Below the pieces are notes generated by a model that saw only the letters and a program-made list of their open reading frames with translations, did not search any database and was not told where the DNA came from. This document shows, piece after piece, positions 1 through 47,658 of a stretch of DNA of 47,658 bases. The first letter of the stretch is position 1, and every line of letters starts with the position of its first letter. The stretch covers positions 1 through 47,658 of the forward strand of contig JAIKXH010000025.1 in NCBI GenBank assembly GCA_024684215.1, given 5' to 3'. Source of the stretch: Lachnospiraceae bacterium. GTDB taxonomy: Bacteria; Bacillota; Clostridia; Lachnospirales; Lachnospiraceae. The position numbers and the translations under genes are program-made.

Positions 1-30
1 GGTTTCGGCGGAGGCCGCAGACCTTTTTAA
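1..30 (+). CDS. 3' end of upstream gene, probably ffh (SRP GTPase)
   Basis: The first 30 bases read in frame 1 as G-F-G-G-G-R-R-P-F followed by TAA. A glycine-rich tail ending in a hydrophobic residue is typical of the C-terminus of Ffh, the signal recognition particle protein. Ffh is the usual gene directly upstream of rpsP in Firmicutes. Only nine codons are visible, so the assignment rests on the tail composition and gene order. Confidence 0.5.
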
Positions 31-110
31 TGAGACATTTTCATTTTGCTAAATTTGCGAATGATGATGATATATACAATTCTTTAATTTATTTAATGGA
101 GGAAACAAAA

Positions 111-356
111 ATGTCAGTTAAGATCAGATTAAGAAGAATGGGACAGAAGAAGGCTCCCATCTACAGAGTAATCGTTGCAGATTCTCGTGCACCCAGAGAC
201 GGAAGATTCATCGAGGAGATTGGTACTTACAATCCTTCTACCGATCCTTCATCTTTCAATATCGATGAGGAAGCTGCCAAGAAGTGGCTCGCTAACGGAG
301 CTCAGCCTACCGAGGTTGTTTCTAAGCTCTTTAAGATTGCAGGAATTGAGAAATAA
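111..356 (+). CDS. rpsP: 30S ribosomal protein S16
   Basis: This 81-residue protein is a small-subunit component that binds 16S rRNA during 30S assembly. The sequence begins [19 protein letters not shown] and contains [13 protein letters not shown], both hallmark S16 segments, and the length is normal for the family. An open frame extends upstream to an ATG at 30, but the start is placed at 111 because a GGAGG Shine-Dalgarno lies just before it and the S16 family begins there. The 80-base gap after the preceding stop could hold a promoter, but none is obvious. It leads the rpsP-khpA-rimM-trmD block. Confidence 0.97.
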
Positions 357-392
357 TAATCACATCTAATCTTTTGTCAAAGGAGACTTGCA

Positions 393-623
393 ATGAAAGA
401 ATTAGTAGAAGTTATGGCCAAGGCTCTTGTAGACAATCCTGATAAGGTCGTTGTAACCGAGAAAACCGAAGGTAAAAACATCGTAGTTGAGCTTCGCGTA
501 GACCCTTCAGATATGGGCAAAGTAATCGGTAAGCAGGGTAGAATCGCAAAGTCGATTCGTACCGTTGTAAAGGCTGCTTCAACCAGAGATAATACAAGAG
601 TAGATGTTGAAATAGTGGAATAA
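393..623 (+). CDS. khpA: KH-domain RNA-binding protein KhpA (YlqC family)
   Basis: This small 76-residue single KH-domain protein matches the family encoded between rpsP and rimM in Firmicutes. The KH signature GKQG lies at residues 46-49, inside VIGKQGRIAKSIRTVV. KhpA homologues bind RNA, often with a KhpB/Jag partner, and affect cell-size control in some Gram-positives; that role is known for the family and not shown here. It has a purine-rich Shine-Dalgarno (AAAGGAG) and is separated from rimM by only a few bases, consistent with one transcript. Confidence 0.93.
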   Translation: MKELVEVMAKALVDNPDKVVVTEKTEGKNIVVELRVDPSDMGKVIGKQGRIAKSIRTVVKAASTRDNTRVDVEIVE

Positions 624-630
624 TAAAAAT

Positions 631-1137
631 ATGGAAGACTATTTCAAAATTGGTATAATCACCTCATCTCACGGCGTTCGCGGTGAGATGAAGGTGTATC
701 CTACAACAGATGATGCGAGACGCTTTAAGCGCTTAAAAGAAGTATTTGTTGAGACAAAAGAGGGCTTAAAAACCTTTGAAGTAGAGAGCGCACGCGTTTC
801 TGATAAAGTCCTTTTAAAATTAAAAGGCATCGATACTCCGGAGGAAGTTGTAAAATACCGCCAAAGGGGTATTTTTGTTGACCGCAAAAATGCGGTTAAA
901 CTCTCAAGCGATGAATACTTTATTGCCGATCTTATCGGAATAAAAGTCATCGATGAAAATGAAAATGAGGTCGGAACATTAACGGATGTTATGCCTACAG
1001 GAGCCAATGATGTTTATGTCATTGAAATGACAGACGGCCAAGAACTTTTGCTTCCGGCTATTAAAGAATGCATTCTTGAAGTAAATGTTGAAGAAGGCGT
1101 TATGCGCGTACATATACTCGATGGGTTGCTTGATTGA
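631..1137 (+). CDS. rimM: 16S rRNA processing protein RimM
   Basis: RimM is a 30S maturation factor that binds ribosomal protein S19 and helps shape the 16S 3' domain. The 168-residue protein has the expected two halves. The N-terminal barrel carries GIITSSHGVRGEMKVYP (about residues 7-23). The C-terminal PRC-barrel starts near residue 95 with DEYFIADLIGIKV and includes PTGANDVYVI. The length is normal. The gene starts seven bases after khpA ends and has a weak Shine-Dalgarno, which suggests translational coupling. Confidence 0.96.
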   Translation: MEDYFKIGIITSSHGVRGEMKVYPTTDDARRFKRLKEVFVETKEGLKTFEVESARVSDKVLLKLKGIDTPEEVVKYRQRGIFVDRKNAVKLSSDEYFIADLIGIKVIDENENEVGTLTDVMPTGANDVYVIEMTDGQELLLPAIKECILEVNVEEGVMRVHILDGLLD

Positions 1138-1154
1138 TTATTGAGGGATGAGTC

Positions 1155-2198
1155 TTGAATAATACTGTAAACAGAAATATTTCCTTTGATATACTTAGAA
1201 TAATTTCCGCTTTGAGCATTGTTGTGATGCATATTACTTCCGGAAATCTGTATTCTTTGGAAATGGGGTCGGCTGCATGGAGACTGTCGGCTCTTATAAA
1301 TTCTGTATCTCACTTTGGAGTACCGGTTTTTGTAATGATCAGCGGTGCTCTTTTTCTTGCTCCGGACAGAGAAATCAACATAAAAAAGCTATGGCTTCAC
1401 AATATTCTCAGACTTTTTTGTGCCTATTTGATATGGAGTATTATATACGGAAGCCTTGATTATCTTACTTATAGGAACGGTTTTAGGGGATATTTATGGT
1501 GTGCCGTGGTAGCAAGACCCCATTTATGGTTCTTGCTGATGCTTATAGGCATCTATATTATAAGTCCCATACTTATCAGGTGGGTCAGAGCAGCCTCTGA
1601 AAAAGAAGTGAGATATTTTATTATTATATTTGTTATATTTCAGATTTTTTGTGAGACATTAAAAATATATATTCCAGCAGATATAGTTCAGACCGTTATT
1701 GATCTTAGAAATATTGAACTTGTATGTTCTTATGTGGGATATTTTGTAATAGGGTACTATATAGTTCATGTGGGACTTAAAAAAGTATTCAGATATGCTT
1801 TGTATTTACTTGGGCTTTTGGGAATTCTATCAAGTATTTTTATGCTTACATTTATCTCAATAAAAAGGGGAGTCCCGGTTTCTGAGATTGTAGATTCTTA
1901 TTCAAGTTTTACTTTCTTTTATTCAACAGCTTTATTTACATTTGTATATAAAGTTTTTGAAGGAAAAGAGATAAAGCCCATTGTAAAAAAGATTGTTTCA
2001 GGCATCGGAATCGATACTTTTGGACTATATTTGTCACATATACTTATTATTGAAAATTTTAGTGCTTTATCAAAATTGCATGACAGCATGATGCTTGTTC
2101 CCGGTATTATTTTCTATGCAATCGCAATTTTTACGGTTGGAATACTTGGAAGCGCTTTGATAAGACGTATTCCTTTCATAGGAAGATATATTTGCTAG
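1155..2198 (+). CDS. Membrane acyltransferase, acyltransferase-3 family
   Basis: This 347-residue multi-pass membrane protein belongs to the acyltransferase-3 (WecH/OafA-type) family, which O-acetylates or O-succinylates sugars of surface polymers. Diagnostic features are the N-terminal ISFDILRIISALSIVVMH with the conserved Arg and His, the segment PVFVMISGALFL, and HLWFLLMLIGIYIISPIL. About ten hydrophobic segments are visible. The start is a TTG at 1155, seven bases after GAGGG; an ATG at 1148 in another frame stops after four codons. The gene is lodged between rimM and trmD, which are normally adjacent, so it looks like an insertion into the operon. The substrate cannot be read from the sequence. 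Confidence 0.85.
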   Translation: MNNTVNRNISFDILRIISALSIVVMHITSGNLYSLEMGSAAWRLSALINSVSHFGVPVFVMISGALFLAPDREINIKKLWLHNILRLFCAYLIWSIIYGSLDYLTYRNGFRGYLWCAVVARPHLWFLLMLIGIYIISPILIRWVRAASEKEVRYFIIIFVIFQIFCETLKIYIPADIVQTVIDLRNIELVCSYVGYFVIGYYIVHVGLKKVFRYALYLLGLLGILSSIFMLTFISIKRGVPVSEIVDSYSSFTFFYSTALFTFVYKVFEGKEIKPIVKKIVSGIGIDTFGLYLSHILIIENFSALSKLHDSMMLVPGIIFYAIAIFTVGILGSALIRRIPFIGRYIC

Positions 2199-2214
2199 TT
2201 GTTTGGTGGACTTA

Positions 2215-3579
2215 ATGAAAATAGATGTTTTAACTTTATTCCCTGAATTTATGGACAGGGGATTACATACAAGTATTTTGGGAAGAGCCTGTAATAATGG
2301 GCTTTTGGATGTAAACATTGTAAATATAAGAGACTTTTCTGATGATAAAAACGGCAGAGTAGATGATTATACTTACGGCGGCGGTGCGGGTATGCTCATG
2401 CAGCCTCAGCCAGTTTATGATGCTTATATGTCTTTAAAGAAAGATAAGAAATGCCGCACGATATATGTAACTCCGCAGGGTAAACCGTTTACTCAAAAGG
2501 ATGCGGTTTCTTTATCAAAAGAAGAGGAACTTGTGTTTTTATGCGGACACTACGAGGGTATTGACGAGAGAGTTTTAGATGAAATAGTAACCGATAGATT
2601 CTCCATCGGTGATTATGTATTAACCGGCGGTGAGCTCCCTGCCCTTGTTATGATAGATGCTGTATCGAGACTTGTTCCCGGTGTTTTGGGGAATGATACC
2701 TCTGCGGAAATAGAGTCTTTTTACGGGGACCTTCTTGAATATCCGCAGTATACAAGACCTGAAGTATGGAGGGATAAAAAAGTACCTGAGGTGCTCCTTA
2801 CAGGCAATCCGAAATCGGTGGCGGAATACAGAAAAGCTAAAGCAGAGGAACTTACTAAAAAAGTAAGACCCGATCTTTACGAAAAATATGAGCTTAGAAA
2901 CAAAGAAATTGACAGGCTCTTAAAGGATAAAAGAAATAATATCCAGATTTTGGAATCTTTAAGACGCGGTACCGGCGAGATTATTCATACAGATCCGCTT
3001 GTTGTATACATGGCATGTGACGATCTGGTTATGGTAGACATAGATGCTGTAATGGATGTGGATGAGTTTATGGCCCTGCTTCCCGACAATATTCACAGTA
3101 TTGTTGTATCGAAGGAATTTGGAGCTGTTCTCAGAAATGTCCCCGGAATGATGTATTCCTGCGATGTTTATAATTATGTGTATACCGAAAATGTACACAG
3201 AAAGATTAAGAATAAAGACATCAGAAAGCTTGATGAGAGCTTTGCCGATTATGTTGGCAATAAATACGCGCTTGGCGGATATGATTATGCCGTTGAAAGA
3301 TTAAAGGCCGGTGTGGTATACGGTATTTTTGTTGACGATGAAATTGCCGGATTTGTCGGAACTCACGGTGAAGGCAGTATAGGAATGCTTTATGTCGATG
3401 GTAAATACAGGCGCAGAGGTCTTGCGGCCGATTTGGAAGGATTTATGTTTAACAGGGACCTTGAGGCGGGAAGAACTCCCTACGGTCAGGTCGTTCTCGG
3501 AAATGAAGCGTCTATGAAATTGCAAGACAAGATGGGCGTTTACGGCGGAGATAAGGTATTAACCTGGCTTCATATGTAG
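2215..3579 (+). CDS. trmD: tRNA (guanine37-N1)-methyltransferase TrmD fused to a C-terminal GNAT-like acyltransferase domain
   Basis: Residues 1 to about 240 are a complete TrmD, the SPOUT enzyme that makes m1G37 in tRNAs reading CNN and some other codons. They contain MKIDVLTLFPEF, YGGGAGMLMQ (54-63), CGHYEGIDERV (110-120) and the knot segment IGDYVLTGGELPALVMIDAV (131-150). An ordinary TrmD ends there. This protein continues for about 212 residues without a stop. The extra part resembles FR47/GNAT acyltransferases: VVYGIFVDDEIAGFVGTH, then an acetyl-CoA loop YRRRGLA (398-404) and GNEASMKLQDKMGV (429-442). The start is the ATG at 2215, preceded by GGTGGA, and not the TTG twelve bases upstream. 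The substrate of the second domain is unknown. Confidence 0.93.
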   Translation: MKIDVLTLFPEFMDRGLHTSILGRACNNGLLDVNIVNIRDFSDDKNGRVDDYTYGGGAGMLMQPQPVYDAYMSLKKDKKCRTIYVTPQGKPFTQKDAVSLSKEEELVFLCGHYEGIDERVLDEIVTDRFSIGDYVLTGGELPALVMIDAVSRLVPGVLGNDTSAEIESFYGDLLEYPQYTRPEVWRDKKVPEVLLTGNPKSVAEYRKAKAEELTKKVRPDLYEKYELRNKEIDRLLKDKRNNIQILESLRRGTGEIIHTDPLVVYMACDDLVMVDIDAVMDVDEFMALLPDNIHSIVVSKEFGAVLRNVPGMMYSCDVYNYVYTENVHRKIKNKDIRKLDESFADYVGNKYALGGYDYAVERLKAGVVYGIFVDDEIAGFVGTHGEGSIGMLYVDGKYRRRGLAADLEGFMFNRDLEAGRTPYGQVVLGNEASMKLQDKMGVYGGDKVLTWLHM

Positions 3580-3681
3580 ATTTTTATATAATTTTAGATT
3601 AAACAGGATTTTTTAAATTCAAAACGGTTATATTTATAAACTATAAGATATAATATTTTTGAATTAAAAACGATAAAATAC

Positions 3682-3710
3682 TTGCATTTTTATATGCTTT
3701 GTAGTAAATT
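3682..3710 (+). promoter_or_regulatory. Candidate sigma-A promoter for rplS
   Basis: A -35 box TTGCAT (3682-3687) and a -10 box TAAATT (3705-3710) are 17 bases apart in the AT-rich gap between trmD and rplS. Transcription would begin near 3717, giving rplS its own promoter in addition to any read-through. This is a pattern match only. Confidence 0.55.
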
Positions 3711-3720
3711 ATTAACGTTG

Positions 3721-3788
3721 TGTTGACAAAGATGGTCCTCTGCTACCGGACAGGTATTAAGAACATCCATTGTAGGAAGGAGCTTAAA
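3721..3788 (+). promoter_or_regulatory. Candidate ribosomal protein L19 leader
   Basis: The 5' untranslated region of rplS holds a short hairpin in which GTCC (3735-3738) pairs with GGAC (3748-3751) around a nine-base loop. A conserved-looking single-stranded stretch, TTAAGAACATCCATT, and the Shine-Dalgarno GGAAGGAG follow. Its position, size and layout fit the known L19 autoregulatory leader of Firmicutes, in which excess L19 represses its own mRNA. The assignment is by memory of the motif and not by a covariance search. Confidence 0.5.
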
Positions 3789-4136
3789 ATGAGCGACATT
3801 ATTAAAGAAATCGAAGCAGAGCAGTTAAAGGCTCAGATCGACGATTTTGCAGTTGGTGATACTGTTAGAGTACACGGCAAGATCAAAGAGGGAAACCGCG
3901 AAAGAATCCAGATTTTCGAGGGAACCGTTATTAAGCGTCAGGGCGGAAGCAACAGAGAGACCTTTACCGTAAGAAAGTCTTCTAACGGTGTAGGCGTTGA
4001 AAAGACTTGGCCCCTTCATTCTCCTAATGTAGAGAAGATTGAAGTTGTTAGAAAGGGTAAAGTTAGACGCGCTAAGCTTAATTACCTTCGTGACCGCATT
4101 GGTAAGAAGGCAAAGGTTAAGGAAATCGTTAAATAA
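3789..4136 (+). CDS. rplS: 50S ribosomal protein L19
   Basis: L19 sits at the 30S-50S interface of the ribosome. The 115-residue protein has the family hallmarks [31 protein letters not shown] and the C-terminal [20 protein letters not shown]. The start at 3789 follows a strong GGAAGGAG and gives the normal length; an open frame reaching further upstream runs through the leader hairpin and is not coding. The gene is followed directly by a strong terminator, so it closes the rpsP block. Confidence 0.97.
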
Positions 4137-4157
4137 CTCTTTTCTTTTGAACTCTTA

Positions 4158-4190
4158 GACAATCCTTCGTTTGAAGGGTTGTCTTTTTTT
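4158..4190 (+). terminator. Rho-independent terminator after rplS
   Basis: An 11-bp stem, GACAATCCTTC paired with GAAGGGTTGTC (one G-T pair), is closed by a four-base loop and followed by seven T residues. It begins 21 bases after the rplS stop and ends transcription of the ribosomal block. Confidence 0.92.
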
Positions 4191-4217
4191 GTATATAAGC
4201 ACGGTTTATGGTATAAT
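4189..4217 (+). promoter_or_regulatory. Candidate sigma-A promoter for the lepB-rbgA operon
   Basis: A -35 TTGTAT (4189-4194) and a perfect -10 TATAAT (4212-4217) are 17 bases apart, and TG at 4209-4210 makes an extended -10. The -35 box overlaps the T-run of the preceding terminator. Transcription would start near 4224, about 85 bases before the first lepB. Confidence 0.72.
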
Positions 4218-4310
4218 AAATCAGTATGCGATTGTATGTGTAAGGTGATTATTAGCATATAGTTTTAATTATTGCATAGATTTTTATAAGCATAATTTTG
4301 TGGGGAAGAA

Positions 4311-4892
4311 ATGGCTAAACGTACGGGCGGTTTGTCCTTTTATAAACGTAAAAAGAAAATCAGCTATAAGATGGTTCATGAAGTAATAAGCTGGATTCTA
4401 AGTGTATTTATTACAATCTTTCTTGGTACTGCGCTTGTTATGTTATTTGGTATGAAAATTTCTGTTGTGGGCGTATCGATGGAACCGATTATCGAAGCTG
4501 AACAGAGCGTTCTTATAGACAGATTTTCATATGTTTTGGGAAAGCCAAAAACAGGCCATGTAGTTATTTTTTTTCCTAACGGCAATGAGAACTCATATTA
4601 TTACACAAAAAGAGTTGTGGCTGTACCCGGAGACAGGGTTAAAATCCAAAACGGCAGGCTTTATATTAATGATGAACCAAGCGAAGTTTGTACTGCATAT
4701 ATATCCGAGCCGGGTATTGCTGAAAATGAAATAACGCTTGGTATTAACGAATACTTTTTGATTGGAGATAATCCTTCGGAAAGTGAGGACTCCAGGTCCT
4801 CGGGAATTGGTCCTGTCCCGTTATCCGATATAAAGGGACATGTTTGGTTTAAAATGCCGCAGGGCGGCAGGAAAATGGGGTTTGTCAGATGA
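4311..4892 (+). CDS. lepB: Type I signal peptidase (first copy)
   Basis: This is a membrane serine protease of family S26 that removes signal peptides from exported proteins on the outer face of the membrane. The 193-residue protein has one N-terminal membrane segment (about residues 26-48), the nucleophile Ser56 in GVSMEP, the general-base Lys100 in YTKRVVAVPGD, and the closing box GDNPSESEDSR. This is the usual short Gram-positive form. It starts after GGGGAAGA and its stop overlaps the start of rbgA by four bases. A second lepB follows rbgA; the two proteins are clearly different, so this is not a recent duplication. Confidence 0.95.
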   Translation: MAKRTGGLSFYKRKKKISYKMVHEVISWILSVFITIFLGTALVMLFGMKISVVGVSMEPIIEAEQSVLIDRFSYVLGKPKTGHVVIFFPNGNENSYYYTKRVVAVPGDRVKIQNGRLYINDEPSEVCTAYISEPGIAENEITLGINEYFLIGDNPSESEDSRSSGIGPVPLSDIKGHVWFKMPQGGRKMGFVR

Positions 4893-5749
4893 ATTACGAA
4901 TGGTATCCCGGTCATATGACGAAGGCTATTCGCATGATGAAGGAAGAAATTTCACTTGTTGATTTGATTATAGAGCTGCTGGACGCCAGAGCTCCGCTTT
5001 CTTCGCGAAATCCTGATATTGATGATCTTGGAAAAAATAAATTCAGACTTGTGATTTTAAATAAATCAGATCTTGCGGATAAAAACGTAACCGATAAATG
5101 GAAAGATTATTTTAAAGAAAAGGGTATCGCTGTTATCACCATGGATGCAAGAAACAGAGGAAGTGTCAGAGTAGTCGATTCCACTGTAAAAGAGGTTTGC
5201 AAGGAAAAAATAGAACGTGACAGAAAGCGCGGTATTAAAAACAGGCCTGTAAGAGCGATGGTTTGCGGTATACCAAATGTCGGTAAGTCCACTTTTATCA
5301 ATTCTTTTGTAGGAAAAAGCATGGCTAAAACCGGAAATAAACCCGGCGTGACGAAGGGCAAGCAATGGATCAGACTCAGCGATTCAATTGAACTTTTGGA
5401 TACTCCGGGAATCTTATGGCCGAAGATAGGTGATGAGCAGGTTGGCATGAGACTTGCCACATTAGGCACTATCAATGATAATATTTTAGATACTCAGGAA
5501 CTTGCCGTTAAGCTTATTGATTATTTAAAGGAAAGCTACCCCGGAGTGTTGGCGGAAAGGTTTTCGCTTTCTGAGTCCGATGGCAGTATCAAGATTCTTG
5601 AAAATATTGCTTTAAACAGAAAAGCATTAAAAAAAGGAGAGGAACCTGACTACGAAAAGGGTGCATCTTATCTTATAGATGATTTCAGATGCGGCAGACT
5701 GGGCCATATTTCGCTAGAGGGACCAATTTCAGAAGATGGAAAAGAGTAA
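4889..5749 (+). CDS. rbgA: Ribosome biogenesis GTPase RbgA (YlqF)
   Basis: RbgA is a circularly permuted GTPase needed for late 50S subunit assembly. The 286-residue protein shows the permuted motif order: G4 NKSD at residues 58-61, then G1 GIPNVGKST at 127-135, then G3 DTPG at 171-174. It opens with the family signature YEWYPGHMTKA, and a helical C-terminal RNA-binding region follows the GTPase core. The start overlaps the lepB stop (ATGA) and the end overlaps the second lepB by 14 bases, so the three genes are translationally coupled. Confidence 0.96.
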   Translation: MNYEWYPGHMTKAIRMMKEEISLVDLIIELLDARAPLSSRNPDIDDLGKNKFRLVILNKSDLADKNVTDKWKDYFKEKGIAVITMDARNRGSVRVVDSTVKEVCKEKIERDRKRGIKNRPVRAMVCGIPNVGKSTFINSFVGKSMAKTGNKPGVTKGKQWIRLSDSIELLDTPGILWPKIGDEQVGMRLATLGTINDNILDTQELAVKLIDYLKESYPGVLAERFSLSESDGSIKILENIALNRKALKKGEEPDYEKGASYLIDDFRCGRLGHISLEGPISEDGKE

Positions 5750-6311
5750 AAAGAAATATAAAGACGTATTAAAGGAGCTGTTTTCACTAGCGATACACCT
5801 TCTTATAGCACTGGGAATTACTGTTTTATTTATCACTTTTATAGCACAAAAGACGGTTGTTCACCAGACTTCAATGTATCCCACACTTGAAAACGGCGAC
5901 CATTTGATTGTTGATAAAATCACTTACAGATTTTCAGATCCAAAAAGATTTGATATAGTGATTTTCCCATACAAATATGCGGAGAAGAAAAACACATATT
6001 ATATCAAGCGCGTTATCGGGTTACCCGGAGAAACCGTCAGAATTGATGAAGAGGGGAATATTTATATCAACGACAAAATACTTGTTGAAAGCTACGGATA
6101 CGAGACAATAGATGCCTCCAATTCAATGTGGAGCAGGGGAAAAGGCGAAGGAATTACGCTTGGAGAAGAAGAATATTTTGTTATGGGTGATAACCGAAAT
6201 AATTCAGTTGATTCCAGGTTTGATATTATCGGTAATGTAACAAGAGACGAGATCGTGGGAAGAGCCGTTTTCAGGATTTTCCCCTTTAAGGATTTCGGAC
6301 CGGTTAAATAA
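5736..6311 (+). CDS. lepB: Type I signal peptidase (second copy)
   Basis: This second S26 signal peptidase has 191 residues. It has an N-terminal membrane segment at about residues 17-38, nucleophile Ser46 in QTSMYPT, catalytic Lys91 in YYIKRVIGLPGE, and the signature GDNRNNSVDSRF near the C-terminus. All catalytic elements are present, so it should be active. Its start lies inside the last 14 bases of rbgA, with AGAGGG upstream. Having two LepB copies is common in Gram-positives and may reflect different substrate sets or redundancy. Confidence 0.95.
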   Translation: MEKSKKKYKDVLKELFSLAIHLLIALGITVLFITFIAQKTVVHQTSMYPTLENGDHLIVDKITYRFSDPKRFDIVIFPYKYAEKKNTYYIKRVIGLPGETVRIDEEGNIYINDKILVESYGYETIDASNSMWSRGKGEGITLGEEEYFVMGDNRNNSVDSRFDIIGNVTRDEIVGRAVFRIFPFKDFGPVK

Positions 6312-6349
6312 TTATTGTTTAATACAGTTTAGTGTTTTAGTGGAGTCAT

Positions 6350-7108
6350 ATGAAAAGCATATCTGAAATAAATGCAGAATTTAAAGCCTGTGATATAAAT
6401 GAACTTAAGTCTTTTATAGATGAATATGTATCCGATGAGCGCGGCGGAGTAAAAAAAATAATTAATTCTGCCGAAAAGAAAATTGAAGCCCTTGAGAACG
6501 AAAAAAAGCGAATCTATGCTTTATCTGAATTTGAAAGAAAATACAATGACTACGGACTTATCTGCGGCATAGACGAAGTCGGAAGAGGACCGCTCGCCGG
6601 ACCTGTAGTTGCCGGGGCGGTAATACTTCCAAAAGACTGTGATATTTTGTATATCAATGACTCAAAAAAACTTTCTGAAAAGATGAGAGAAGCTCTTTAT
6701 GATGAGATAGAGAAAAAAGCCGTTGCTTGCAGCGTAGGATATGCATCGCCTGAAAGAATTGATGAGATCAATATTTTACAGGCTACATATGAGGCAATGC
6801 GTGAAGCAATTGCAGGACTTTCAGTCTCGCCGGATTTATTATTAAACGATGCGGTTACAATTCCGATGGTTAGTATTAAACAGGTGCCGATTATTAAAGG
6901 TGACGCAAAAAGTATATCCATTGGTGCTGCCAGCATTTATGCCAAGGTCACCAGGGACAGGCTGATGTACGAATATGATAAAAAATATCCTGAATACGGC
7001 TTTGCAAAGCATGTCGGATACGGGACAAAGGAACATATAGATGCCCTTAAAAAATTCGGGCCCTGCCCGATACACAGACGCACATTTATAAAGAATTTTT
7101 GCGACTGA
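6350..7108 (+). CDS. rnhB: Ribonuclease HII
   Basis: RNase HII cleaves RNA in RNA-DNA hybrids and removes single ribonucleotides from DNA. The 252-residue protein has a helical N-terminal extension of about 70 residues, as in Bacillus RnhB. The catalytic core starts at GIDEVGRGPLAGPVVAGAV, with the metal-binding pair Asp75-Glu76. Later motifs INDSKKLSEKMRE and GDAKSISIGAASIYAKVTRD are also intact. A TGGAG Shine-Dalgarno precedes the ATG. The rbgA-rnhB-ylqG-ylqH order matches that of Bacillus subtilis. Confidence 0.96.
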   Translation: MKSISEINAEFKACDINELKSFIDEYVSDERGGVKKIINSAEKKIEALENEKKRIYALSEFERKYNDYGLICGIDEVGRGPLAGPVVAGAVILPKDCDILYINDSKKLSEKMREALYDEIEKKAVACSVGYASPERIDEINILQATYEAMREAIAGLSVSPDLLLNDAVTIPMVSIKQVPIIKGDAKSISIGAASIYAKVTRDRLMYEYDKKYPEYGFAKHVGYGTKEHIDALKKFGPCPIHRRTFIKNFCD

Positions 7109-7197
7109 TAAGTGATTAAAATATTTACTTATAAAAAGATTTCCTGTGGCTGATTATTTAATAAAAATTTGCTGTTTACATATTTTGTGGCCAATAA

Positions 7198-9060
7198 ATG
7201 AATATTAATTTTGATCTTAACAACAATAATCAAATATCAGTGGGCAATACTCAAAATGTATTTGCCGGAGAGAACGGTACTGTTAAGTTAAACGGTGCCG
7301 ATGCTCTTTTAGCAGGCCTTAAAGCGGGCGATTCGATTCGTGCCGAAGTTGTAGGTAAGGACGGAAATACCGTAACCTTACAGCTTCCCGGCAATCTTTC
7401 TTTTGATGCGAAAATCTCTTCAGGTTTGAATCTTGATATAGGAAAACTACTTACATTTGAGGTTAAAAGTTCTTCCGGCGGGATTACTCTTTCTCCGCTT
7501 TTTACAAATATGTCCTCAGATCCAAATGTGTTAAAAGCATTAAATATGGCAGGGATTCCGGCAAATGATAGAGCGACCGAGATGACATCTAAAATGATGC
7601 AATCCGGCATGAATGTAGATAAAAACAGCTTATCAAACATATATAAAGATGTTTATAAATTTTCGGACCATCCGGTAAGTGATATTGTTGATCTGCATAA
7701 ACTTGGAATTGAAGTAAACGAAAATAATCTTAAACAGATTGACTCTTATAAAAACCTTTCATATGAGCTTGGAAGAGGGATGAACGGCGTTTTGGACGGA
7801 CTATCCGAAATCTTTTCCGGCGATAGTTTATCCGGAGATGTAACTAAAGGCGCTAAATTATTATCAGATCTTTTAAACCTTTCTTTGGAAGGCGATTATT
7901 CTTCGGTTGTCAAAGGAGAAGAAGGCTCACAAAGCGGTACGGCCTCCGTACCGGGAAATGCTGCCAATGGTGAGAATATTATTGGTGAAAATAGCGCTAA
8001 TGCAGGCGCAACCTCAAAGGGCGAGATGTCTGCTTCAGAAAGAGCACTCGCACTTTTAAGCGCTTTAAGCGGCAGTGATTCTGAAGATGCTTCGGCTTTG
8101 GGTAATGGACTTATTTCCAAAAGTGCAAATATAAATTCCGAAAATTCTAATACAGCAAATTCGGTAAGCGATAATGTAAATTATGATAAGGCAAACAATC
8201 AGTTTAATGCTTTAGGTTCCGATTACCGACTTGATGATACCGACAGGGCTTTACTTTCTAAAGAACTGTCGCTGATTTCCGGTGAAGATTTGTCAGGCAA
8301 ATCTTTATCGGAGCTGTTTGATATTACCAAAAACATTATTACAAGAGCTCTGGAAAACGGTGATACAAATACGCTTAGCAGACTTGTAAACAGTAACTCC
8401 GTTAAGAATGCACTCCTTGGATCGATTGCCGAACAGTGGAGCATTACGCCGCAAGATGTAGCTGATAAGGATAAAGTTATTGAACTTTATCAAAAGCTTA
8501 CAAAGCAATTAAACCTGGTAAAAGAAGCTTTGGATGGTGCGGGTCTAAGAAATACAGGGGCCGGAGCAAGCGCTGAAAATATGAGTAACAATCTTGATTT
8601 TTTAAATCAGGTTAATCAAATGTATTCATACATTCAGCTTCCTATCAAGCTTGCTGACGGCGACAGCGCGCATGGTGATCTATATGTTTACTCCAACAAA
8701 AAAAGATTAAACGATAATGACGGTAAGATTACTGCGCTTTTGCATCTTGATATGGAGCATTTGGGACCGGTGGATGTATTTGTATCTATGGACAATTCAA
8801 CTCCCGAATCAAAACTCAGCACTCAGTTTTATGTAGCGGATGATTCTATTCTGGATTTTTTAAACGATCATATGGATGAACTGACGGACAGGCTTAAGGC
8901 AAAAGGGTATTCTATTTCCGCCAGAGCATCTGTCAAAGGATCAAAAGAGGCAGAGGATAATCCTTTGTCTGATGCCGCAAACGGCGGAGGCATAAACGGT
9001 ATTTTGTCTCAGACAGGTAACTATAAGCTATCTGAATATTCCTTTGATGTGAGGACCTGA
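7198..9060 (+). CDS. FliK-like (YlqG-type) protein of unknown function
   Basis: This 620-residue protein occupies the place of B. subtilis ylqG. The N-terminal ~100 residues form a beta-rich region (VKLNGADALLAGLKAGDSIRA). The middle is low complexity, rich in Ser, Asn, Ala and Gly (about residues 230-330). Residues ~475-585 resemble the C-terminal domain of flagellar hook-length control protein FliK: LPIKLADGD, then GKITALLHLDMEHLGPVDV and a long amphipathic helix. No signal peptide or membrane segment is visible. It ends one base before a FlhB-tail-like gene, so the two probably act together, as FliK and FlhB do in flagellar export. The role is inference and no other flagellar gene is nearby. 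Confidence 0.7.
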   Translation: MNINFDLNNNNQISVGNTQNVFAGENGTVKLNGADALLAGLKAGDSIRAEVVGKDGNTVTLQLPGNLSFDAKISSGLNLDIGKLLTFEVKSSSGGITLSPLFTNMSSDPNVLKALNMAGIPANDRATEMTSKMMQSGMNVDKNSLSNIYKDVYKFSDHPVSDIVDLHKLGIEVNENNLKQIDSYKNLSYELGRGMNGVLDGLSEIFSGDSLSGDVTKGAKLLSDLLNLSLEGDYSSVVKGEEGSQSGTASVPGNAANGENIIGENSANAGATSKGEMSASERALALLSALSGSDSEDASALGNGLISKSANINSENSNTANSVSDNVNYDKANNQFNALGSDYRLDDTDRALLSKELSLISGEDLSGKSLSELFDITKNIITRALENGDTNTLSRLVNSNSVKNALLGSIAEQWSITPQDVADKDKVIELYQKLTKQLNLVKEALDGAGLRNTGAGASAENMSNNLDFLNQVNQMYSYIQLPIKLADGDSAHGDLYVYSNKKRLNDNDGKITALLHLDMEHLGPVDVFVSMDNSTPESKLSTQFYVADDSILDFLNDHMDELTDRLKAKGYSISARASVKGSKEAEDNPLSDAANGGGINGILSQTGNYKLSEYSFDVRT

Positions 9061-9061
9061 T

Positions 9062-9346
9062 ATGGCTGATGATAAAAAGAAAATTAAACAGGCCATTGCA
9101 CTTGAGTATGATCCAAATGATGCCGCGCCTAAGGTCATTGCGACAGGACGAGGCATTATTGCCGAAAAGATCATAGAAAAGGCCAAAGAATCGGACGTTC
9201 CGATTCACAGGGATGATAAGCTTGCGGACACCCTTTCCAGATTGGAAATCGGTGAGATGATACCTCCGGAGCTTTACGAGGTTGTGGCGGAGATACTTTT
9301 GTTTGTTGATAATATGGACAAGATCAAAAGCAAGCTTAAGAAGTGA
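9062..9346 (+). CDS. FlhB C-terminal-domain-like protein (FlhX/YlqH)
   Basis: This 94-residue cytoplasmic protein corresponds to the part of FlhB/YscU that lies after the NPTH self-cleavage site. The matching segments are AIALEYDPNDAAPKVIATG, a helix GIIAEKIIEKAKESDVPI, and EIGEMIPPELYEVVAEIL. The membrane domain and NPTH motif are absent, as in the known FlhX/YlqH proteins. In some bacteria FlhX can partly replace the FlhB C-terminal domain. It starts one base after the FliK-like gene, with GAGG upstream, so the two are one unit. Confidence 0.88.
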   Translation: MADDKKKIKQAIALEYDPNDAAPKVIATGRGIIAEKIIEKAKESDVPIHRDDKLADTLSRLEIGEMIPPELYEVVAEILLFVDNMDKIKSKLKK

Positions 9347-9373
9347 TTGATTTTTGTATTATATAATTTGATA

Positions 9374-9469
9374 GTTGATAAATATTTATAAAAATTAACA
9401 GATAAATATTTATACGAATTAACAGATAAATATTTATAAAAGTTTACAGATAAATATTTATACAGATAG
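9374..9469. repeat. Tandem repeat, 24 bp x 4
   Basis: Four head-to-tail copies start at 9374, 9398, 9422 and 9446. Each carries the invariant core GATAAATATTTATA, which contains the perfect palindrome TAAATATTTA; the last seven bases vary. The array begins 27 bases after the flhX-like stop and precedes yraN. It has no coding capacity. The two-turn spacing puts all cores on one face of the helix, so it could be a bent or protein-binding site, or simply a slippage product. Confidence 0.92.
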
Positions 9470-9528
9470 ATTTTTTATGTTTAAAATATTTGAATGAAAT
9501 CTGGCATATAAGAATGTTTGGGGGAGAG

Positions 9529-9891
9529 ATGAATAAAAGACAGACAGGGGCGCGATATGAAGATATTGCGGTCTCATTTTTAGAGTCGAACGGGACCAGG
9601 GTTATAAAGAGAAACTTCAGGTGCCGAATAGGAGAGATCGATATTATCGGCTTTCATGAAGGTGTGCTGGTATTTTTTGAAGTCAAATATCGTAACAGTG
9701 AAAAATACGGTAACGCGGCAGAAGCTGTTGGAGAAAAGAAAAAGCAGGTTATTTCAAAGGTGTCGGATTATTTCAGATGTATTAATCAAAGATACATGAA
9801 TTACCCGATAAGATACGATGTTATAGCTATTCAGAATGAAGAAATTTTTTGGTATAAAAATGCATTTGAATATGCTGGAAACAGTTTTTGA
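9529..9891 (+). CDS. YraN family (UPF0102) endonuclease-like protein
   Basis: This 120-residue protein of the UPF0102/YraN family has a restriction-endonuclease-like fold and unknown function. The family pattern is clear: TGARYEDIAVSFLESNG, then NFRCRIGEIDII with catalytic-type E and D, and VFFEVKYRN with the E-x-K pair. The start at 9529 follows GGGGGAGAG and gives the normal length; the frame remains open upstream to a TTG at 9490. In Firmicutes yraN is commonly next to rnhB, as here. The following response regulator begins 14 bases after its stop. Confidence 0.9.
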   Translation: MNKRQTGARYEDIAVSFLESNGTRVIKRNFRCRIGEIDIIGFHEGVLVFFEVKYRNSEKYGNAAEAVGEKKKQVISKVSDYFRCINQRYMNYPIRYDVIAIQNEEIFWYKNAFEYAGNSF

Positions 9892-9905
9892 AAGGAAAAG
9901 GGGAA

Positions 9906-10601
9906 ATGGATAAAGTATTAGTTTGCGATGATGATAAAGAGATAGTTGATGCGATAGATATTTATCTTTCAAGGGAAGGAATCGAGGTTTATAAAGCATA
10001 TAACGGAAAAGAGGCTCTTGAAATCCTTGAAAATGAGGATATTCAGCTGGTTTTAATGGATATCATGATGCCTATAATGGACGGAATTGAGGCCACTAAA
10101 ATAATCAGAGAAAAATCAACTCTTCCGATAATTCTTTTGTCGGCAAAATCCGAGGAGAGCGATAAAATCAATGGACTTGATATCGGCGCCGATGATTATA
10201 TTACAAAGCCTTTTAATGCCGGCGAGCTTGTCGCAAGAGTCAAATCAAACCTAAGGAGATATACATCCTTAGGCGGACAGAAGGATGAAAATGCATCAAT
10301 CATTAAAATAGGCGGACTTACGATCAACGATGAGAATAAGCAAATATTTGTGGACGGTGAGTTTGTCAGACTTACTCCCATTGAGTATAATATTTTACTT
10401 TTTCTTGCAAAAAACAAAGGAAATGTTTTTTCATCACCGCAGATATATGAGCATATCTGGAACGAAAAGCCTATTGACGCCGAAAACACAGTGGCAGTGC
10501 ATATCAGACATATAAGGGAAAAAATAGAGATCAATCCGAGAGAACCTCAGTATTTGAAGGTAGTATGGGGAGTAGGATATAAGATTGAAGGGGATTTATG
10601 A
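9906..10601 (+). CDS. OmpR-family response regulator
   Basis: This 231-residue DNA-binding regulator has an N-terminal receiver domain with acidic residues at 8-10 (CDDD), phosphoacceptor Asp52 in LMDIMMPIMDG, Thr/Ser switch position in LLSAKS, and Lys101 in YITKPF. The C-terminal winged helix (about 130-230) has TPIEYNILLFLAKN and VAVHIRHIREKIE, of the VanR/PhoP type. The start at 9906 follows AAAGGGGAA; a TTG 18 bases upstream is unlikely. Its stop overlaps the kinase start (ATGA), so this is a translationally coupled two-component pair. The target genes are unknown. Confidence 0.94.
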   Translation: MDKVLVCDDDKEIVDAIDIYLSREGIEVYKAYNGKEALEILENEDIQLVLMDIMMPIMDGIEATKIIREKSTLPIILLSAKSEESDKINGLDIGADDYITKPFNAGELVARVKSNLRRYTSLGGQKDENASIIKIGGLTINDENKQIFVDGEFVRLTPIEYNILLFLAKNKGNVFSSPQIYEHIWNEKPIDAENTVAVHIRHIREKIEINPREPQYLKVVWGVGYKIEGDL

Positions 10602-13045
10602 GAAGAAAGATAACCTTGAGGACGCTTATAAGTATATTAATGCATTTGCTTATGGGTGTGGCCTTTTTGATCGTAGCTAATTTACTTATACATACAGATT
10701 TTACCATCACTTATCTTGATGATCAGGTTTCGTATGTGCCTAAAAATGTATTTAACGAAGAATATGAATTTGAGGATTCTTCGCTTTATACAGAGATATA
10801 TACACATCAGCTTCAAGATATTATTTCTTATTGTGCAATAAAAAACCTTTTTGAAAAGATTGAAAGTCACAGTGATGATTCGGTAAATATATTGGATTTT
10901 GATTATTCAGGTGCTTTCGACAGTAATACTCAGAAGCTGGTTTATAACATTGATGATCTCATTAAATGGGGGAGAAGCGGTTTTACATACGGAACCAGGG
11001 AGTATACGGTCGAAGAATTTATGAATTATTATGATTCGCCTTATACTTTTGATGACATTCTATATCATTGTGATGATAATGTTTATTATTATGTCAATGA
11101 TGCCGGACAGACCATTGTATCGGTTAAATATATTGAAATGAAATATGCTCCCAAAGAGGGCGAAGCTGAGCTTGAAAAAGTTGCGACCAACTGGATTCAA
11201 TTCTATGACATTCAGAACGCACTTAAAGTAGCTGCTGAAAAATATGTAAAATATTATGACCTTTATCGCAACGGCGTAGGTTTATATGAGATATCGGATT
11301 CCAATGTTAAATATATCCTTCGTATCGGCGAGAACAATACATATACCAATATAAAGGACAGTACTTTTGATGTTTATAAATTAGCGGATGAGGAATTAAC
11401 GGAGATTATTTCGGATTATAAGGATTATATAGTTTATTATCCCGATAAGCTCGAGTATTCAACCTTTTCAAATGTTAAAGAAGCAGACCTTTATACATTT
11501 GTCAGACTCTATGCCGACGAATTTAATGAGCCGATAAAGCTATGGGCTTATGTTAAGGGCGATTTCAACATAGCAAATGACGCCTTGTCAACCGCTTACG
11601 AAGCAACTTCCGGAAGAAAAGGAATTACCTACAGAAGTGTTGTCTTAACTGCTTCAATTGCAGTGGTGTATCTTGCTCTTTTGTTTTTACTGGTTGCTAC
11701 TGCGGGAGTTATTAAAAAGGGAGAATACTACACTCTGTTTTTTGACAAGATTTATATTGAGATTTATTTAGTATTTTTAATAGTAGCCGTATTGGTTGTT
11801 AAATATCTTTTTGTTAAGAATTATGATTTCGGAATTAAAAATCAGCATTTCCTTTTTATGCTTTTTGGATTTTTAATCAGTTTTTTTGCATGTACGCTTT
11901 TGTGCTCGCTGATCAGAAGGATAAGGAATAAATCATATAATAATTTCAGCCTGTTTTACTGTATGTACAAATGGTACGGAGCTATCAGAGACAAGGTCGA
12001 AAACCACAGCAATTCATATGTTGCTGCGCTTATTCCGTTTCATTTCTATTTTGCGATCAATTTTCTTTTGTTTGCGTTAATTGTTATTAGCGCCAACAGA
12101 AGCAACAGAGTCGGCGTATACATACCATTGGTTATTATGATTATAGTAAATGTATTTTTTGCTATAAGAGCGATAAAGAAGGCTTTTGACAGAAATGCCC
12201 TTAAAGACGGTATTAAAAGAATATCTGCCGGTGAAGTTGATTATAAAATCAAGACAGAAGAGCTTTTGCCTTATAACAGGCCGCTCGCTGAGGACATTAA
12301 TCATGCGGGTGAAGCAATTAAATCCGCGGTCAATACATCTTTAAAAGATGAGAAGATGAAATCGGATCTTATAACCAATGTTTCTCACGATTTAAAGACA
12401 CCGCTTACCTCAATCATAAACTATGTAAATCTGCTTAAGGATGAAAATATTACAGAAGAACCCGCTGCTGATTATATAAAAACTCTAGAGGAAAAATCCA
12501 CAAGATTAAAGCAGCTTTTGATCGATCTTATTGATGCGTCAAGATTATCCTCGGGTACTACGGAAGTTAATTATTCGGATATAAGGATCACGGAGCTTTT
12601 ACATCAAATAATTGCTGAGTTTTCCGATAAACTTGAAGAGGCCGGATTATCCGTTGTGTTTGACGGCGAGACAAAGGCCAATATCAGGGCGGACGGTAGG
12701 CACATGTGGAGACTTATGGACAATCTGTTTGAAAATGTTTGTAAGTATTCGCTCAGCGGTACCAGGGTTTATGTCGCGGTAAGAGAAATAAAATCCGATA
12801 ACAACCTAAGTAATGCCGACAAGATCCTTATCAGTATCAAAAATGTTTCTGCCGCACCCAACAATTTGCAAGGCAGCGAACTGACCGAGAGATTCATAAG
12901 AGGAGATGCATCGAGATCATCCGAAGGAAGCGGACTTGGTCTTTACATCGCTAAAAGCCTGACCGAACTCCAAAACGGAACATTTGAAGTGATCGCCGAT
13001 GGTGATTTGTTCAGAGTTGATATTGTGTTTGATATTTTAAGATAA
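10598..13045 (+). CDS. Large multi-pass membrane sensor histidine kinase
   Basis: This 815-residue kinase partners the preceding regulator. It has an N-terminal membrane segment (about 12-31), then a large extracytoplasmic region of about 310 residues rich in Tyr and Asp. About five further membrane segments lie between 349 and 525. A HAMP-like stretch precedes the H-box NVSHDLKTPLTSIINYVNLL with phosphorylated His597, and an ATPase domain has the N-box NLFENVCKYS and a G-box starting at Gly777 (GSGLGLYIAKSL). The catalytic part is intact. Both the outer domain and the multi-pass region could sense signals; the signal is unknown. Confidence 0.93.
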   Translation: MRRKITLRTLISILMHLLMGVAFLIVANLLIHTDFTITYLDDQVSYVPKNVFNEEYEFEDSSLYTEIYTHQLQDIISYCAIKNLFEKIESHSDDSVNILDFDYSGAFDSNTQKLVYNIDDLIKWGRSGFTYGTREYTVEEFMNYYDSPYTFDDILYHCDDNVYYYVNDAGQTIVSVKYIEMKYAPKEGEAELEKVATNWIQFYDIQNALKVAAEKYVKYYDLYRNGVGLYEISDSNVKYILRIGENNTYTNIKDSTFDVYKLADEELTEIISDYKDYIVYYPDKLEYSTFSNVKEADLYTFVRLYADEFNEPIKLWAYVKGDFNIANDALSTAYEATSGRKGITYRSVVLTASIAVVYLALLFLLVATAGVIKKGEYYTLFFDKIYIEIYLVFLIVAVLVVKYLFVKNYDFGIKNQHFLFMLFGFLISFFACTLLCSLIRRIRNKSYNNFSLFYCMYKWYGAIRDKVENHSNSYVAALIPFHFYFAINFLLFALIVISANRSNRVGVYIPLVIMIIVNVFFAIRAIKKAFDRNALKDGIKRISAGEVDYKIKTEELLPYNRPLAEDINHAGEAIKSAVNTSLKDEKMKSDLITNVSHDLKTPLTSIINYVNLLKDENITEEPAADYIKTLEEKSTRLKQLLIDLIDASRLSSGTTEVNYSDIRITELLHQIIAEFSDKLEEAGLSVVFDGETKANIRADGRHMWRLMDNLFENVCKYSLSGTRVYVAVREIKSDNNLSNADKILISIKNVSAAPNNLQGSELTERFIRGDASRSSEGSGLGLYIAKSLTELQNGTFEVIADGDLFRVDIVFDILR

Positions 13046-13097
13046 TAATTTTTTTAAATATTTTGCGATTACGACTTAATAATTTTGTTAAAAAAAA

Positions 13098-13149
13098 CTG
13101 TAATAAAAAACTGTAATAAAAAACAGTAATAAAAAACAGTAATAAAAAA
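13098..13149. repeat. Tandem repeat, 13 bp x 4
   Basis: Four copies of a 13-bp unit start at 13098, 13111, 13124 and 13137. The first two read CTGTAATAAAAAA and the last two CAGTAATAAAAAA. The A-run of the last copy supplies the U-tract of the prs terminator on the - strand, so repeat growth here extends the region beyond that terminator. The array lies between the convergent kinase and prs genes. Confidence 0.92.
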
Positions 13150-13181
13150 CAGGATTTATAACTTAAAAGCTATAAATCCTG
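13144..13181 (-). terminator. Rho-independent terminator of prs
   Basis: On the - strand, a perfect 11-bp stem (CAGGATTTATA / TATAAATCCTG, loop of ten) is followed by six T residues. It lies just after the prs stop. On the + strand the hairpin has no good T-run, so it is directional toward prs. Confidence 0.85.
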
Positions 13182-13189
13182 TAAATCTG

Positions 13190-14371
13190 TTAGTTTAATT
13201 GATTTTTATATTTTTCAAGGATGGCATGCATCTTTTCGGTGGTAGCCATAACATTTGAAAGGGAAGCATCGTGATTCATAAAGTCGATTATTGAGGAAAT
13301 AAATTTACTCATATCGGCCTCTACGAAATAAGGCTTCTCGTATATTTCAGGAGGAAGATAAGTAAGGTTTGTTGTTATGAGCTTATCGAAATTGCCTTTA
13401 GCGTAAGCTTCATCAAAACCTGCAAGTCCTTCTGTGAAGAGTCCGAAGGTAGTGCAGATAAATACTCTGCCGGCACCCATTTCTTTGAGCTTTGCTGCGG
13501 TATCTATCATTGAACCGCCGGAAGAGATCATATCGTCCATGATGATTACATCTTTTCCGTCAAGAGTCTCACCGAGGAATTCGTGTGCCACGATAGGGTT
13601 TTTGCCGTTTACGATGGTTGTGTAATCACGTCTTTTATAAAACATACCGGTATTGATACCGAGAACGTTTGCAAAATAGATTGCTCTGTCGAGTGCACCT
13701 TCATCGGGAGAGATAACAACAAGGTGATCTTTATCAACTGTTAAACCGTTCTCACTTCCAAGGAGGGCCTTCATAAATTGGTAAGGGGGCATGAAGTTGT
13801 CAAAGCCCTTTAAAGGAGTAGAGTTTTGAACTCTGGGGTCGTGAGCATCAAAGGTGATGAAGTTGCTAACGCCCATGCTGTAAAGCTCTTCAAGCATATA
13901 TGCGGCATCGAGTGACTCAAGGCCGTTTCTCCTGTGCTGACGTCCTTCGTAAAGGAAAGGCATAATGATGTTAATTCTGGTGGCCTTACCGTTACAAGCG
14001 GCAATCACTCTTTTTAAATCCTGATAATGATCATCGGGAGACATATGGTTTTCGTAACCGTTCATTTTGTAAGTGATAGAATGGTTACAAACATCGACTA
14101 AGATAAATACATCTTTTCCGCGGACGGATTCTTTTATAAGAGCTTTGCTTTCACCACTGCCAAAGCGGGGAAGCTCGTAATCAAGAAGGTAATTATCCTC
14201 CTTGTATCCGTGGAAAGCGGGATCGTTTTTAACAGATTCGTTGTGAACGACTTTTCTGAATTCAACGAGATAATCGTTGATAGTTTTGCCCATCTTGGCC
14301 ATAGAAGGTAATGCTATTATCTTTAGAGGGCCTACGGGCATTGCATTTTCAAGTTCTGCGGTATTTGGCAT
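13190..14371 (-). CDS. prs: Ribose-phosphate pyrophosphokinase (long form)
   Basis: PRPP synthetase makes phosphoribosyl pyrophosphate from ribose 5-phosphate and ATP for purine, pyrimidine, NAD, His and Trp synthesis. At 393 residues it is about 75 longer than the usual ~315-residue enzyme and is the long form I associate with Clostridia. Recognisable parts are INIIMPFLYEGRQHRRNGLE, ITFDAHDPRVQN, VVISPDEGALDRA, the flexible loop FYKRRDY and the PRPP loop VIIMDDMISSGGSMID. The start follows GGAGG. It is the only clear - strand gene in the window and has its own promoter and terminator. Confidence 0.94.
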   Translation of the reverse strand: MPNTAELENAMPVGPLKIIALPSMAKMGKTINDYLVEFRKVVHNESVKNDPAFHGYKEDNYLLDYELPRFGSGESKALIKESVRGKDVFILVDVCNHSITYKMNGYENHMSPDDHYQDLKRVIAACNGKATRINIIMPFLYEGRQHRRNGLESLDAAYMLEELYSMGVSNFITFDAHDPRVQNSTPLKGFDNFMPPYQFMKALLGSENGLTVDKDHLVVISPDEGALDRAIYFANVLGINTGMFYKRRDYTTIVNGKNPIVAHEFLGETLDGKDVIIMDDMISSGGSMIDTAAKLKEMGAGRVFICTTFGLFTEGLAGFDEAYAKGNFDKLITTNLTYLPPEIYEKPYFVEADMSKFISSIIDFMNHDASLSNVMATTEKMHAILEKYKNQLN

Positions 14372-14422
14372 GATATCCTCCGTTAGATCTGCGTTAGATC
14401 AAAAGTTCATTTGCGATTAAAT

Positions 14423-14451
14423 ATTGTACATATTATTATTGTAGTTGTCAA
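14423..14451 (-). promoter_or_regulatory. Promoter of prs
   Basis: On the - strand, a perfect -35 TTGACA (14451-14446) and a -10 TACAAT (14428-14423) are exactly 17 bases apart. Transcription would start near 14416, giving a leader of about 45 bases before the prs ATG. Two direct copies of CGTTAGATC lie inside that leader. Confidence 0.85.
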
Positions 14452-14563
14452 AGAAAGTTTTAAAGCATCAATAAAGTGGCAAATTTTAGATTATACTTAG
14501 GATGTGCCGTTTGAAGCGTATTTTAATGGCTTTCTTTTCCATAAAGGTATGAAAGGATTTTTT

Positions 14564-15895
14564 ATGCAGCACAAACATGTTGTCGGAAGCGTTGTTCTTG
14601 GCTCGATAGCTGAGGAAATGGGCCTTGAAAAAGGCGATGCCATATTAGAGATCAACGGAAATCCGATCGAAGATATTTTTGATTATCAATATTATACCCA
14701 GGAAGAGGAACTGAATGTCCTTGTCGAAACAATAGACGGAGAGCAGGTAACGCTTGAGATTGAAAAGAATGCAGATGAGGACCTCGGTATAATTTTTGAT
14801 AATGGACTTATGGACAATTACAGGTCCTGTCACAATAAATGTATTTTTTGCTTTATTGACCAAAACCCTCCCGGTATGAGGGAAAGTCTATATTTTAAGG
14901 ATGATGATTCAAGACTCAGCTTTTTGCAGGGGAATTATGTGACTCTTACAAATATGTCTGATCACGATATTGACAGGATTATTAAATATAATCTATCACC
15001 CATAAATATTTCATTCCACACCATGAATCCTGAACTTAGATGCAAGATGCTAAAGAACAGGTTTGCAGGAGAGGCGCTTAAAAAGGTTGAAAGGTTTTAC
15101 GAAGCAGGTATTACCATGAATGGTCAGATCGTTTTATGCCCCGGCTGGAATGACGGAGAGGAACTTGATTTTTCCATAAGAGAACTTATGAAATACCTGC
15201 CTGTTTTGGAAAGTGTTTCTGTAGTTCCCGTCGGCCTTACAAAATATCGTGACGGCCTTGAAAAACTTACCACCTTTGATGCTAAGGGCTGCGGTGAGGT
15301 GATTGATACCATTGAAAAGTATCAAAAAGAAGCCTATGAAAAGTATGGTCTTCATTTTATTCATGCAAGTGATGAATTTTATATTGTGGCGGGAATACAA
15401 TTGCCTGAGGCGGAAAGATACGACGGATACAGACAGATAGATAACGGCGTTGGAAAAGCCAGACTTGTCATCGATGAATTTGAGGAAGCATTTGAAAGAG
15501 CTAAGCATATCCCGGGTATCTACGACAGAGAGCCCAGAGAGGTATGTACTATTACAGGAACGCTTACCGAGAAGATGAACAACGATTTTGCGGACAGACT
15601 TATGAAGGAATTTCCGTGGTTAAAGGTTCATGTATATACCATACTTAACGATTTTTACGGTCACGGTATTACCATCACGGGTCTTTTGGTGGGAAATGAT
15701 ATCATAAATCAGTTAAAGGGAAAAAATCTTGGTTCGCGTTTATATTTGCCGGAAAATTGCGTTAGAAGCGGTGATGATATTTTCCTCGATGATGTACATA
15801 TTCCCGAAGTTGAAACTGCTTTACAATGCGGGATTAGTATTGTAAAATCAAGCGGACGCGATTTTGTAAATTGCATGCTCGGAATTGACAGGTAA
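14564..15895 (+). CDS. DUF512 protein: PDZ-like domain plus CX3CX2C radical-SAM-like core
   Basis: This 443-residue protein belongs to the DUF512 family, which is found directly upstream of der in many Clostridia. The N-terminus is PDZ-like (VLGSIAEEMGLEKGDAILEING). A cluster Cys89-x3-Cys93-x2-Cys96 (CHNKCIFCF) is the pattern that binds a radical-SAM 4Fe-4S cluster, followed by NISFHTMNP and a distinctive C-terminal half (VCTITGTLTEKMNNDFADRL). The reaction is unknown. The start at 14564 has AAGGA six bases upstream and matches where the PDZ-like part begins; a GTG at 14504 is a less likely alternative. Confidence 0.9.
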   Translation: MQHKHVVGSVVLGSIAEEMGLEKGDAILEINGNPIEDIFDYQYYTQEEELNVLVETIDGEQVTLEIEKNADEDLGIIFDNGLMDNYRSCHNKCIFCFIDQNPPGMRESLYFKDDDSRLSFLQGNYVTLTNMSDHDIDRIIKYNLSPINISFHTMNPELRCKMLKNRFAGEALKKVERFYEAGITMNGQIVLCPGWNDGEELDFSIRELMKYLPVLESVSVVPVGLTKYRDGLEKLTTFDAKGCGEVIDTIEKYQKEAYEKYGLHFIHASDEFYIVAGIQLPEAERYDGYRQIDNGVGKARLVIDEFEEAFERAKHIPGIYDREPREVCTITGTLTEKMNNDFADRLMKEFPWLKVHVYTILNDFYGHGITITGLLVGNDIINQLKGKNLGSRLYLPENCVRSGDDIFLDDVHIPEVETALQCGISIVKSSGRDFVNCMLGIDR

Positions 15896-15926
15896 ACCGC
15901 GTTTTTTGAATAAATAGGAGAAAGAA

Positions 15927-17273
15927 ATGGCTGAAAATAAAAACAAACCGATTGTTGCTATTGTCGGAAGACCGAATGTCGGTAAATCCACACTTTTTAA
16001 CCTGCTTGCAGGCGACAAGATAGCAATCGTTAAAGATACGCCGGGTATTACAAGAGACCGTATTTATGCGGATGTAAGCTGGCTCGATAAAAACTTTACA
16101 CTGATTGATACCGGAGGAATTGAGCCTGAAAGTAAGGATATCATCCTATCTCAGATGAGAGAACAGGCTCAGATTGCAATAAATACCGCCGATGTTATAA
16201 TATTTCTTGTGGATGTTAAACAGGGACTTGTAGACTCTGATGCAAAGGTTGCGGATATGCTCAGGCGCTCTCATAAACCGGTTATTTTGGTAGTAAACAA
16301 GGTTGATTCCTTTGAAAAATACATGGCTGATGTTTATGAGTTTTATAACCTCGGAATAGGTGAGCCTTATGCAATTTCTTCCGTAAACAGATTGGGACTC
16401 GGTGATATGCTTGATGCAGTTATCGAAAATTTTCCCGAGATGGATGAATCTGAAGAGGAGGAAGAACTTCCTAAGATTGCAATTGTCGGAAAGCCAAATG
16501 TAGGTAAATCAAGCCTTATCAACAAGCTTTTGGGTGAGGACAGACTTATCGTTTCCGATATAGCCGGAACTACCAGAGATGCGGTGGATACCAGAGTTAC
16601 CTATAATGACAAGGATTATATATTAATCGATACTGCCGGCGTGCGCCGTAAGAATAAGATTAGTGAAGATCTAGAGCACTATATGATCCTTAGGACCGTC
16701 AGTGCTATTGAAAGAGCCGATGTTGCCGTTCTTGTAATAGATGCTACAGAGGGCGTTACCGAGCAGGATGCAAAGATTGCGGGTATTGCTCACGACAGAG
16801 GAAAAGCCGTTATTATCGCTGTCAATAAGTGGGATGCCATTGAAAAGAATGATAAGACTATCTACGAATTTACCGAAAAGGTAAGACAGACTCTTTCATT
16901 TATGCAGTATGCTGAGATACTCTTTATTTCGGCACTTACCGGACAAAGGCTTCCAAAGCTTTTTGAGACCATCGATGCGGTTTATGAAAACCATGCCATG
17001 AGAGTAGGCACCGGTGTGCTTAACGAAATCATGTCAGAAGCCGTTGCAATGCAGCAGCCGCCCAATGATAAGGGTAAGATACTCAGGCTTTACTACATTA
17101 CGCAGGTAGCTGTTAAACCTCCTACATTTGTAATCTTTGTTAATGACAAAGAACTTATGCATTTTTCATATACCAGATATATTGAAAACCAGATAAGAAA
17201 GACGTTTGGTTTTGTCGGTACACCTTTAAAATTTATAATCAGGGAGCGCGGAGAAAATGATAGTCGCAGTTAG
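15927..17273 (+). CDS. der: Ribosome assembly GTPase Der (EngA)
   Basis: Der is an essential tandem-GTPase that acts in 50S subunit assembly. The 448-residue protein has two complete G domains. G1 motifs are GRPNVGKST near residue 13 and GKPNVGKSS near residue 187, with DTGG and DTAG as G3 and NKVD and NKWD as G4. An acidic linker ([11 protein letters not shown]) separates them, and a KH-like C-terminal domain ends the protein. The length is normal. Its last 17 bases overlap plsY. Confidence 0.97.
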
Positions 17274-17982
17274 ATTTTTTTGTTTGGCAATAGGTTTGAT
17301 ATTCGGACTGTTTCAGACCGGTTATATTGTTGGTAAAGCAAACGGAATCGATCTAAGAAATTACGGAAGCGGAAATTCCGGAACCACAAATGCTGTAAGA
17401 GTTTTAGGTACCGGAAAGGGACTGTTGGTACTTGCCGGAGATGCCGCAAAAACATTGCTTGCAATGCTTATTGTATATTACACATTCGGAAACATGTATC
17501 CCGAAATGAAACTCATGCTTTGCATGTATGCGGCTTTGGGAGCGGTTATTTCTCATGATTTCCCTTTCTATATGCATTTTAAGGGCGGCAAGGGTATAGC
17601 TTGTACAGCAGGATATTGTATCGGACTTTGCCTTTTTAATCCTTTGATATTTATAATTACATTTTTTGTATTTTTGATACCTTTTCTCATTACTCATTAT
17701 GTTTCATTAGGTTCACTTATGGTATATCTTGCACTTGTTATCGAAGTGATAATTTTCGGTCAGAACGGATGGCTCGGATATGATTATTCACAGAGTGTCC
17801 TTATAGAAATTTATGTTATAATGTTTATACTTGCCGGTCTTGCTTATTATCTTCACAGAAAAAATATTGTAAGACTTATTAAAGGTGAAGAAAACAAGAC
17901 TTATCTATTAAAGAAGCACAGAGATGCTTACAACGCGGAAAAGGCAGCAAAAGAAGCGGCTAAAAATTCCGATAAGGAGTAA
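17257..17982 (+). CDS. plsY: Acyl-phosphate glycerol-3-phosphate acyltransferase PlsY
   Basis: PlsY is an integral membrane enzyme that transfers an acyl group from acyl-phosphate to glycerol 3-phosphate, the first step of phospholipid synthesis in most Gram-positives. The 241-residue protein carries the loops [15 protein letters not shown] and [13 protein letters not shown]. About five to six membrane segments are visible. It has a charged cytoplasmic tail of about 40 residues (ending [15 protein letters not shown]) that many PlsY proteins lack. The start lies inside der, with GGGAGCG upstream, so translation is coupled. gpsA, which makes its substrate, follows directly. Confidence 0.95.
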
Positions 17983-17987
17983 TTTAA

Positions 17988-18977
17988 ATGGCAAAGATAA
18001 CTATTTTAGGCGGCGGTACCTGGGGTATTGCTTTGGCACAGCTTCTTAACAGAAACGGCCACGAAGTCATGATATGGTCCGCACTTGAAAAGGAAATTAA
18101 TCAGCTTAAGGAAACTCACAGTCTTCCTCAACTTCCCGGCGTTGTTCTTGACGGAGCTATTTCTTATACGCTTGACGAAAAAGAGGCGGTAAGCGGCAGA
18201 GATTTACTTGTTATGGCTGTAGCAAGCTCCTTTACCAGAAGAACGGCCAACAGACTCTCAAAGTTTATTTGTGACGGCCAAAAAATCGTTGCTGTTGCAA
18301 AGGGAATGGAAGAAGATACTTTAATGACTCAGGCCGAGATTATTAAAGATGAGATCCCTCAGTCTGAAGTAGCGGTGTTATCCGGTCCTTCACATGCTGA
18401 AGAGGTTGGTAAGCTTATGCCTACAACCGTTGTAGTCGGCTCAGAAAACAAAGACACCGCAAAATACATTCAAAACCTTTTTATGTGCGATGTATTCAGA
18501 GTATACACAAGCACCGACGTACTGGGAATCGAGCTTGGTGGCTCCCTTAAAAATGTAATTGCTCTTGCAGCCGGTATTTCCGATGGACTTGGATACGGAG
18601 ATAATGCGAAGGCTGCCATCATCACAAGAGGTATTTCCGAGATGTCAAGGCTCGGTACCGCTATGGGTGGAAAGGCCGAGACATTCTCAGGCTTAACCGG
18701 TATCGGAGACCTTATCGTTACTTGTGCGAGTATGCATTCAAGAAATCGCCGTGCCGGCATTTTAATCGGACAGGGTAAAACCATGCAGGAGGCTCTAGAC
18801 GAAGTCCAGATGGTTGTAGAGGGCGTATATTCCGCCAAGGCGGCATTACAACTTGCCAAGAAGTATAATATTTCGATGCCTATAATTGAGCAGGTAAATC
18901 TTGTACTCTTTGAAAACAAGAAAGCTATTGATGCGTTCAATGATTTGATGAATCGTGAGCGCAAGGATGAAATTTAA
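17988..18977 (+). CDS. gpsA: NAD(P)-dependent glycerol-3-phosphate dehydrogenase
   Basis: GpsA reduces dihydroxyacetone phosphate to glycerol 3-phosphate, the acceptor used by PlsY. The 329-residue protein has an N-terminal Rossmann motif (GGGTWGIALAQLL), the segment AVLSGPSHAEEV, the catalytic Lys within GGSLKNVIALAAGI, and GLTGIGDLIVTCAS. The length is normal. It starts five bases after plsY with AAGGAG and no promoter between, so der-plsY-gpsA form one operon. Confidence 0.97.
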   Translation: MAKITILGGGTWGIALAQLLNRNGHEVMIWSALEKEINQLKETHSLPQLPGVVLDGAISYTLDEKEAVSGRDLLVMAVASSFTRRTANRLSKFICDGQKIVAVAKGMEEDTLMTQAEIIKDEIPQSEVAVLSGPSHAEEVGKLMPTTVVVGSENKDTAKYIQNLFMCDVFRVYTSTDVLGIELGGSLKNVIALAAGISDGLGYGDNAKAAIITRGISEMSRLGTAMGGKAETFSGLTGIGDLIVTCASMHSRNRRAGILIGQGKTMQEALDEVQMVVEGVYSAKAALQLAKKYNISMPIIEQVNLVLFENKKAIDAFNDLMNRERKDEI

Positions 18978-19041
18978 TCCATATTGTCTTTTTTTGGATT
19001 ATTTGGTTAATATAAATTTTTTTTGCACGTGAGTTTAGCTT

Positions 19042-19202
19042 TATAGGGCACCTGCATGGCGGACGTTCATGGACCGCACCCTGTAGCGCCGCCGGTACTT
19101 ATTGAGCTATGCGAAGCAAAGCGAAATTAGTTCCGCTGCGTGTCGCTACGGGAGCGAGAGCTGTGTGCGGGAATGAATGCCGCCGTGTAGGTAGCCCGTA
19201 TA
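19042..19202. repeat. GC-rich imperfect palindrome: MITE-like element or structured RNA
   Basis: The two ends of this 161-base stretch are complementary. TATA(G)GGGC at 19042-19049 faces GCCC(G)TATA at 19194-19202. A 13-base arm at 19050-19062 pairs fully with 19180-19192 using two G-T pairs. Inside, TTCAT (19066-19070) pairs with ATGAA (19173-19177), CCGCAC (19074-19079) with GTGCGG (19165-19170), and GTAGCG (19083-19088) with CGCTAC (19144-19149). The element is clearly GC-richer than its AT-rich flanks. It codes for no plausible protein. Terminal inverted repeats ending in TATA suggest a miniature mobile element; a folded RNA is the alternative. Confidence 0.75.
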
Positions 19203-19249
19203 TATTATAGTTTCGTGCATACAATATTAATTTTAGTAAAGGATACAAT

Positions 19250-20062
19250 ATGCAAGAATTTGAAAGCACTCAGGAATATGTTGCCAGCGAAGAGCTTATG
19301 GCCAGCGTTAATATCGCTATGGCACTTCAAAAGCCCCTTCTCATAAAGGGCGAGCCCGGAACAGGCAAGACTCAGCTTGCTCAGGCTGTATCACAGGCTC
19401 TCGGAAAAAGACTTATTATTTGGAATATCAAGTCTACCACAAAGGCACAGGAAGGTCTTTATATCTACGATACGATTCAGCGTCTCTATGACGGCCAGTT
19501 CGGAGAGAGCGGAGTAGACGATATTTCAAAGTATATTAAGCTCGGCAAGCTTGGCGAGGCTTTTGACTCCGAGGATCAGGTAGTACTTCTTATCGACGAG
19601 ATTGATAAGGCCGATCTTGAGTTCCCCAATGACCTTTTGTGGGAGCTTGATCAGATGGAGTTTTATATCGGTGAGACAAAAAAGACCATTAAGGCTAAGC
19701 ACAGACCTATTGTTATAATCACTTCAAATGCTGAGAAGGAACTTCCCGATGCATTCTTAAGAAGATGTATATTCCACTATATTGATTTTCCTGACAAAGA
19801 GCTTATGGCTCAGATTGTAAAGGTTCACTATCCCAATGTAGAAGAGAACCTTTTAAATGCGGCTATGGATACTTTTTACGATATCAGAAATATTCATGAT
19901 ATCAGGAAAAAGCCCAGCACATCAGAACTTATCGACTGGGTAAACGCTTTACAGCTTGGCGGCATCAGTGCAGAGCAGATAAGGGCTAAGCTTCCTTTCG
20001 TGGGTGTTGTAGTTAAAAAAGACGAAGATTTAGAGCTTGTTAAGAAGGGCGGACTGGTTTAG
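19250..20062 (+). CDS. MoxR-family AAA+ ATPase
   Basis: This 270-residue AAA+ ATPase is of the MoxR type, a chaperone-like family that usually pairs with a VWA-domain protein to mature or load cofactors into target enzymes. Walker A is GEPGTGKT (34-41), Walker B is VVLLIDEID with Asp116-Glu117, sensor 1 is IVIITSNAEKELPDA, and FLRRC supplies the arginine finger. The next gene, a CoxE-like VWA protein, overlaps its stop by one base, so the two form the expected pair. The target complex is not obvious from the neighbours. Confidence 0.93.
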   Translation: MQEFESTQEYVASEELMASVNIAMALQKPLLIKGEPGTGKTQLAQAVSQALGKRLIIWNIKSTTKAQEGLYIYDTIQRLYDGQFGESGVDDISKYIKLGKLGEAFDSEDQVVLLIDEIDKADLEFPNDLLWELDQMEFYIGETKKTIKAKHRPIVIITSNAEKELPDAFLRRCIFHYIDFPDKELMAQIVKVHYPNVEENLLNAAMDTFYDIRNIHDIRKKPSTSELIDWVNALQLGGISAEQIRAKLPFVGVVVKKDEDLELVKKGGLV

Positions 20063-21267
20063 TGTTCTTAACCTTTTTTGAAAGCCTTAGGGCAAAAGGG
20101 CTCCATGTTACATTGGGAGAGTTCTTAGATCTGCAGAATGCTCTTGATAAAGGGCTTTGCGGAAGCAGCCTCATACAGTTTTATTATGTGGCAAGAATGA
20201 TCCTTGTTAAGTCGGAGACCGAATACGACAAATTTGATATGGCTTTTGAGGAATGCTTCAAGGCCGCCGAACATGAAACTGAAGTCGGTGCACAGATGCT
20301 GCGCTGGCTTGATAAGTCTGAGATGCTGGAACTTGCTCATGAGGAAGCCAGAAAGCATTTAAATCAGACTGAGGACCTTCAGATTGACAAGGATGATGTT
20401 GAAGAGAAGTTTAAGCAAAGACTCAAGGACCAGAACGAAGAGCATAACGGCGGTTCGTTTTGGATCGGTACGATGGGTAAGACTTCCTTCGGAAATATGG
20501 GCGGTAACGTCGGAGGCGTAAGAGTAGGCGGTCAAACAGGCTATCAGAGCGCATTTTCCGTTGTTGGAGCCAGAAAATACCGTGATTTTAGAGACGACCG
20601 AGTAATGGATAACAGGCAGTTTCAGCTTGCTTTCAGAAGACTCAGACAGTTTTCCGCAAACCTTGATATCCCTGAGTCTGAGCTTGATATAGACAGAACT
20701 GTTGATAAAACCTGTAATCAGGGCGGCGTTCTTGGAATCGTAATGAAAAAACCCCGGAAAAATGCCGTCAAGCTTATGCTTTTAATGGACAGCGGCGGAA
20801 CTATGATTCCGTACAGTTCACTTTTAAATGATTTGTTTCAGTCGGTAAATAAATCTAATCATTATAAAGACGTTAAGTGTTATTATTTTCATAATTGTAT
20901 TTATAATCATTTGTATAAAACTCCTGAATGTGAAAACGGCGACTGGGTAGAGACCGAGTGGCTTTTCAGAAATGCAGACAGTGATTATAAAGTTATTATT
21001 GTAGGCGATGCCGCTATGGCACCGGAGGAGCTATATTCCGACACCGGAAATTACAGAGGACCAAACGGCGGACTTTCCGGTTATGAATGGCTCAAATTGG
21101 TTAAAAGACATTATAAAAAAGTGGTGTGGCTAAATCCCAAAATGGCACCCGGAAAGGCGCCGTGGAGAGAGGCTGAGACGGCTTGCAAAGAGCTTTTCCC
21201 TATGTATAAACTTACTGTAGCCGGGCTTAACAAAGCTATGTATGAGCTTATGGCACCCAAGAGATAA
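20062..21267 (+). CDS. CoxE-like VWA domain protein, partner of the MoxR ATPase
   Basis: This 401-residue cytoplasmic protein has an all-helical N-terminal half of the CoxE type (FFESLRAKGLHVTLGEFLDL) and a C-terminal von Willebrand A domain. The metal-binding site reads LLMDSGGTM (Asp243 to Thr247), which departs from the classical DxSxS but resembles variants in this family. A Gly-rich linker lies at about 140-175. The start is GTG, overlapping the ATPase stop by one base (TAGTG). Together with the MoxR ATPase it probably remodels a client protein; the client is unknown. Confidence 0.88.
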   Translation: MFLTFFESLRAKGLHVTLGEFLDLQNALDKGLCGSSLIQFYYVARMILVKSETEYDKFDMAFEECFKAAEHETEVGAQMLRWLDKSEMLELAHEEARKHLNQTEDLQIDKDDVEEKFKQRLKDQNEEHNGGSFWIGTMGKTSFGNMGGNVGGVRVGGQTGYQSAFSVVGARKYRDFRDDRVMDNRQFQLAFRRLRQFSANLDIPESELDIDRTVDKTCNQGGVLGIVMKKPRKNAVKLMLLMDSGGTMIPYSSLLNDLFQSVNKSNHYKDVKCYYFHNCIYNHLYKTPECENGDWVETEWLFRNADSDYKVIIVGDAAMAPEELYSDTGNYRGPNGGLSGYEWLKLVKRHYKKVVWLNPKMAPGKAPWREAETACKELFPMYKLTVAGLNKAMYELMAPKR

Positions 21268-21281
21268 ATTTGAGGTTTATT

Positions 21282-21371
21282 ATGAAAGTGACATTTCTAA
21301 CCTGTCTGATCAGGACAAGGTTTCGTGACGAAAGGAAATTTTTCCGATACCGTTCTTTAGATTGTTTATAA
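21282..21371 (+). CDS. Possible small basic ORF upstream of tyrS
   Basis: An ATG six bases after GAGG opens a 29-codon frame starting MKVTFLTCLIRTRF and ending in TAA, in the gap before tyrS. The product would be strongly basic (eight Arg or Lys). No family is recognised. It could be a leader peptide, a small protein or chance; only the reasonable ribosome site argues for it. Confidence 0.22.
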   Translation: MKVTFLTCLIRTRFRDERKFFRYRSLDCL

Positions 21372-21412
21372 TTTTGAATACTAAATATATTTGATTGGAG
21401 ATTTAATACAAA

Positions 21413-22636
21413 ATGGGAATTTATGAAGAATTACAGGCCAGAGGCCTTATAGCACAGGTTACTGACGAGGAAAAGATAAGAGATCTTGTTAACTCGGGAA
21501 AGGCAACCTTTTATATCGGATTTGACTGCACCGCAGACAGTCTTACTGCAGGACATTTCATGGCTCTTACTCTTATGAAACGCCTTCAGATGGCCGGAAA
21601 TAAGCCTATCGCTCTTATAGGCGGCGGTACTACCATGATAGGTGATCCTTCCGGCAGAACCGACATGAGAAAGATGCTTACAAGAGAAGATATCGATCAC
21701 AATGCAGAATGCTTTAAGCGTCAGATGGAAAGATTTATTGACTTTTCCGATGGAAAGGCACTTATGGTCAACAATGCAGATTGGCTTATGAACCTTAACT
21801 ACATCGACCTTCTTCGTGAGGTCGGAGCTTGCTTTTCTGTAAATAACATGCTTCGTGCAGAATGCTACAAGCAGCGTATGGAAAAGGGACTTTCTTTCCT
21901 TGAGTTTAACTACATGATCATGCAGAGCTACGATTTCTATCACATGTTCCAGGAGTATGATTGTAACCTTGAATTCGGCGGAGACGATCAGTGGAGTAAT
22001 ATGCTCGGCGGAACAGAACTTATCAGAAGAAAGCTTGGCAAGGATGCGCATGCGATGACAATTACACTTCTTACCGATTCACAGGGCAAGAAGATGGGTA
22101 AAACAGCAGGAAATGCTGTATGGCTTGATGCTAACAAGACCACTCCTTACGAGTTTTACCAGTACTGGAGAAATGTTTCCGATGACGATGTCCTTAAGTG
22201 CATCAGAATGCTTACTTTCCTTCCTCTTGAGCAGATCAAAGAGATGGAAAGCTGGGAAGGAAGCAAGCTCAATGAAGCTAAAGAAATCCTTGCAAGAGAG
22301 CTTACCACTCTTGTACACGGCGAAGAGGAAGCAGCAAAGGCTGAAGCAGGAGCAAAGGCACTGTTTGGCGGCGCCGGTGCTATGAGTGAGGTTCCTTCAG
22401 TTTCTCTTAAGGAAGAGGATTTCAGGGACGGTAAGGTTGATATTTTACAGATACTTGTTTCAAGCGGACTTTGCGCTTCAAGAAGCGAAGCAAGAAGAAA
22501 TGTTGAGCAGGGCGGCGTAACCGTTAACGACGAGAAAGTTACTGACATTAAAACAGAATATGAGAAGGCAGCATTTGCCGGCGAAGGTCTTTTGGTAAAG
22601 CGCGGTAAAAAGAACTTTAAAAAGGTTGTATTTTAA
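21413..22636 (+). CDS. tyrS: Tyrosyl-tRNA synthetase
   Basis: TyrRS charges tRNA-Tyr with tyrosine. The 407-residue class I synthetase has the HIGH-type motif in CTADSLTAGHF, the tyrosine-site segment MQSYDF and GGDDQWSN, and the KMSKS-type loop KKMGKTAGN. A C-terminal S4 RNA-binding domain covers about residues 340-407 (LCASRSEARRNVEQGGVTVND). This is the TyrS1 form. A GGAG lies a little far upstream of the ATG. The upstream gap is too short for a T-box leader. Confidence 0.97.
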   Translation: MGIYEELQARGLIAQVTDEEKIRDLVNSGKATFYIGFDCTADSLTAGHFMALTLMKRLQMAGNKPIALIGGGTTMIGDPSGRTDMRKMLTREDIDHNAECFKRQMERFIDFSDGKALMVNNADWLMNLNYIDLLREVGACFSVNNMLRAECYKQRMEKGLSFLEFNYMIMQSYDFYHMFQEYDCNLEFGGDDQWSNMLGGTELIRRKLGKDAHAMTITLLTDSQGKKMGKTAGNAVWLDANKTTPYEFYQYWRNVSDDDVLKCIRMLTFLPLEQIKEMESWEGSKLNEAKEILARELTTLVHGEEEAAKAEAGAKALFGGAGAMSEVPSVSLKEEDFRDGKVDILQILVSSGLCASRSEARRNVEQGGVTVNDEKVTDIKTEYEKAAFAGEGLLVKRGKKNFKKVVF

Positions 22637-22649
22637 TATCGGAGGATGT

Positions 22650-23477
22650 ATGGCAAACACTGATTATATCGAAAAGCTTCAGAATGTATTTGAATCTGTC
22701 AGAAAGAAAACCGATTTTGAGCCCAAGGTGGGTCTTGTTTTAGGCTCAGGTTTAGGTGAGTTTGCAAAGGAGATCAATGTATCGTATGAGCTCCCTTACA
22801 GTGAAATTGAAGGCTTTCCTGTATCAACTGTACCCGGCCATGACGGAAGATTTATCTTTGGTTATGTTGCCGATGTACCTGTTGTATGTATGAAGGGAAG
22901 AGTGCACTATTACGAAGGATACAATGTTTCCGATGTTGTGCTTCCTATCAGACTTATGATCAAGCTCGGAATCAAGACACTTTTTCTTACAAATGCGGCA
23001 GGCGGTTTAAAGGATGGCTTTTCCGCAGGAGATTTGATGCTTATCACCGACCATATATCAGTGTTTGCACCCAATCCTTTAATAGGTCCCAATGACCAGA
23101 ATATCGGACCCAGATTTCCTGATATGACTGAGGTATATAATTTAAAGATTCGTGAGAAGATCATGGAGATTGCTTATGAAAATGATATACCTCTTGAAAC
23201 GGGAGTATATTGCCAGCTTACGGGACCTACATATGAGACACCCGCAGAGATTAAAATGCTTAAAACTTTAGGCGTCGATGCTGTAGGTATGAGTACTGTC
23301 GTTGAAGCTATTGCTGCCAGACACATGGGTGTAAATGTGTGCGGCATAAGCTGTATTTCAAATTTGGCTGCCGGTATCTCAAAGACTCCCTTATCACACG
23401 CGGAAGTTCAGCAGGCAGCTGATGAAGCAGCTCCAAGATTTACCAGACTTGTTACTGAAGTAATTAAAACTTTATAA
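22650..23477 (+). CDS. Purine-nucleoside phosphorylase
   Basis: This 275-residue enzyme of the trimeric PNP family splits purine nucleosides with phosphate to give the base and ribose 1-phosphate, feeding salvage. It has the phosphate loop VLGSGLGEF, TVPGHDGRF, MKGRVHYYEGY, FLTNAAGGL, and the base-site segment GVYCQLTGPTYETPAEI followed by VGMSTVVE. The start at 22650 follows TCGGAGG; the frame extends 24 bases upstream to a TTG inside the end of tyrS, which is less likely. cdd, another salvage gene, follows. Confidence 0.94.
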   Translation: MANTDYIEKLQNVFESVRKKTDFEPKVGLVLGSGLGEFAKEINVSYELPYSEIEGFPVSTVPGHDGRFIFGYVADVPVVCMKGRVHYYEGYNVSDVVLPIRLMIKLGIKTLFLTNAAGGLKDGFSAGDLMLITDHISVFAPNPLIGPNDQNIGPRFPDMTEVYNLKIREKIMEIAYENDIPLETGVYCQLTGPTYETPAEIKMLKTLGVDAVGMSTVVEAIAARHMGVNVCGISCISNLAAGISKTPLSHAEVQQAADEAAPRFTRLVTEVIKTL

Positions 23478-23551
23478 TTATGTAAACTATAGTTTATGTA
23501 TATAAACTTAGTTTTATAATTATGTAAACTAAAATTGCTGTTATGTAAACT
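23471..23551. repeat. Repeated TTATGTAAACT units after punA-type gene
   Basis: An exact 18-base repeat, TTTATAATTATGTAAACT, occurs at 23471-23488 and 23513-23530, and a shorter copy, TTATGTAAACT, at 23541-23551. The first copy contains the stop codon of the upstream phosphorylase gene. The intervening DNA is similar AT-rich sequence. The array fills most of the gap before cdd and shows no clear terminator or promoter. Confidence 0.85.
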
Positions 23552-23585
23552 GTATGCTGTTTATATTAACATTTGGTGTAATCTG

Positions 23586-24011
23586 ATGGAAATTGATAAG
23601 AGTTTAATTCAAAATCTTATAAATGAGGCTTTTGCTGCCGCGGGTAATGCATATTGCAAATATTCCGGTTATCATGTAGGTGCGGCATTGCTTACTGTTA
23701 ACGGTAAGATATTTAAGGGATGTAATATCGAGAATTCATCCTACGGAGCCACCAATTGTGCCGAAAGAACTGCGATTTTTAAAGCTGTAAGCGAAGGTGA
23801 AAGAGACTTTGAAGCAATTGCCATCGTTGGGTTTATAGATGGTAAAGAACCCGATTCATATGCTTATCCATGCGGTATATGCAGGCAGGTTATGTCAGAG
23901 TTTTGTGACAGGGATTTTGAGATCATTGTTGCTAAATCCGTAAATGACTACAAGCTTTATACATTAAACGAATTGTTGCCGGAAAGCTTCGGCGCCGACA
24001 ATATGATCTGA
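23586..24011 (+). CDS. cdd: Cytidine deaminase
   Basis: Cdd deaminates cytidine and deoxycytidine to uridine forms. The 141-residue homotetrameric-type enzyme has the zinc site Cys58-Ala59-Glu60 in ATNCAERTAIF and Cys96/Cys99 in YPCGICRQVM, plus YSGYHVGAALL and GCNIENSSYG for substrate binding. The start at 23586 matches the family; 17 codons of upstream open frame run through the repeat region and are not conserved-looking. The Shine-Dalgarno is weak. Confidence 0.95.
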   Translation: MEIDKSLIQNLINEAFAAAGNAYCKYSGYHVGAALLTVNGKIFKGCNIENSSYGATNCAERTAIFKAVSEGERDFEAIAIVGFIDGKEPDSYAYPCGICRQVMSEFCDRDFEIIVAKSVNDYKLYTLNELLPESFGADNMI

Positions 24012-24018
24012 GGTTATT

Positions 24019-25698
24019 ATGGATATTGCGCTTATAATAATTGGATCAATTTTAATAATTCTTCTTATAAGGGGCGTTTTTCTCGAAAGAAAAAAGCGCC
24101 TTTCACTTTATGATGCCCTAAAAAATGAATTCGGAACCAAAAGAGAAAAGAAATATAAATACGGGAAAAATCATTTAGACGGTATTTTAAAAAGATACGG
24201 TAAAGGTGAGCTTATCGATGAGATTACCTGGAATGATCTTGACATGGAAACTGTCTTTGAACGTATTGATAAATGTAAGTCAGCGGTTGGCGAAGAATAT
24301 CTTTACGCCATGCTTCACACGGAACATCCTGAGGATGGCGGAAAAAAATTTGATGAACTTGTATCGAGATTGCAGGATGATCAAAAGGAACGTACCGATA
24401 TTCTGATGTCGCTCTCAAGGCTTGGTTATGTTAAGGGATTATCGCCTTTTGATTATCTTGATTATCTGACAGAAAAAAAATCCAGATTTCCCATAAAACA
24501 TATTTTAACAAATCTGCTGTATCTGCCTGCTATAGCACTTATTTTCTTTAAGCCTATTTGGGGCGGCATAGCTTTATTTTTGGTAGTCCTTTTAAATATA
24601 TTCTTGTATTTCAGATACAAAAAATCCCTTAGCGGAGTTATGGAGAGTATAGGCTTTGTCATCAGACTATCCCGGGAGGGCTTAAAGCTTATAAAAGGCA
24701 ATTCGGATTACCTGAAAGACGAGAGACAAAAGATTACAAAGGTTGAAAAACTTTTAAGATCAATTATCGGTAAAGGCGGGTATTTGGCTGTGTCCGGAAG
24801 CGGCGGCGTGTCCGCCACCGGAAACCCTTTGGAGATTTTCCTGACATACTTTAATATGATCTTTCATATCGATCTTATTCAGTTTGATTTACTGATTGGG
24901 TCTCTTGCGGGTAAGAAAAACGTACTTGAGTATCTGCTTTTGCTGTTTGGAAGACTTGATGCAGCTATAAGTGTTGCGGATTTTAGGGCTTCACTAAACG
25001 GATACTATTGTAAGCCGAGGTTCAGTTCATTTTCAGGCGATAAAAAGGATATAGGACTTACGATTGAAAACGGTTATCATCCCCTTGTTGAGAAGTTTGT
25101 AAGTAACTCAATCTCAGCAAAACGCGGAGTACTTTTAACCGGTTCCAATGCTTCCGGAAAATCTACTTTTTTGCGAATGGTTGCCGTAAATGCTATTTTG
25201 GCTCAAAGCATATATACTGTTTGTGCCAAGCTTTATGTGGCACCGGCGTATAATATATATTCTTCCATAGCTCTGAAAGACAACCTTTTGGGCAAAGAAA
25301 GCTATTTTATTGTCGAGATAAAATCGGTTAAAAGAATTCTAACGGCAGATTGCGAAAAATATCCGGTTTTGTGCTTTATTGATGAGGTACTGCGAGGGAC
25401 AAACACAGTCGAAAGGATAAGTGCATCTGAGACTATTCTTAAATATTTCAGCCAAAGACCTATTTTGTGCTTTGCGGCTACACATGATTCTCTTTTGGCC
25501 GATATTTTGGCTGAGAGTTATGATAATTATCATTTCAGCGAAAGTGTTGAAAATACGGATGTTTATTTTGACTATACTCTCAAAAAAGGCAAGGCCGTAT
25601 CGAGAAATGCCATCAACCTTCTTAAATCTTACGGTTATCCGGAAGAGATTACGGATGAAGCTGAAATCATGGCTCATAAACTTGACTCAAATACCTAA
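24019..25698 (+). CDS. Membrane-anchored MutS-like ATPase
   Basis: This 559-residue protein joins membrane segments to a MutS-type ATPase. A hydrophobic helix covers residues 4-21, and a second hydrophobic region at about 161-198 could cross the membrane twice. The C-terminal ~200 residues hold Walker A GSNASGKST (from Gly375), Walker B CFIDEVLRGTNT with Asp455-Glu456, and the His switch in AATHDSLLADIL, as in MutS and MutS2. The mismatch-recognition domain (F-x-E) and a Smr domain are both missing. It is therefore not a canonical repair MutS. Function unknown. It starts seven bases after cdd. Confidence 0.88.
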   Translation: MDIALIIIGSILIILLIRGVFLERKKRLSLYDALKNEFGTKREKKYKYGKNHLDGILKRYGKGELIDEITWNDLDMETVFERIDKCKSAVGEEYLYAMLHTEHPEDGGKKFDELVSRLQDDQKERTDILMSLSRLGYVKGLSPFDYLDYLTEKKSRFPIKHILTNLLYLPAIALIFFKPIWGGIALFLVVLLNIFLYFRYKKSLSGVMESIGFVIRLSREGLKLIKGNSDYLKDERQKITKVEKLLRSIIGKGGYLAVSGSGGVSATGNPLEIFLTYFNMIFHIDLIQFDLLIGSLAGKKNVLEYLLLLFGRLDAAISVADFRASLNGYYCKPRFSSFSGDKKDIGLTIENGYHPLVEKFVSNSISAKRGVLLTGSNASGKSTFLRMVAVNAILAQSIYTVCAKLYVAPAYNIYSSIALKDNLLGKESYFIVEIKSVKRILTADCEKYPVLCFIDEVLRGTNTVERISASETILKYFSQRPILCFAATHDSLLADILAESYDNYHFSESVENTDVYFDYTLKKGKAVSRNAINLLKSYGYPEEITDEAEIMAHKLDSNT

Positions 25699-25710
25699 AA
25701 AAACTATAAT
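25682..25710 (+). promoter_or_regulatory. Promoter for the small membrane protein gene
   Basis: A -35 TTGACT (25682-25687) and a perfect -10 TATAAT (25705-25710) are 17 bases apart. The -35 box lies inside the last codons of the MutS-like gene. Transcription would start near 25717, about 40 bases before the small gene. Confidence 0.75.
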
Positions 25711-25755
25711 TAACTATATTTAAGTACAATAATTTCCCACAAGGAGGGTAATAAA

Positions 25756-25932
25756 TTGGTAAATGCAGGTTTGTTTTTCGGAAGCTTTTTAGGATATGTA
25801 ATATCTTTACTTATAATTGTCTGTGTTGCTGCTATCGGATTTGTTATCGGCTATAATGTGAGAAAGGCTGTAGATAAAAAGAAAGCAGCCGGTTCTGAGA
25901 CGGTTACGGATACTGAAAAAGGCAGAGGTTAA
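25756..25932 (+). CDS. 58-residue single-pass membrane protein
   Basis: A TTG start at 25756 sits seven bases after a near-perfect Shine-Dalgarno, AAGGAGGG, and opens a 58-codon frame ending in TAA at 25930-25932. The protein has a hydrophobic segment at about residues 7-33 (VISLLIIVCVAAIGFVIG) followed by a basic then acidic cytoplasmic-type tail (YNVRKAVDKKKAAG). No family is recognised. A promoter, strong ribosome site and terminator make this a complete single-gene transcript even though it is short and lacks an ATG. Confidence 0.8.
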   Translation: MVNAGLFFGSFLGYVISLLIIVCVAAIGFVIGYNVRKAVDKKKAAGSETVTDTEKGRG

Positions 25933-25939
25933 TATAAAC

Positions 25940-25989
25940 ACTTCCGGGTCATCTAACGCTTATGCCTTAGATGAGTCGGGAGTTTTTTT
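25940..25989 (+). terminator. Rho-independent terminator after the small membrane gene
   Basis: Stem ACTTCCG with CGGGAGT and stem TCATCTAA with TTAGATGA enclose a nine-base loop, with a two-base internal mismatch, and are followed by seven T residues at 25983-25989. The next gene starts 15 bases later. Confidence 0.85.
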
Positions 25990-26003
25990 AATGAGGGAAA
26001 TCT

Positions 26004-26993
26004 ATGGCAAAAACATCAGGTCAGAAAACCAAGATAATTCATATTTTAAATTTTCTTGAGAAATATATGGATGAAAATCACTCAATAACAACATCTTTTC
26101 TTCAGGAAAAATTAGCTGAACTCGGTATAACGGCTGATCGTAAAACCATGTATTCGGATATAGCGTGTCTGATCGATCTTGGATATGATATTGAGCAGGA
26201 ACCTTCGAGAAACGGCGGCGGGTGGAAGCTTTTATCAAGACGGTTTGAACTTGCGGAGTTAAAGCTTCTGGTAGATGCGGTTTCTTCTTCAAAATTCATC
26301 ACTACTAAAAAGTCCAGAGAGCTTATAAAAAAACTCGGAAGCCTCGTCAGTGACTATGATGCTACGAAGCTTAACCGTCAGGTGTACGTTGCAAGCCGCA
26401 TTAAATCAGAAAACGAATCTATTTTTTATATTATAGATTCAATCCACAGGGCCATTCAGGAAAATCTGCAAATATCGTTTACTTATCTTAGCTGGAATAT
26501 AAGTAAAGAACTTGTTCCAAAAGGAAAGGTTAAGCGTGTAGTCAGCCCATGGGCGCTTATATGGAATGACGAAAACTACTATCTGGTTGCATATGACACT
26601 GAAACCGAAGGATTTAAGCATTTTAGAGTTGATAAAATGTCTAAAGTTACCGTTACCGGCGAAAAAAGGCTTGGCTCCAAAGAGTTTTCAAAGATAGATT
26701 TAGGTACGTACGCAGATTCTACCTTTGGAATGATGGGTGGAAAACAGGAGAGTATTACATTAGAGTTTCCTGAAGACCTTGTAGGTGTTGTTATTGACAG
26801 ATTCGGTAAAGACATTACTTTATCGAGAACCGAGGACGGAAGACTAAAACTTCGTACGAAGGTCGTAGTAAGCGGGCAGTTTTTCGGCTGGCTTTCCGGT
26901 CTTGGAACCAATTGTGTTATCGTATCGCCCGAAAGCGTAAGAAACAATTATATAAAGTATTTAAAGAATATTATCAGAATCAATTCAAAATAA
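26004..26993 (+). CDS. WYL-domain transcriptional regulator
   Basis: This 329-residue regulator has an N-terminal HTH of the HTH_11/DeoR-like type (about 10-75; ITADRKTMYSDIACLIDLGY) and a WYL sensor domain at about 145-225 (VSPWALIWNDENYYLVAYD). A C-terminal WCX-like extension ends the protein. WYL proteins bind nucleotides, nucleic acid ends or other ligands and control varied genes, including stress and defence loci. The gene starts 15 bases after a terminator, with GAGGGAAA upstream, and is separated by about 120 bases from the next gene. The target is unknown. Confidence 0.92.
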   Translation: MAKTSGQKTKIIHILNFLEKYMDENHSITTSFLQEKLAELGITADRKTMYSDIACLIDLGYDIEQEPSRNGGGWKLLSRRFELAELKLLVDAVSSSKFITTKKSRELIKKLGSLVSDYDATKLNRQVYVASRIKSENESIFYIIDSIHRAIQENLQISFTYLSWNISKELVPKGKVKRVVSPWALIWNDENYYLVAYDTETEGFKHFRVDKMSKVTVTGEKRLGSKEFSKIDLGTYADSTFGMMGGKQESITLEFPEDLVGVVIDRFGKDITLSRTEDGRLKLRTKVVVSGQFFGWLSGLGTNCVIVSPESVRNNYIKYLKNIIRINSK

Positions 26994-27114
26994 ATAATTT
27001 AAATATATATTTGGGTTAACACAAAATTATTTAAGGTAATTTATGAATTAATACGAAGTATTTTAGGATGTTTTGGAATACCACAATATAAAGCTTTGAA
27101 AGGATTATGAAAAA

Positions 27115-28299
27115 ATGAAGATCGAATTTGCCGAGAGAATGAAAGACTACGAGGAGGGTATCTTTCAGCTCTTAAATGAAAAGAAACTTGCCAGGGAAGC
27201 GAAGGGAGGAAAGGTATACAATTTTTCAGTTGGGACTCCCGATTTTGAGCCGCCTAAGCATATTGTAGATGCTCTTGTTGAGGCTGCAAAAAAACCTGCA
27301 AATTTCAAGTATTCTCTGAGAGATATTCCTGAGCTTTCTGAGGCTGTAATAAGCAGATATGAAAAAAGATACGGTGTAAAACTTACAGCCGACGAAATCA
27401 TGAGCGTATATGGTTCACAGGAGGGTATTTCCCATATAGCCTTTACGATTGTTAACCCCGGAGATATTGTACTTGTGCCAGATCCCGGATACCCTGTTTT
27501 CTCCATTGGTCCTTCACTTGCAGGTGCAAATATCACTCCTTATAAACTTTATAAAGAAAAAGGATATTTGCCCGATTTAAATGAAATAGAAAGGCTTTAC
27601 GGAAAAACTTCCGGAAATAAGGCCAAGGCTATTATGGTTTCATATCCTTTAAATCCTGTTTGCAAATGTGCCCCCGATTCCTTCTACGAAGAACTTATTG
27701 CATTTGCAAAAAAGAATGATATTTTTATTATTCATGACAATGCTTATTCGGATATTGTTTATGATGGCAAGACCGGTAAATCAATACTTTCTTTTGAGGG
27801 TGCAAAAGATGTTTGCGTAGAATTCTATTCACTGTCGAAATCCTTTAACTATACCGGCGCGAGAATGAGCTTTGTTGTAGGTAATAAGGACTTTATAGCC
27901 GGATTTAAGAGATTCAGATCTCAGATTGACTACGGAATATTCCTCCCTGTTCAGTATGGTGCTATTGCAGCCCTTACAGGCCCTGATGAATGTGTAAAAG
28001 AGCAGTGCATGGAATACGAAAAAAGAAGGAATGCTCTTTGCGACGGACTCACCGGTATCGGTTGGAAATTTGAACGCAGCCAGGGAACTATGTTTGCATG
28101 GACTGCAATCCCTGATAAATACGGTAACGATGATGTTGCTTTTGTAATGGATTTATTTGAAAAAACAGGAGTTCTGTGCACACCCGGAAGCAGTTTTGGC
28201 GAACTCGGAAAAGGACATGTAAGATTCGCCCTTGTTCTTCCTGTCTCTGTTATTGAAGAGGCTGTTGGAGTAATTAAAGAAAGCGGTATTTTAAACTGA
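27115..28299 (+). CDS. Pyridoxal-phosphate aminotransferase, class I/II
   Basis: This 394-residue fold-type I aminotransferase has the PLP Lys242 in YSLSKSFNYTGARM, a cofactor Asp/Tyr in HDNAYSDIVYDG, and the substrate-binding Arg near the C-terminus in GHVRFALVLP. It resembles the LL-diaminopimelate / aspartate aminotransferase group that Clostridia carry in several copies. The exact amino acid substrate cannot be decided from the sequence. A GAAAGGA lies upstream of the ATG. A 120-base AT-rich gap precedes it with no clear promoter. Confidence 0.88.
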   Translation: MKIEFAERMKDYEEGIFQLLNEKKLAREAKGGKVYNFSVGTPDFEPPKHIVDALVEAAKKPANFKYSLRDIPELSEAVISRYEKRYGVKLTADEIMSVYGSQEGISHIAFTIVNPGDIVLVPDPGYPVFSIGPSLAGANITPYKLYKEKGYLPDLNEIERLYGKTSGNKAKAIMVSYPLNPVCKCAPDSFYEELIAFAKKNDIFIIHDNAYSDIVYDGKTGKSILSFEGAKDVCVEFYSLSKSFNYTGARMSFVVGNKDFIAGFKRFRSQIDYGIFLPVQYGAIAALTGPDECVKEQCMEYEKRRNALCDGLTGIGWKFERSQGTMFAWTAIPDKYGNDDVAFVMDLFEKTGVLCTPGSSFGELGKGHVRFALVLPVSVIEEAVGVIKESGILN

Positions 28300-28344
28300 T
28301 TGTATATTTGAAAGATTATATCTTTTGAAAGTGTCGGTGAATTT

Positions 28345-30498
28345 ATGGAATATAATGAAATCTACAAACCCGCAAAAGAGGTTTATATAATTAAAAAAGA
28401 CGGTACCAGGGTGGGCTTTGATGTACAGAAGGTTATAAATGCCGTACAAAAAAGCGCATACAGAGCTATGGTCACTTTTACCGAAGAGGATAAAGAGAAC
28501 ATATGCAAATATGTAATTGGCAGAGTCGATGAAAGCGGATATGATGCGATAAATATTCCTCTTATGCACAATATTGTCGAAGGGGCTCTGGAATCTGTTA
28601 ACCCGTCCGTAGCCAAAAGCTATAGAGATTATCGCAATTATAAACAGGATTTCATACATATGCTGGATGATGTTTATCGCAAGAGCCAGTCAATTATGTA
28701 TATCGGTGACAAGGAAAATTCCAATACCGACTCCGCGCTGGTTTCAACAAGAAGAAGCCTTATTTTTAATGAACTTAACCGTCAGTTATATCAAAAGTTC
28801 TTTATGACTCAGGATGAGATTTCAGCCAATAATGACGGCTATATCTATATTCATGATATGTCGGCGAGAAGAGATACCATGAACTGCTGCTTATTTGATA
28901 TAGAAAATGTATTAAAAGGCGGCTTTGAGATGGGAAATGTCTGGTATAACGAGCCAAAGACACTTGATGTTGCGTTCGATGTAATGGGAGATATCATTCT
29001 TTCCGCGGCAAGCCAGCAGTATGGCGGTTTTACCATTAGCTGCGTTGATAAAATTCTTGAGCCTTATGCCGAAAAATCGTTCAATAAATATTTAGCCAAA
29101 TATCAAAGACTCGGAGTGCCTGAGGATTTGGCGGACAAAACAGCTTTTGAAGATATTTCAAAAGAGTTTGAACAGGGTTTCCAGGGCTGGGAATATAAAT
29201 TCAATACCGTTGCTTCAAGCAGAGGCGATTATCCTTTTATCACCATGACAATAGGCCTCGGTACTAGCAGATTTGAAAAGCTTGCGGCAATTACCATGCT
29301 TAACGTCCGCAAAAACGGACAGGGCAAGAAGGGTCATAAAAAGCCTGTCCTTTTTCCTAAGATAGTATTTTTATATGACGAAAAGCTGCACGGCAAAGGA
29401 GCACCCTTGGAGGATGTCTTTGAGGCCGGCGTAGAGTGCTCGTCACATTCGATGTATCCTGACTGGCTTTCGCTTTCAGGTGAAGGGTATGTCCCTTCAA
29501 TTTATCAAAAATATGGCCAAGTAATATCACCAATGGGTTGCAGAGCATTTTTGTCGCCCTATTTTGAAAGAGGCGGAATTCATCCTGCCGACGATGATGA
29601 CAAGCCCGTGTTTATAGGCAGATTTAATATAGGTGTTGTATCTTTGCATTTACCCATGATCCTTGCAAAGGCAAGACGCGAGAGCAAGGATTTTTATCAG
29701 GTACTTGATTATTATCTTGAGATGATACGTCAGATCCATGTCAGGACATACGCTTATCTTGGAGAGATGACGGCTTCCACAAATCCTTTGGCATATTGTG
29801 AAGGCGGATTTTACGGCGGTCATTTGGGGCTTCATGATAAGATAAAGCCCATACTGAAGGTTGCCACAGCATCCTTTGGAATAACTGCCTTAAATGAGCT
29901 GCAGGAGCTTTATAACGGCAAATCTATCGTAGAGGACGGACAGTTTGCTTTAGAAGTAATGGAGCATATAAACAGGCGTGTAAACGAGTTTAAAGAGGCG
30001 GACGGAAATCTTTATGCTATATATGGAACACCTGCAGAAAACCTTTGCGGATTGCAGGTTACGCAGTTTAGAAATCTTTACGGTATTGTAGAAGGGGTTT
30101 CCGACAGACCCTATGTCTCCAACAGCTTCCATTGCCATGTTTCGGAGGATATTACGCCCATAGAGAAGCAGGATTATGAGAAACGGTTCTGGGACTATTT
30201 TAACGGCGGTAAAATTCAGTATGTAAAATATCCTATAAGCTATAATATCGAGGCCATCAGGACTCTTATCAGAAGAGCTATGAAGATGGGCTTTTATGAA
30301 GGCGTAAACATGTCCCTTGCTTATTGCGACGATTGCGGACATGAAGAGCTTGAGATGGATGTGTGTCCTAAATGCGGTAGCAGAAATCTTACCAAAATAG
30401 AGCGTATGAACGGTTATCTGTCTTATTCGAGAGTCCATGGTGACACACGCCTTAACAGTGCTAAAATGGCTGAGATAGCGGACAGGAAATCTATGTGA
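28345..30498 (+). CDS. nrdD: Anaerobic ribonucleoside-triphosphate reductase (class III)
   Basis: NrdD reduces ribonucleotides to deoxyribonucleotides with a glycyl radical, under strict anaerobiosis. The 717-residue protein has an N-terminal ATP-cone (VIKKDGTRVGFDVQKVINAV), the catalytic barrel (HIHDMSARRDTMNC-type segment and NSFHCHVSED), a zinc ribbon (CDDCGHEELEMDVCPKCGS) and the radical loop RMNGYLSYSR with Gly690. All required parts are present. nrdG, its activase, follows after 90 bases. No NrdR box is visible just upstream. Confidence 0.96.
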   Translation: MEYNEIYKPAKEVYIIKKDGTRVGFDVQKVINAVQKSAYRAMVTFTEEDKENICKYVIGRVDESGYDAINIPLMHNIVEGALESVNPSVAKSYRDYRNYKQDFIHMLDDVYRKSQSIMYIGDKENSNTDSALVSTRRSLIFNELNRQLYQKFFMTQDEISANNDGYIYIHDMSARRDTMNCCLFDIENVLKGGFEMGNVWYNEPKTLDVAFDVMGDIILSAASQQYGGFTISCVDKILEPYAEKSFNKYLAKYQRLGVPEDLADKTAFEDISKEFEQGFQGWEYKFNTVASSRGDYPFITMTIGLGTSRFEKLAAITMLNVRKNGQGKKGHKKPVLFPKIVFLYDEKLHGKGAPLEDVFEAGVECSSHSMYPDWLSLSGEGYVPSIYQKYGQVISPMGCRAFLSPYFERGGIHPADDDDKPVFIGRFNIGVVSLHLPMILAKARRESKDFYQVLDYYLEMIRQIHVRTYAYLGEMTASTNPLAYCEGGFYGGHLGLHDKIKPILKVATASFGITALNELQELYNGKSIVEDGQFALEVMEHINRRVNEFKEADGNLYAIYGTPAENLCGLQVTQFRNLYGIVEGVSDRPYVSNSFHCHVSEDITPIEKQDYEKRFWDYFNGGKIQYVKYPISYNIEAIRTLIRRAMKMGFYEGVNMSLAYCDDCGHEELEMDVCPKCGSRNLTKIERMNGYLSYSRVHGDTRLNSAKMAEIADRKSM

Positions 30499-30533
30499 TT
30501 TGGGCTTAAATGACTTAGGAAATTTTTTAAAGC

Positions 30534-30561
30534 AAGCTATAACCGATAGTTATAAAAGCTT
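30534..30561 (+). other. Hairpin in the nrdD-nrdG gap
   Basis: TATAAC at 30538-30543 pairs with GTTATA at 30549-30554, and AAGC (30534-30537) can pair with GCTT (30558-30561) across a three-base bulge. There is no strong T-run, so it may be an mRNA processing or stability element and not a terminator. Confidence 0.35.
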
Positions 30562-30588
30562 TATTATGTTAGTTTGGAAGTATAGATA

Positions 30589-31041
30589 ATGAGATATCAT
30601 GATATAACAAAAGATGATATGAAAAACGGGGACGGACTCAGGGTAGTATTGTGGCTTTCAGGATGCGAACATGCCTGCCCGGGATGTCAAAATCCCGTGA
30701 CATGGGATCCTAATGACGGTCTTATATTTGATGACAAAGCAAGAGAAGAAGTATACGAAATTCTTGGCAGAGATTATATAAGCGGAATCACATTAAGCGG
30801 AGGAGATCCTTTATTTCCGGGAAACAGAGCTGAAGTGCTTTCGCTGTTAAAAGATATTAAAGCTAAGTTCCCTGAAAAAAATGTTTGGTGCTATACGGGA
30901 TATACATACGAAGATATAGCTGATCTTGAGCACATGAAATATATTGATGTATTGGTTGACGGGCGATTTATAGAAAGCCTTAAAGACAATAAATATGAGT
31001 GGGCCGGATCTACTAACCAAAGGATAATTCGTCTTAGATAA
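30589..31041 (+). CDS. nrdG: Anaerobic ribonucleotide reductase activating protein
   Basis: NrdG is the radical-SAM enzyme that makes the glycyl radical on NrdD. The 150-residue protein has the cluster motif Cys26-x3-Cys30-x2-Cys33 (CEHACPGC), GITLSGGDPLFPGN for SAM binding, and VDGRFIESLKD near the C-terminus. The length is normal. It follows nrdD on the same strand; the 90-base gap has a hairpin but no clear terminator, so the two are probably co-transcribed. Confidence 0.96.
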   Translation: MRYHDITKDDMKNGDGLRVVLWLSGCEHACPGCQNPVTWDPNDGLIFDDKAREEVYEILGRDYISGITLSGGDPLFPGNRAEVLSLLKDIKAKFPEKNVWCYTGYTYEDIADLEHMKYIDVLVDGRFIESLKDNKYEWAGSTNQRIIRLR

Positions 31042-31117
31042 GTATTTATAGAACAGAATAATGAGCAGTATTATATTGATATTGCTTGTAAACTAAATTT
31101 CCCAAAAGGAGTTAATC

Positions 31118-31624
31118 ATGAAAGCAGTAGCTAAATTTGAGAAAGTATCATTTGAACAGTTTAAGAAAGATTTTGCAGATTTTAATATGTCTGATGAGGA
31201 TATCTGTAAGATCTATGAGAATATAAAGCTCCCTCACAGAGCTACGGTATATTCTGCCGGATATGATATTTATTCAACGCTTAATTTTACTTTAAAACCC
31301 GGCGAAACCATAAAGATTCCTACCGGAATAAGATGCAGAATTAATGAGGATTACGCACTATTTATTTTTCCGAGAAGCGGGCTCGGATTTAAGTACAGAC
31401 TTCAGCTTAACAATACTGTAGGTGTTGTGGACAGTGATTATTACGGTGCCGACAATGAAGGACATATATTTGTAAAAATAACAAATGACTCAAACGAAAA
31501 TAAAACCGTTGATATCAAAGAGGGCGACGCTTTCTCACAGGGTATTTTCCTTCAATACGGTGTAACGGAAGATGATGATGCATCGGGCATAAGAAGCGGA
31601 GGACTCGGAAGTACGTCTAAGTAG
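31118..31624 (+). CDS. dut: dUTP diphosphatase
   Basis: Dut hydrolyses dUTP to dUMP, keeping uracil out of DNA and supplying thymidylate synthesis. The 168-residue trimeric-type enzyme shows all five motifs: AGYDIYS, PRSGLGFKY, NNTVGVVDSDYYG, SQGIFLQY and the C-terminal RSGGLGSTSK. It has about 40 extra N-terminal residues compared with the minimal form. The start follows AAAAGGAG. It sits beside nrdD/nrdG, so dNTP supply genes cluster here. Confidence 0.94.
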   Translation: MKAVAKFEKVSFEQFKKDFADFNMSDEDICKIYENIKLPHRATVYSAGYDIYSTLNFTLKPGETIKIPTGIRCRINEDYALFIFPRSGLGFKYRLQLNNTVGVVDSDYYGADNEGHIFVKITNDSNENKTVDIKEGDAFSQGIFLQYGVTEDDDASGIRSGGLGSTSK

Positions 31625-31670
31625 GGCTTATATATTTTTTTTATAAGAATATTCAGGATAATTACGCACA

Positions 31671-31699
31671 TTGTTTTTTTTATGTGTTTATGATATATT
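31671..31699 (+). promoter_or_regulatory. Candidate promoter for the DegV gene
   Basis: A -35 TTGTTT (31671-31676) and a -10 TATATT (31694-31699) are 17 bases apart, with TG at 31691-31692 giving an extended -10. Transcription would start near 31706, just before an inverted repeat. Confidence 0.5.
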
Positions 31700-31713
31700 T
31701 ACACAGATTTATG

Positions 31714-31753
31714 TTTGTGATGATTTGCTTGACATCACAAAGACAGTTTTTTT
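31714..31753 (+). promoter_or_regulatory. Leader hairpin with T-run before the DegV gene: operator or attenuator
   Basis: A perfect 9-bp inverted repeat, TTTGTGATG (31714-31722) and CATCACAAA (31733-31741), is followed five bases later by seven T residues. It lies between a candidate promoter and the DegV start. It could be an operator just downstream of the transcription start, a leader attenuator, or the terminator of dut. Confidence 0.5.
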
Positions 31754-31780
31754 GCGGCGAAAGCCAAAAGGAGAGTTATT

Positions 31781-32650
31781 ATGTGGAAATTATTAACTGA
31801 CAGTTCTGCTGATATGCCAAAAAGTTTTTACGAGGAAAATGATATTGGTGTGATTAATCTTTCCTGTCTTATTGACGGAGAGGTAATATGGGGAAAAGAT
31901 AAGGATTTACCCGCTTCCGAATTCTATGCAATGATGAGAAACGGCGCAAAACCCACTACTTCTCAGGTTAATCCCGAGGAGGCTAAGGCTTTTTTTGAAA
32001 GCTACATTGATGAATATAAAGAGATTTTATATATCGGTTTTACTTCAGGACTATCAGGTACGGTTAACAGCGGAAGAATAGCTGCGGAAGAAGTTATGGA
32101 TGAGCATCCTGATGTGAAGATTGTAGTAGTGGATACTCTCTGTGCTGCTATGGGGCAGGGTTTATTGCTTTATTATTGCAACAGGATGTGGAAAGAAGGC
32201 AAGTCTATGAGAGAAGTTGCTGACTTTGCCGAGTCAAATAAAATGAACGTTGTTCATCTTTTTACTGTTGATAATCTGTTCGACCTTTGGAGAGGCGGCA
32301 GAGTAAGCAAAACCAGCGCATTTATTGGTACATTGGCTGCTATTAAACCGCTTTTACATGTTAATTATGAAGGCAAACTTGTATCTGTCGATAAAGTCAG
32401 AGGCAGAAAAAAAGCTCTATCCGGACTTTGCGATATGATGGAAGAAAAAATGGGCAGCAAAAAGGACATGAACAAGGAAATGATCATGATCAATCACGGT
32501 GATTGTATTGAAGATGCTCAACTTCTTGCCGATATGATAAAAGAGCGTTTTGGATTTGAGAATTTTATGATCAATAATCTCAGTCCTGTAATCGGTTCTC
32601 ATACCGGACCCAGCCTTATTGCTTTATTCTTTATGGGAGATATTAGATAA
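31781..32650 (+). CDS. DegV family fatty-acid-binding protein
   Basis: DegV proteins bind a fatty acid in a two-domain fold; some (FakB) present it to the kinase FakA for phosphorylation. The 289-residue protein has the family signature DSSADMP at the N-terminus, TSQVNPEEAKAFF, GFTSGLSGTVNSGR, and SHTGPSLIALFFMG near the end. No fakA-like gene is present in the window, so a FakB role is only a possibility. A strong AAAGGAGAG precedes the ATG, and its stop directly abuts miaB. Confidence 0.93.
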   Translation: MWKLLTDSSADMPKSFYEENDIGVINLSCLIDGEVIWGKDKDLPASEFYAMMRNGAKPTTSQVNPEEAKAFFESYIDEYKEILYIGFTSGLSGTVNSGRIAAEEVMDEHPDVKIVVVDTLCAAMGQGLLLYYCNRMWKEGKSMREVADFAESNKMNVVHLFTVDNLFDLWRGGRVSKTSAFIGTLAAIKPLLHVNYEGKLVSVDKVRGRKKALSGLCDMMEEKMGSKKDMNKEMIMINHGDCIEDAQLLADMIKERFGFENFMINNLSPVIGSHTGPSLIALFFMGDIR

Positions 32651-34042
32651 ATGGACCTTTCTTTGGCATCAGATCAGATTCAAAGAGCAAAAGAACTCGT
32701 TTCCGAGCTGGGAGATAAGCTCGGAAGAGTTCCTACGGCGTGTGTTGTTACTTTTGGCTGTCAAATGAATGCACGTGATTCCGAAAAGCTTACCGGTATT
32801 TTAATACAGGCAGGCTTTTTAATTGTTGAAGAAGAATCTGCGGATTTTGTTATTTATAATACATGTACAGTCAGGGATAATGCTAATCAGCGTGTATATG
32901 GCAGACTTGGTATGGTCGGAGGATTTAAAAAGAAAAACCCTCATATGAAGATTGCGCTTTGCGGTTGTATGATGCAGGAACCGACGGTTATAGAAAAAAT
33001 TAAGAAGAGCTACAGATTTGTAGATCTTGTTTTTGGTACTCATAATCTGTATAAGTTTCCTGAATATCTTGTCAGTTGTCTATCTCAGGACAGACAGATA
33101 ATAGATATCTGGGATAAGCCGGGTGAAATTGAAGAGAATCTTCCCGTTGCCAGAAAATATTCTTTTAAATCAGGCGTAAATATAATGTTTGGATGCAATA
33201 ATTTTTGTACATATTGCATCGTCCCTTATGTCAGGGGACGTGAGAGAAGTCGTGATGCAAAAGAAATCATAAGAGAATGCGAGAGGCTGGCGGGAGAAGG
33301 TGTTGTTGAGGTGATGCTTCTCGGGCAAAACGTCAATTCCTACGGAAGAGGCCTTGAAAACTCAATTTCATTTCCCGAGCTTTTAAGGGAAGTTGAAAAA
33401 ATAGACGGTATTAAGCGTATCAGATTTATGACTTCACATCCAAAGGACCTTTCCGATGAACTTATAGAGACCATCAAAAACTCTAAAAAGATTTGCAGAC
33501 ATATTCATTTGCCTTTACAGTCCGGATCTTCAAGAATATTAAAGTCCATGAACAGATGTTATGACAAGGACAGATATTTAGAGGTTGCCGATAAGATAAG
33601 GCGAGAGATACCGGATGTGTCGATAACTACGGATATCATTGTGGGCTTCCCCGGAGAGACGCCTGAAGATGTGGATGAAACCATTGATGTTATCCGTCAC
33701 GTTCAGTATGATAATGCATTTACTTTTATATATTCTAAAAGAACCGGTACTCCGGCCGCCGCTATGGAGAATCAGGTCCCCGAGGAAGAAAGCCACAAGC
33801 AGTTTGACAGGGTTTTAGCCGAAGTTCAGAATTTCGCCAAAAAACAAAGTTCCCGTTTTGAGGGAAGAGTGATGGAAGCTTTGGTGGAGGAAGTAAATGA
33901 GAATGATGAAAGCCTCGTGACCGGAAGACTTTCAAATAATATTATCGTTCATTTTCCCGGAAGCAGTGACCTTATCGGAAAGTTTGTAAATGTAAAGCTT
34001 AATGAATGCAAAGGATTCTACTATTTGGGCGAGCAGGTGTAA
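32651..34042 (+). CDS. miaB: tRNA-2-methylthio-N6-dimethylallyladenosine synthase
   Basis: MiaB is a radical-SAM methylthiotransferase that converts i6A37 to ms2i6A37 in tRNAs reading UNN codons. The 463-residue protein has the N-terminal cluster domain (TFGCQMNARDSEK, CTVRDNANQRVYG, CGCMMQEP), the radical-SAM Cys182-x3-Cys186-x2-Cys189 (GCNNFCTYCIVPYVRGRERS), and a C-terminal TRAM domain from about residue 395. It starts on the base after the DegV stop. miaA, the enzyme for the preceding step, lies after mutS and mutL. Confidence 0.97.
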   Translation: MDLSLASDQIQRAKELVSELGDKLGRVPTACVVTFGCQMNARDSEKLTGILIQAGFLIVEEESADFVIYNTCTVRDNANQRVYGRLGMVGGFKKKNPHMKIALCGCMMQEPTVIEKIKKSYRFVDLVFGTHNLYKFPEYLVSCLSQDRQIIDIWDKPGEIEENLPVARKYSFKSGVNIMFGCNNFCTYCIVPYVRGRERSRDAKEIIRECERLAGEGVVEVMLLGQNVNSYGRGLENSISFPELLREVEKIDGIKRIRFMTSHPKDLSDELIETIKNSKKICRHIHLPLQSGSSRILKSMNRCYDKDRYLEVADKIRREIPDVSITTDIIVGFPGETPEDVDETIDVIRHVQYDNAFTFIYSKRTGTPAAAMENQVPEEESHKQFDRVLAEVQNFAKKQSSRFEGRVMEALVEEVNENDESLVTGRLSNNIIVHFPGSSDLIGKFVNVKLNECKGFYYLGEQV

Positions 34043-34167
34043 CATTTCTATCATATGGATAAACGATACTTGAATGATATAAAGTCCTTTCATATTGAGA
34101 AAAATTAAGGTTTTGTGATTATTTTTAATGTCATTATTTTCTGTACAAATACTATAATTTGATATAA

Positions 34168-34214
34168 AATAACCATGTATGTACTAAATTTAGTACTGCA
34201 TGGTTATTGTTTTA
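34168..34214 (+). terminator. AT-rich hairpin terminator after miaB
   Basis: AATAACCATG (34168-34177) pairs with CATGGTTATT (34199-34208), enclosing a 16-base perfect palindrome, GTACTAAATTTAGTAC (34181-34196). The sequence GTTTTATTATTTT follows. The stem is long but AT-rich. It most likely ends miaB transcription; the inner palindrome could also be a protein-binding site before mutS. Confidence 0.7.
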
Positions 34215-34251
34215 TTATTTTAGATTAACTTACACTTGAAAGAGATACTTT

Positions 34252-36927
34252 ATGATTTCACAAGATGATTTTGCTAAATTATCGCCGATGATGCAAAAAT
34301 ACATAGAGACAAAGGAAGAATACAAGGATTGCATTCTTTTCTACAGACTCGGAGACTTTTATGAGATGTTCTTTGAGGATGCGGAACTTGTTTCCAAAGA
34401 GCTTGAGCTTACACTCACCGGAAAAAGCTGTGGTCTTGACGAGAGAGCACCTATGTGCGGTATACCTTATCATGCCGTGGATTCGTATTTGCCGAGGCTT
34501 GTTTCGAGAGGATATAAAGTAGCTATTTGCGAGCAGGTAGAAGACCCCAAGCAGGCAAAGGGTCTAGTTAAACGTGAGGTTATCCGCATTGTTACACCCG
34601 GAACAAATACCAATATTCAAAGTCTTGAATCAAACAGAAACAATTACTGTTTTGGAGTATATTATTCCGATAACAAAATAGGCGCGGCTGTTGCAGACGT
34701 CTCCACCGGCGACTTTTTTATGACCGAGGTTGAGGATCTTTCAAAGCTTCGGGACGAGATTGCCAAATTTGAACCAAGTGAGATTACCTGTAATGAGGCT
34801 TTTCTTTTATGCGGCGATTTTATAAACGAAATGAAAGAAAGATTTCATATTCCTTTCACTACGCTTGATTCGCACCTTTTTGACGACAGTTTTTGCAAGA
34901 ATCTCCTCACAAATCATTTTCATTCAAGCTCGCTTGTAGGTCTTGGAATCGAAGATTTTTCGTATGGAGTGATAGCTGCAGGTTCTCTTTTAAAGTATCT
35001 TTATGATACGCAAAAAACCGAGCTTACTCATATAACACATATTACTCCGTATATTTCAAGTAAATACATGCTTATCGATTCGTCTACAAGAAGAAATCTC
35101 GAACTTACCGAGACTCTGCGTGAAAAACAAAAGCGCGGTTCACTTTTGTGGGTCCTTGATAAAACAAAGACTGCAATGGGCGGAAGACTTCTTCGCTCTA
35201 CAATCGAGCAGCCGCTTATTGATATTGACGAAATGAATTTAAGGCTCGATGCCATCGAGAATCTTAATAAAAATGCTATTTCAAGAGACGAGATCAGAGA
35301 ATATTTAAATCCTGTTTACGACCTTGAAAGGCTCCTTGGCAGGGTAGCTTTTAAATCAGCTAATCCCAGGGACCTTCTTGCTTTTAAAAACTCTTTATCA
35401 ATGCTTCCCATGGTTAAGATTGCTCTTAAAGATTTAGATTCTGAGCTTCTTAAAACTATAGATGAAGATATAGACGGGCTTGAGGATATTACTTCTCTTA
35501 TAGAGGGCGCTATCAGCGAGGATGCACCGATTACGCTTTATGACGGCGGTATTATAAAAGATGGCTTTAACGAAGATATAGATAAGCTTAGGGTTGCCAA
35601 AAATGAAGGTAAAAACTGGTTGGCGGCTTATGAGGAAGAGGAACGTCAAAAGACCGGAATAAAGAATTTAAGGATCAAGTATCACAGGGCTTTCGGATAC
35701 TATTTTGAGGTGACAAATTCCTTTAAAGATATGGTGCCGGATTATTTTATCAGAAGGCAAACGCTTACAAATGCCGAGAGATTTTCCACTGCCAGATTAA
35801 ATGAGCTTGAAGATGCCATCTTAAATTCCGAAGAAAAGCTTCTTCGCTTAGAGCATGATGTATTTTGCGAAATCAGAGATTCTATCGGAGCGGAGATGGA
35901 ACGCATTCAAAAAACGGCAAAAGCTGTGGCTAATCTCGATATGCTTTCCTCCCTCGCATATATTTCCGAAAAGAATCATTATGTAAGGCCGAAGCTAAAC
36001 GATAAGGGAGTCATTGATATTAAGGACGGAAGACATCCTGTTGTAGAGCAGATGTTAAGCGGTGGGCTTTTTGTTGAAAACGATACTTATCTTGATACAA
36101 AGAATAACTGCATCAGCATTATTACAGGTCCCAATATGGCCGGAAAATCAACTTATATGAGGCAAAGCGCTTTAATAGTATTGATGGCTCAGATAGGATG
36201 CTTTGTACCTGCAAAAAGCGCCAATATAGGCATTGTGGACCGTATATTTACAAGGGTAGGCGCATCGGACGATTTAGCAAGCGGTCAGTCTACATTTATG
36301 GTGGAGATGAATGAGGTTTCCAATATCCTTAGGAATGCAACCTCTAAAAGCCTTCTTATTTTGGATGAGATAGGACGCGGAACTTCAACTTTTGACGGCC
36401 TTTCGATTGCCTGGGCCGTAATTGAACATATCAGCAATACCAATATTTTAGGCGCAAGAACGCTTTTTGCAACCCACTATCATGAACTTACAGAGCTTGA
36501 GGGTAAGATAAACAATGTTAACAATTATTGTATAGCTGTAAGAGAATCCGGAGATGATATCGTTTTCTTAAGGAAAATCATAAAGGGCGGAGCAGACAGA
36601 AGCTACGGTATTCAAGTAGCAAGGCTTGCAGGCGTACCCGATATGGTAATTGACAGAGCAAAGGAGATAGCAGAGCAGCTCTCTGATAACGATATCACCG
36701 AAAAGATCCAGGCCATCAGCGTTAATTCGCAAACTGAGCATTCTAAGCGAAGGACCGAAAAACCCGATGACGTTGATATGGGGCAGATGAGCTTTTTTGA
36801 TACTACTTCGGACGAAGACGTATTAAAGGAACTTGCGGAGATCGATATCCAGACGCTTACGCCTTTAGATGCGCTTAATACTTTGTATAAGCTTCAGAAT
36901 AAGATCAATAACAGGTTTAAGTTTTGA
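34252..36927 (+). CDS. mutS: DNA mismatch repair protein MutS
   Basis: MutS recognises mismatches and small loops in DNA and recruits MutL. The 891-residue protein has the mismatch-binding domain with F-x-E in FYRLGDFYEMFFEDA, connector, lever and clamp domains, and an ATPase with Walker A GPNMAGKST from Gly626, Walker B LLILDEIGRGTSTFDG and the His switch FATHYHELTEL. A C-terminal tail (MGQMSFFDT) contains a likely beta-clamp-binding motif. Length and domain order are normal. It follows miaB, as is typical of Clostridia. Confidence 0.97.
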   Translation: MISQDDFAKLSPMMQKYIETKEEYKDCILFYRLGDFYEMFFEDAELVSKELELTLTGKSCGLDERAPMCGIPYHAVDSYLPRLVSRGYKVAICEQVEDPKQAKGLVKREVIRIVTPGTNTNIQSLESNRNNYCFGVYYSDNKIGAAVADVSTGDFFMTEVEDLSKLRDEIAKFEPSEITCNEAFLLCGDFINEMKERFHIPFTTLDSHLFDDSFCKNLLTNHFHSSSLVGLGIEDFSYGVIAAGSLLKYLYDTQKTELTHITHITPYISSKYMLIDSSTRRNLELTETLREKQKRGSLLWVLDKTKTAMGGRLLRSTIEQPLIDIDEMNLRLDAIENLNKNAISRDEIREYLNPVYDLERLLGRVAFKSANPRDLLAFKNSLSMLPMVKIALKDLDSELLKTIDEDIDGLEDITSLIEGAISEDAPITLYDGGIIKDGFNEDIDKLRVAKNEGKNWLAAYEEEERQKTGIKNLRIKYHRAFGYYFEVTNSFKDMVPDYFIRRQTLTNAERFSTARLNELEDAILNSEEKLLRLEHDVFCEIRDSIGAEMERIQKTAKAVANLDMLSSLAYISEKNHYVRPKLNDKGVIDIKDGRHPVVEQMLSGGLFVENDTYLDTKNNCISIITGPNMAGKSTYMRQSALIVLMAQIGCFVPAKSANIGIVDRIFTRVGASDDLASGQSTFMVEMNEVSNILRNATSKSLLILDEIGRGTSTFDGLSIAWAVIEHISNTNILGARTLFATHYHELTELEGKINNVNNYCIAVRESGDDIVFLRKIIKGGADRSYGIQVARLAGVPDMVIDRAKEIAEQLSDNDITEKIQAISVNSQTEHSKRRTEKPDDVDMGQMSFFDTTSDEDVLKELAEIDIQTLTPLDALNTLYKLQNKINNRFKF

Positions 36928-36995
36928 TATAGATTAAATCGATTTAAGTTAGAATTCATTAACAACAGATTTTAGGGTATTAAAGGAATACGGTT

Positions 36996-39152
36996 ATGCC
37001 AATTCAGATTTTGGATAATGAAACAATTGATAAAATCGCTGCCGGTGAGGTAGTTGAAAGGCCTTCGAGCGTGGTAAAAGAGCTTGTTGAAAATTCTATT
37101 GATGCCGGGGCCTCGGCAATAACCGTAGAGATAAAAGACGGGGGAATTTCCTATATCAGAGTCAGTGACAACGGATGCGGTATCCCTCAGGATGACTTAA
37201 GAAAAGCGTTTTTAAGACATGCAACAAGTAAGATTAAGACTTCCGATGATCTAAGCGGTGTAAAAAGTCTCGGATTTAGAGGTGAGGCGCTTTCAAGCAT
37301 TGCCGCGGTTTCTATGCTGGAGGTCATAACAAAAACCGAAACGGATTTAACCGGCGTAAGAATATGCATGGACGGAGCGGTTGAAAGTTCATTTGAGGAA
37401 GTCGGAGCTCCCACGGGCACAACGTTTTTTGTGAGAAATATTTTTTTCAATACTCCTGTCAGAAAAAAGTTTTTAAAGTCTGCCGTCACCGAAGGTGGTT
37501 ATATTTCAGACCTTATGGAGCATCTTGCTCTGTCACATCCCGATATAGCTTTCCAGTTTACAATCGGTTCTCAGACAAGGTTTCATACCTCCGGAAACGG
37601 CGATATGAAAGAAGTTATTTACAGAATCTACGGAAGAGAAGTCGCAAATGCCGTTATCCCCATTGATGTAACCAAAGGTGATCTACATATCACGGGATAT
37701 CTCGGTAAACCCGAGCAGGTAAGGTCTAACAGAAATTTTGAAATTTATTTTATTAACGGAAGATTTATAAGAAGCAATTTGATTGCCAGGGCAATAGAAG
37801 AGGGCTTTAGAGAATATTTGATGCTTCATAAATTCCCCGTATGCTTTTTATCATTAAATATTTCTCCCGAAAATGTTGATGTCAATGTACATCCAACTAA
37901 GATGGATGTCAGATTTTCCGACGGGCCCGGATTTTTTGCAAAATTATCAGAGGCTATATTTGATACGTTAAAAGCACGTGAAATGATACCGGGACATGTG
38001 CTTGATAAACAATCGGAGATTAAAAAAGCAGAAGCGGAATCGCTAAAGGAAGCAAGGAGCGGTTCTAATCCCGAGCCTTTTCTTGTTCCGAATAAAACCG
38101 TTACAGCTGTAAAACCTGTAGTATCATACGGTCAGGATTTAACAAATAAAGCCGGTACATCGTATAAGGACGATACTGCGTATAATAACAATACTGCATA
38201 TAATAACGATACTGCGTATAATAACAATACTGCATATATAAATGATAACGGATATAAAAATGAGGTTACAGCAAATCCTTATAAAGTATCCGAAGAGCAT
38301 TTTAATGTTTCACAGGTTGAAAACAATTCGCAAAGTGTTTCACAGCCGGAAAATGTAATAAAAAATGTTTCACAACCTGAAAATAGAAATGTAAATGTTT
38401 CACAGGCAGAAAACAATTCGCAAAGTGTTTCACAGGTGGAAGAGGAATTTTTCACAGACAATGCGGTATTTGAGGATACTATAAAGACTCAGGGAGCGCC
38501 CGAGGCTCCTGTAATAAAGGATGCAAAGCAGACAGATCTGTTTGAAGATAAAATATTAACGGTTGAAAATCGTGCAAAATACCGTATAATAGGACAAGTG
38601 TTTGAAACATTCTGGCTTATTCAGTATGACAGAAAGCTTTTTATAATCGATCAGCATGCTGCTCATGAAAAGGTTAATTATGAGCGAATGATGAAACGCT
38701 TTAGAAATAAAGAAATTGTTTCACAGACGCTTCTTCCGCCTATTATTGTTTCACTTAACGGAGCGGAAGAGAATGTATATCTTTCAAACAGCGACGCTTT
38801 TGCTTCCCTTGGATTTGAAGTTGAACATTTCGGAGGCAATGAATACGCTCTAAGAGCTGTTCCGGTCGATTTGTACGGTCATTCGGAAAAGGAATTGTTC
38901 CTTACGGTTTTGGATGAACTCGCTGAAGGAAACAGCAGAGGAAGTTATCTTGCCATCGAGGAAAAAATTGCCGGAATGGCTTGTAAAGCCTCAATTAAAG
39001 GCGGAGATACAATATCGAGAGCCGAAGTTGAGACGCTTATTGATGAGCTTTTAAGTCTTGAAAACCCTTATAATTGTCCGCACGGAAGACCGACAATTAT
39101 TGTTATGACCGAGACAGAGATGGAAAAGAAATTTAAACGTATTGTAGACTGA
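36996..39152 (+). CDS. mutL: DNA mismatch repair protein MutL, endonuclease type
   Basis: MutL couples mismatch recognition to strand nicking. The 718-residue protein has a GHKL ATPase (AAGEVVERPSSVVKELVENS, DNGCGI, TSKI, GFRGEAL) to about residue 330, then a long linker and a C-terminal dimerisation/nuclease domain. The metal motif DQHAAHEKVNYE (552-563), ACKASIKGG and CPHGRP are intact, so it should nick DNA itself and need no MutH. The linker (about 340-490) is unusually repetitive, with four 6-residue TAYNNN-type units and five 10-residue VSQxEN-type units. The last codons and stop lie in the first unit of a downstream tandem repeat. Confidence 0.97.
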   Translation: MPIQILDNETIDKIAAGEVVERPSSVVKELVENSIDAGASAITVEIKDGGISYIRVSDNGCGIPQDDLRKAFLRHATSKIKTSDDLSGVKSLGFRGEALSSIAAVSMLEVITKTETDLTGVRICMDGAVESSFEEVGAPTGTTFFVRNIFFNTPVRKKFLKSAVTEGGYISDLMEHLALSHPDIAFQFTIGSQTRFHTSGNGDMKEVIYRIYGREVANAVIPIDVTKGDLHITGYLGKPEQVRSNRNFEIYFINGRFIRSNLIARAIEEGFREYLMLHKFPVCFLSLNISPENVDVNVHPTKMDVRFSDGPGFFAKLSEAIFDTLKAREMIPGHVLDKQSEIKKAEAESLKEARSGSNPEPFLVPNKTVTAVKPVVSYGQDLTNKAGTSYKDDTAYNNNTAYNNDTAYNNNTAYINDNGYKNEVTANPYKVSEEHFNVSQVENNSQSVSQPENVIKNVSQPENRNVNVSQAENNSQSVSQVEEEFFTDNAVFEDTIKTQGAPEAPVIKDAKQTDLFEDKILTVENRAKYRIIGQVFETFWLIQYDRKLFIIDQHAAHEKVNYERMMKRFRNKEIVSQTLLPPIIVSLNGAEENVYLSNSDAFASLGFEVEHFGGNEYALRAVPVDLYGHSEKELFLTVLDELAEGNSRGSYLAIEEKIAGMACKASIKGGDTISRAEVETLIDELLSLENPYNCPHGRPTIIVMTETEMEKKFKRIVD
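38172..38243. repeat. 18-bp x 4 in-frame repeat in the mutL linker
   Basis: Four 18-base units start at 38172, 38190, 38208 and 38226. Units one and three are identical (GATACTGCGTATAATAAC) and units two and four nearly so, giving a 36-base higher-order repeat. It encodes DTAYNN/NTAYNN and keeps the reading frame. Confidence 0.93.
38304..38450. repeat. 30-bp x 5 in-frame repeat in the mutL linker
   Basis: Five units with GTTTCACA at 38307, 38337, 38367, 38397 and 38427 have an exact 30-base period. They encode ten-residue units such as NVSQVENNSQ, NVSQPENRNV and NVSQAENNSQ. Units one and four are almost identical over all 30 bases, which indicates duplication within the array. Confidence 0.93.
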
Positions 39153-39228
39153 TTTTTTTATAGACTGATTTTTTAGACTGATTTTTTTATATACTGATTT
39201 TTTGTATACTGATTTTTGTAAGCTGATC
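39145..39228. repeat. 13-16 bp x ~5 tandem repeat starting inside mutL
   Basis: Units of the form TA(G/T)ACTGATTTTTT start at about 39145, 39161, 39174, 39190 and 39205, and a decayed sixth copy follows at 39219. The first unit contains the last codon and TGA stop of mutL. Units differ mainly in T-run length. The array fills most of the gap before miaA. Confidence 0.9.
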
Positions 39229-39257
39229 TGCAATATTTTTGGTAAATTATTTAGCAT

Positions 39258-40193
39258 ATGAATCGTAAACCACTTATAATAATTGCCGGACCTACGGCAG
39301 TCGGTAAAACAGAGCTTTCTATTAATCTCGCCAGGGAACTTTCGGGCGAGATTATTTCTGCTGACTCTGTACAGGTTTACAAAGGGATGGATATAGGCTC
39401 AGCCAAGATTTCAAAGGATGAAATGTGCGGCGTACCGCATCATTTGATAGATATTTTAAATCCCGAAGATGATTTTAATGTGGCTTTATTTAAAGATTTG
39501 GTATATGAAGCCATGGACGGGATATATAATAGGGGCCATATTCCCATAATGGTTGGGGGAACGGGCTTTTATATTCAGGCTGTTCTTAAAAATGTTGATT
39601 TTTCAAATGGGGCCTCTGATGAGGAATACAGAATTGAGCTCGAAAAATTTGCATTGGAAAACGGTAATACTGCTCTACATGATATGTTAAAAGATATAGA
39701 TCCGGTTTCTTTTGATGCTATTCCCGAAGGAAATGTAAAAAGAGTTATCAGAGCGCTTGAGTATTATAAAGTTACCGGTGAACCTATTTCTGAACATAAT
39801 AAAAGAGAGGCTGAAAAACAGTCTGATTTTGATTACAGATTTTTTGTTTTAAACGATGACCGGGATTATCTGTACAGCCGCATAGACAAAAGAGTCGATA
39901 AGATGATGGATAGCGGCCTTTTGGATGAAGTAAAAGGGCTTTTTGACAGAAATATTAAAAGAGAAGCCGTAAGTATGCAGTCTTTGGGATATCGTCAGAT
40001 TTATGACTATCTTTACGGTGATTGCAGTCTAAAAGAGGCTGTCTATCAGATAAAACTTCAGACAAGGCATTTTGCAAAACGTCAGATCACCTGGTTTAAA
40101 CGAGAAAAGGATTGCATTTGGGTTAATAAAAATGAATTTGACCGCGATGAGGACAGAATTTTAAAATATATTTTGTCTAAGTGCGATTTTTAA
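39258..40193 (+). CDS. miaA: tRNA dimethylallyltransferase
   Basis: MiaA transfers dimethylallyl to A37 of tRNAs reading UNN codons, giving i6A, the substrate of MiaB. The 311-residue protein has the P-loop GPTAVGKTEL, DSVQVYKGMDIGSAK, VPHHLIDI, GGTGFYIQAVL, and the C-terminal QIKLQTRHFAKRQITWFKRE. The length is normal. The Shine-Dalgarno is weak. mutS-mutL-miaA order is widely conserved. Confidence 0.97.
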   Translation: MNRKPLIIIAGPTAVGKTELSINLARELSGEIISADSVQVYKGMDIGSAKISKDEMCGVPHHLIDILNPEDDFNVALFKDLVYEAMDGIYNRGHIPIMVGGTGFYIQAVLKNVDFSNGASDEEYRIELEKFALENGNTALHDMLKDIDPVSFDAIPEGNVKRVIRALEYYKVTGEPISEHNKREAEKQSDFDYRFFVLNDDRDYLYSRIDKRVDKMMDSGLLDEVKGLFDRNIKREAVSMQSLGYRQIYDYLYGDCSLKEAVYQIKLQTRHFAKRQITWFKREKDCIWVNKNEFDRDEDRILKYILSKCDF

Positions 40194-40269
40194 ATATTAA
40201 ATGAACCGGTTTTAACCGTTTTACCAAATAAATATATTATTTATTTTCATGATAGATTTGGAGAAAATT

Positions 40270-41556
40270 ATGCATAACGATTTAAAAGAGATCTATAAAA
40301 CCTTAGGTATTTCCGATGAGGTTGCAAAATTTGGCGAGGAAATACTTACAGGACTTAAAGAAAGATTTGAAAAAATTGATGAGATTGCTGAGATAAATCA
40401 GCTTAAAGTACTTGCTGCGCTTCAAAAAAATCAGGTATCCGAGGCATGCCTTCACGGAACCAGCGGATATGGATACAACGATATGGGACGTGAAAAATTA
40501 GAGGCTGTTTATGCCGATATTTTTCATACAGAGGATGCTCTTGTAAGGCCTCAGATCACTTGCGGAACTCATGCCCTTGCCCTTGCTCTTATGAGTAATT
40601 TAAGGCCCGGTGATGAGCTTATGAGCCCTGTCGGAAAGCCTTATGATACCTTGGAAGAGGTTATTGGAATCAGACCCAGCAAAGGCTCATTGGCAGAGTA
40701 CGGCGTAAGCTATAAGCAGGTTGACCTGCTTCCTGACGGAGGCTTTGACTGGGACGGCATTAAGGCTGCGATCGGCCCCAAAACAAAGCTTTGTACCATA
40801 CAAAGGTCAAAAGGCTATCAGACAAGACACACACTTGGCGTAGAGGAAATAGGAGAGCTTATTAAGTTTATTAAAAGCGTTAAGAGCGACGTTATCTGCA
40901 TGGTTGACAACTGCTACGGAGAATTTGTTGAAACAATTGAGCCTTCGGATGTTGGCGCGGATATGGTTGTCGGCTCTCTTATCAAAAACCCCGGAGGCGG
41001 GCTTGCTCCAATCGGCGGATATATAGCAGGAAAAAAAGAGTGCGTTGAAAATGCAGCTTACAGACTTACTTCACCCGGACTCGGAAAAGAAGTTGGCGCT
41101 TCTTTGGGCATTTTACAGAGCTTTTATCAGGGACTTTTCCTTTCTCCTACGGTTACCGCTTGTGCTCTAAAAAGTGCTATTTTCGGTGCTTGTGTATATG
41201 AAAAGCTTGGTTTTTCCGTACTTCCAAACAGCACAGAAGAAAGGCATGATATTATCCAGGCAATCACTTTTGGAAGAGCGGATGCGGTAGAAGCATTCTG
41301 CAGAGGAATTCAGGCTGCCGCACCTATTGATTCGCATGTAACACCCATACCCTGGGATATGCCGGGATATGACGCTCCTGTAATCATGGCTGCCGGTGCT
41401 TTTGTCTCCGGTTCATCCATCGAGTTATCCGCAGACGGACCTATTAAGCCTCCGTATGCTGTATATTTCCAGGGCGGACTTACATGGCCGCACGGTAAAT
41501 TCGGTATTTTAAAATCTTTGCAATCGCTTGTGGATAATGGGATTGTTTTATGGTAA
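40270..41556 (+). CDS. YnbB-like PLP protein (methionine gamma-lyase / aluminium-resistance family)
   Basis: This 428-residue fold-type I PLP protein belongs to the YnbB family, annotated as aluminium-resistance or methionine gamma-lyase family. It has LHGTSGYGYNDMGRE, RPQITCGTHALALAL, VDNCYGEFVE and a probable PLP Lys in GSLIKNPGGGLAPIGGYIAG. Its physiological reaction is uncertain. The start at 40270 has TTGGAG six bases upstream; an ATG 21 bases earlier has no ribosome site. The position after miaA is the usual one in Firmicutes. Confidence 0.9.
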   Translation: MHNDLKEIYKTLGISDEVAKFGEEILTGLKERFEKIDEIAEINQLKVLAALQKNQVSEACLHGTSGYGYNDMGREKLEAVYADIFHTEDALVRPQITCGTHALALALMSNLRPGDELMSPVGKPYDTLEEVIGIRPSKGSLAEYGVSYKQVDLLPDGGFDWDGIKAAIGPKTKLCTIQRSKGYQTRHTLGVEEIGELIKFIKSVKSDVICMVDNCYGEFVETIEPSDVGADMVVGSLIKNPGGGLAPIGGYIAGKKECVENAAYRLTSPGLGKEVGASLGILQSFYQGLFLSPTVTACALKSAIFGACVYEKLGFSVLPNSTEERHDIIQAITFGRADAVEAFCRGIQAAAPIDSHVTPIPWDMPGYDAPVIMAAGAFVSGSSIELSADGPIKPPYAVYFQGGLTWPHGKFGILKSLQSLVDNGIVLW

Positions 41557-41590
41557 AATAAGTTAGTATGCTTACCGGAGAGGTGAAAAC

Positions 41591-41833
41591 ATGAGAAAAT
41601 CAGGATGGATTTTGGTTCTATTATTGATCATAGGATTTTTGGTCGGAAATTTGCTTGGTACATATTTTGGTAATTCTTTTTTCAGTTACGGTGCCAATTT
41701 CGGGCTTGAGAATCCTGTGGAACTGAATTTGGGCTTTATAAACCTTGTTTTCGGTATTAAATTTAATGTTACCATTGCAGGAGTTATTGGTCTGCTTGTC
41801 GCATTTTTGGTTTATAAATTCACTGTAAAGTAA
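41591..41833 (+). CDS. DUF4321 small membrane protein
   Basis: This 80-residue protein has two hydrophobic helices, at about residues 6-27 (WILVLLLIIGFLVGNLLGTY) and 58-78 (VTIAGVIGLLVAFLVYKF). The loop between them contains NPVELNLGFINLVFGIKFN. This layout matches the DUF4321 family found in Clostridia near radC and mreB. Function unknown. A GGAGAGG ribosome site precedes the ATG. Confidence 0.85.
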   Translation: MRKSGWILVLLLIIGFLVGNLLGTYFGNSFFSYGANFGLENPVELNLGFINLVFGIKFNVTIAGVIGLLVAFLVYKFTVK

Positions 41834-41876
41834 GCTTTTTAACCTTCTAAGTCCCCGAAGAAGATTTGGGAGGTAT

Positions 41877-42569
41877 ATGAATAAAAATACAATTGAACAG
41901 CCTTATGAAAAGTTTGTAAAATATGGAGCCGGTTCGCTTTCCGAAAGTGAGTTGTTAGCCATTATTTTAAGGACGGGCACAAAAGATTTAAGCGCACTTG
42001 AGATAGCCGGAAATGTTCTATCCCTTGGCAAATACCCCAGAGAGGGCCTTTTGGGACTTTATGATGTAAGTCTTGATGAACTATGCAAGATTAAGGGCGT
42101 GGGCATGGTAAAAGCCATTAAACTAAAAGCTTTAACCGAAGTATCCATGAGAATGCACAGAGCGTGTGCTAAAAGCGGATTTAAAGCCGATAATCCTTCG
42201 TCCGTAGCGGATTATTTTATGGAGGATTTAAGGCATTTGGATCACGAGACCGTTATGCTCTGCGGGCTTGATGCGAAATTGCAGCTTCTCTTCAGTACCA
42301 AAGTATCCGAAGGAAGTGTAAACATGTCTTTGATTTCTCCGAGGACAGTGTTTTTAAAAGCTTTAAAAGGAAAAGCGGTTTATATAATCCTGGTGCACAA
42401 TCATCCAAGCGGCGATCCGACTCCTTCCTGCGCTGATTTCGAACTTACCGAAAGTATCGATGATGCCGGAAGGATGCTCGAAATTAAGCTTCTGGACCAT
42501 ATTATTATAGGTGATAACAAATATTACAGCTTCAAGGAAGAAGGCAGACTTAAAAGGCGGAAGGAATGA
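41877..42569 (+). CDS. radC: RadC family (UPF0758) JAB-domain protein
   Basis: This 230-residue protein has an N-terminal helix-hairpin-helix region (LCKIKGVGMVKAIKLKAL) and a C-terminal JAB/MPN metalloprotease-like domain with the HNHPSGDPTPSCAD motif (His-x-His...Asp). The historical link to DNA repair is doubtful and the biochemical role is not settled. The start follows GGGAGG. It ends immediately before mreB, as in many Firmicutes. Confidence 0.94.
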   Translation: MNKNTIEQPYEKFVKYGAGSLSESELLAIILRTGTKDLSALEIAGNVLSLGKYPREGLLGLYDVSLDELCKIKGVGMVKAIKLKALTEVSMRMHRACAKSGFKADNPSSVADYFMEDLRHLDHETVMLCGLDAKLQLLFSTKVSEGSVNMSLISPRTVFLKALKGKAVYIILVHNHPSGDPTPSCADFELTESIDDAGRMLEIKLLDHIIIGDNKYYSFKEEGRLKRRKE

Positions 42570-42570
42570 A

Positions 42571-43578
42571 ATGAGTAACGCATTCGGCATTGATTTAGGA
42601 ACTAACAACATTAAGATTTATTCACTTGCAACCGATGATATTATGGTTCAGAAAAATCTTATTGCCATTCAGAATAAGAATACGATTTTTGCGTACGGAG
42701 ACTCAGCATATGATATGTATGAGAAGGCTCCCGCAAATTTTGATATCACTTTTCCCGTAAACAACGGTGTTATTTCAGACCTAAACAATATGGAGACACT
42801 TATTAAGTTCTTTATTTCGGATCTCCAGGAAGGTCAGCTTAAACCGGCGGATTTTATCGTTGCTGTTCCGACAGACATTACAGACGTCGAAAAGAGAGCT
42901 TTTTATGACCTTATAAAAGAAGCCAATGTAAAAGGCAAAAAGATACTTGTAGCCGATAAAGCCGTTGCAGACGGCCTCGGAATGGGACTTGATGTAAAGA
43001 GTACACAGGGAATTATGGTTATTGACGTAGGATATGAGACTACCGAAATATCCGTTATATCTCTCGGCGGTATTGTGCTTAACAGACTTCTTAATGTCGG
43101 AGGTCTTGCTTTTGATGAAAATATCAAGAGTCTTGTAAGAAATGATTTTCATCTTCATATCGGAAACAAATCGGCTGAGTTTATCAAGTGCTCGCTCTCT
43201 GAGCATGAGGCTGCCGGAAAGCCTGTAACCGTTTATGGAAGAGACGTTGTAACCGGACTTCCTGTTGAAAGAGATATTCCGACTGAACTCGTCGACAAAT
43301 CTCTTATGACAGAATTTGAGAAAATTGTTGATGCAATTAAAGTTTATCTTGATCTGACACCTCCCGAGCTTGCTGCGGATATTTATAAGAATGGCATTTA
43401 TCTTACAGGCGGAGCATCGCAGGTTAATCACCTTATAGAGGCTATTGCCAACGGGACTAAGCTTAAAGTTAATGCCACTTCCAATCCTATGACCACAGTT
43501 GCAGAGGGACTTGGCAGAATGCTCAAGGAAAGCTATTACCAGAGCATTGCATATTCTGTAGAAGGAATGAGTAAATGA
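42571..43578 (+). CDS. mreB: Rod shape-determining protein MreB (divergent subtype)
   Basis: MreB is the actin-like filament protein that guides side-wall synthesis. The 335-residue protein has the phosphate-1 motif GIDLGTNNIKIY, FIVAVPTDITDVEKRAF, a phosphate-2 region DVGYETTEISVISLGG, and the adenosine motif IYLTGGASQVNHL. Most MreB proteins have D-x-GGGTT in phosphate-2; here it is GYETT. The N-terminal third is also diverged. The start is at 42571 after GGAAGGA, with upstream open frame overlapping radC ignored. It overlaps mreC by four bases, in a standard mreBCD operon. Confidence 0.93.
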   Translation: MSNAFGIDLGTNNIKIYSLATDDIMVQKNLIAIQNKNTIFAYGDSAYDMYEKAPANFDITFPVNNGVISDLNNMETLIKFFISDLQEGQLKPADFIVAVPTDITDVEKRAFYDLIKEANVKGKKILVADKAVADGLGMGLDVKSTQGIMVIDVGYETTEISVISLGGIVLNRLLNVGGLAFDENIKSLVRNDFHLHIGNKSAEFIKCSLSEHEAAGKPVTVYGRDVVTGLPVERDIPTELVDKSLMTEFEKIVDAIKVYLDLTPPELAADIYKNGIYLTGGASQVNHLIEAIANGTKLKVNATSNPMTTVAEGLGRMLKESYYQSIAYSVEGMSK

Positions 43579-44444
43579 GCCCAGTAGTTAAACCAAAAAA
43601 GGAGAAATTTACTTTTCCGGGTAAATATCTCCTTTTAATTTTATCAATATTAAGCATAGCTCTGATGATTGTAACCTATGGTACAACGGCTTTTGACAAG
43701 CCTTTTAATGCTGCCATCGGTTATGTTGTTGTACCTTTTGAAAAAGGAATCGGCAGATTGGGACAGTGGCTTGCAAACAGATCGGAAGAGTTTACCGATG
43801 TAAAAAGACTTCTTGCAGAAAATGAAGAACTAAAAAATGAAATAGCAAAGCTTACCGAGGAAAATGCTATATTATCCCAGGATAAATACGAGCTGAACTC
43901 ACTCAGAACTCTTTTTGAGCTTTCCGATGAGTATGATTCTTATAATAAAATAGGTGCCAGGATTATCGCAAAGGACAGCGGTAACTGGTTTTCATCTTTT
44001 GTTATTGACAAAGGCAGCAATGACGGCCTTGAAGTTGATATGAACGTAATAGCCGGTGGTGGGCTGGTAGGAAGTATTACCGCTATAGGACCCAATTGGG
44101 CAAGAGTTAAGGCTATTGTTTGCGATGGCAATTATGTGAGCGGACAGGTGCTTTCGACAGGGGAGACACTTGTTGTTGAGGGCGATTTAGAGCTTTTAAA
44201 CAGCAATATTATTTCTTTTTCTATGCTTGAAGATAAAGAGGATGCAGTAGTTGCCGGCGATAAGATCGTTACCAGTAAGATTAGCGATAAATATCTTCCC
44301 GGTATTCTCATTGGATTTATTCAGTATATTGAAAATGATAATAACAATCTTACCAAATCCGGATACGTAACACCTGCTGTTGACTTTGAGCATTTATCAG
44401 AAGTTCTTGTTATAACAGATATGAAAAACAATGATTATGAGTAA
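43575..44444 (+). CDS. mreC: Cell shape-determining protein MreC
   Basis: MreC links MreB and MreD to the wall synthases outside the membrane. The 289-residue protein has one membrane segment (about 15-37), a coiled coil at about 70-115 (RLLAENEELKNEIAKLTEEN), and the beta-rich extracellular domain with ARIIAKDSGNWFSSFVIDKG and VIAGGGLVGSITAIG. The length is normal. It overlaps mreB (ATGA) and lies 55 bases before mreD. Confidence 0.95.
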   Translation: MSPVVKPKKEKFTFPGKYLLLILSILSIALMIVTYGTTAFDKPFNAAIGYVVVPFEKGIGRLGQWLANRSEEFTDVKRLLAENEELKNEIAKLTEENAILSQDKYELNSLRTLFELSDEYDSYNKIGARIIAKDSGNWFSSFVIDKGSNDGLEVDMNVIAGGGLVGSITAIGPNWARVKAIVCDGNYVSGQVLSTGETLVVEGDLELLNSNIISFSMLEDKEDAVVAGDKIVTSKISDKYLPGILIGFIQYIENDNNNLTKSGYVTPAVDFEHLSEVLVITDMKNNDYE

Positions 44445-44499
44445 AACAATTCGGAATTAATAGTTTCTTCATACACTATAATCTTAAGAGTATATTTTT

Positions 44500-45009
44500 A
44501 TGCTGAGAAAACTTGTTATGGTTCTTGGAGCTTTTGCTTTATTTTTGCTTCAAAACTGTGTATTTACTCAATTTAATACAGGAGGCATTGTCCCAAATCT
44601 GATTCTTCTTATTACCGGTATATACGGCTTTATGCATGGCGAAAAAGCCGGAATTATCGCCGGCTTTTTGCTTGGACTGTGCTTCGATATTTTTTATGGG
44701 GATGTCATAGGAGTTCACGCTCTTATTTTTATGTATATAGGTTACATCAATGGAAAGTTTTGCGGAATTTACTATCCGGAAGATATAAAACTTCCGCTTT
44801 TGCTTATATTTTTAAGTAATATTTCTTGTGGCGTACTTGATTATATTTTCGGATATTTAATCAGAGGAAGAGTGCATTTCTCTTTCTATTTCGTTCATAT
44901 CATTTTGCCGGAGATGTTATATACAATGCTCATTACGATCATAGTATATCCGCTTATTGTACTGATATATAACGCATTTGAGAAACGAATCGTCAGGAAA
45001 GAGGCTTAA
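44500..45009 (+). CDS. mreD: Rod shape-determining protein MreD
   Basis: MreD is the multi-pass membrane part of the elongation complex. The 169-residue protein has about five hydrophobic segments and the family-type features VFTQFNTGGIVPNLILLITG and GEKAGIIAGFLLGLCFDIFYG. Recognition rests on topology, these motifs and position between mreC and a PBP2 gene. The following PBP2 starts three bases after its stop. Confidence 0.92.
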   Translation: MLRKLVMVLGAFALFLLQNCVFTQFNTGGIVPNLILLITGIYGFMHGEKAGIIAGFLLGLCFDIFYGDVIGVHALIFMYIGYINGKFCGIYYPEDIKLPLLLIFLSNISCGVLDYIFGYLIRGRVHFSFYFVHIILPEMLYTMLITIIVYPLIVLIYNAFEKRIVRKEA

Positions 45010-45012
45010 TAG

Positions 45013-47658
45013 GTGTTTAACAGCTTTAGAGAAAGATTAATAAATATATTTACAAATCGCCTTACGATTCTTTGGGTTATAATCGCTGTTATGGGCGGAA
45101 TACTTGTTTACAGGTGTTATAAGCTTCAGATAATCGACGGACAAAAATATCTGGATAATTTTGTGTTAAACCAGGAAAAAAGCAGAGATATTTCCCCTGC
45201 CAGAGGCAATATTTACGATAGAAACGGTAATATTTTAGCTTATAATGAGCTTGCATATTCAATCAAGATTGAGGATACATTTGAATCCTCCGGTAATTCC
45301 AAAAATAAAGAGCTCAATGAGCTTTTATACAATCTTTTAAAATTGATTGAAAAAAATGGAGACCGGATTAATACGGATTTCAAGATTTATCTTGATGAGG
45401 ATGATAATTTCACTTATTCCGTTTCCGGAACCTCCCTCGAAAGATTTCTGGCTGATGTATATGACCATATTTATACTACCGATCTTACTGAGGAGGAAAG
45501 GAATTCAACGCCCCTTGATGTAATGATTTATCTTAGCAGACCATCAGGAAAGGGCTACAGATATTATATCGGTCAGTATGAAGATCCCGAGGATTCTAAA
45601 AGTAAATGGTTACCCGGAGAAGGTTATACAAAGGAAGAATGGCTGAAAATAATCACTATGAGATTTGCCATGAGCCAGACTTCATTTAGAAAATATTTGG
45701 GAACAACTATCGCAACTGATGTTTCGGACGAAACTGTAGCGGTAATTTTGGAGAATTCCGATATTTTACCGGGCGTAACCATAGAGGAGGATACTGTAAG
45801 AAGATATGTGGACAGTTCTTATTTTTCACATATTTTAGGTTATACCGGGAAGATTTCTTCAGACGAAATGGATGCTCTTAATTTGAGGCTTTCCGAGGAG
45901 GGTATAGATACTTATACTTATTCCATTAATGATGTTGTCGGAAAGGGCGGAATAGAAAACTCCATGGAAACTGTTCTTCAGGGAGTTAAGGGCTACGAAA
46001 AGGTTATGGTCAACAATACCGGTAAAGTTATATCGGTGCTTGAAAGGCAGGAGGCTTCATCGGGCGAAGATGTATATCTTACCATCGACAAGGACCTGAC
46101 TATCGCTGTTTATAATATTATCGAACAAAAGCTGGCAGGTCTTGTAGCTTCAAAAATTATAAATGCAAAAGAGTACATTCCTTCACAAAACGCCACGGCA
46201 GCAAGTATCAAAATTCCGATTTACGATGTATATTTTGCGGTAATAAACAACTCTATTGTAGATATAAAGCATTTTGAATCGGACAATGCGCAAGAGACCG
46301 AAAAAGAAGTATATCAGGTATTCCTGGAATATAAAGAAAACTCTTTTGAGAAGCTTAAGGATGAGCTTTATACCAAAAGGACAGCATATAAAAGACTTAA
46401 TGCTGAATATCAGGTATATGAGAGTAATATTGTCAGTCTTCTTTATAAGAATAATATAATCGAGTCAGACAAGATTGATCAAAAAGATTCGACATATATA
46501 GCATGGACGACAGACGAGACTATCAGTCTTGGGGAATATCTTGATTATTGCATATCAATGAACTGGGTCGATACTTCAAAGCTTGAAATTGCCGACAAAT
46601 ATCCGTCTTCGGAGCAGATTTTTGATGCTTTATATGACAAAATCATAGAACTTATAGAGAATAATACGGAGTTTCAGAAGCGATTTTACAAGTATATGCT
46701 TCTAAATAATAAAATCACCGGCAAACAGATATGCATGCTTTTATATGAGCAGGACGCATGTAATATTCCTATTGATGAGATTGTTAATCTTAAAAACAAT
46801 CGAATCAGTTCGTATCAGTTTATGATGAATCGCATCACAAATATAGATATTACCCCTGCCCAGCTTGCGCTTGATCCTTGTAATGCTTCCGTGGTTATAA
46901 ACGATGTTAATACCGGTCAGGTTTTATGCATGGTTTCATATCCGGGGTATAATAATAACATGATGGCAAACGGTGTAGATGCCGCTTATTACGAGAAACT
47001 TACTAATGATAAGTCATCGCCGCTTCTTAATTTCGCTACTCAGTATAAGGCGGCTCCGGGTTCAACGTTTAAAATCGTTGCTGCAACTGCGGGACTTATG
47101 GAAGATGTTATAACCGTAAGAGAACCCATCAGATGTGTTGGTACTTTTGATGCAATCGGTCCGCCTTCGCCGCACTGCTGGAACACATGGGGGCACGGAA
47201 ATGAAAATGTTCAGACGGCTATCAGAGATTCATGTAACTATTTCTTTTATGAAGTTGGTTACAGGCTTGCCACAAAAGAAGGCGTTTATAATGATGAAGA
47301 AGGCCTTTCGGCGCTTGCGGAATATGCAGATCTATACGGCCTTTCTTCCAAATCCGGTGTAGAGATTTCCGAATATGAGCCGGATGTATCCGATAACGAT
47401 GCGGTCCGTTCAGCCATAGGACAAGGTACAAACAGCTATACCACGGCTCAGCTTGCGAGATATGTTTCAGCTATCGCCAACAACGGTACGGTGTATAATC
47501 TTACTCTTATTGACCATACTCAAAAGGCTTACGGAAACTCGGTTACAGTTAATGAGCCGGATGTCAGAAATATTGTCGATATACCTTCCGATTATTGGGA
47601 TGTATTTCACAAAGGCATGAGGGCGGTTGTTGAAAACAAGTCATATTTTAACGATATT
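45013..47658 (+). CDS. Penicillin-binding protein 2 (elongation transpeptidase), 3' end outside the window
   Basis: A GTG start three bases after mreD opens an 882-codon frame that continues past the window end. The product is a class B PBP, the D,D-transpeptidase of the elongation complex. It has a membrane segment (about 18-36), the N-terminal pattern ISPARGNIYDRNGNILAYNE, a dimerisation domain, and a transpeptidase domain beginning at YLTIDKDL (about 355). The active-site Ser684 is in GSTFK and SxN is at 740-742 (SCN); the KTG box lies beyond the window. An extra segment of about 235 residues (roughly 385-622) splits the start of the transpeptidase domain. mreBCD-PBP2 order supports mrdA/pbpA function. 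Confidence 0.93.
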   Translation, partial: MFNSFRERLINIFTNRLTILWVIIAVMGGILVYRCYKLQIIDGQKYLDNFVLNQEKSRDISPARGNIYDRNGNILAYNELAYSIKIEDTFESSGNSKNKELNELLYNLLKLIEKNGDRINTDFKIYLDEDDNFTYSVSGTSLERFLADVYDHIYTTDLTEEERNSTPLDVMIYLSRPSGKGYRYYIGQYEDPEDSKSKWLPGEGYTKEEWLKIITMRFAMSQTSFRKYLGTTIATDVSDETVAVILENSDILPGVTIEEDTVRRYVDSSYFSHILGYTGKISSDEMDALNLRLSEEGIDTYTYSINDVVGKGGIENSMETVLQGVKGYEKVMVNNTGKVISVLERQEASSGEDVYLTIDKDLTIAVYNIIEQKLAGLVASKIINAKEYIPSQNATAASIKIPIYDVYFAVINNSIVDIKHFESDNAQETEKEVYQVFLEYKENSFEKLKDELYTKRTAYKRLNAEYQVYESNIVSLLYKNNIIESDKIDQKDSTYIAWTTDETISLGEYLDYCISMNWVDTSKLEIADKYPSSEQIFDALYDKIIELIENNTEFQKRFYKYMLLNNKITGKQICMLLYEQDACNIPIDEIVNLKNNRISSYQFMMNRITNIDITPAQLALDPCNASVVINDVNTGQVLCMVSYPGYNNNMMANGVDAAYYEKLTNDKSSPLLNFATQYKAAPGSTFKIVAATAGLMEDVITVREPIRCVGTFDAIGPPSPHCWNTWGHGNENVQTAIRDSCNYFFYEVGYRLATKEGVYNDEEGLSALAEYADLYGLSSKSGVEISEYEPDVSDNDAVRSAIGQGTNSYTTAQLARYVSAIANNGTVYNLTLIDHTQKAYGNSVTVNEPDVRNIVDIPSDYWDVFHKGMRAVVENKSYFNDI

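Follow-up and report, generated by a model that had tools for sequence, protein, structure and literature searches.

The trmD locus and its two-lobed tail

The window, i.e., the whole stretch of 47,658 nucleotides that was analyzed from a Lachnospiraceae bacterium, carries at positions 2215 to 3579 (+) a trmD gene that is translated without interruption into 454 amino acids. It stands in the gene order rpsP-khpA-rimM-(acyltransferase_3)-trmD-rplS, with names assigned from similarity and position; rimM occupies 631..1137 (+) and rplS, encoding L19, 3789..4136 (+). The acyltransferase_3 gene between rimM and trmD (1155..2198, +; PF01757, 112 bits) begins with a TTG start codon and has matches at the equivalent place in the close relatives of the window (L109-L112). 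The genome of the window organism (2.79 Mb, 92% complete) contains a single match to the fusion protein, which is the window gene.

Residues 1-230 (2215..2904, +) constitute TrmD, the SPOUT-type m1G37 tRNA methyltransferase, an essential enzyme and antibacterial drug target. The NCBIfam models TIGR00088 (residues 1-229, 294 bits against a cut-off of 195) and NF000648 (residues 1-222, 305 bits against 220) both identify this part, and all 50 rows listed by a Foldseek search with the whole protein are TrmD structures, inhibitor complexes among them. In the alignment, Arg152 is identical in 128/128 TrmD rows, while the catalytic Asp169 of Haemophilus influenzae TrmD corresponds to window residue 167 (2713-2715), which is Glu in 128/128 rows of the family. 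Glu also occupies this column in Calditerrivibrio nitroreducens TrmD when it is aligned with the H. influenzae enzyme.

Since the fold search with the full-length protein listed TrmD structures only, the tail was predicted and searched on its own. It consists of two lobes and is roughly 220 residues long, beginning near residue 231: the N-lobe (residues 231-330; 2905..3204, +) is a GNAT-like half without a CoA loop, as judged from an AlphaFold model (pLDDT 96) and the GLYAT alignment, and the C-lobe (residues 331-454; 3205..3576, +) is the canonical GNAT acyltransferase domain. Two Pfam models exceed their cut-offs in the tail, PF13673 (GNAT; 25.4 bits against 23.6) and PF08445 (FR47; 24.1 bits against 22.1), and a third, PF00583, falls slightly short with the whole protein (20.5 bits against 20.7). 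The pyrophosphate loop of GNATs, R/Q-x-x-G-x-G/A, is present as R399-R-R-G402-L-A404 within YRRRGLA (residues 398-404; 3406..3426, +), and it is preceded by an H-x-E-G-S-I-G-M strand (residues 384-391; 3364..3387, +) that is a candidate active site. A GNAT match by chance was ruled out by Pfam, the family alignment and the fold. The first-pass annotation had described a TrmD that runs without a stop into a GNAT/FR47-like domain of about 212 residues with YRRRGLA at 398-404; the open frame, the domain identity and the motif are borne out, and the extent is revised to the larger module with its canonical GNAT part at about 331-454.

The fold predicted for the tail is a two-lobed GNAT, as in the family of GLYAT, the animal enzyme that conjugates acids with glycine. 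Bovine GLYAT (PDB 7pk0; PMC12509317) shares this predicted overall fold, in an alignment that spans tail residues 1 to 225, with the match lying at the level of fold (12% identity). With E values up to 1, the window tail has no listed match to a Pfam GLYAT (Gly_acyl_tr) model, and the best relative seen for Gly_acyl_tr, L157, reaches 26.6 bits against a cut-off of 27. GLYAT is described as having a Glu-His catalytic dyad (Glu226/His263), an arginine, Arg228, that serves the carboxylate of glycine, and strands exchanged between its two lobes (PMC12509317). In the module family, H384 and E386 occur frequently, in a comparison with GLYAT that holds for the fold and not for single residues.

In the portions of two reports that were available, TrmD is described as standing alone or fused to Tm1570 (PF01746-PF09936), for example in C. 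nitroreducens (PMC11187310; PMC1829167). The arrangement resembles that of the window in that a second enzyme is fused at the C terminus of TrmD; however, the partner there is another SPOUT methyltransferase, and PF09936 has no match in the window protein at E values up to 1. The open-access literature searched, as far as its text could be consulted, yielded no description of a TrmD-GNAT fusion; in the portions consulted of these reports (PMC11187310; PMC1829167), another methyltransferase is the only fusion partner described for TrmD.

Distribution of the fusion and of the free module

The TrmD-GNAT fusion is genuine and is shared by many species within one group of gut bacteria. Because the identical fusion is found in many independent genomes, a sequencing error or hidden stop joining two separate genes, which had been named as the finding that would undo the annotation, is very unlikely and was discarded. 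Within the genus, 28/31 genomes have a match, and nine of the 28 match along the tail (G010 as two pieces); within the family sample, 32/397 genomes match the tail at an E value of 0.001, and a script found TrmD and tail in one frame at 15 loci besides the window, two of them (G321 and G343) without an intact CoA loop. Named bacterial genomes were scanned as well and contain 214 relatives; among the best 80 of the 214, which were analyzed, the module is fused to TrmD in 46 and unfused in 34. All fused records carry Lachnospiraceae or one of its genera in their titles, except L122, titled "bacterium"; Eisenbergiella porci (L151) is an example with a full tail. Within up to 4 kb on each side, rimM lies upstream in 45/46 (about 3 kb before trmD in L127) and rplS downstream in 38/46. 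At two loci (L004 and L111), the fused frame is altered close to where the GNAT part ends and then continues without a stop across rplS to a length of 614 aa, which can reflect either a frameshift in a metagenome-assembled genome or a real protein.

The same two-lobed module exists apart from TrmD. Around the 34 unfused loci among the best 80 of 214, no trmD, rimM or rplS match occurs within up to 4 kb on each side, and unfused GNATs such as those of Clostridium oryzae (L123), L152 and L166 are built like the TrmD tail, but without TrmD and with no trmD operon genes found nearby. A profile of the full tails matches seven unfused-module loci with an E value of 7e-62 over 227 columns. In the class sample, 14/371 genomes have the module at an E value of 1e-20, four of these in the family of the window, and the only frame longer than 300 aa outside that family (L229) contains no TrmD. 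It is a triple fusion (L229:1398-2978) of pyroglutamyl peptidase, the same GNAT module and an alkyltransferase-type DNA-binding domain (PF01035). A NUDIX domain is fused to the module in a Lachnospiraceae genome (L043) and in Clostridium guangxiense (L157). The flanks of the 12 standalone loci that were read show no obvious common neighbor and therefore suggest no pathway. Plasmid records gave 58 matches, none covering 80% of the query. Module copies with internal stops, apart from TrmD, occur in G401 (L098) and G764 (L231) and are decaying genes.

Surveying trmD lengths across the family, as the first-pass annotation had proposed, showed that the fusion recurs, with the CoA loop kept in most of the proteins that carry it, and that most of the TrmDs listed have short frames. 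Frames are shorter than 340 aa in 135/150 of the best matches listed from 397 genomes, and a GNAT-type tail is absent from 40/40 family TrmDs fetched for their short frames (227-260 aa). All 15 frames of at least 340 aa among these 150 best matches were inspected. They comprise six GNAT tails (G321 and G347 with damaged motifs), two hollowed GNAT tails, a flavodoxin-like tail with 4Fe-4S motifs in G058 and G376, an HD domain in G044 and an N-terminal extension only in G369; "flavodoxin-like" is a sequence-based label of this analysis, of which Pfam backs the Fe-S part only. A decayed flavodoxin-like tail is seen in G040, G088 and G397 (prob. 96). The loci recorded for such TrmD tails are L094 and L095 for the flavodoxin-like/4Fe-4S tail, L090-L092 for the decayed version in three other genomes, and L096:1027-2265 for the fusion to an HD-domain protein (PF01966, E value of 6.5e-7). 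The TrmD C terminus is thus a site where unrelated modules have been joined.

Conservation, gutting and history of the tail

Motif conservation counted over 128 rows is overestimated in the H-x-E-G-S-x-G-M-L columns, since this pattern had itself served to find the loci, and we used instead 23 fused proteins not picked by motif. In this set, R-x-x-G-x-[GA] is kept in 21/23, and both this loop and H-x-E-G are present in 15/23; H-x-E-G is missing in eight, two of which also lack the CoA loop. In the subclade of the window (n = 4), TrmD averages 76% identity, the N-lobe 64% and the GNAT lobe 75%, versus 66%, 27% and 39%, respectively, over all 23 fused proteins. The acyltransferase lobe is thus under strong constraint in the lineage of the window and freer elsewhere.

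Most sampled sister species of the genus have lost the CoA-binding core and kept TrmD. Complete copies among the other 19 TrmDs of the genus are 396-415 aa long (L010 is truncated at a contig end), and in the 18 gutted forms that were aligned, every column of residues 348-412 (3256..3450, +) is a gap in 90% or more of the sequences. The missing block contains the helix, strands and loop that hold acyl-CoA in GNATs. The retained part, about 165-176 residues, shows homology to the full tail in a profile comparison (prob. 97, E value of 1e-10), and two TrmDs of other genera (L089 and L093) have hollowed tails as well. The full and gutted sets leave out L004 (run-on), L029 and L030 (duplicates) and L010. 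By our own Nei-Gojobori script, with synonymous changes near saturation, median dN/dS values of the gutted tails in three clades are 0.126 (6 pairs), 0.064 (3 pairs) and 0.316 (1 pair), somewhat higher than those of TrmD in the same clades (0.060, 0.046 and 0.081, respectively); clades A and B (full) and C and E (gutted) give no tail value, their synonymous changes being outside the accepted range. Judged by these ratios from near-saturated sites, the gutted tails are under purifying selection where measurable (10 pairs in three clades).

As to how this pattern arose, the module tree of 96 rows (56 fused, 40 not) requires two changes of the fused label, versus a mean of 30.9 after shuffling, and its likelihood improves when the fused rows are forced into one clade (p-AU 0.73). 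This tree omits L111 (its frame runs into rplS), L116, L122, L130 and L163 (tail start missed by the script), three duplicates, and the genus loci L001-L003, L005-L007 and L009, which are the window itself or proteins identical to named loci. Set A3 omits L111 and L154 (too long), and set A4 omits L111, L154, L157 (NUDIX part), L116, L122, L130 and L163. In the TrmD tree of 128 rows, a free quick search scatters the tails (14 changes), and our first reading of it, many separate losses and three separate guttings, was dropped, as the likelihood rose when either the GNAT-derived TrmDs (p-AU 0.64) or the gutted rows (p-AU 0.60) were constrained to form a single clade. The trees are compatible with a single fusion event in Lachnospiraceae, which would be the simplest reading, non-rejection being no proof, and one gutting event is possible. 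An acyltransferase-tailed TrmD has spread through one bacterial family and has been hollowed out in sister species.

Possible roles of the acyltransferase tail

We tentatively favor, as possible though somewhat short of probable, a two-enzyme protein composed of a normal TrmD and an autonomous acyl-CoA:amine N-acyltransferase with a GLYAT-like fold. The parts of this explanation that we regard as established are the continuous frame, the assignment to two protein families, the predicted fold, the recurrence of the fusion, and trees with which a single fusion is compatible. Beyond them, it would work as follows: (i) a helix would join an ordinary TrmD to a two-lobed GNAT N-acyltransferase of GLYAT overall fold; (ii) the C-lobe would, in the window organism, still bind acyl-CoA and acylate a small amine or a substrate resembling an amino acid, independently of methyl transfer; (iii) the covalent link would mainly secure steady co-expression with an essential enzyme; and (iv) the sister lineages would have lost the acyltransferase part and retained only the rest of the tail. 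An autonomous, tethered enzyme is favored by the occurrence of the module without TrmD, with NUDIX and with pyroglutamyl peptidase, together with the shortness of 135/150 listed TrmDs. On the other hand, the eight of 23 fused proteins that lack H-x-E-G, two of them also without the CoA loop, would speak against this reading, and the fusion has persisted although the tails of different genera now share only 26-38% identity, which may indicate a closer link to TrmD than co-expression alone.

Because the gutted tails have been kept, we rank next, as rather unlikely, a regulatory or structural part of TrmD that senses acyl-CoA or steadies the dimer, with catalysis secondary or lost. The homologous remainder that 18 genus members retain despite the lost CoA site, its purifying selection where measurable and the two further hollowed tails outside the genus would all fit such a role, but the tail is not needed by TrmD as such, since 40/40 short-frame family TrmDs do without it, and unrelated modules (Fe-S/flavodoxin-like and HD) occupy the same place in relatives. 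A broader possibility, which we hold to be a long shot, is that acyl-CoA status is coupled to m1G37 methylation, the GLYAT-like lobes acting as an acyl-CoA-dependent switch or acylating the bound tRNA or its amino acid; the gutted lineages would then be natural knock-outs. Full, gutted and absent tails provide natural sets for asking whether both reactions communicate.

The first-pass annotation had proposed that the acyltransferase could modify the same tRNA or acetylate S16 or L19. Its GNAT/FR47-like fusion, the recurrence and the kept CoA loop stand, while for these targets, as far as sequence and predicted fold can tell, nothing specific speaks in favor; the module is unfused in 34/80 loci and elsewhere rides on NUDIX or pyroglutamyl peptidase. 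Acylation of TrmD-bound tRNA, near position 37 or on its attached amino acid, strikes us as improbable: GNAT enzymes acting on tRNA exist, and the tail is physically linked to a tRNA-binding enzyme, but the module is often found without any tRNA partner, and sister species whose TrmD is retained have lost its CoA site. The associations of RimI with TsaB/TsaD also link a GNAT with a tRNA position-37 enzyme, with a different GNAT family and a different modification enzyme from those of the window fusion. The acidity of the tail (net -8) was dropped as an argument against a tRNA target, as the TrmD part is also -8.

We consider it similarly doubtful that the tail is a neutral passenger, fused once and now decaying without a selected function in most lineages; the missing H-x-E-G, the hollowed tails and the parallel decay of the flavodoxin-like tails would agree with this, but in the subclade of the window the conservation of the GNAT lobe equals that of TrmD, and the hollowed tails show purifying selection wherever it could be measured. 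Very improbable is an N-terminal or lysine acetyltransferase of the neighbor-encoded S16 and L19, as RimI is one of many GNATs at a similar fold score and covers the C-lobe alone, no RimI-type ribosomal protein acetyltransferase is listed among NCBIfam matches at E values up to 1, and 20/40 loci with a tail-less trmD likewise have rplS no more than 300 bases downstream.
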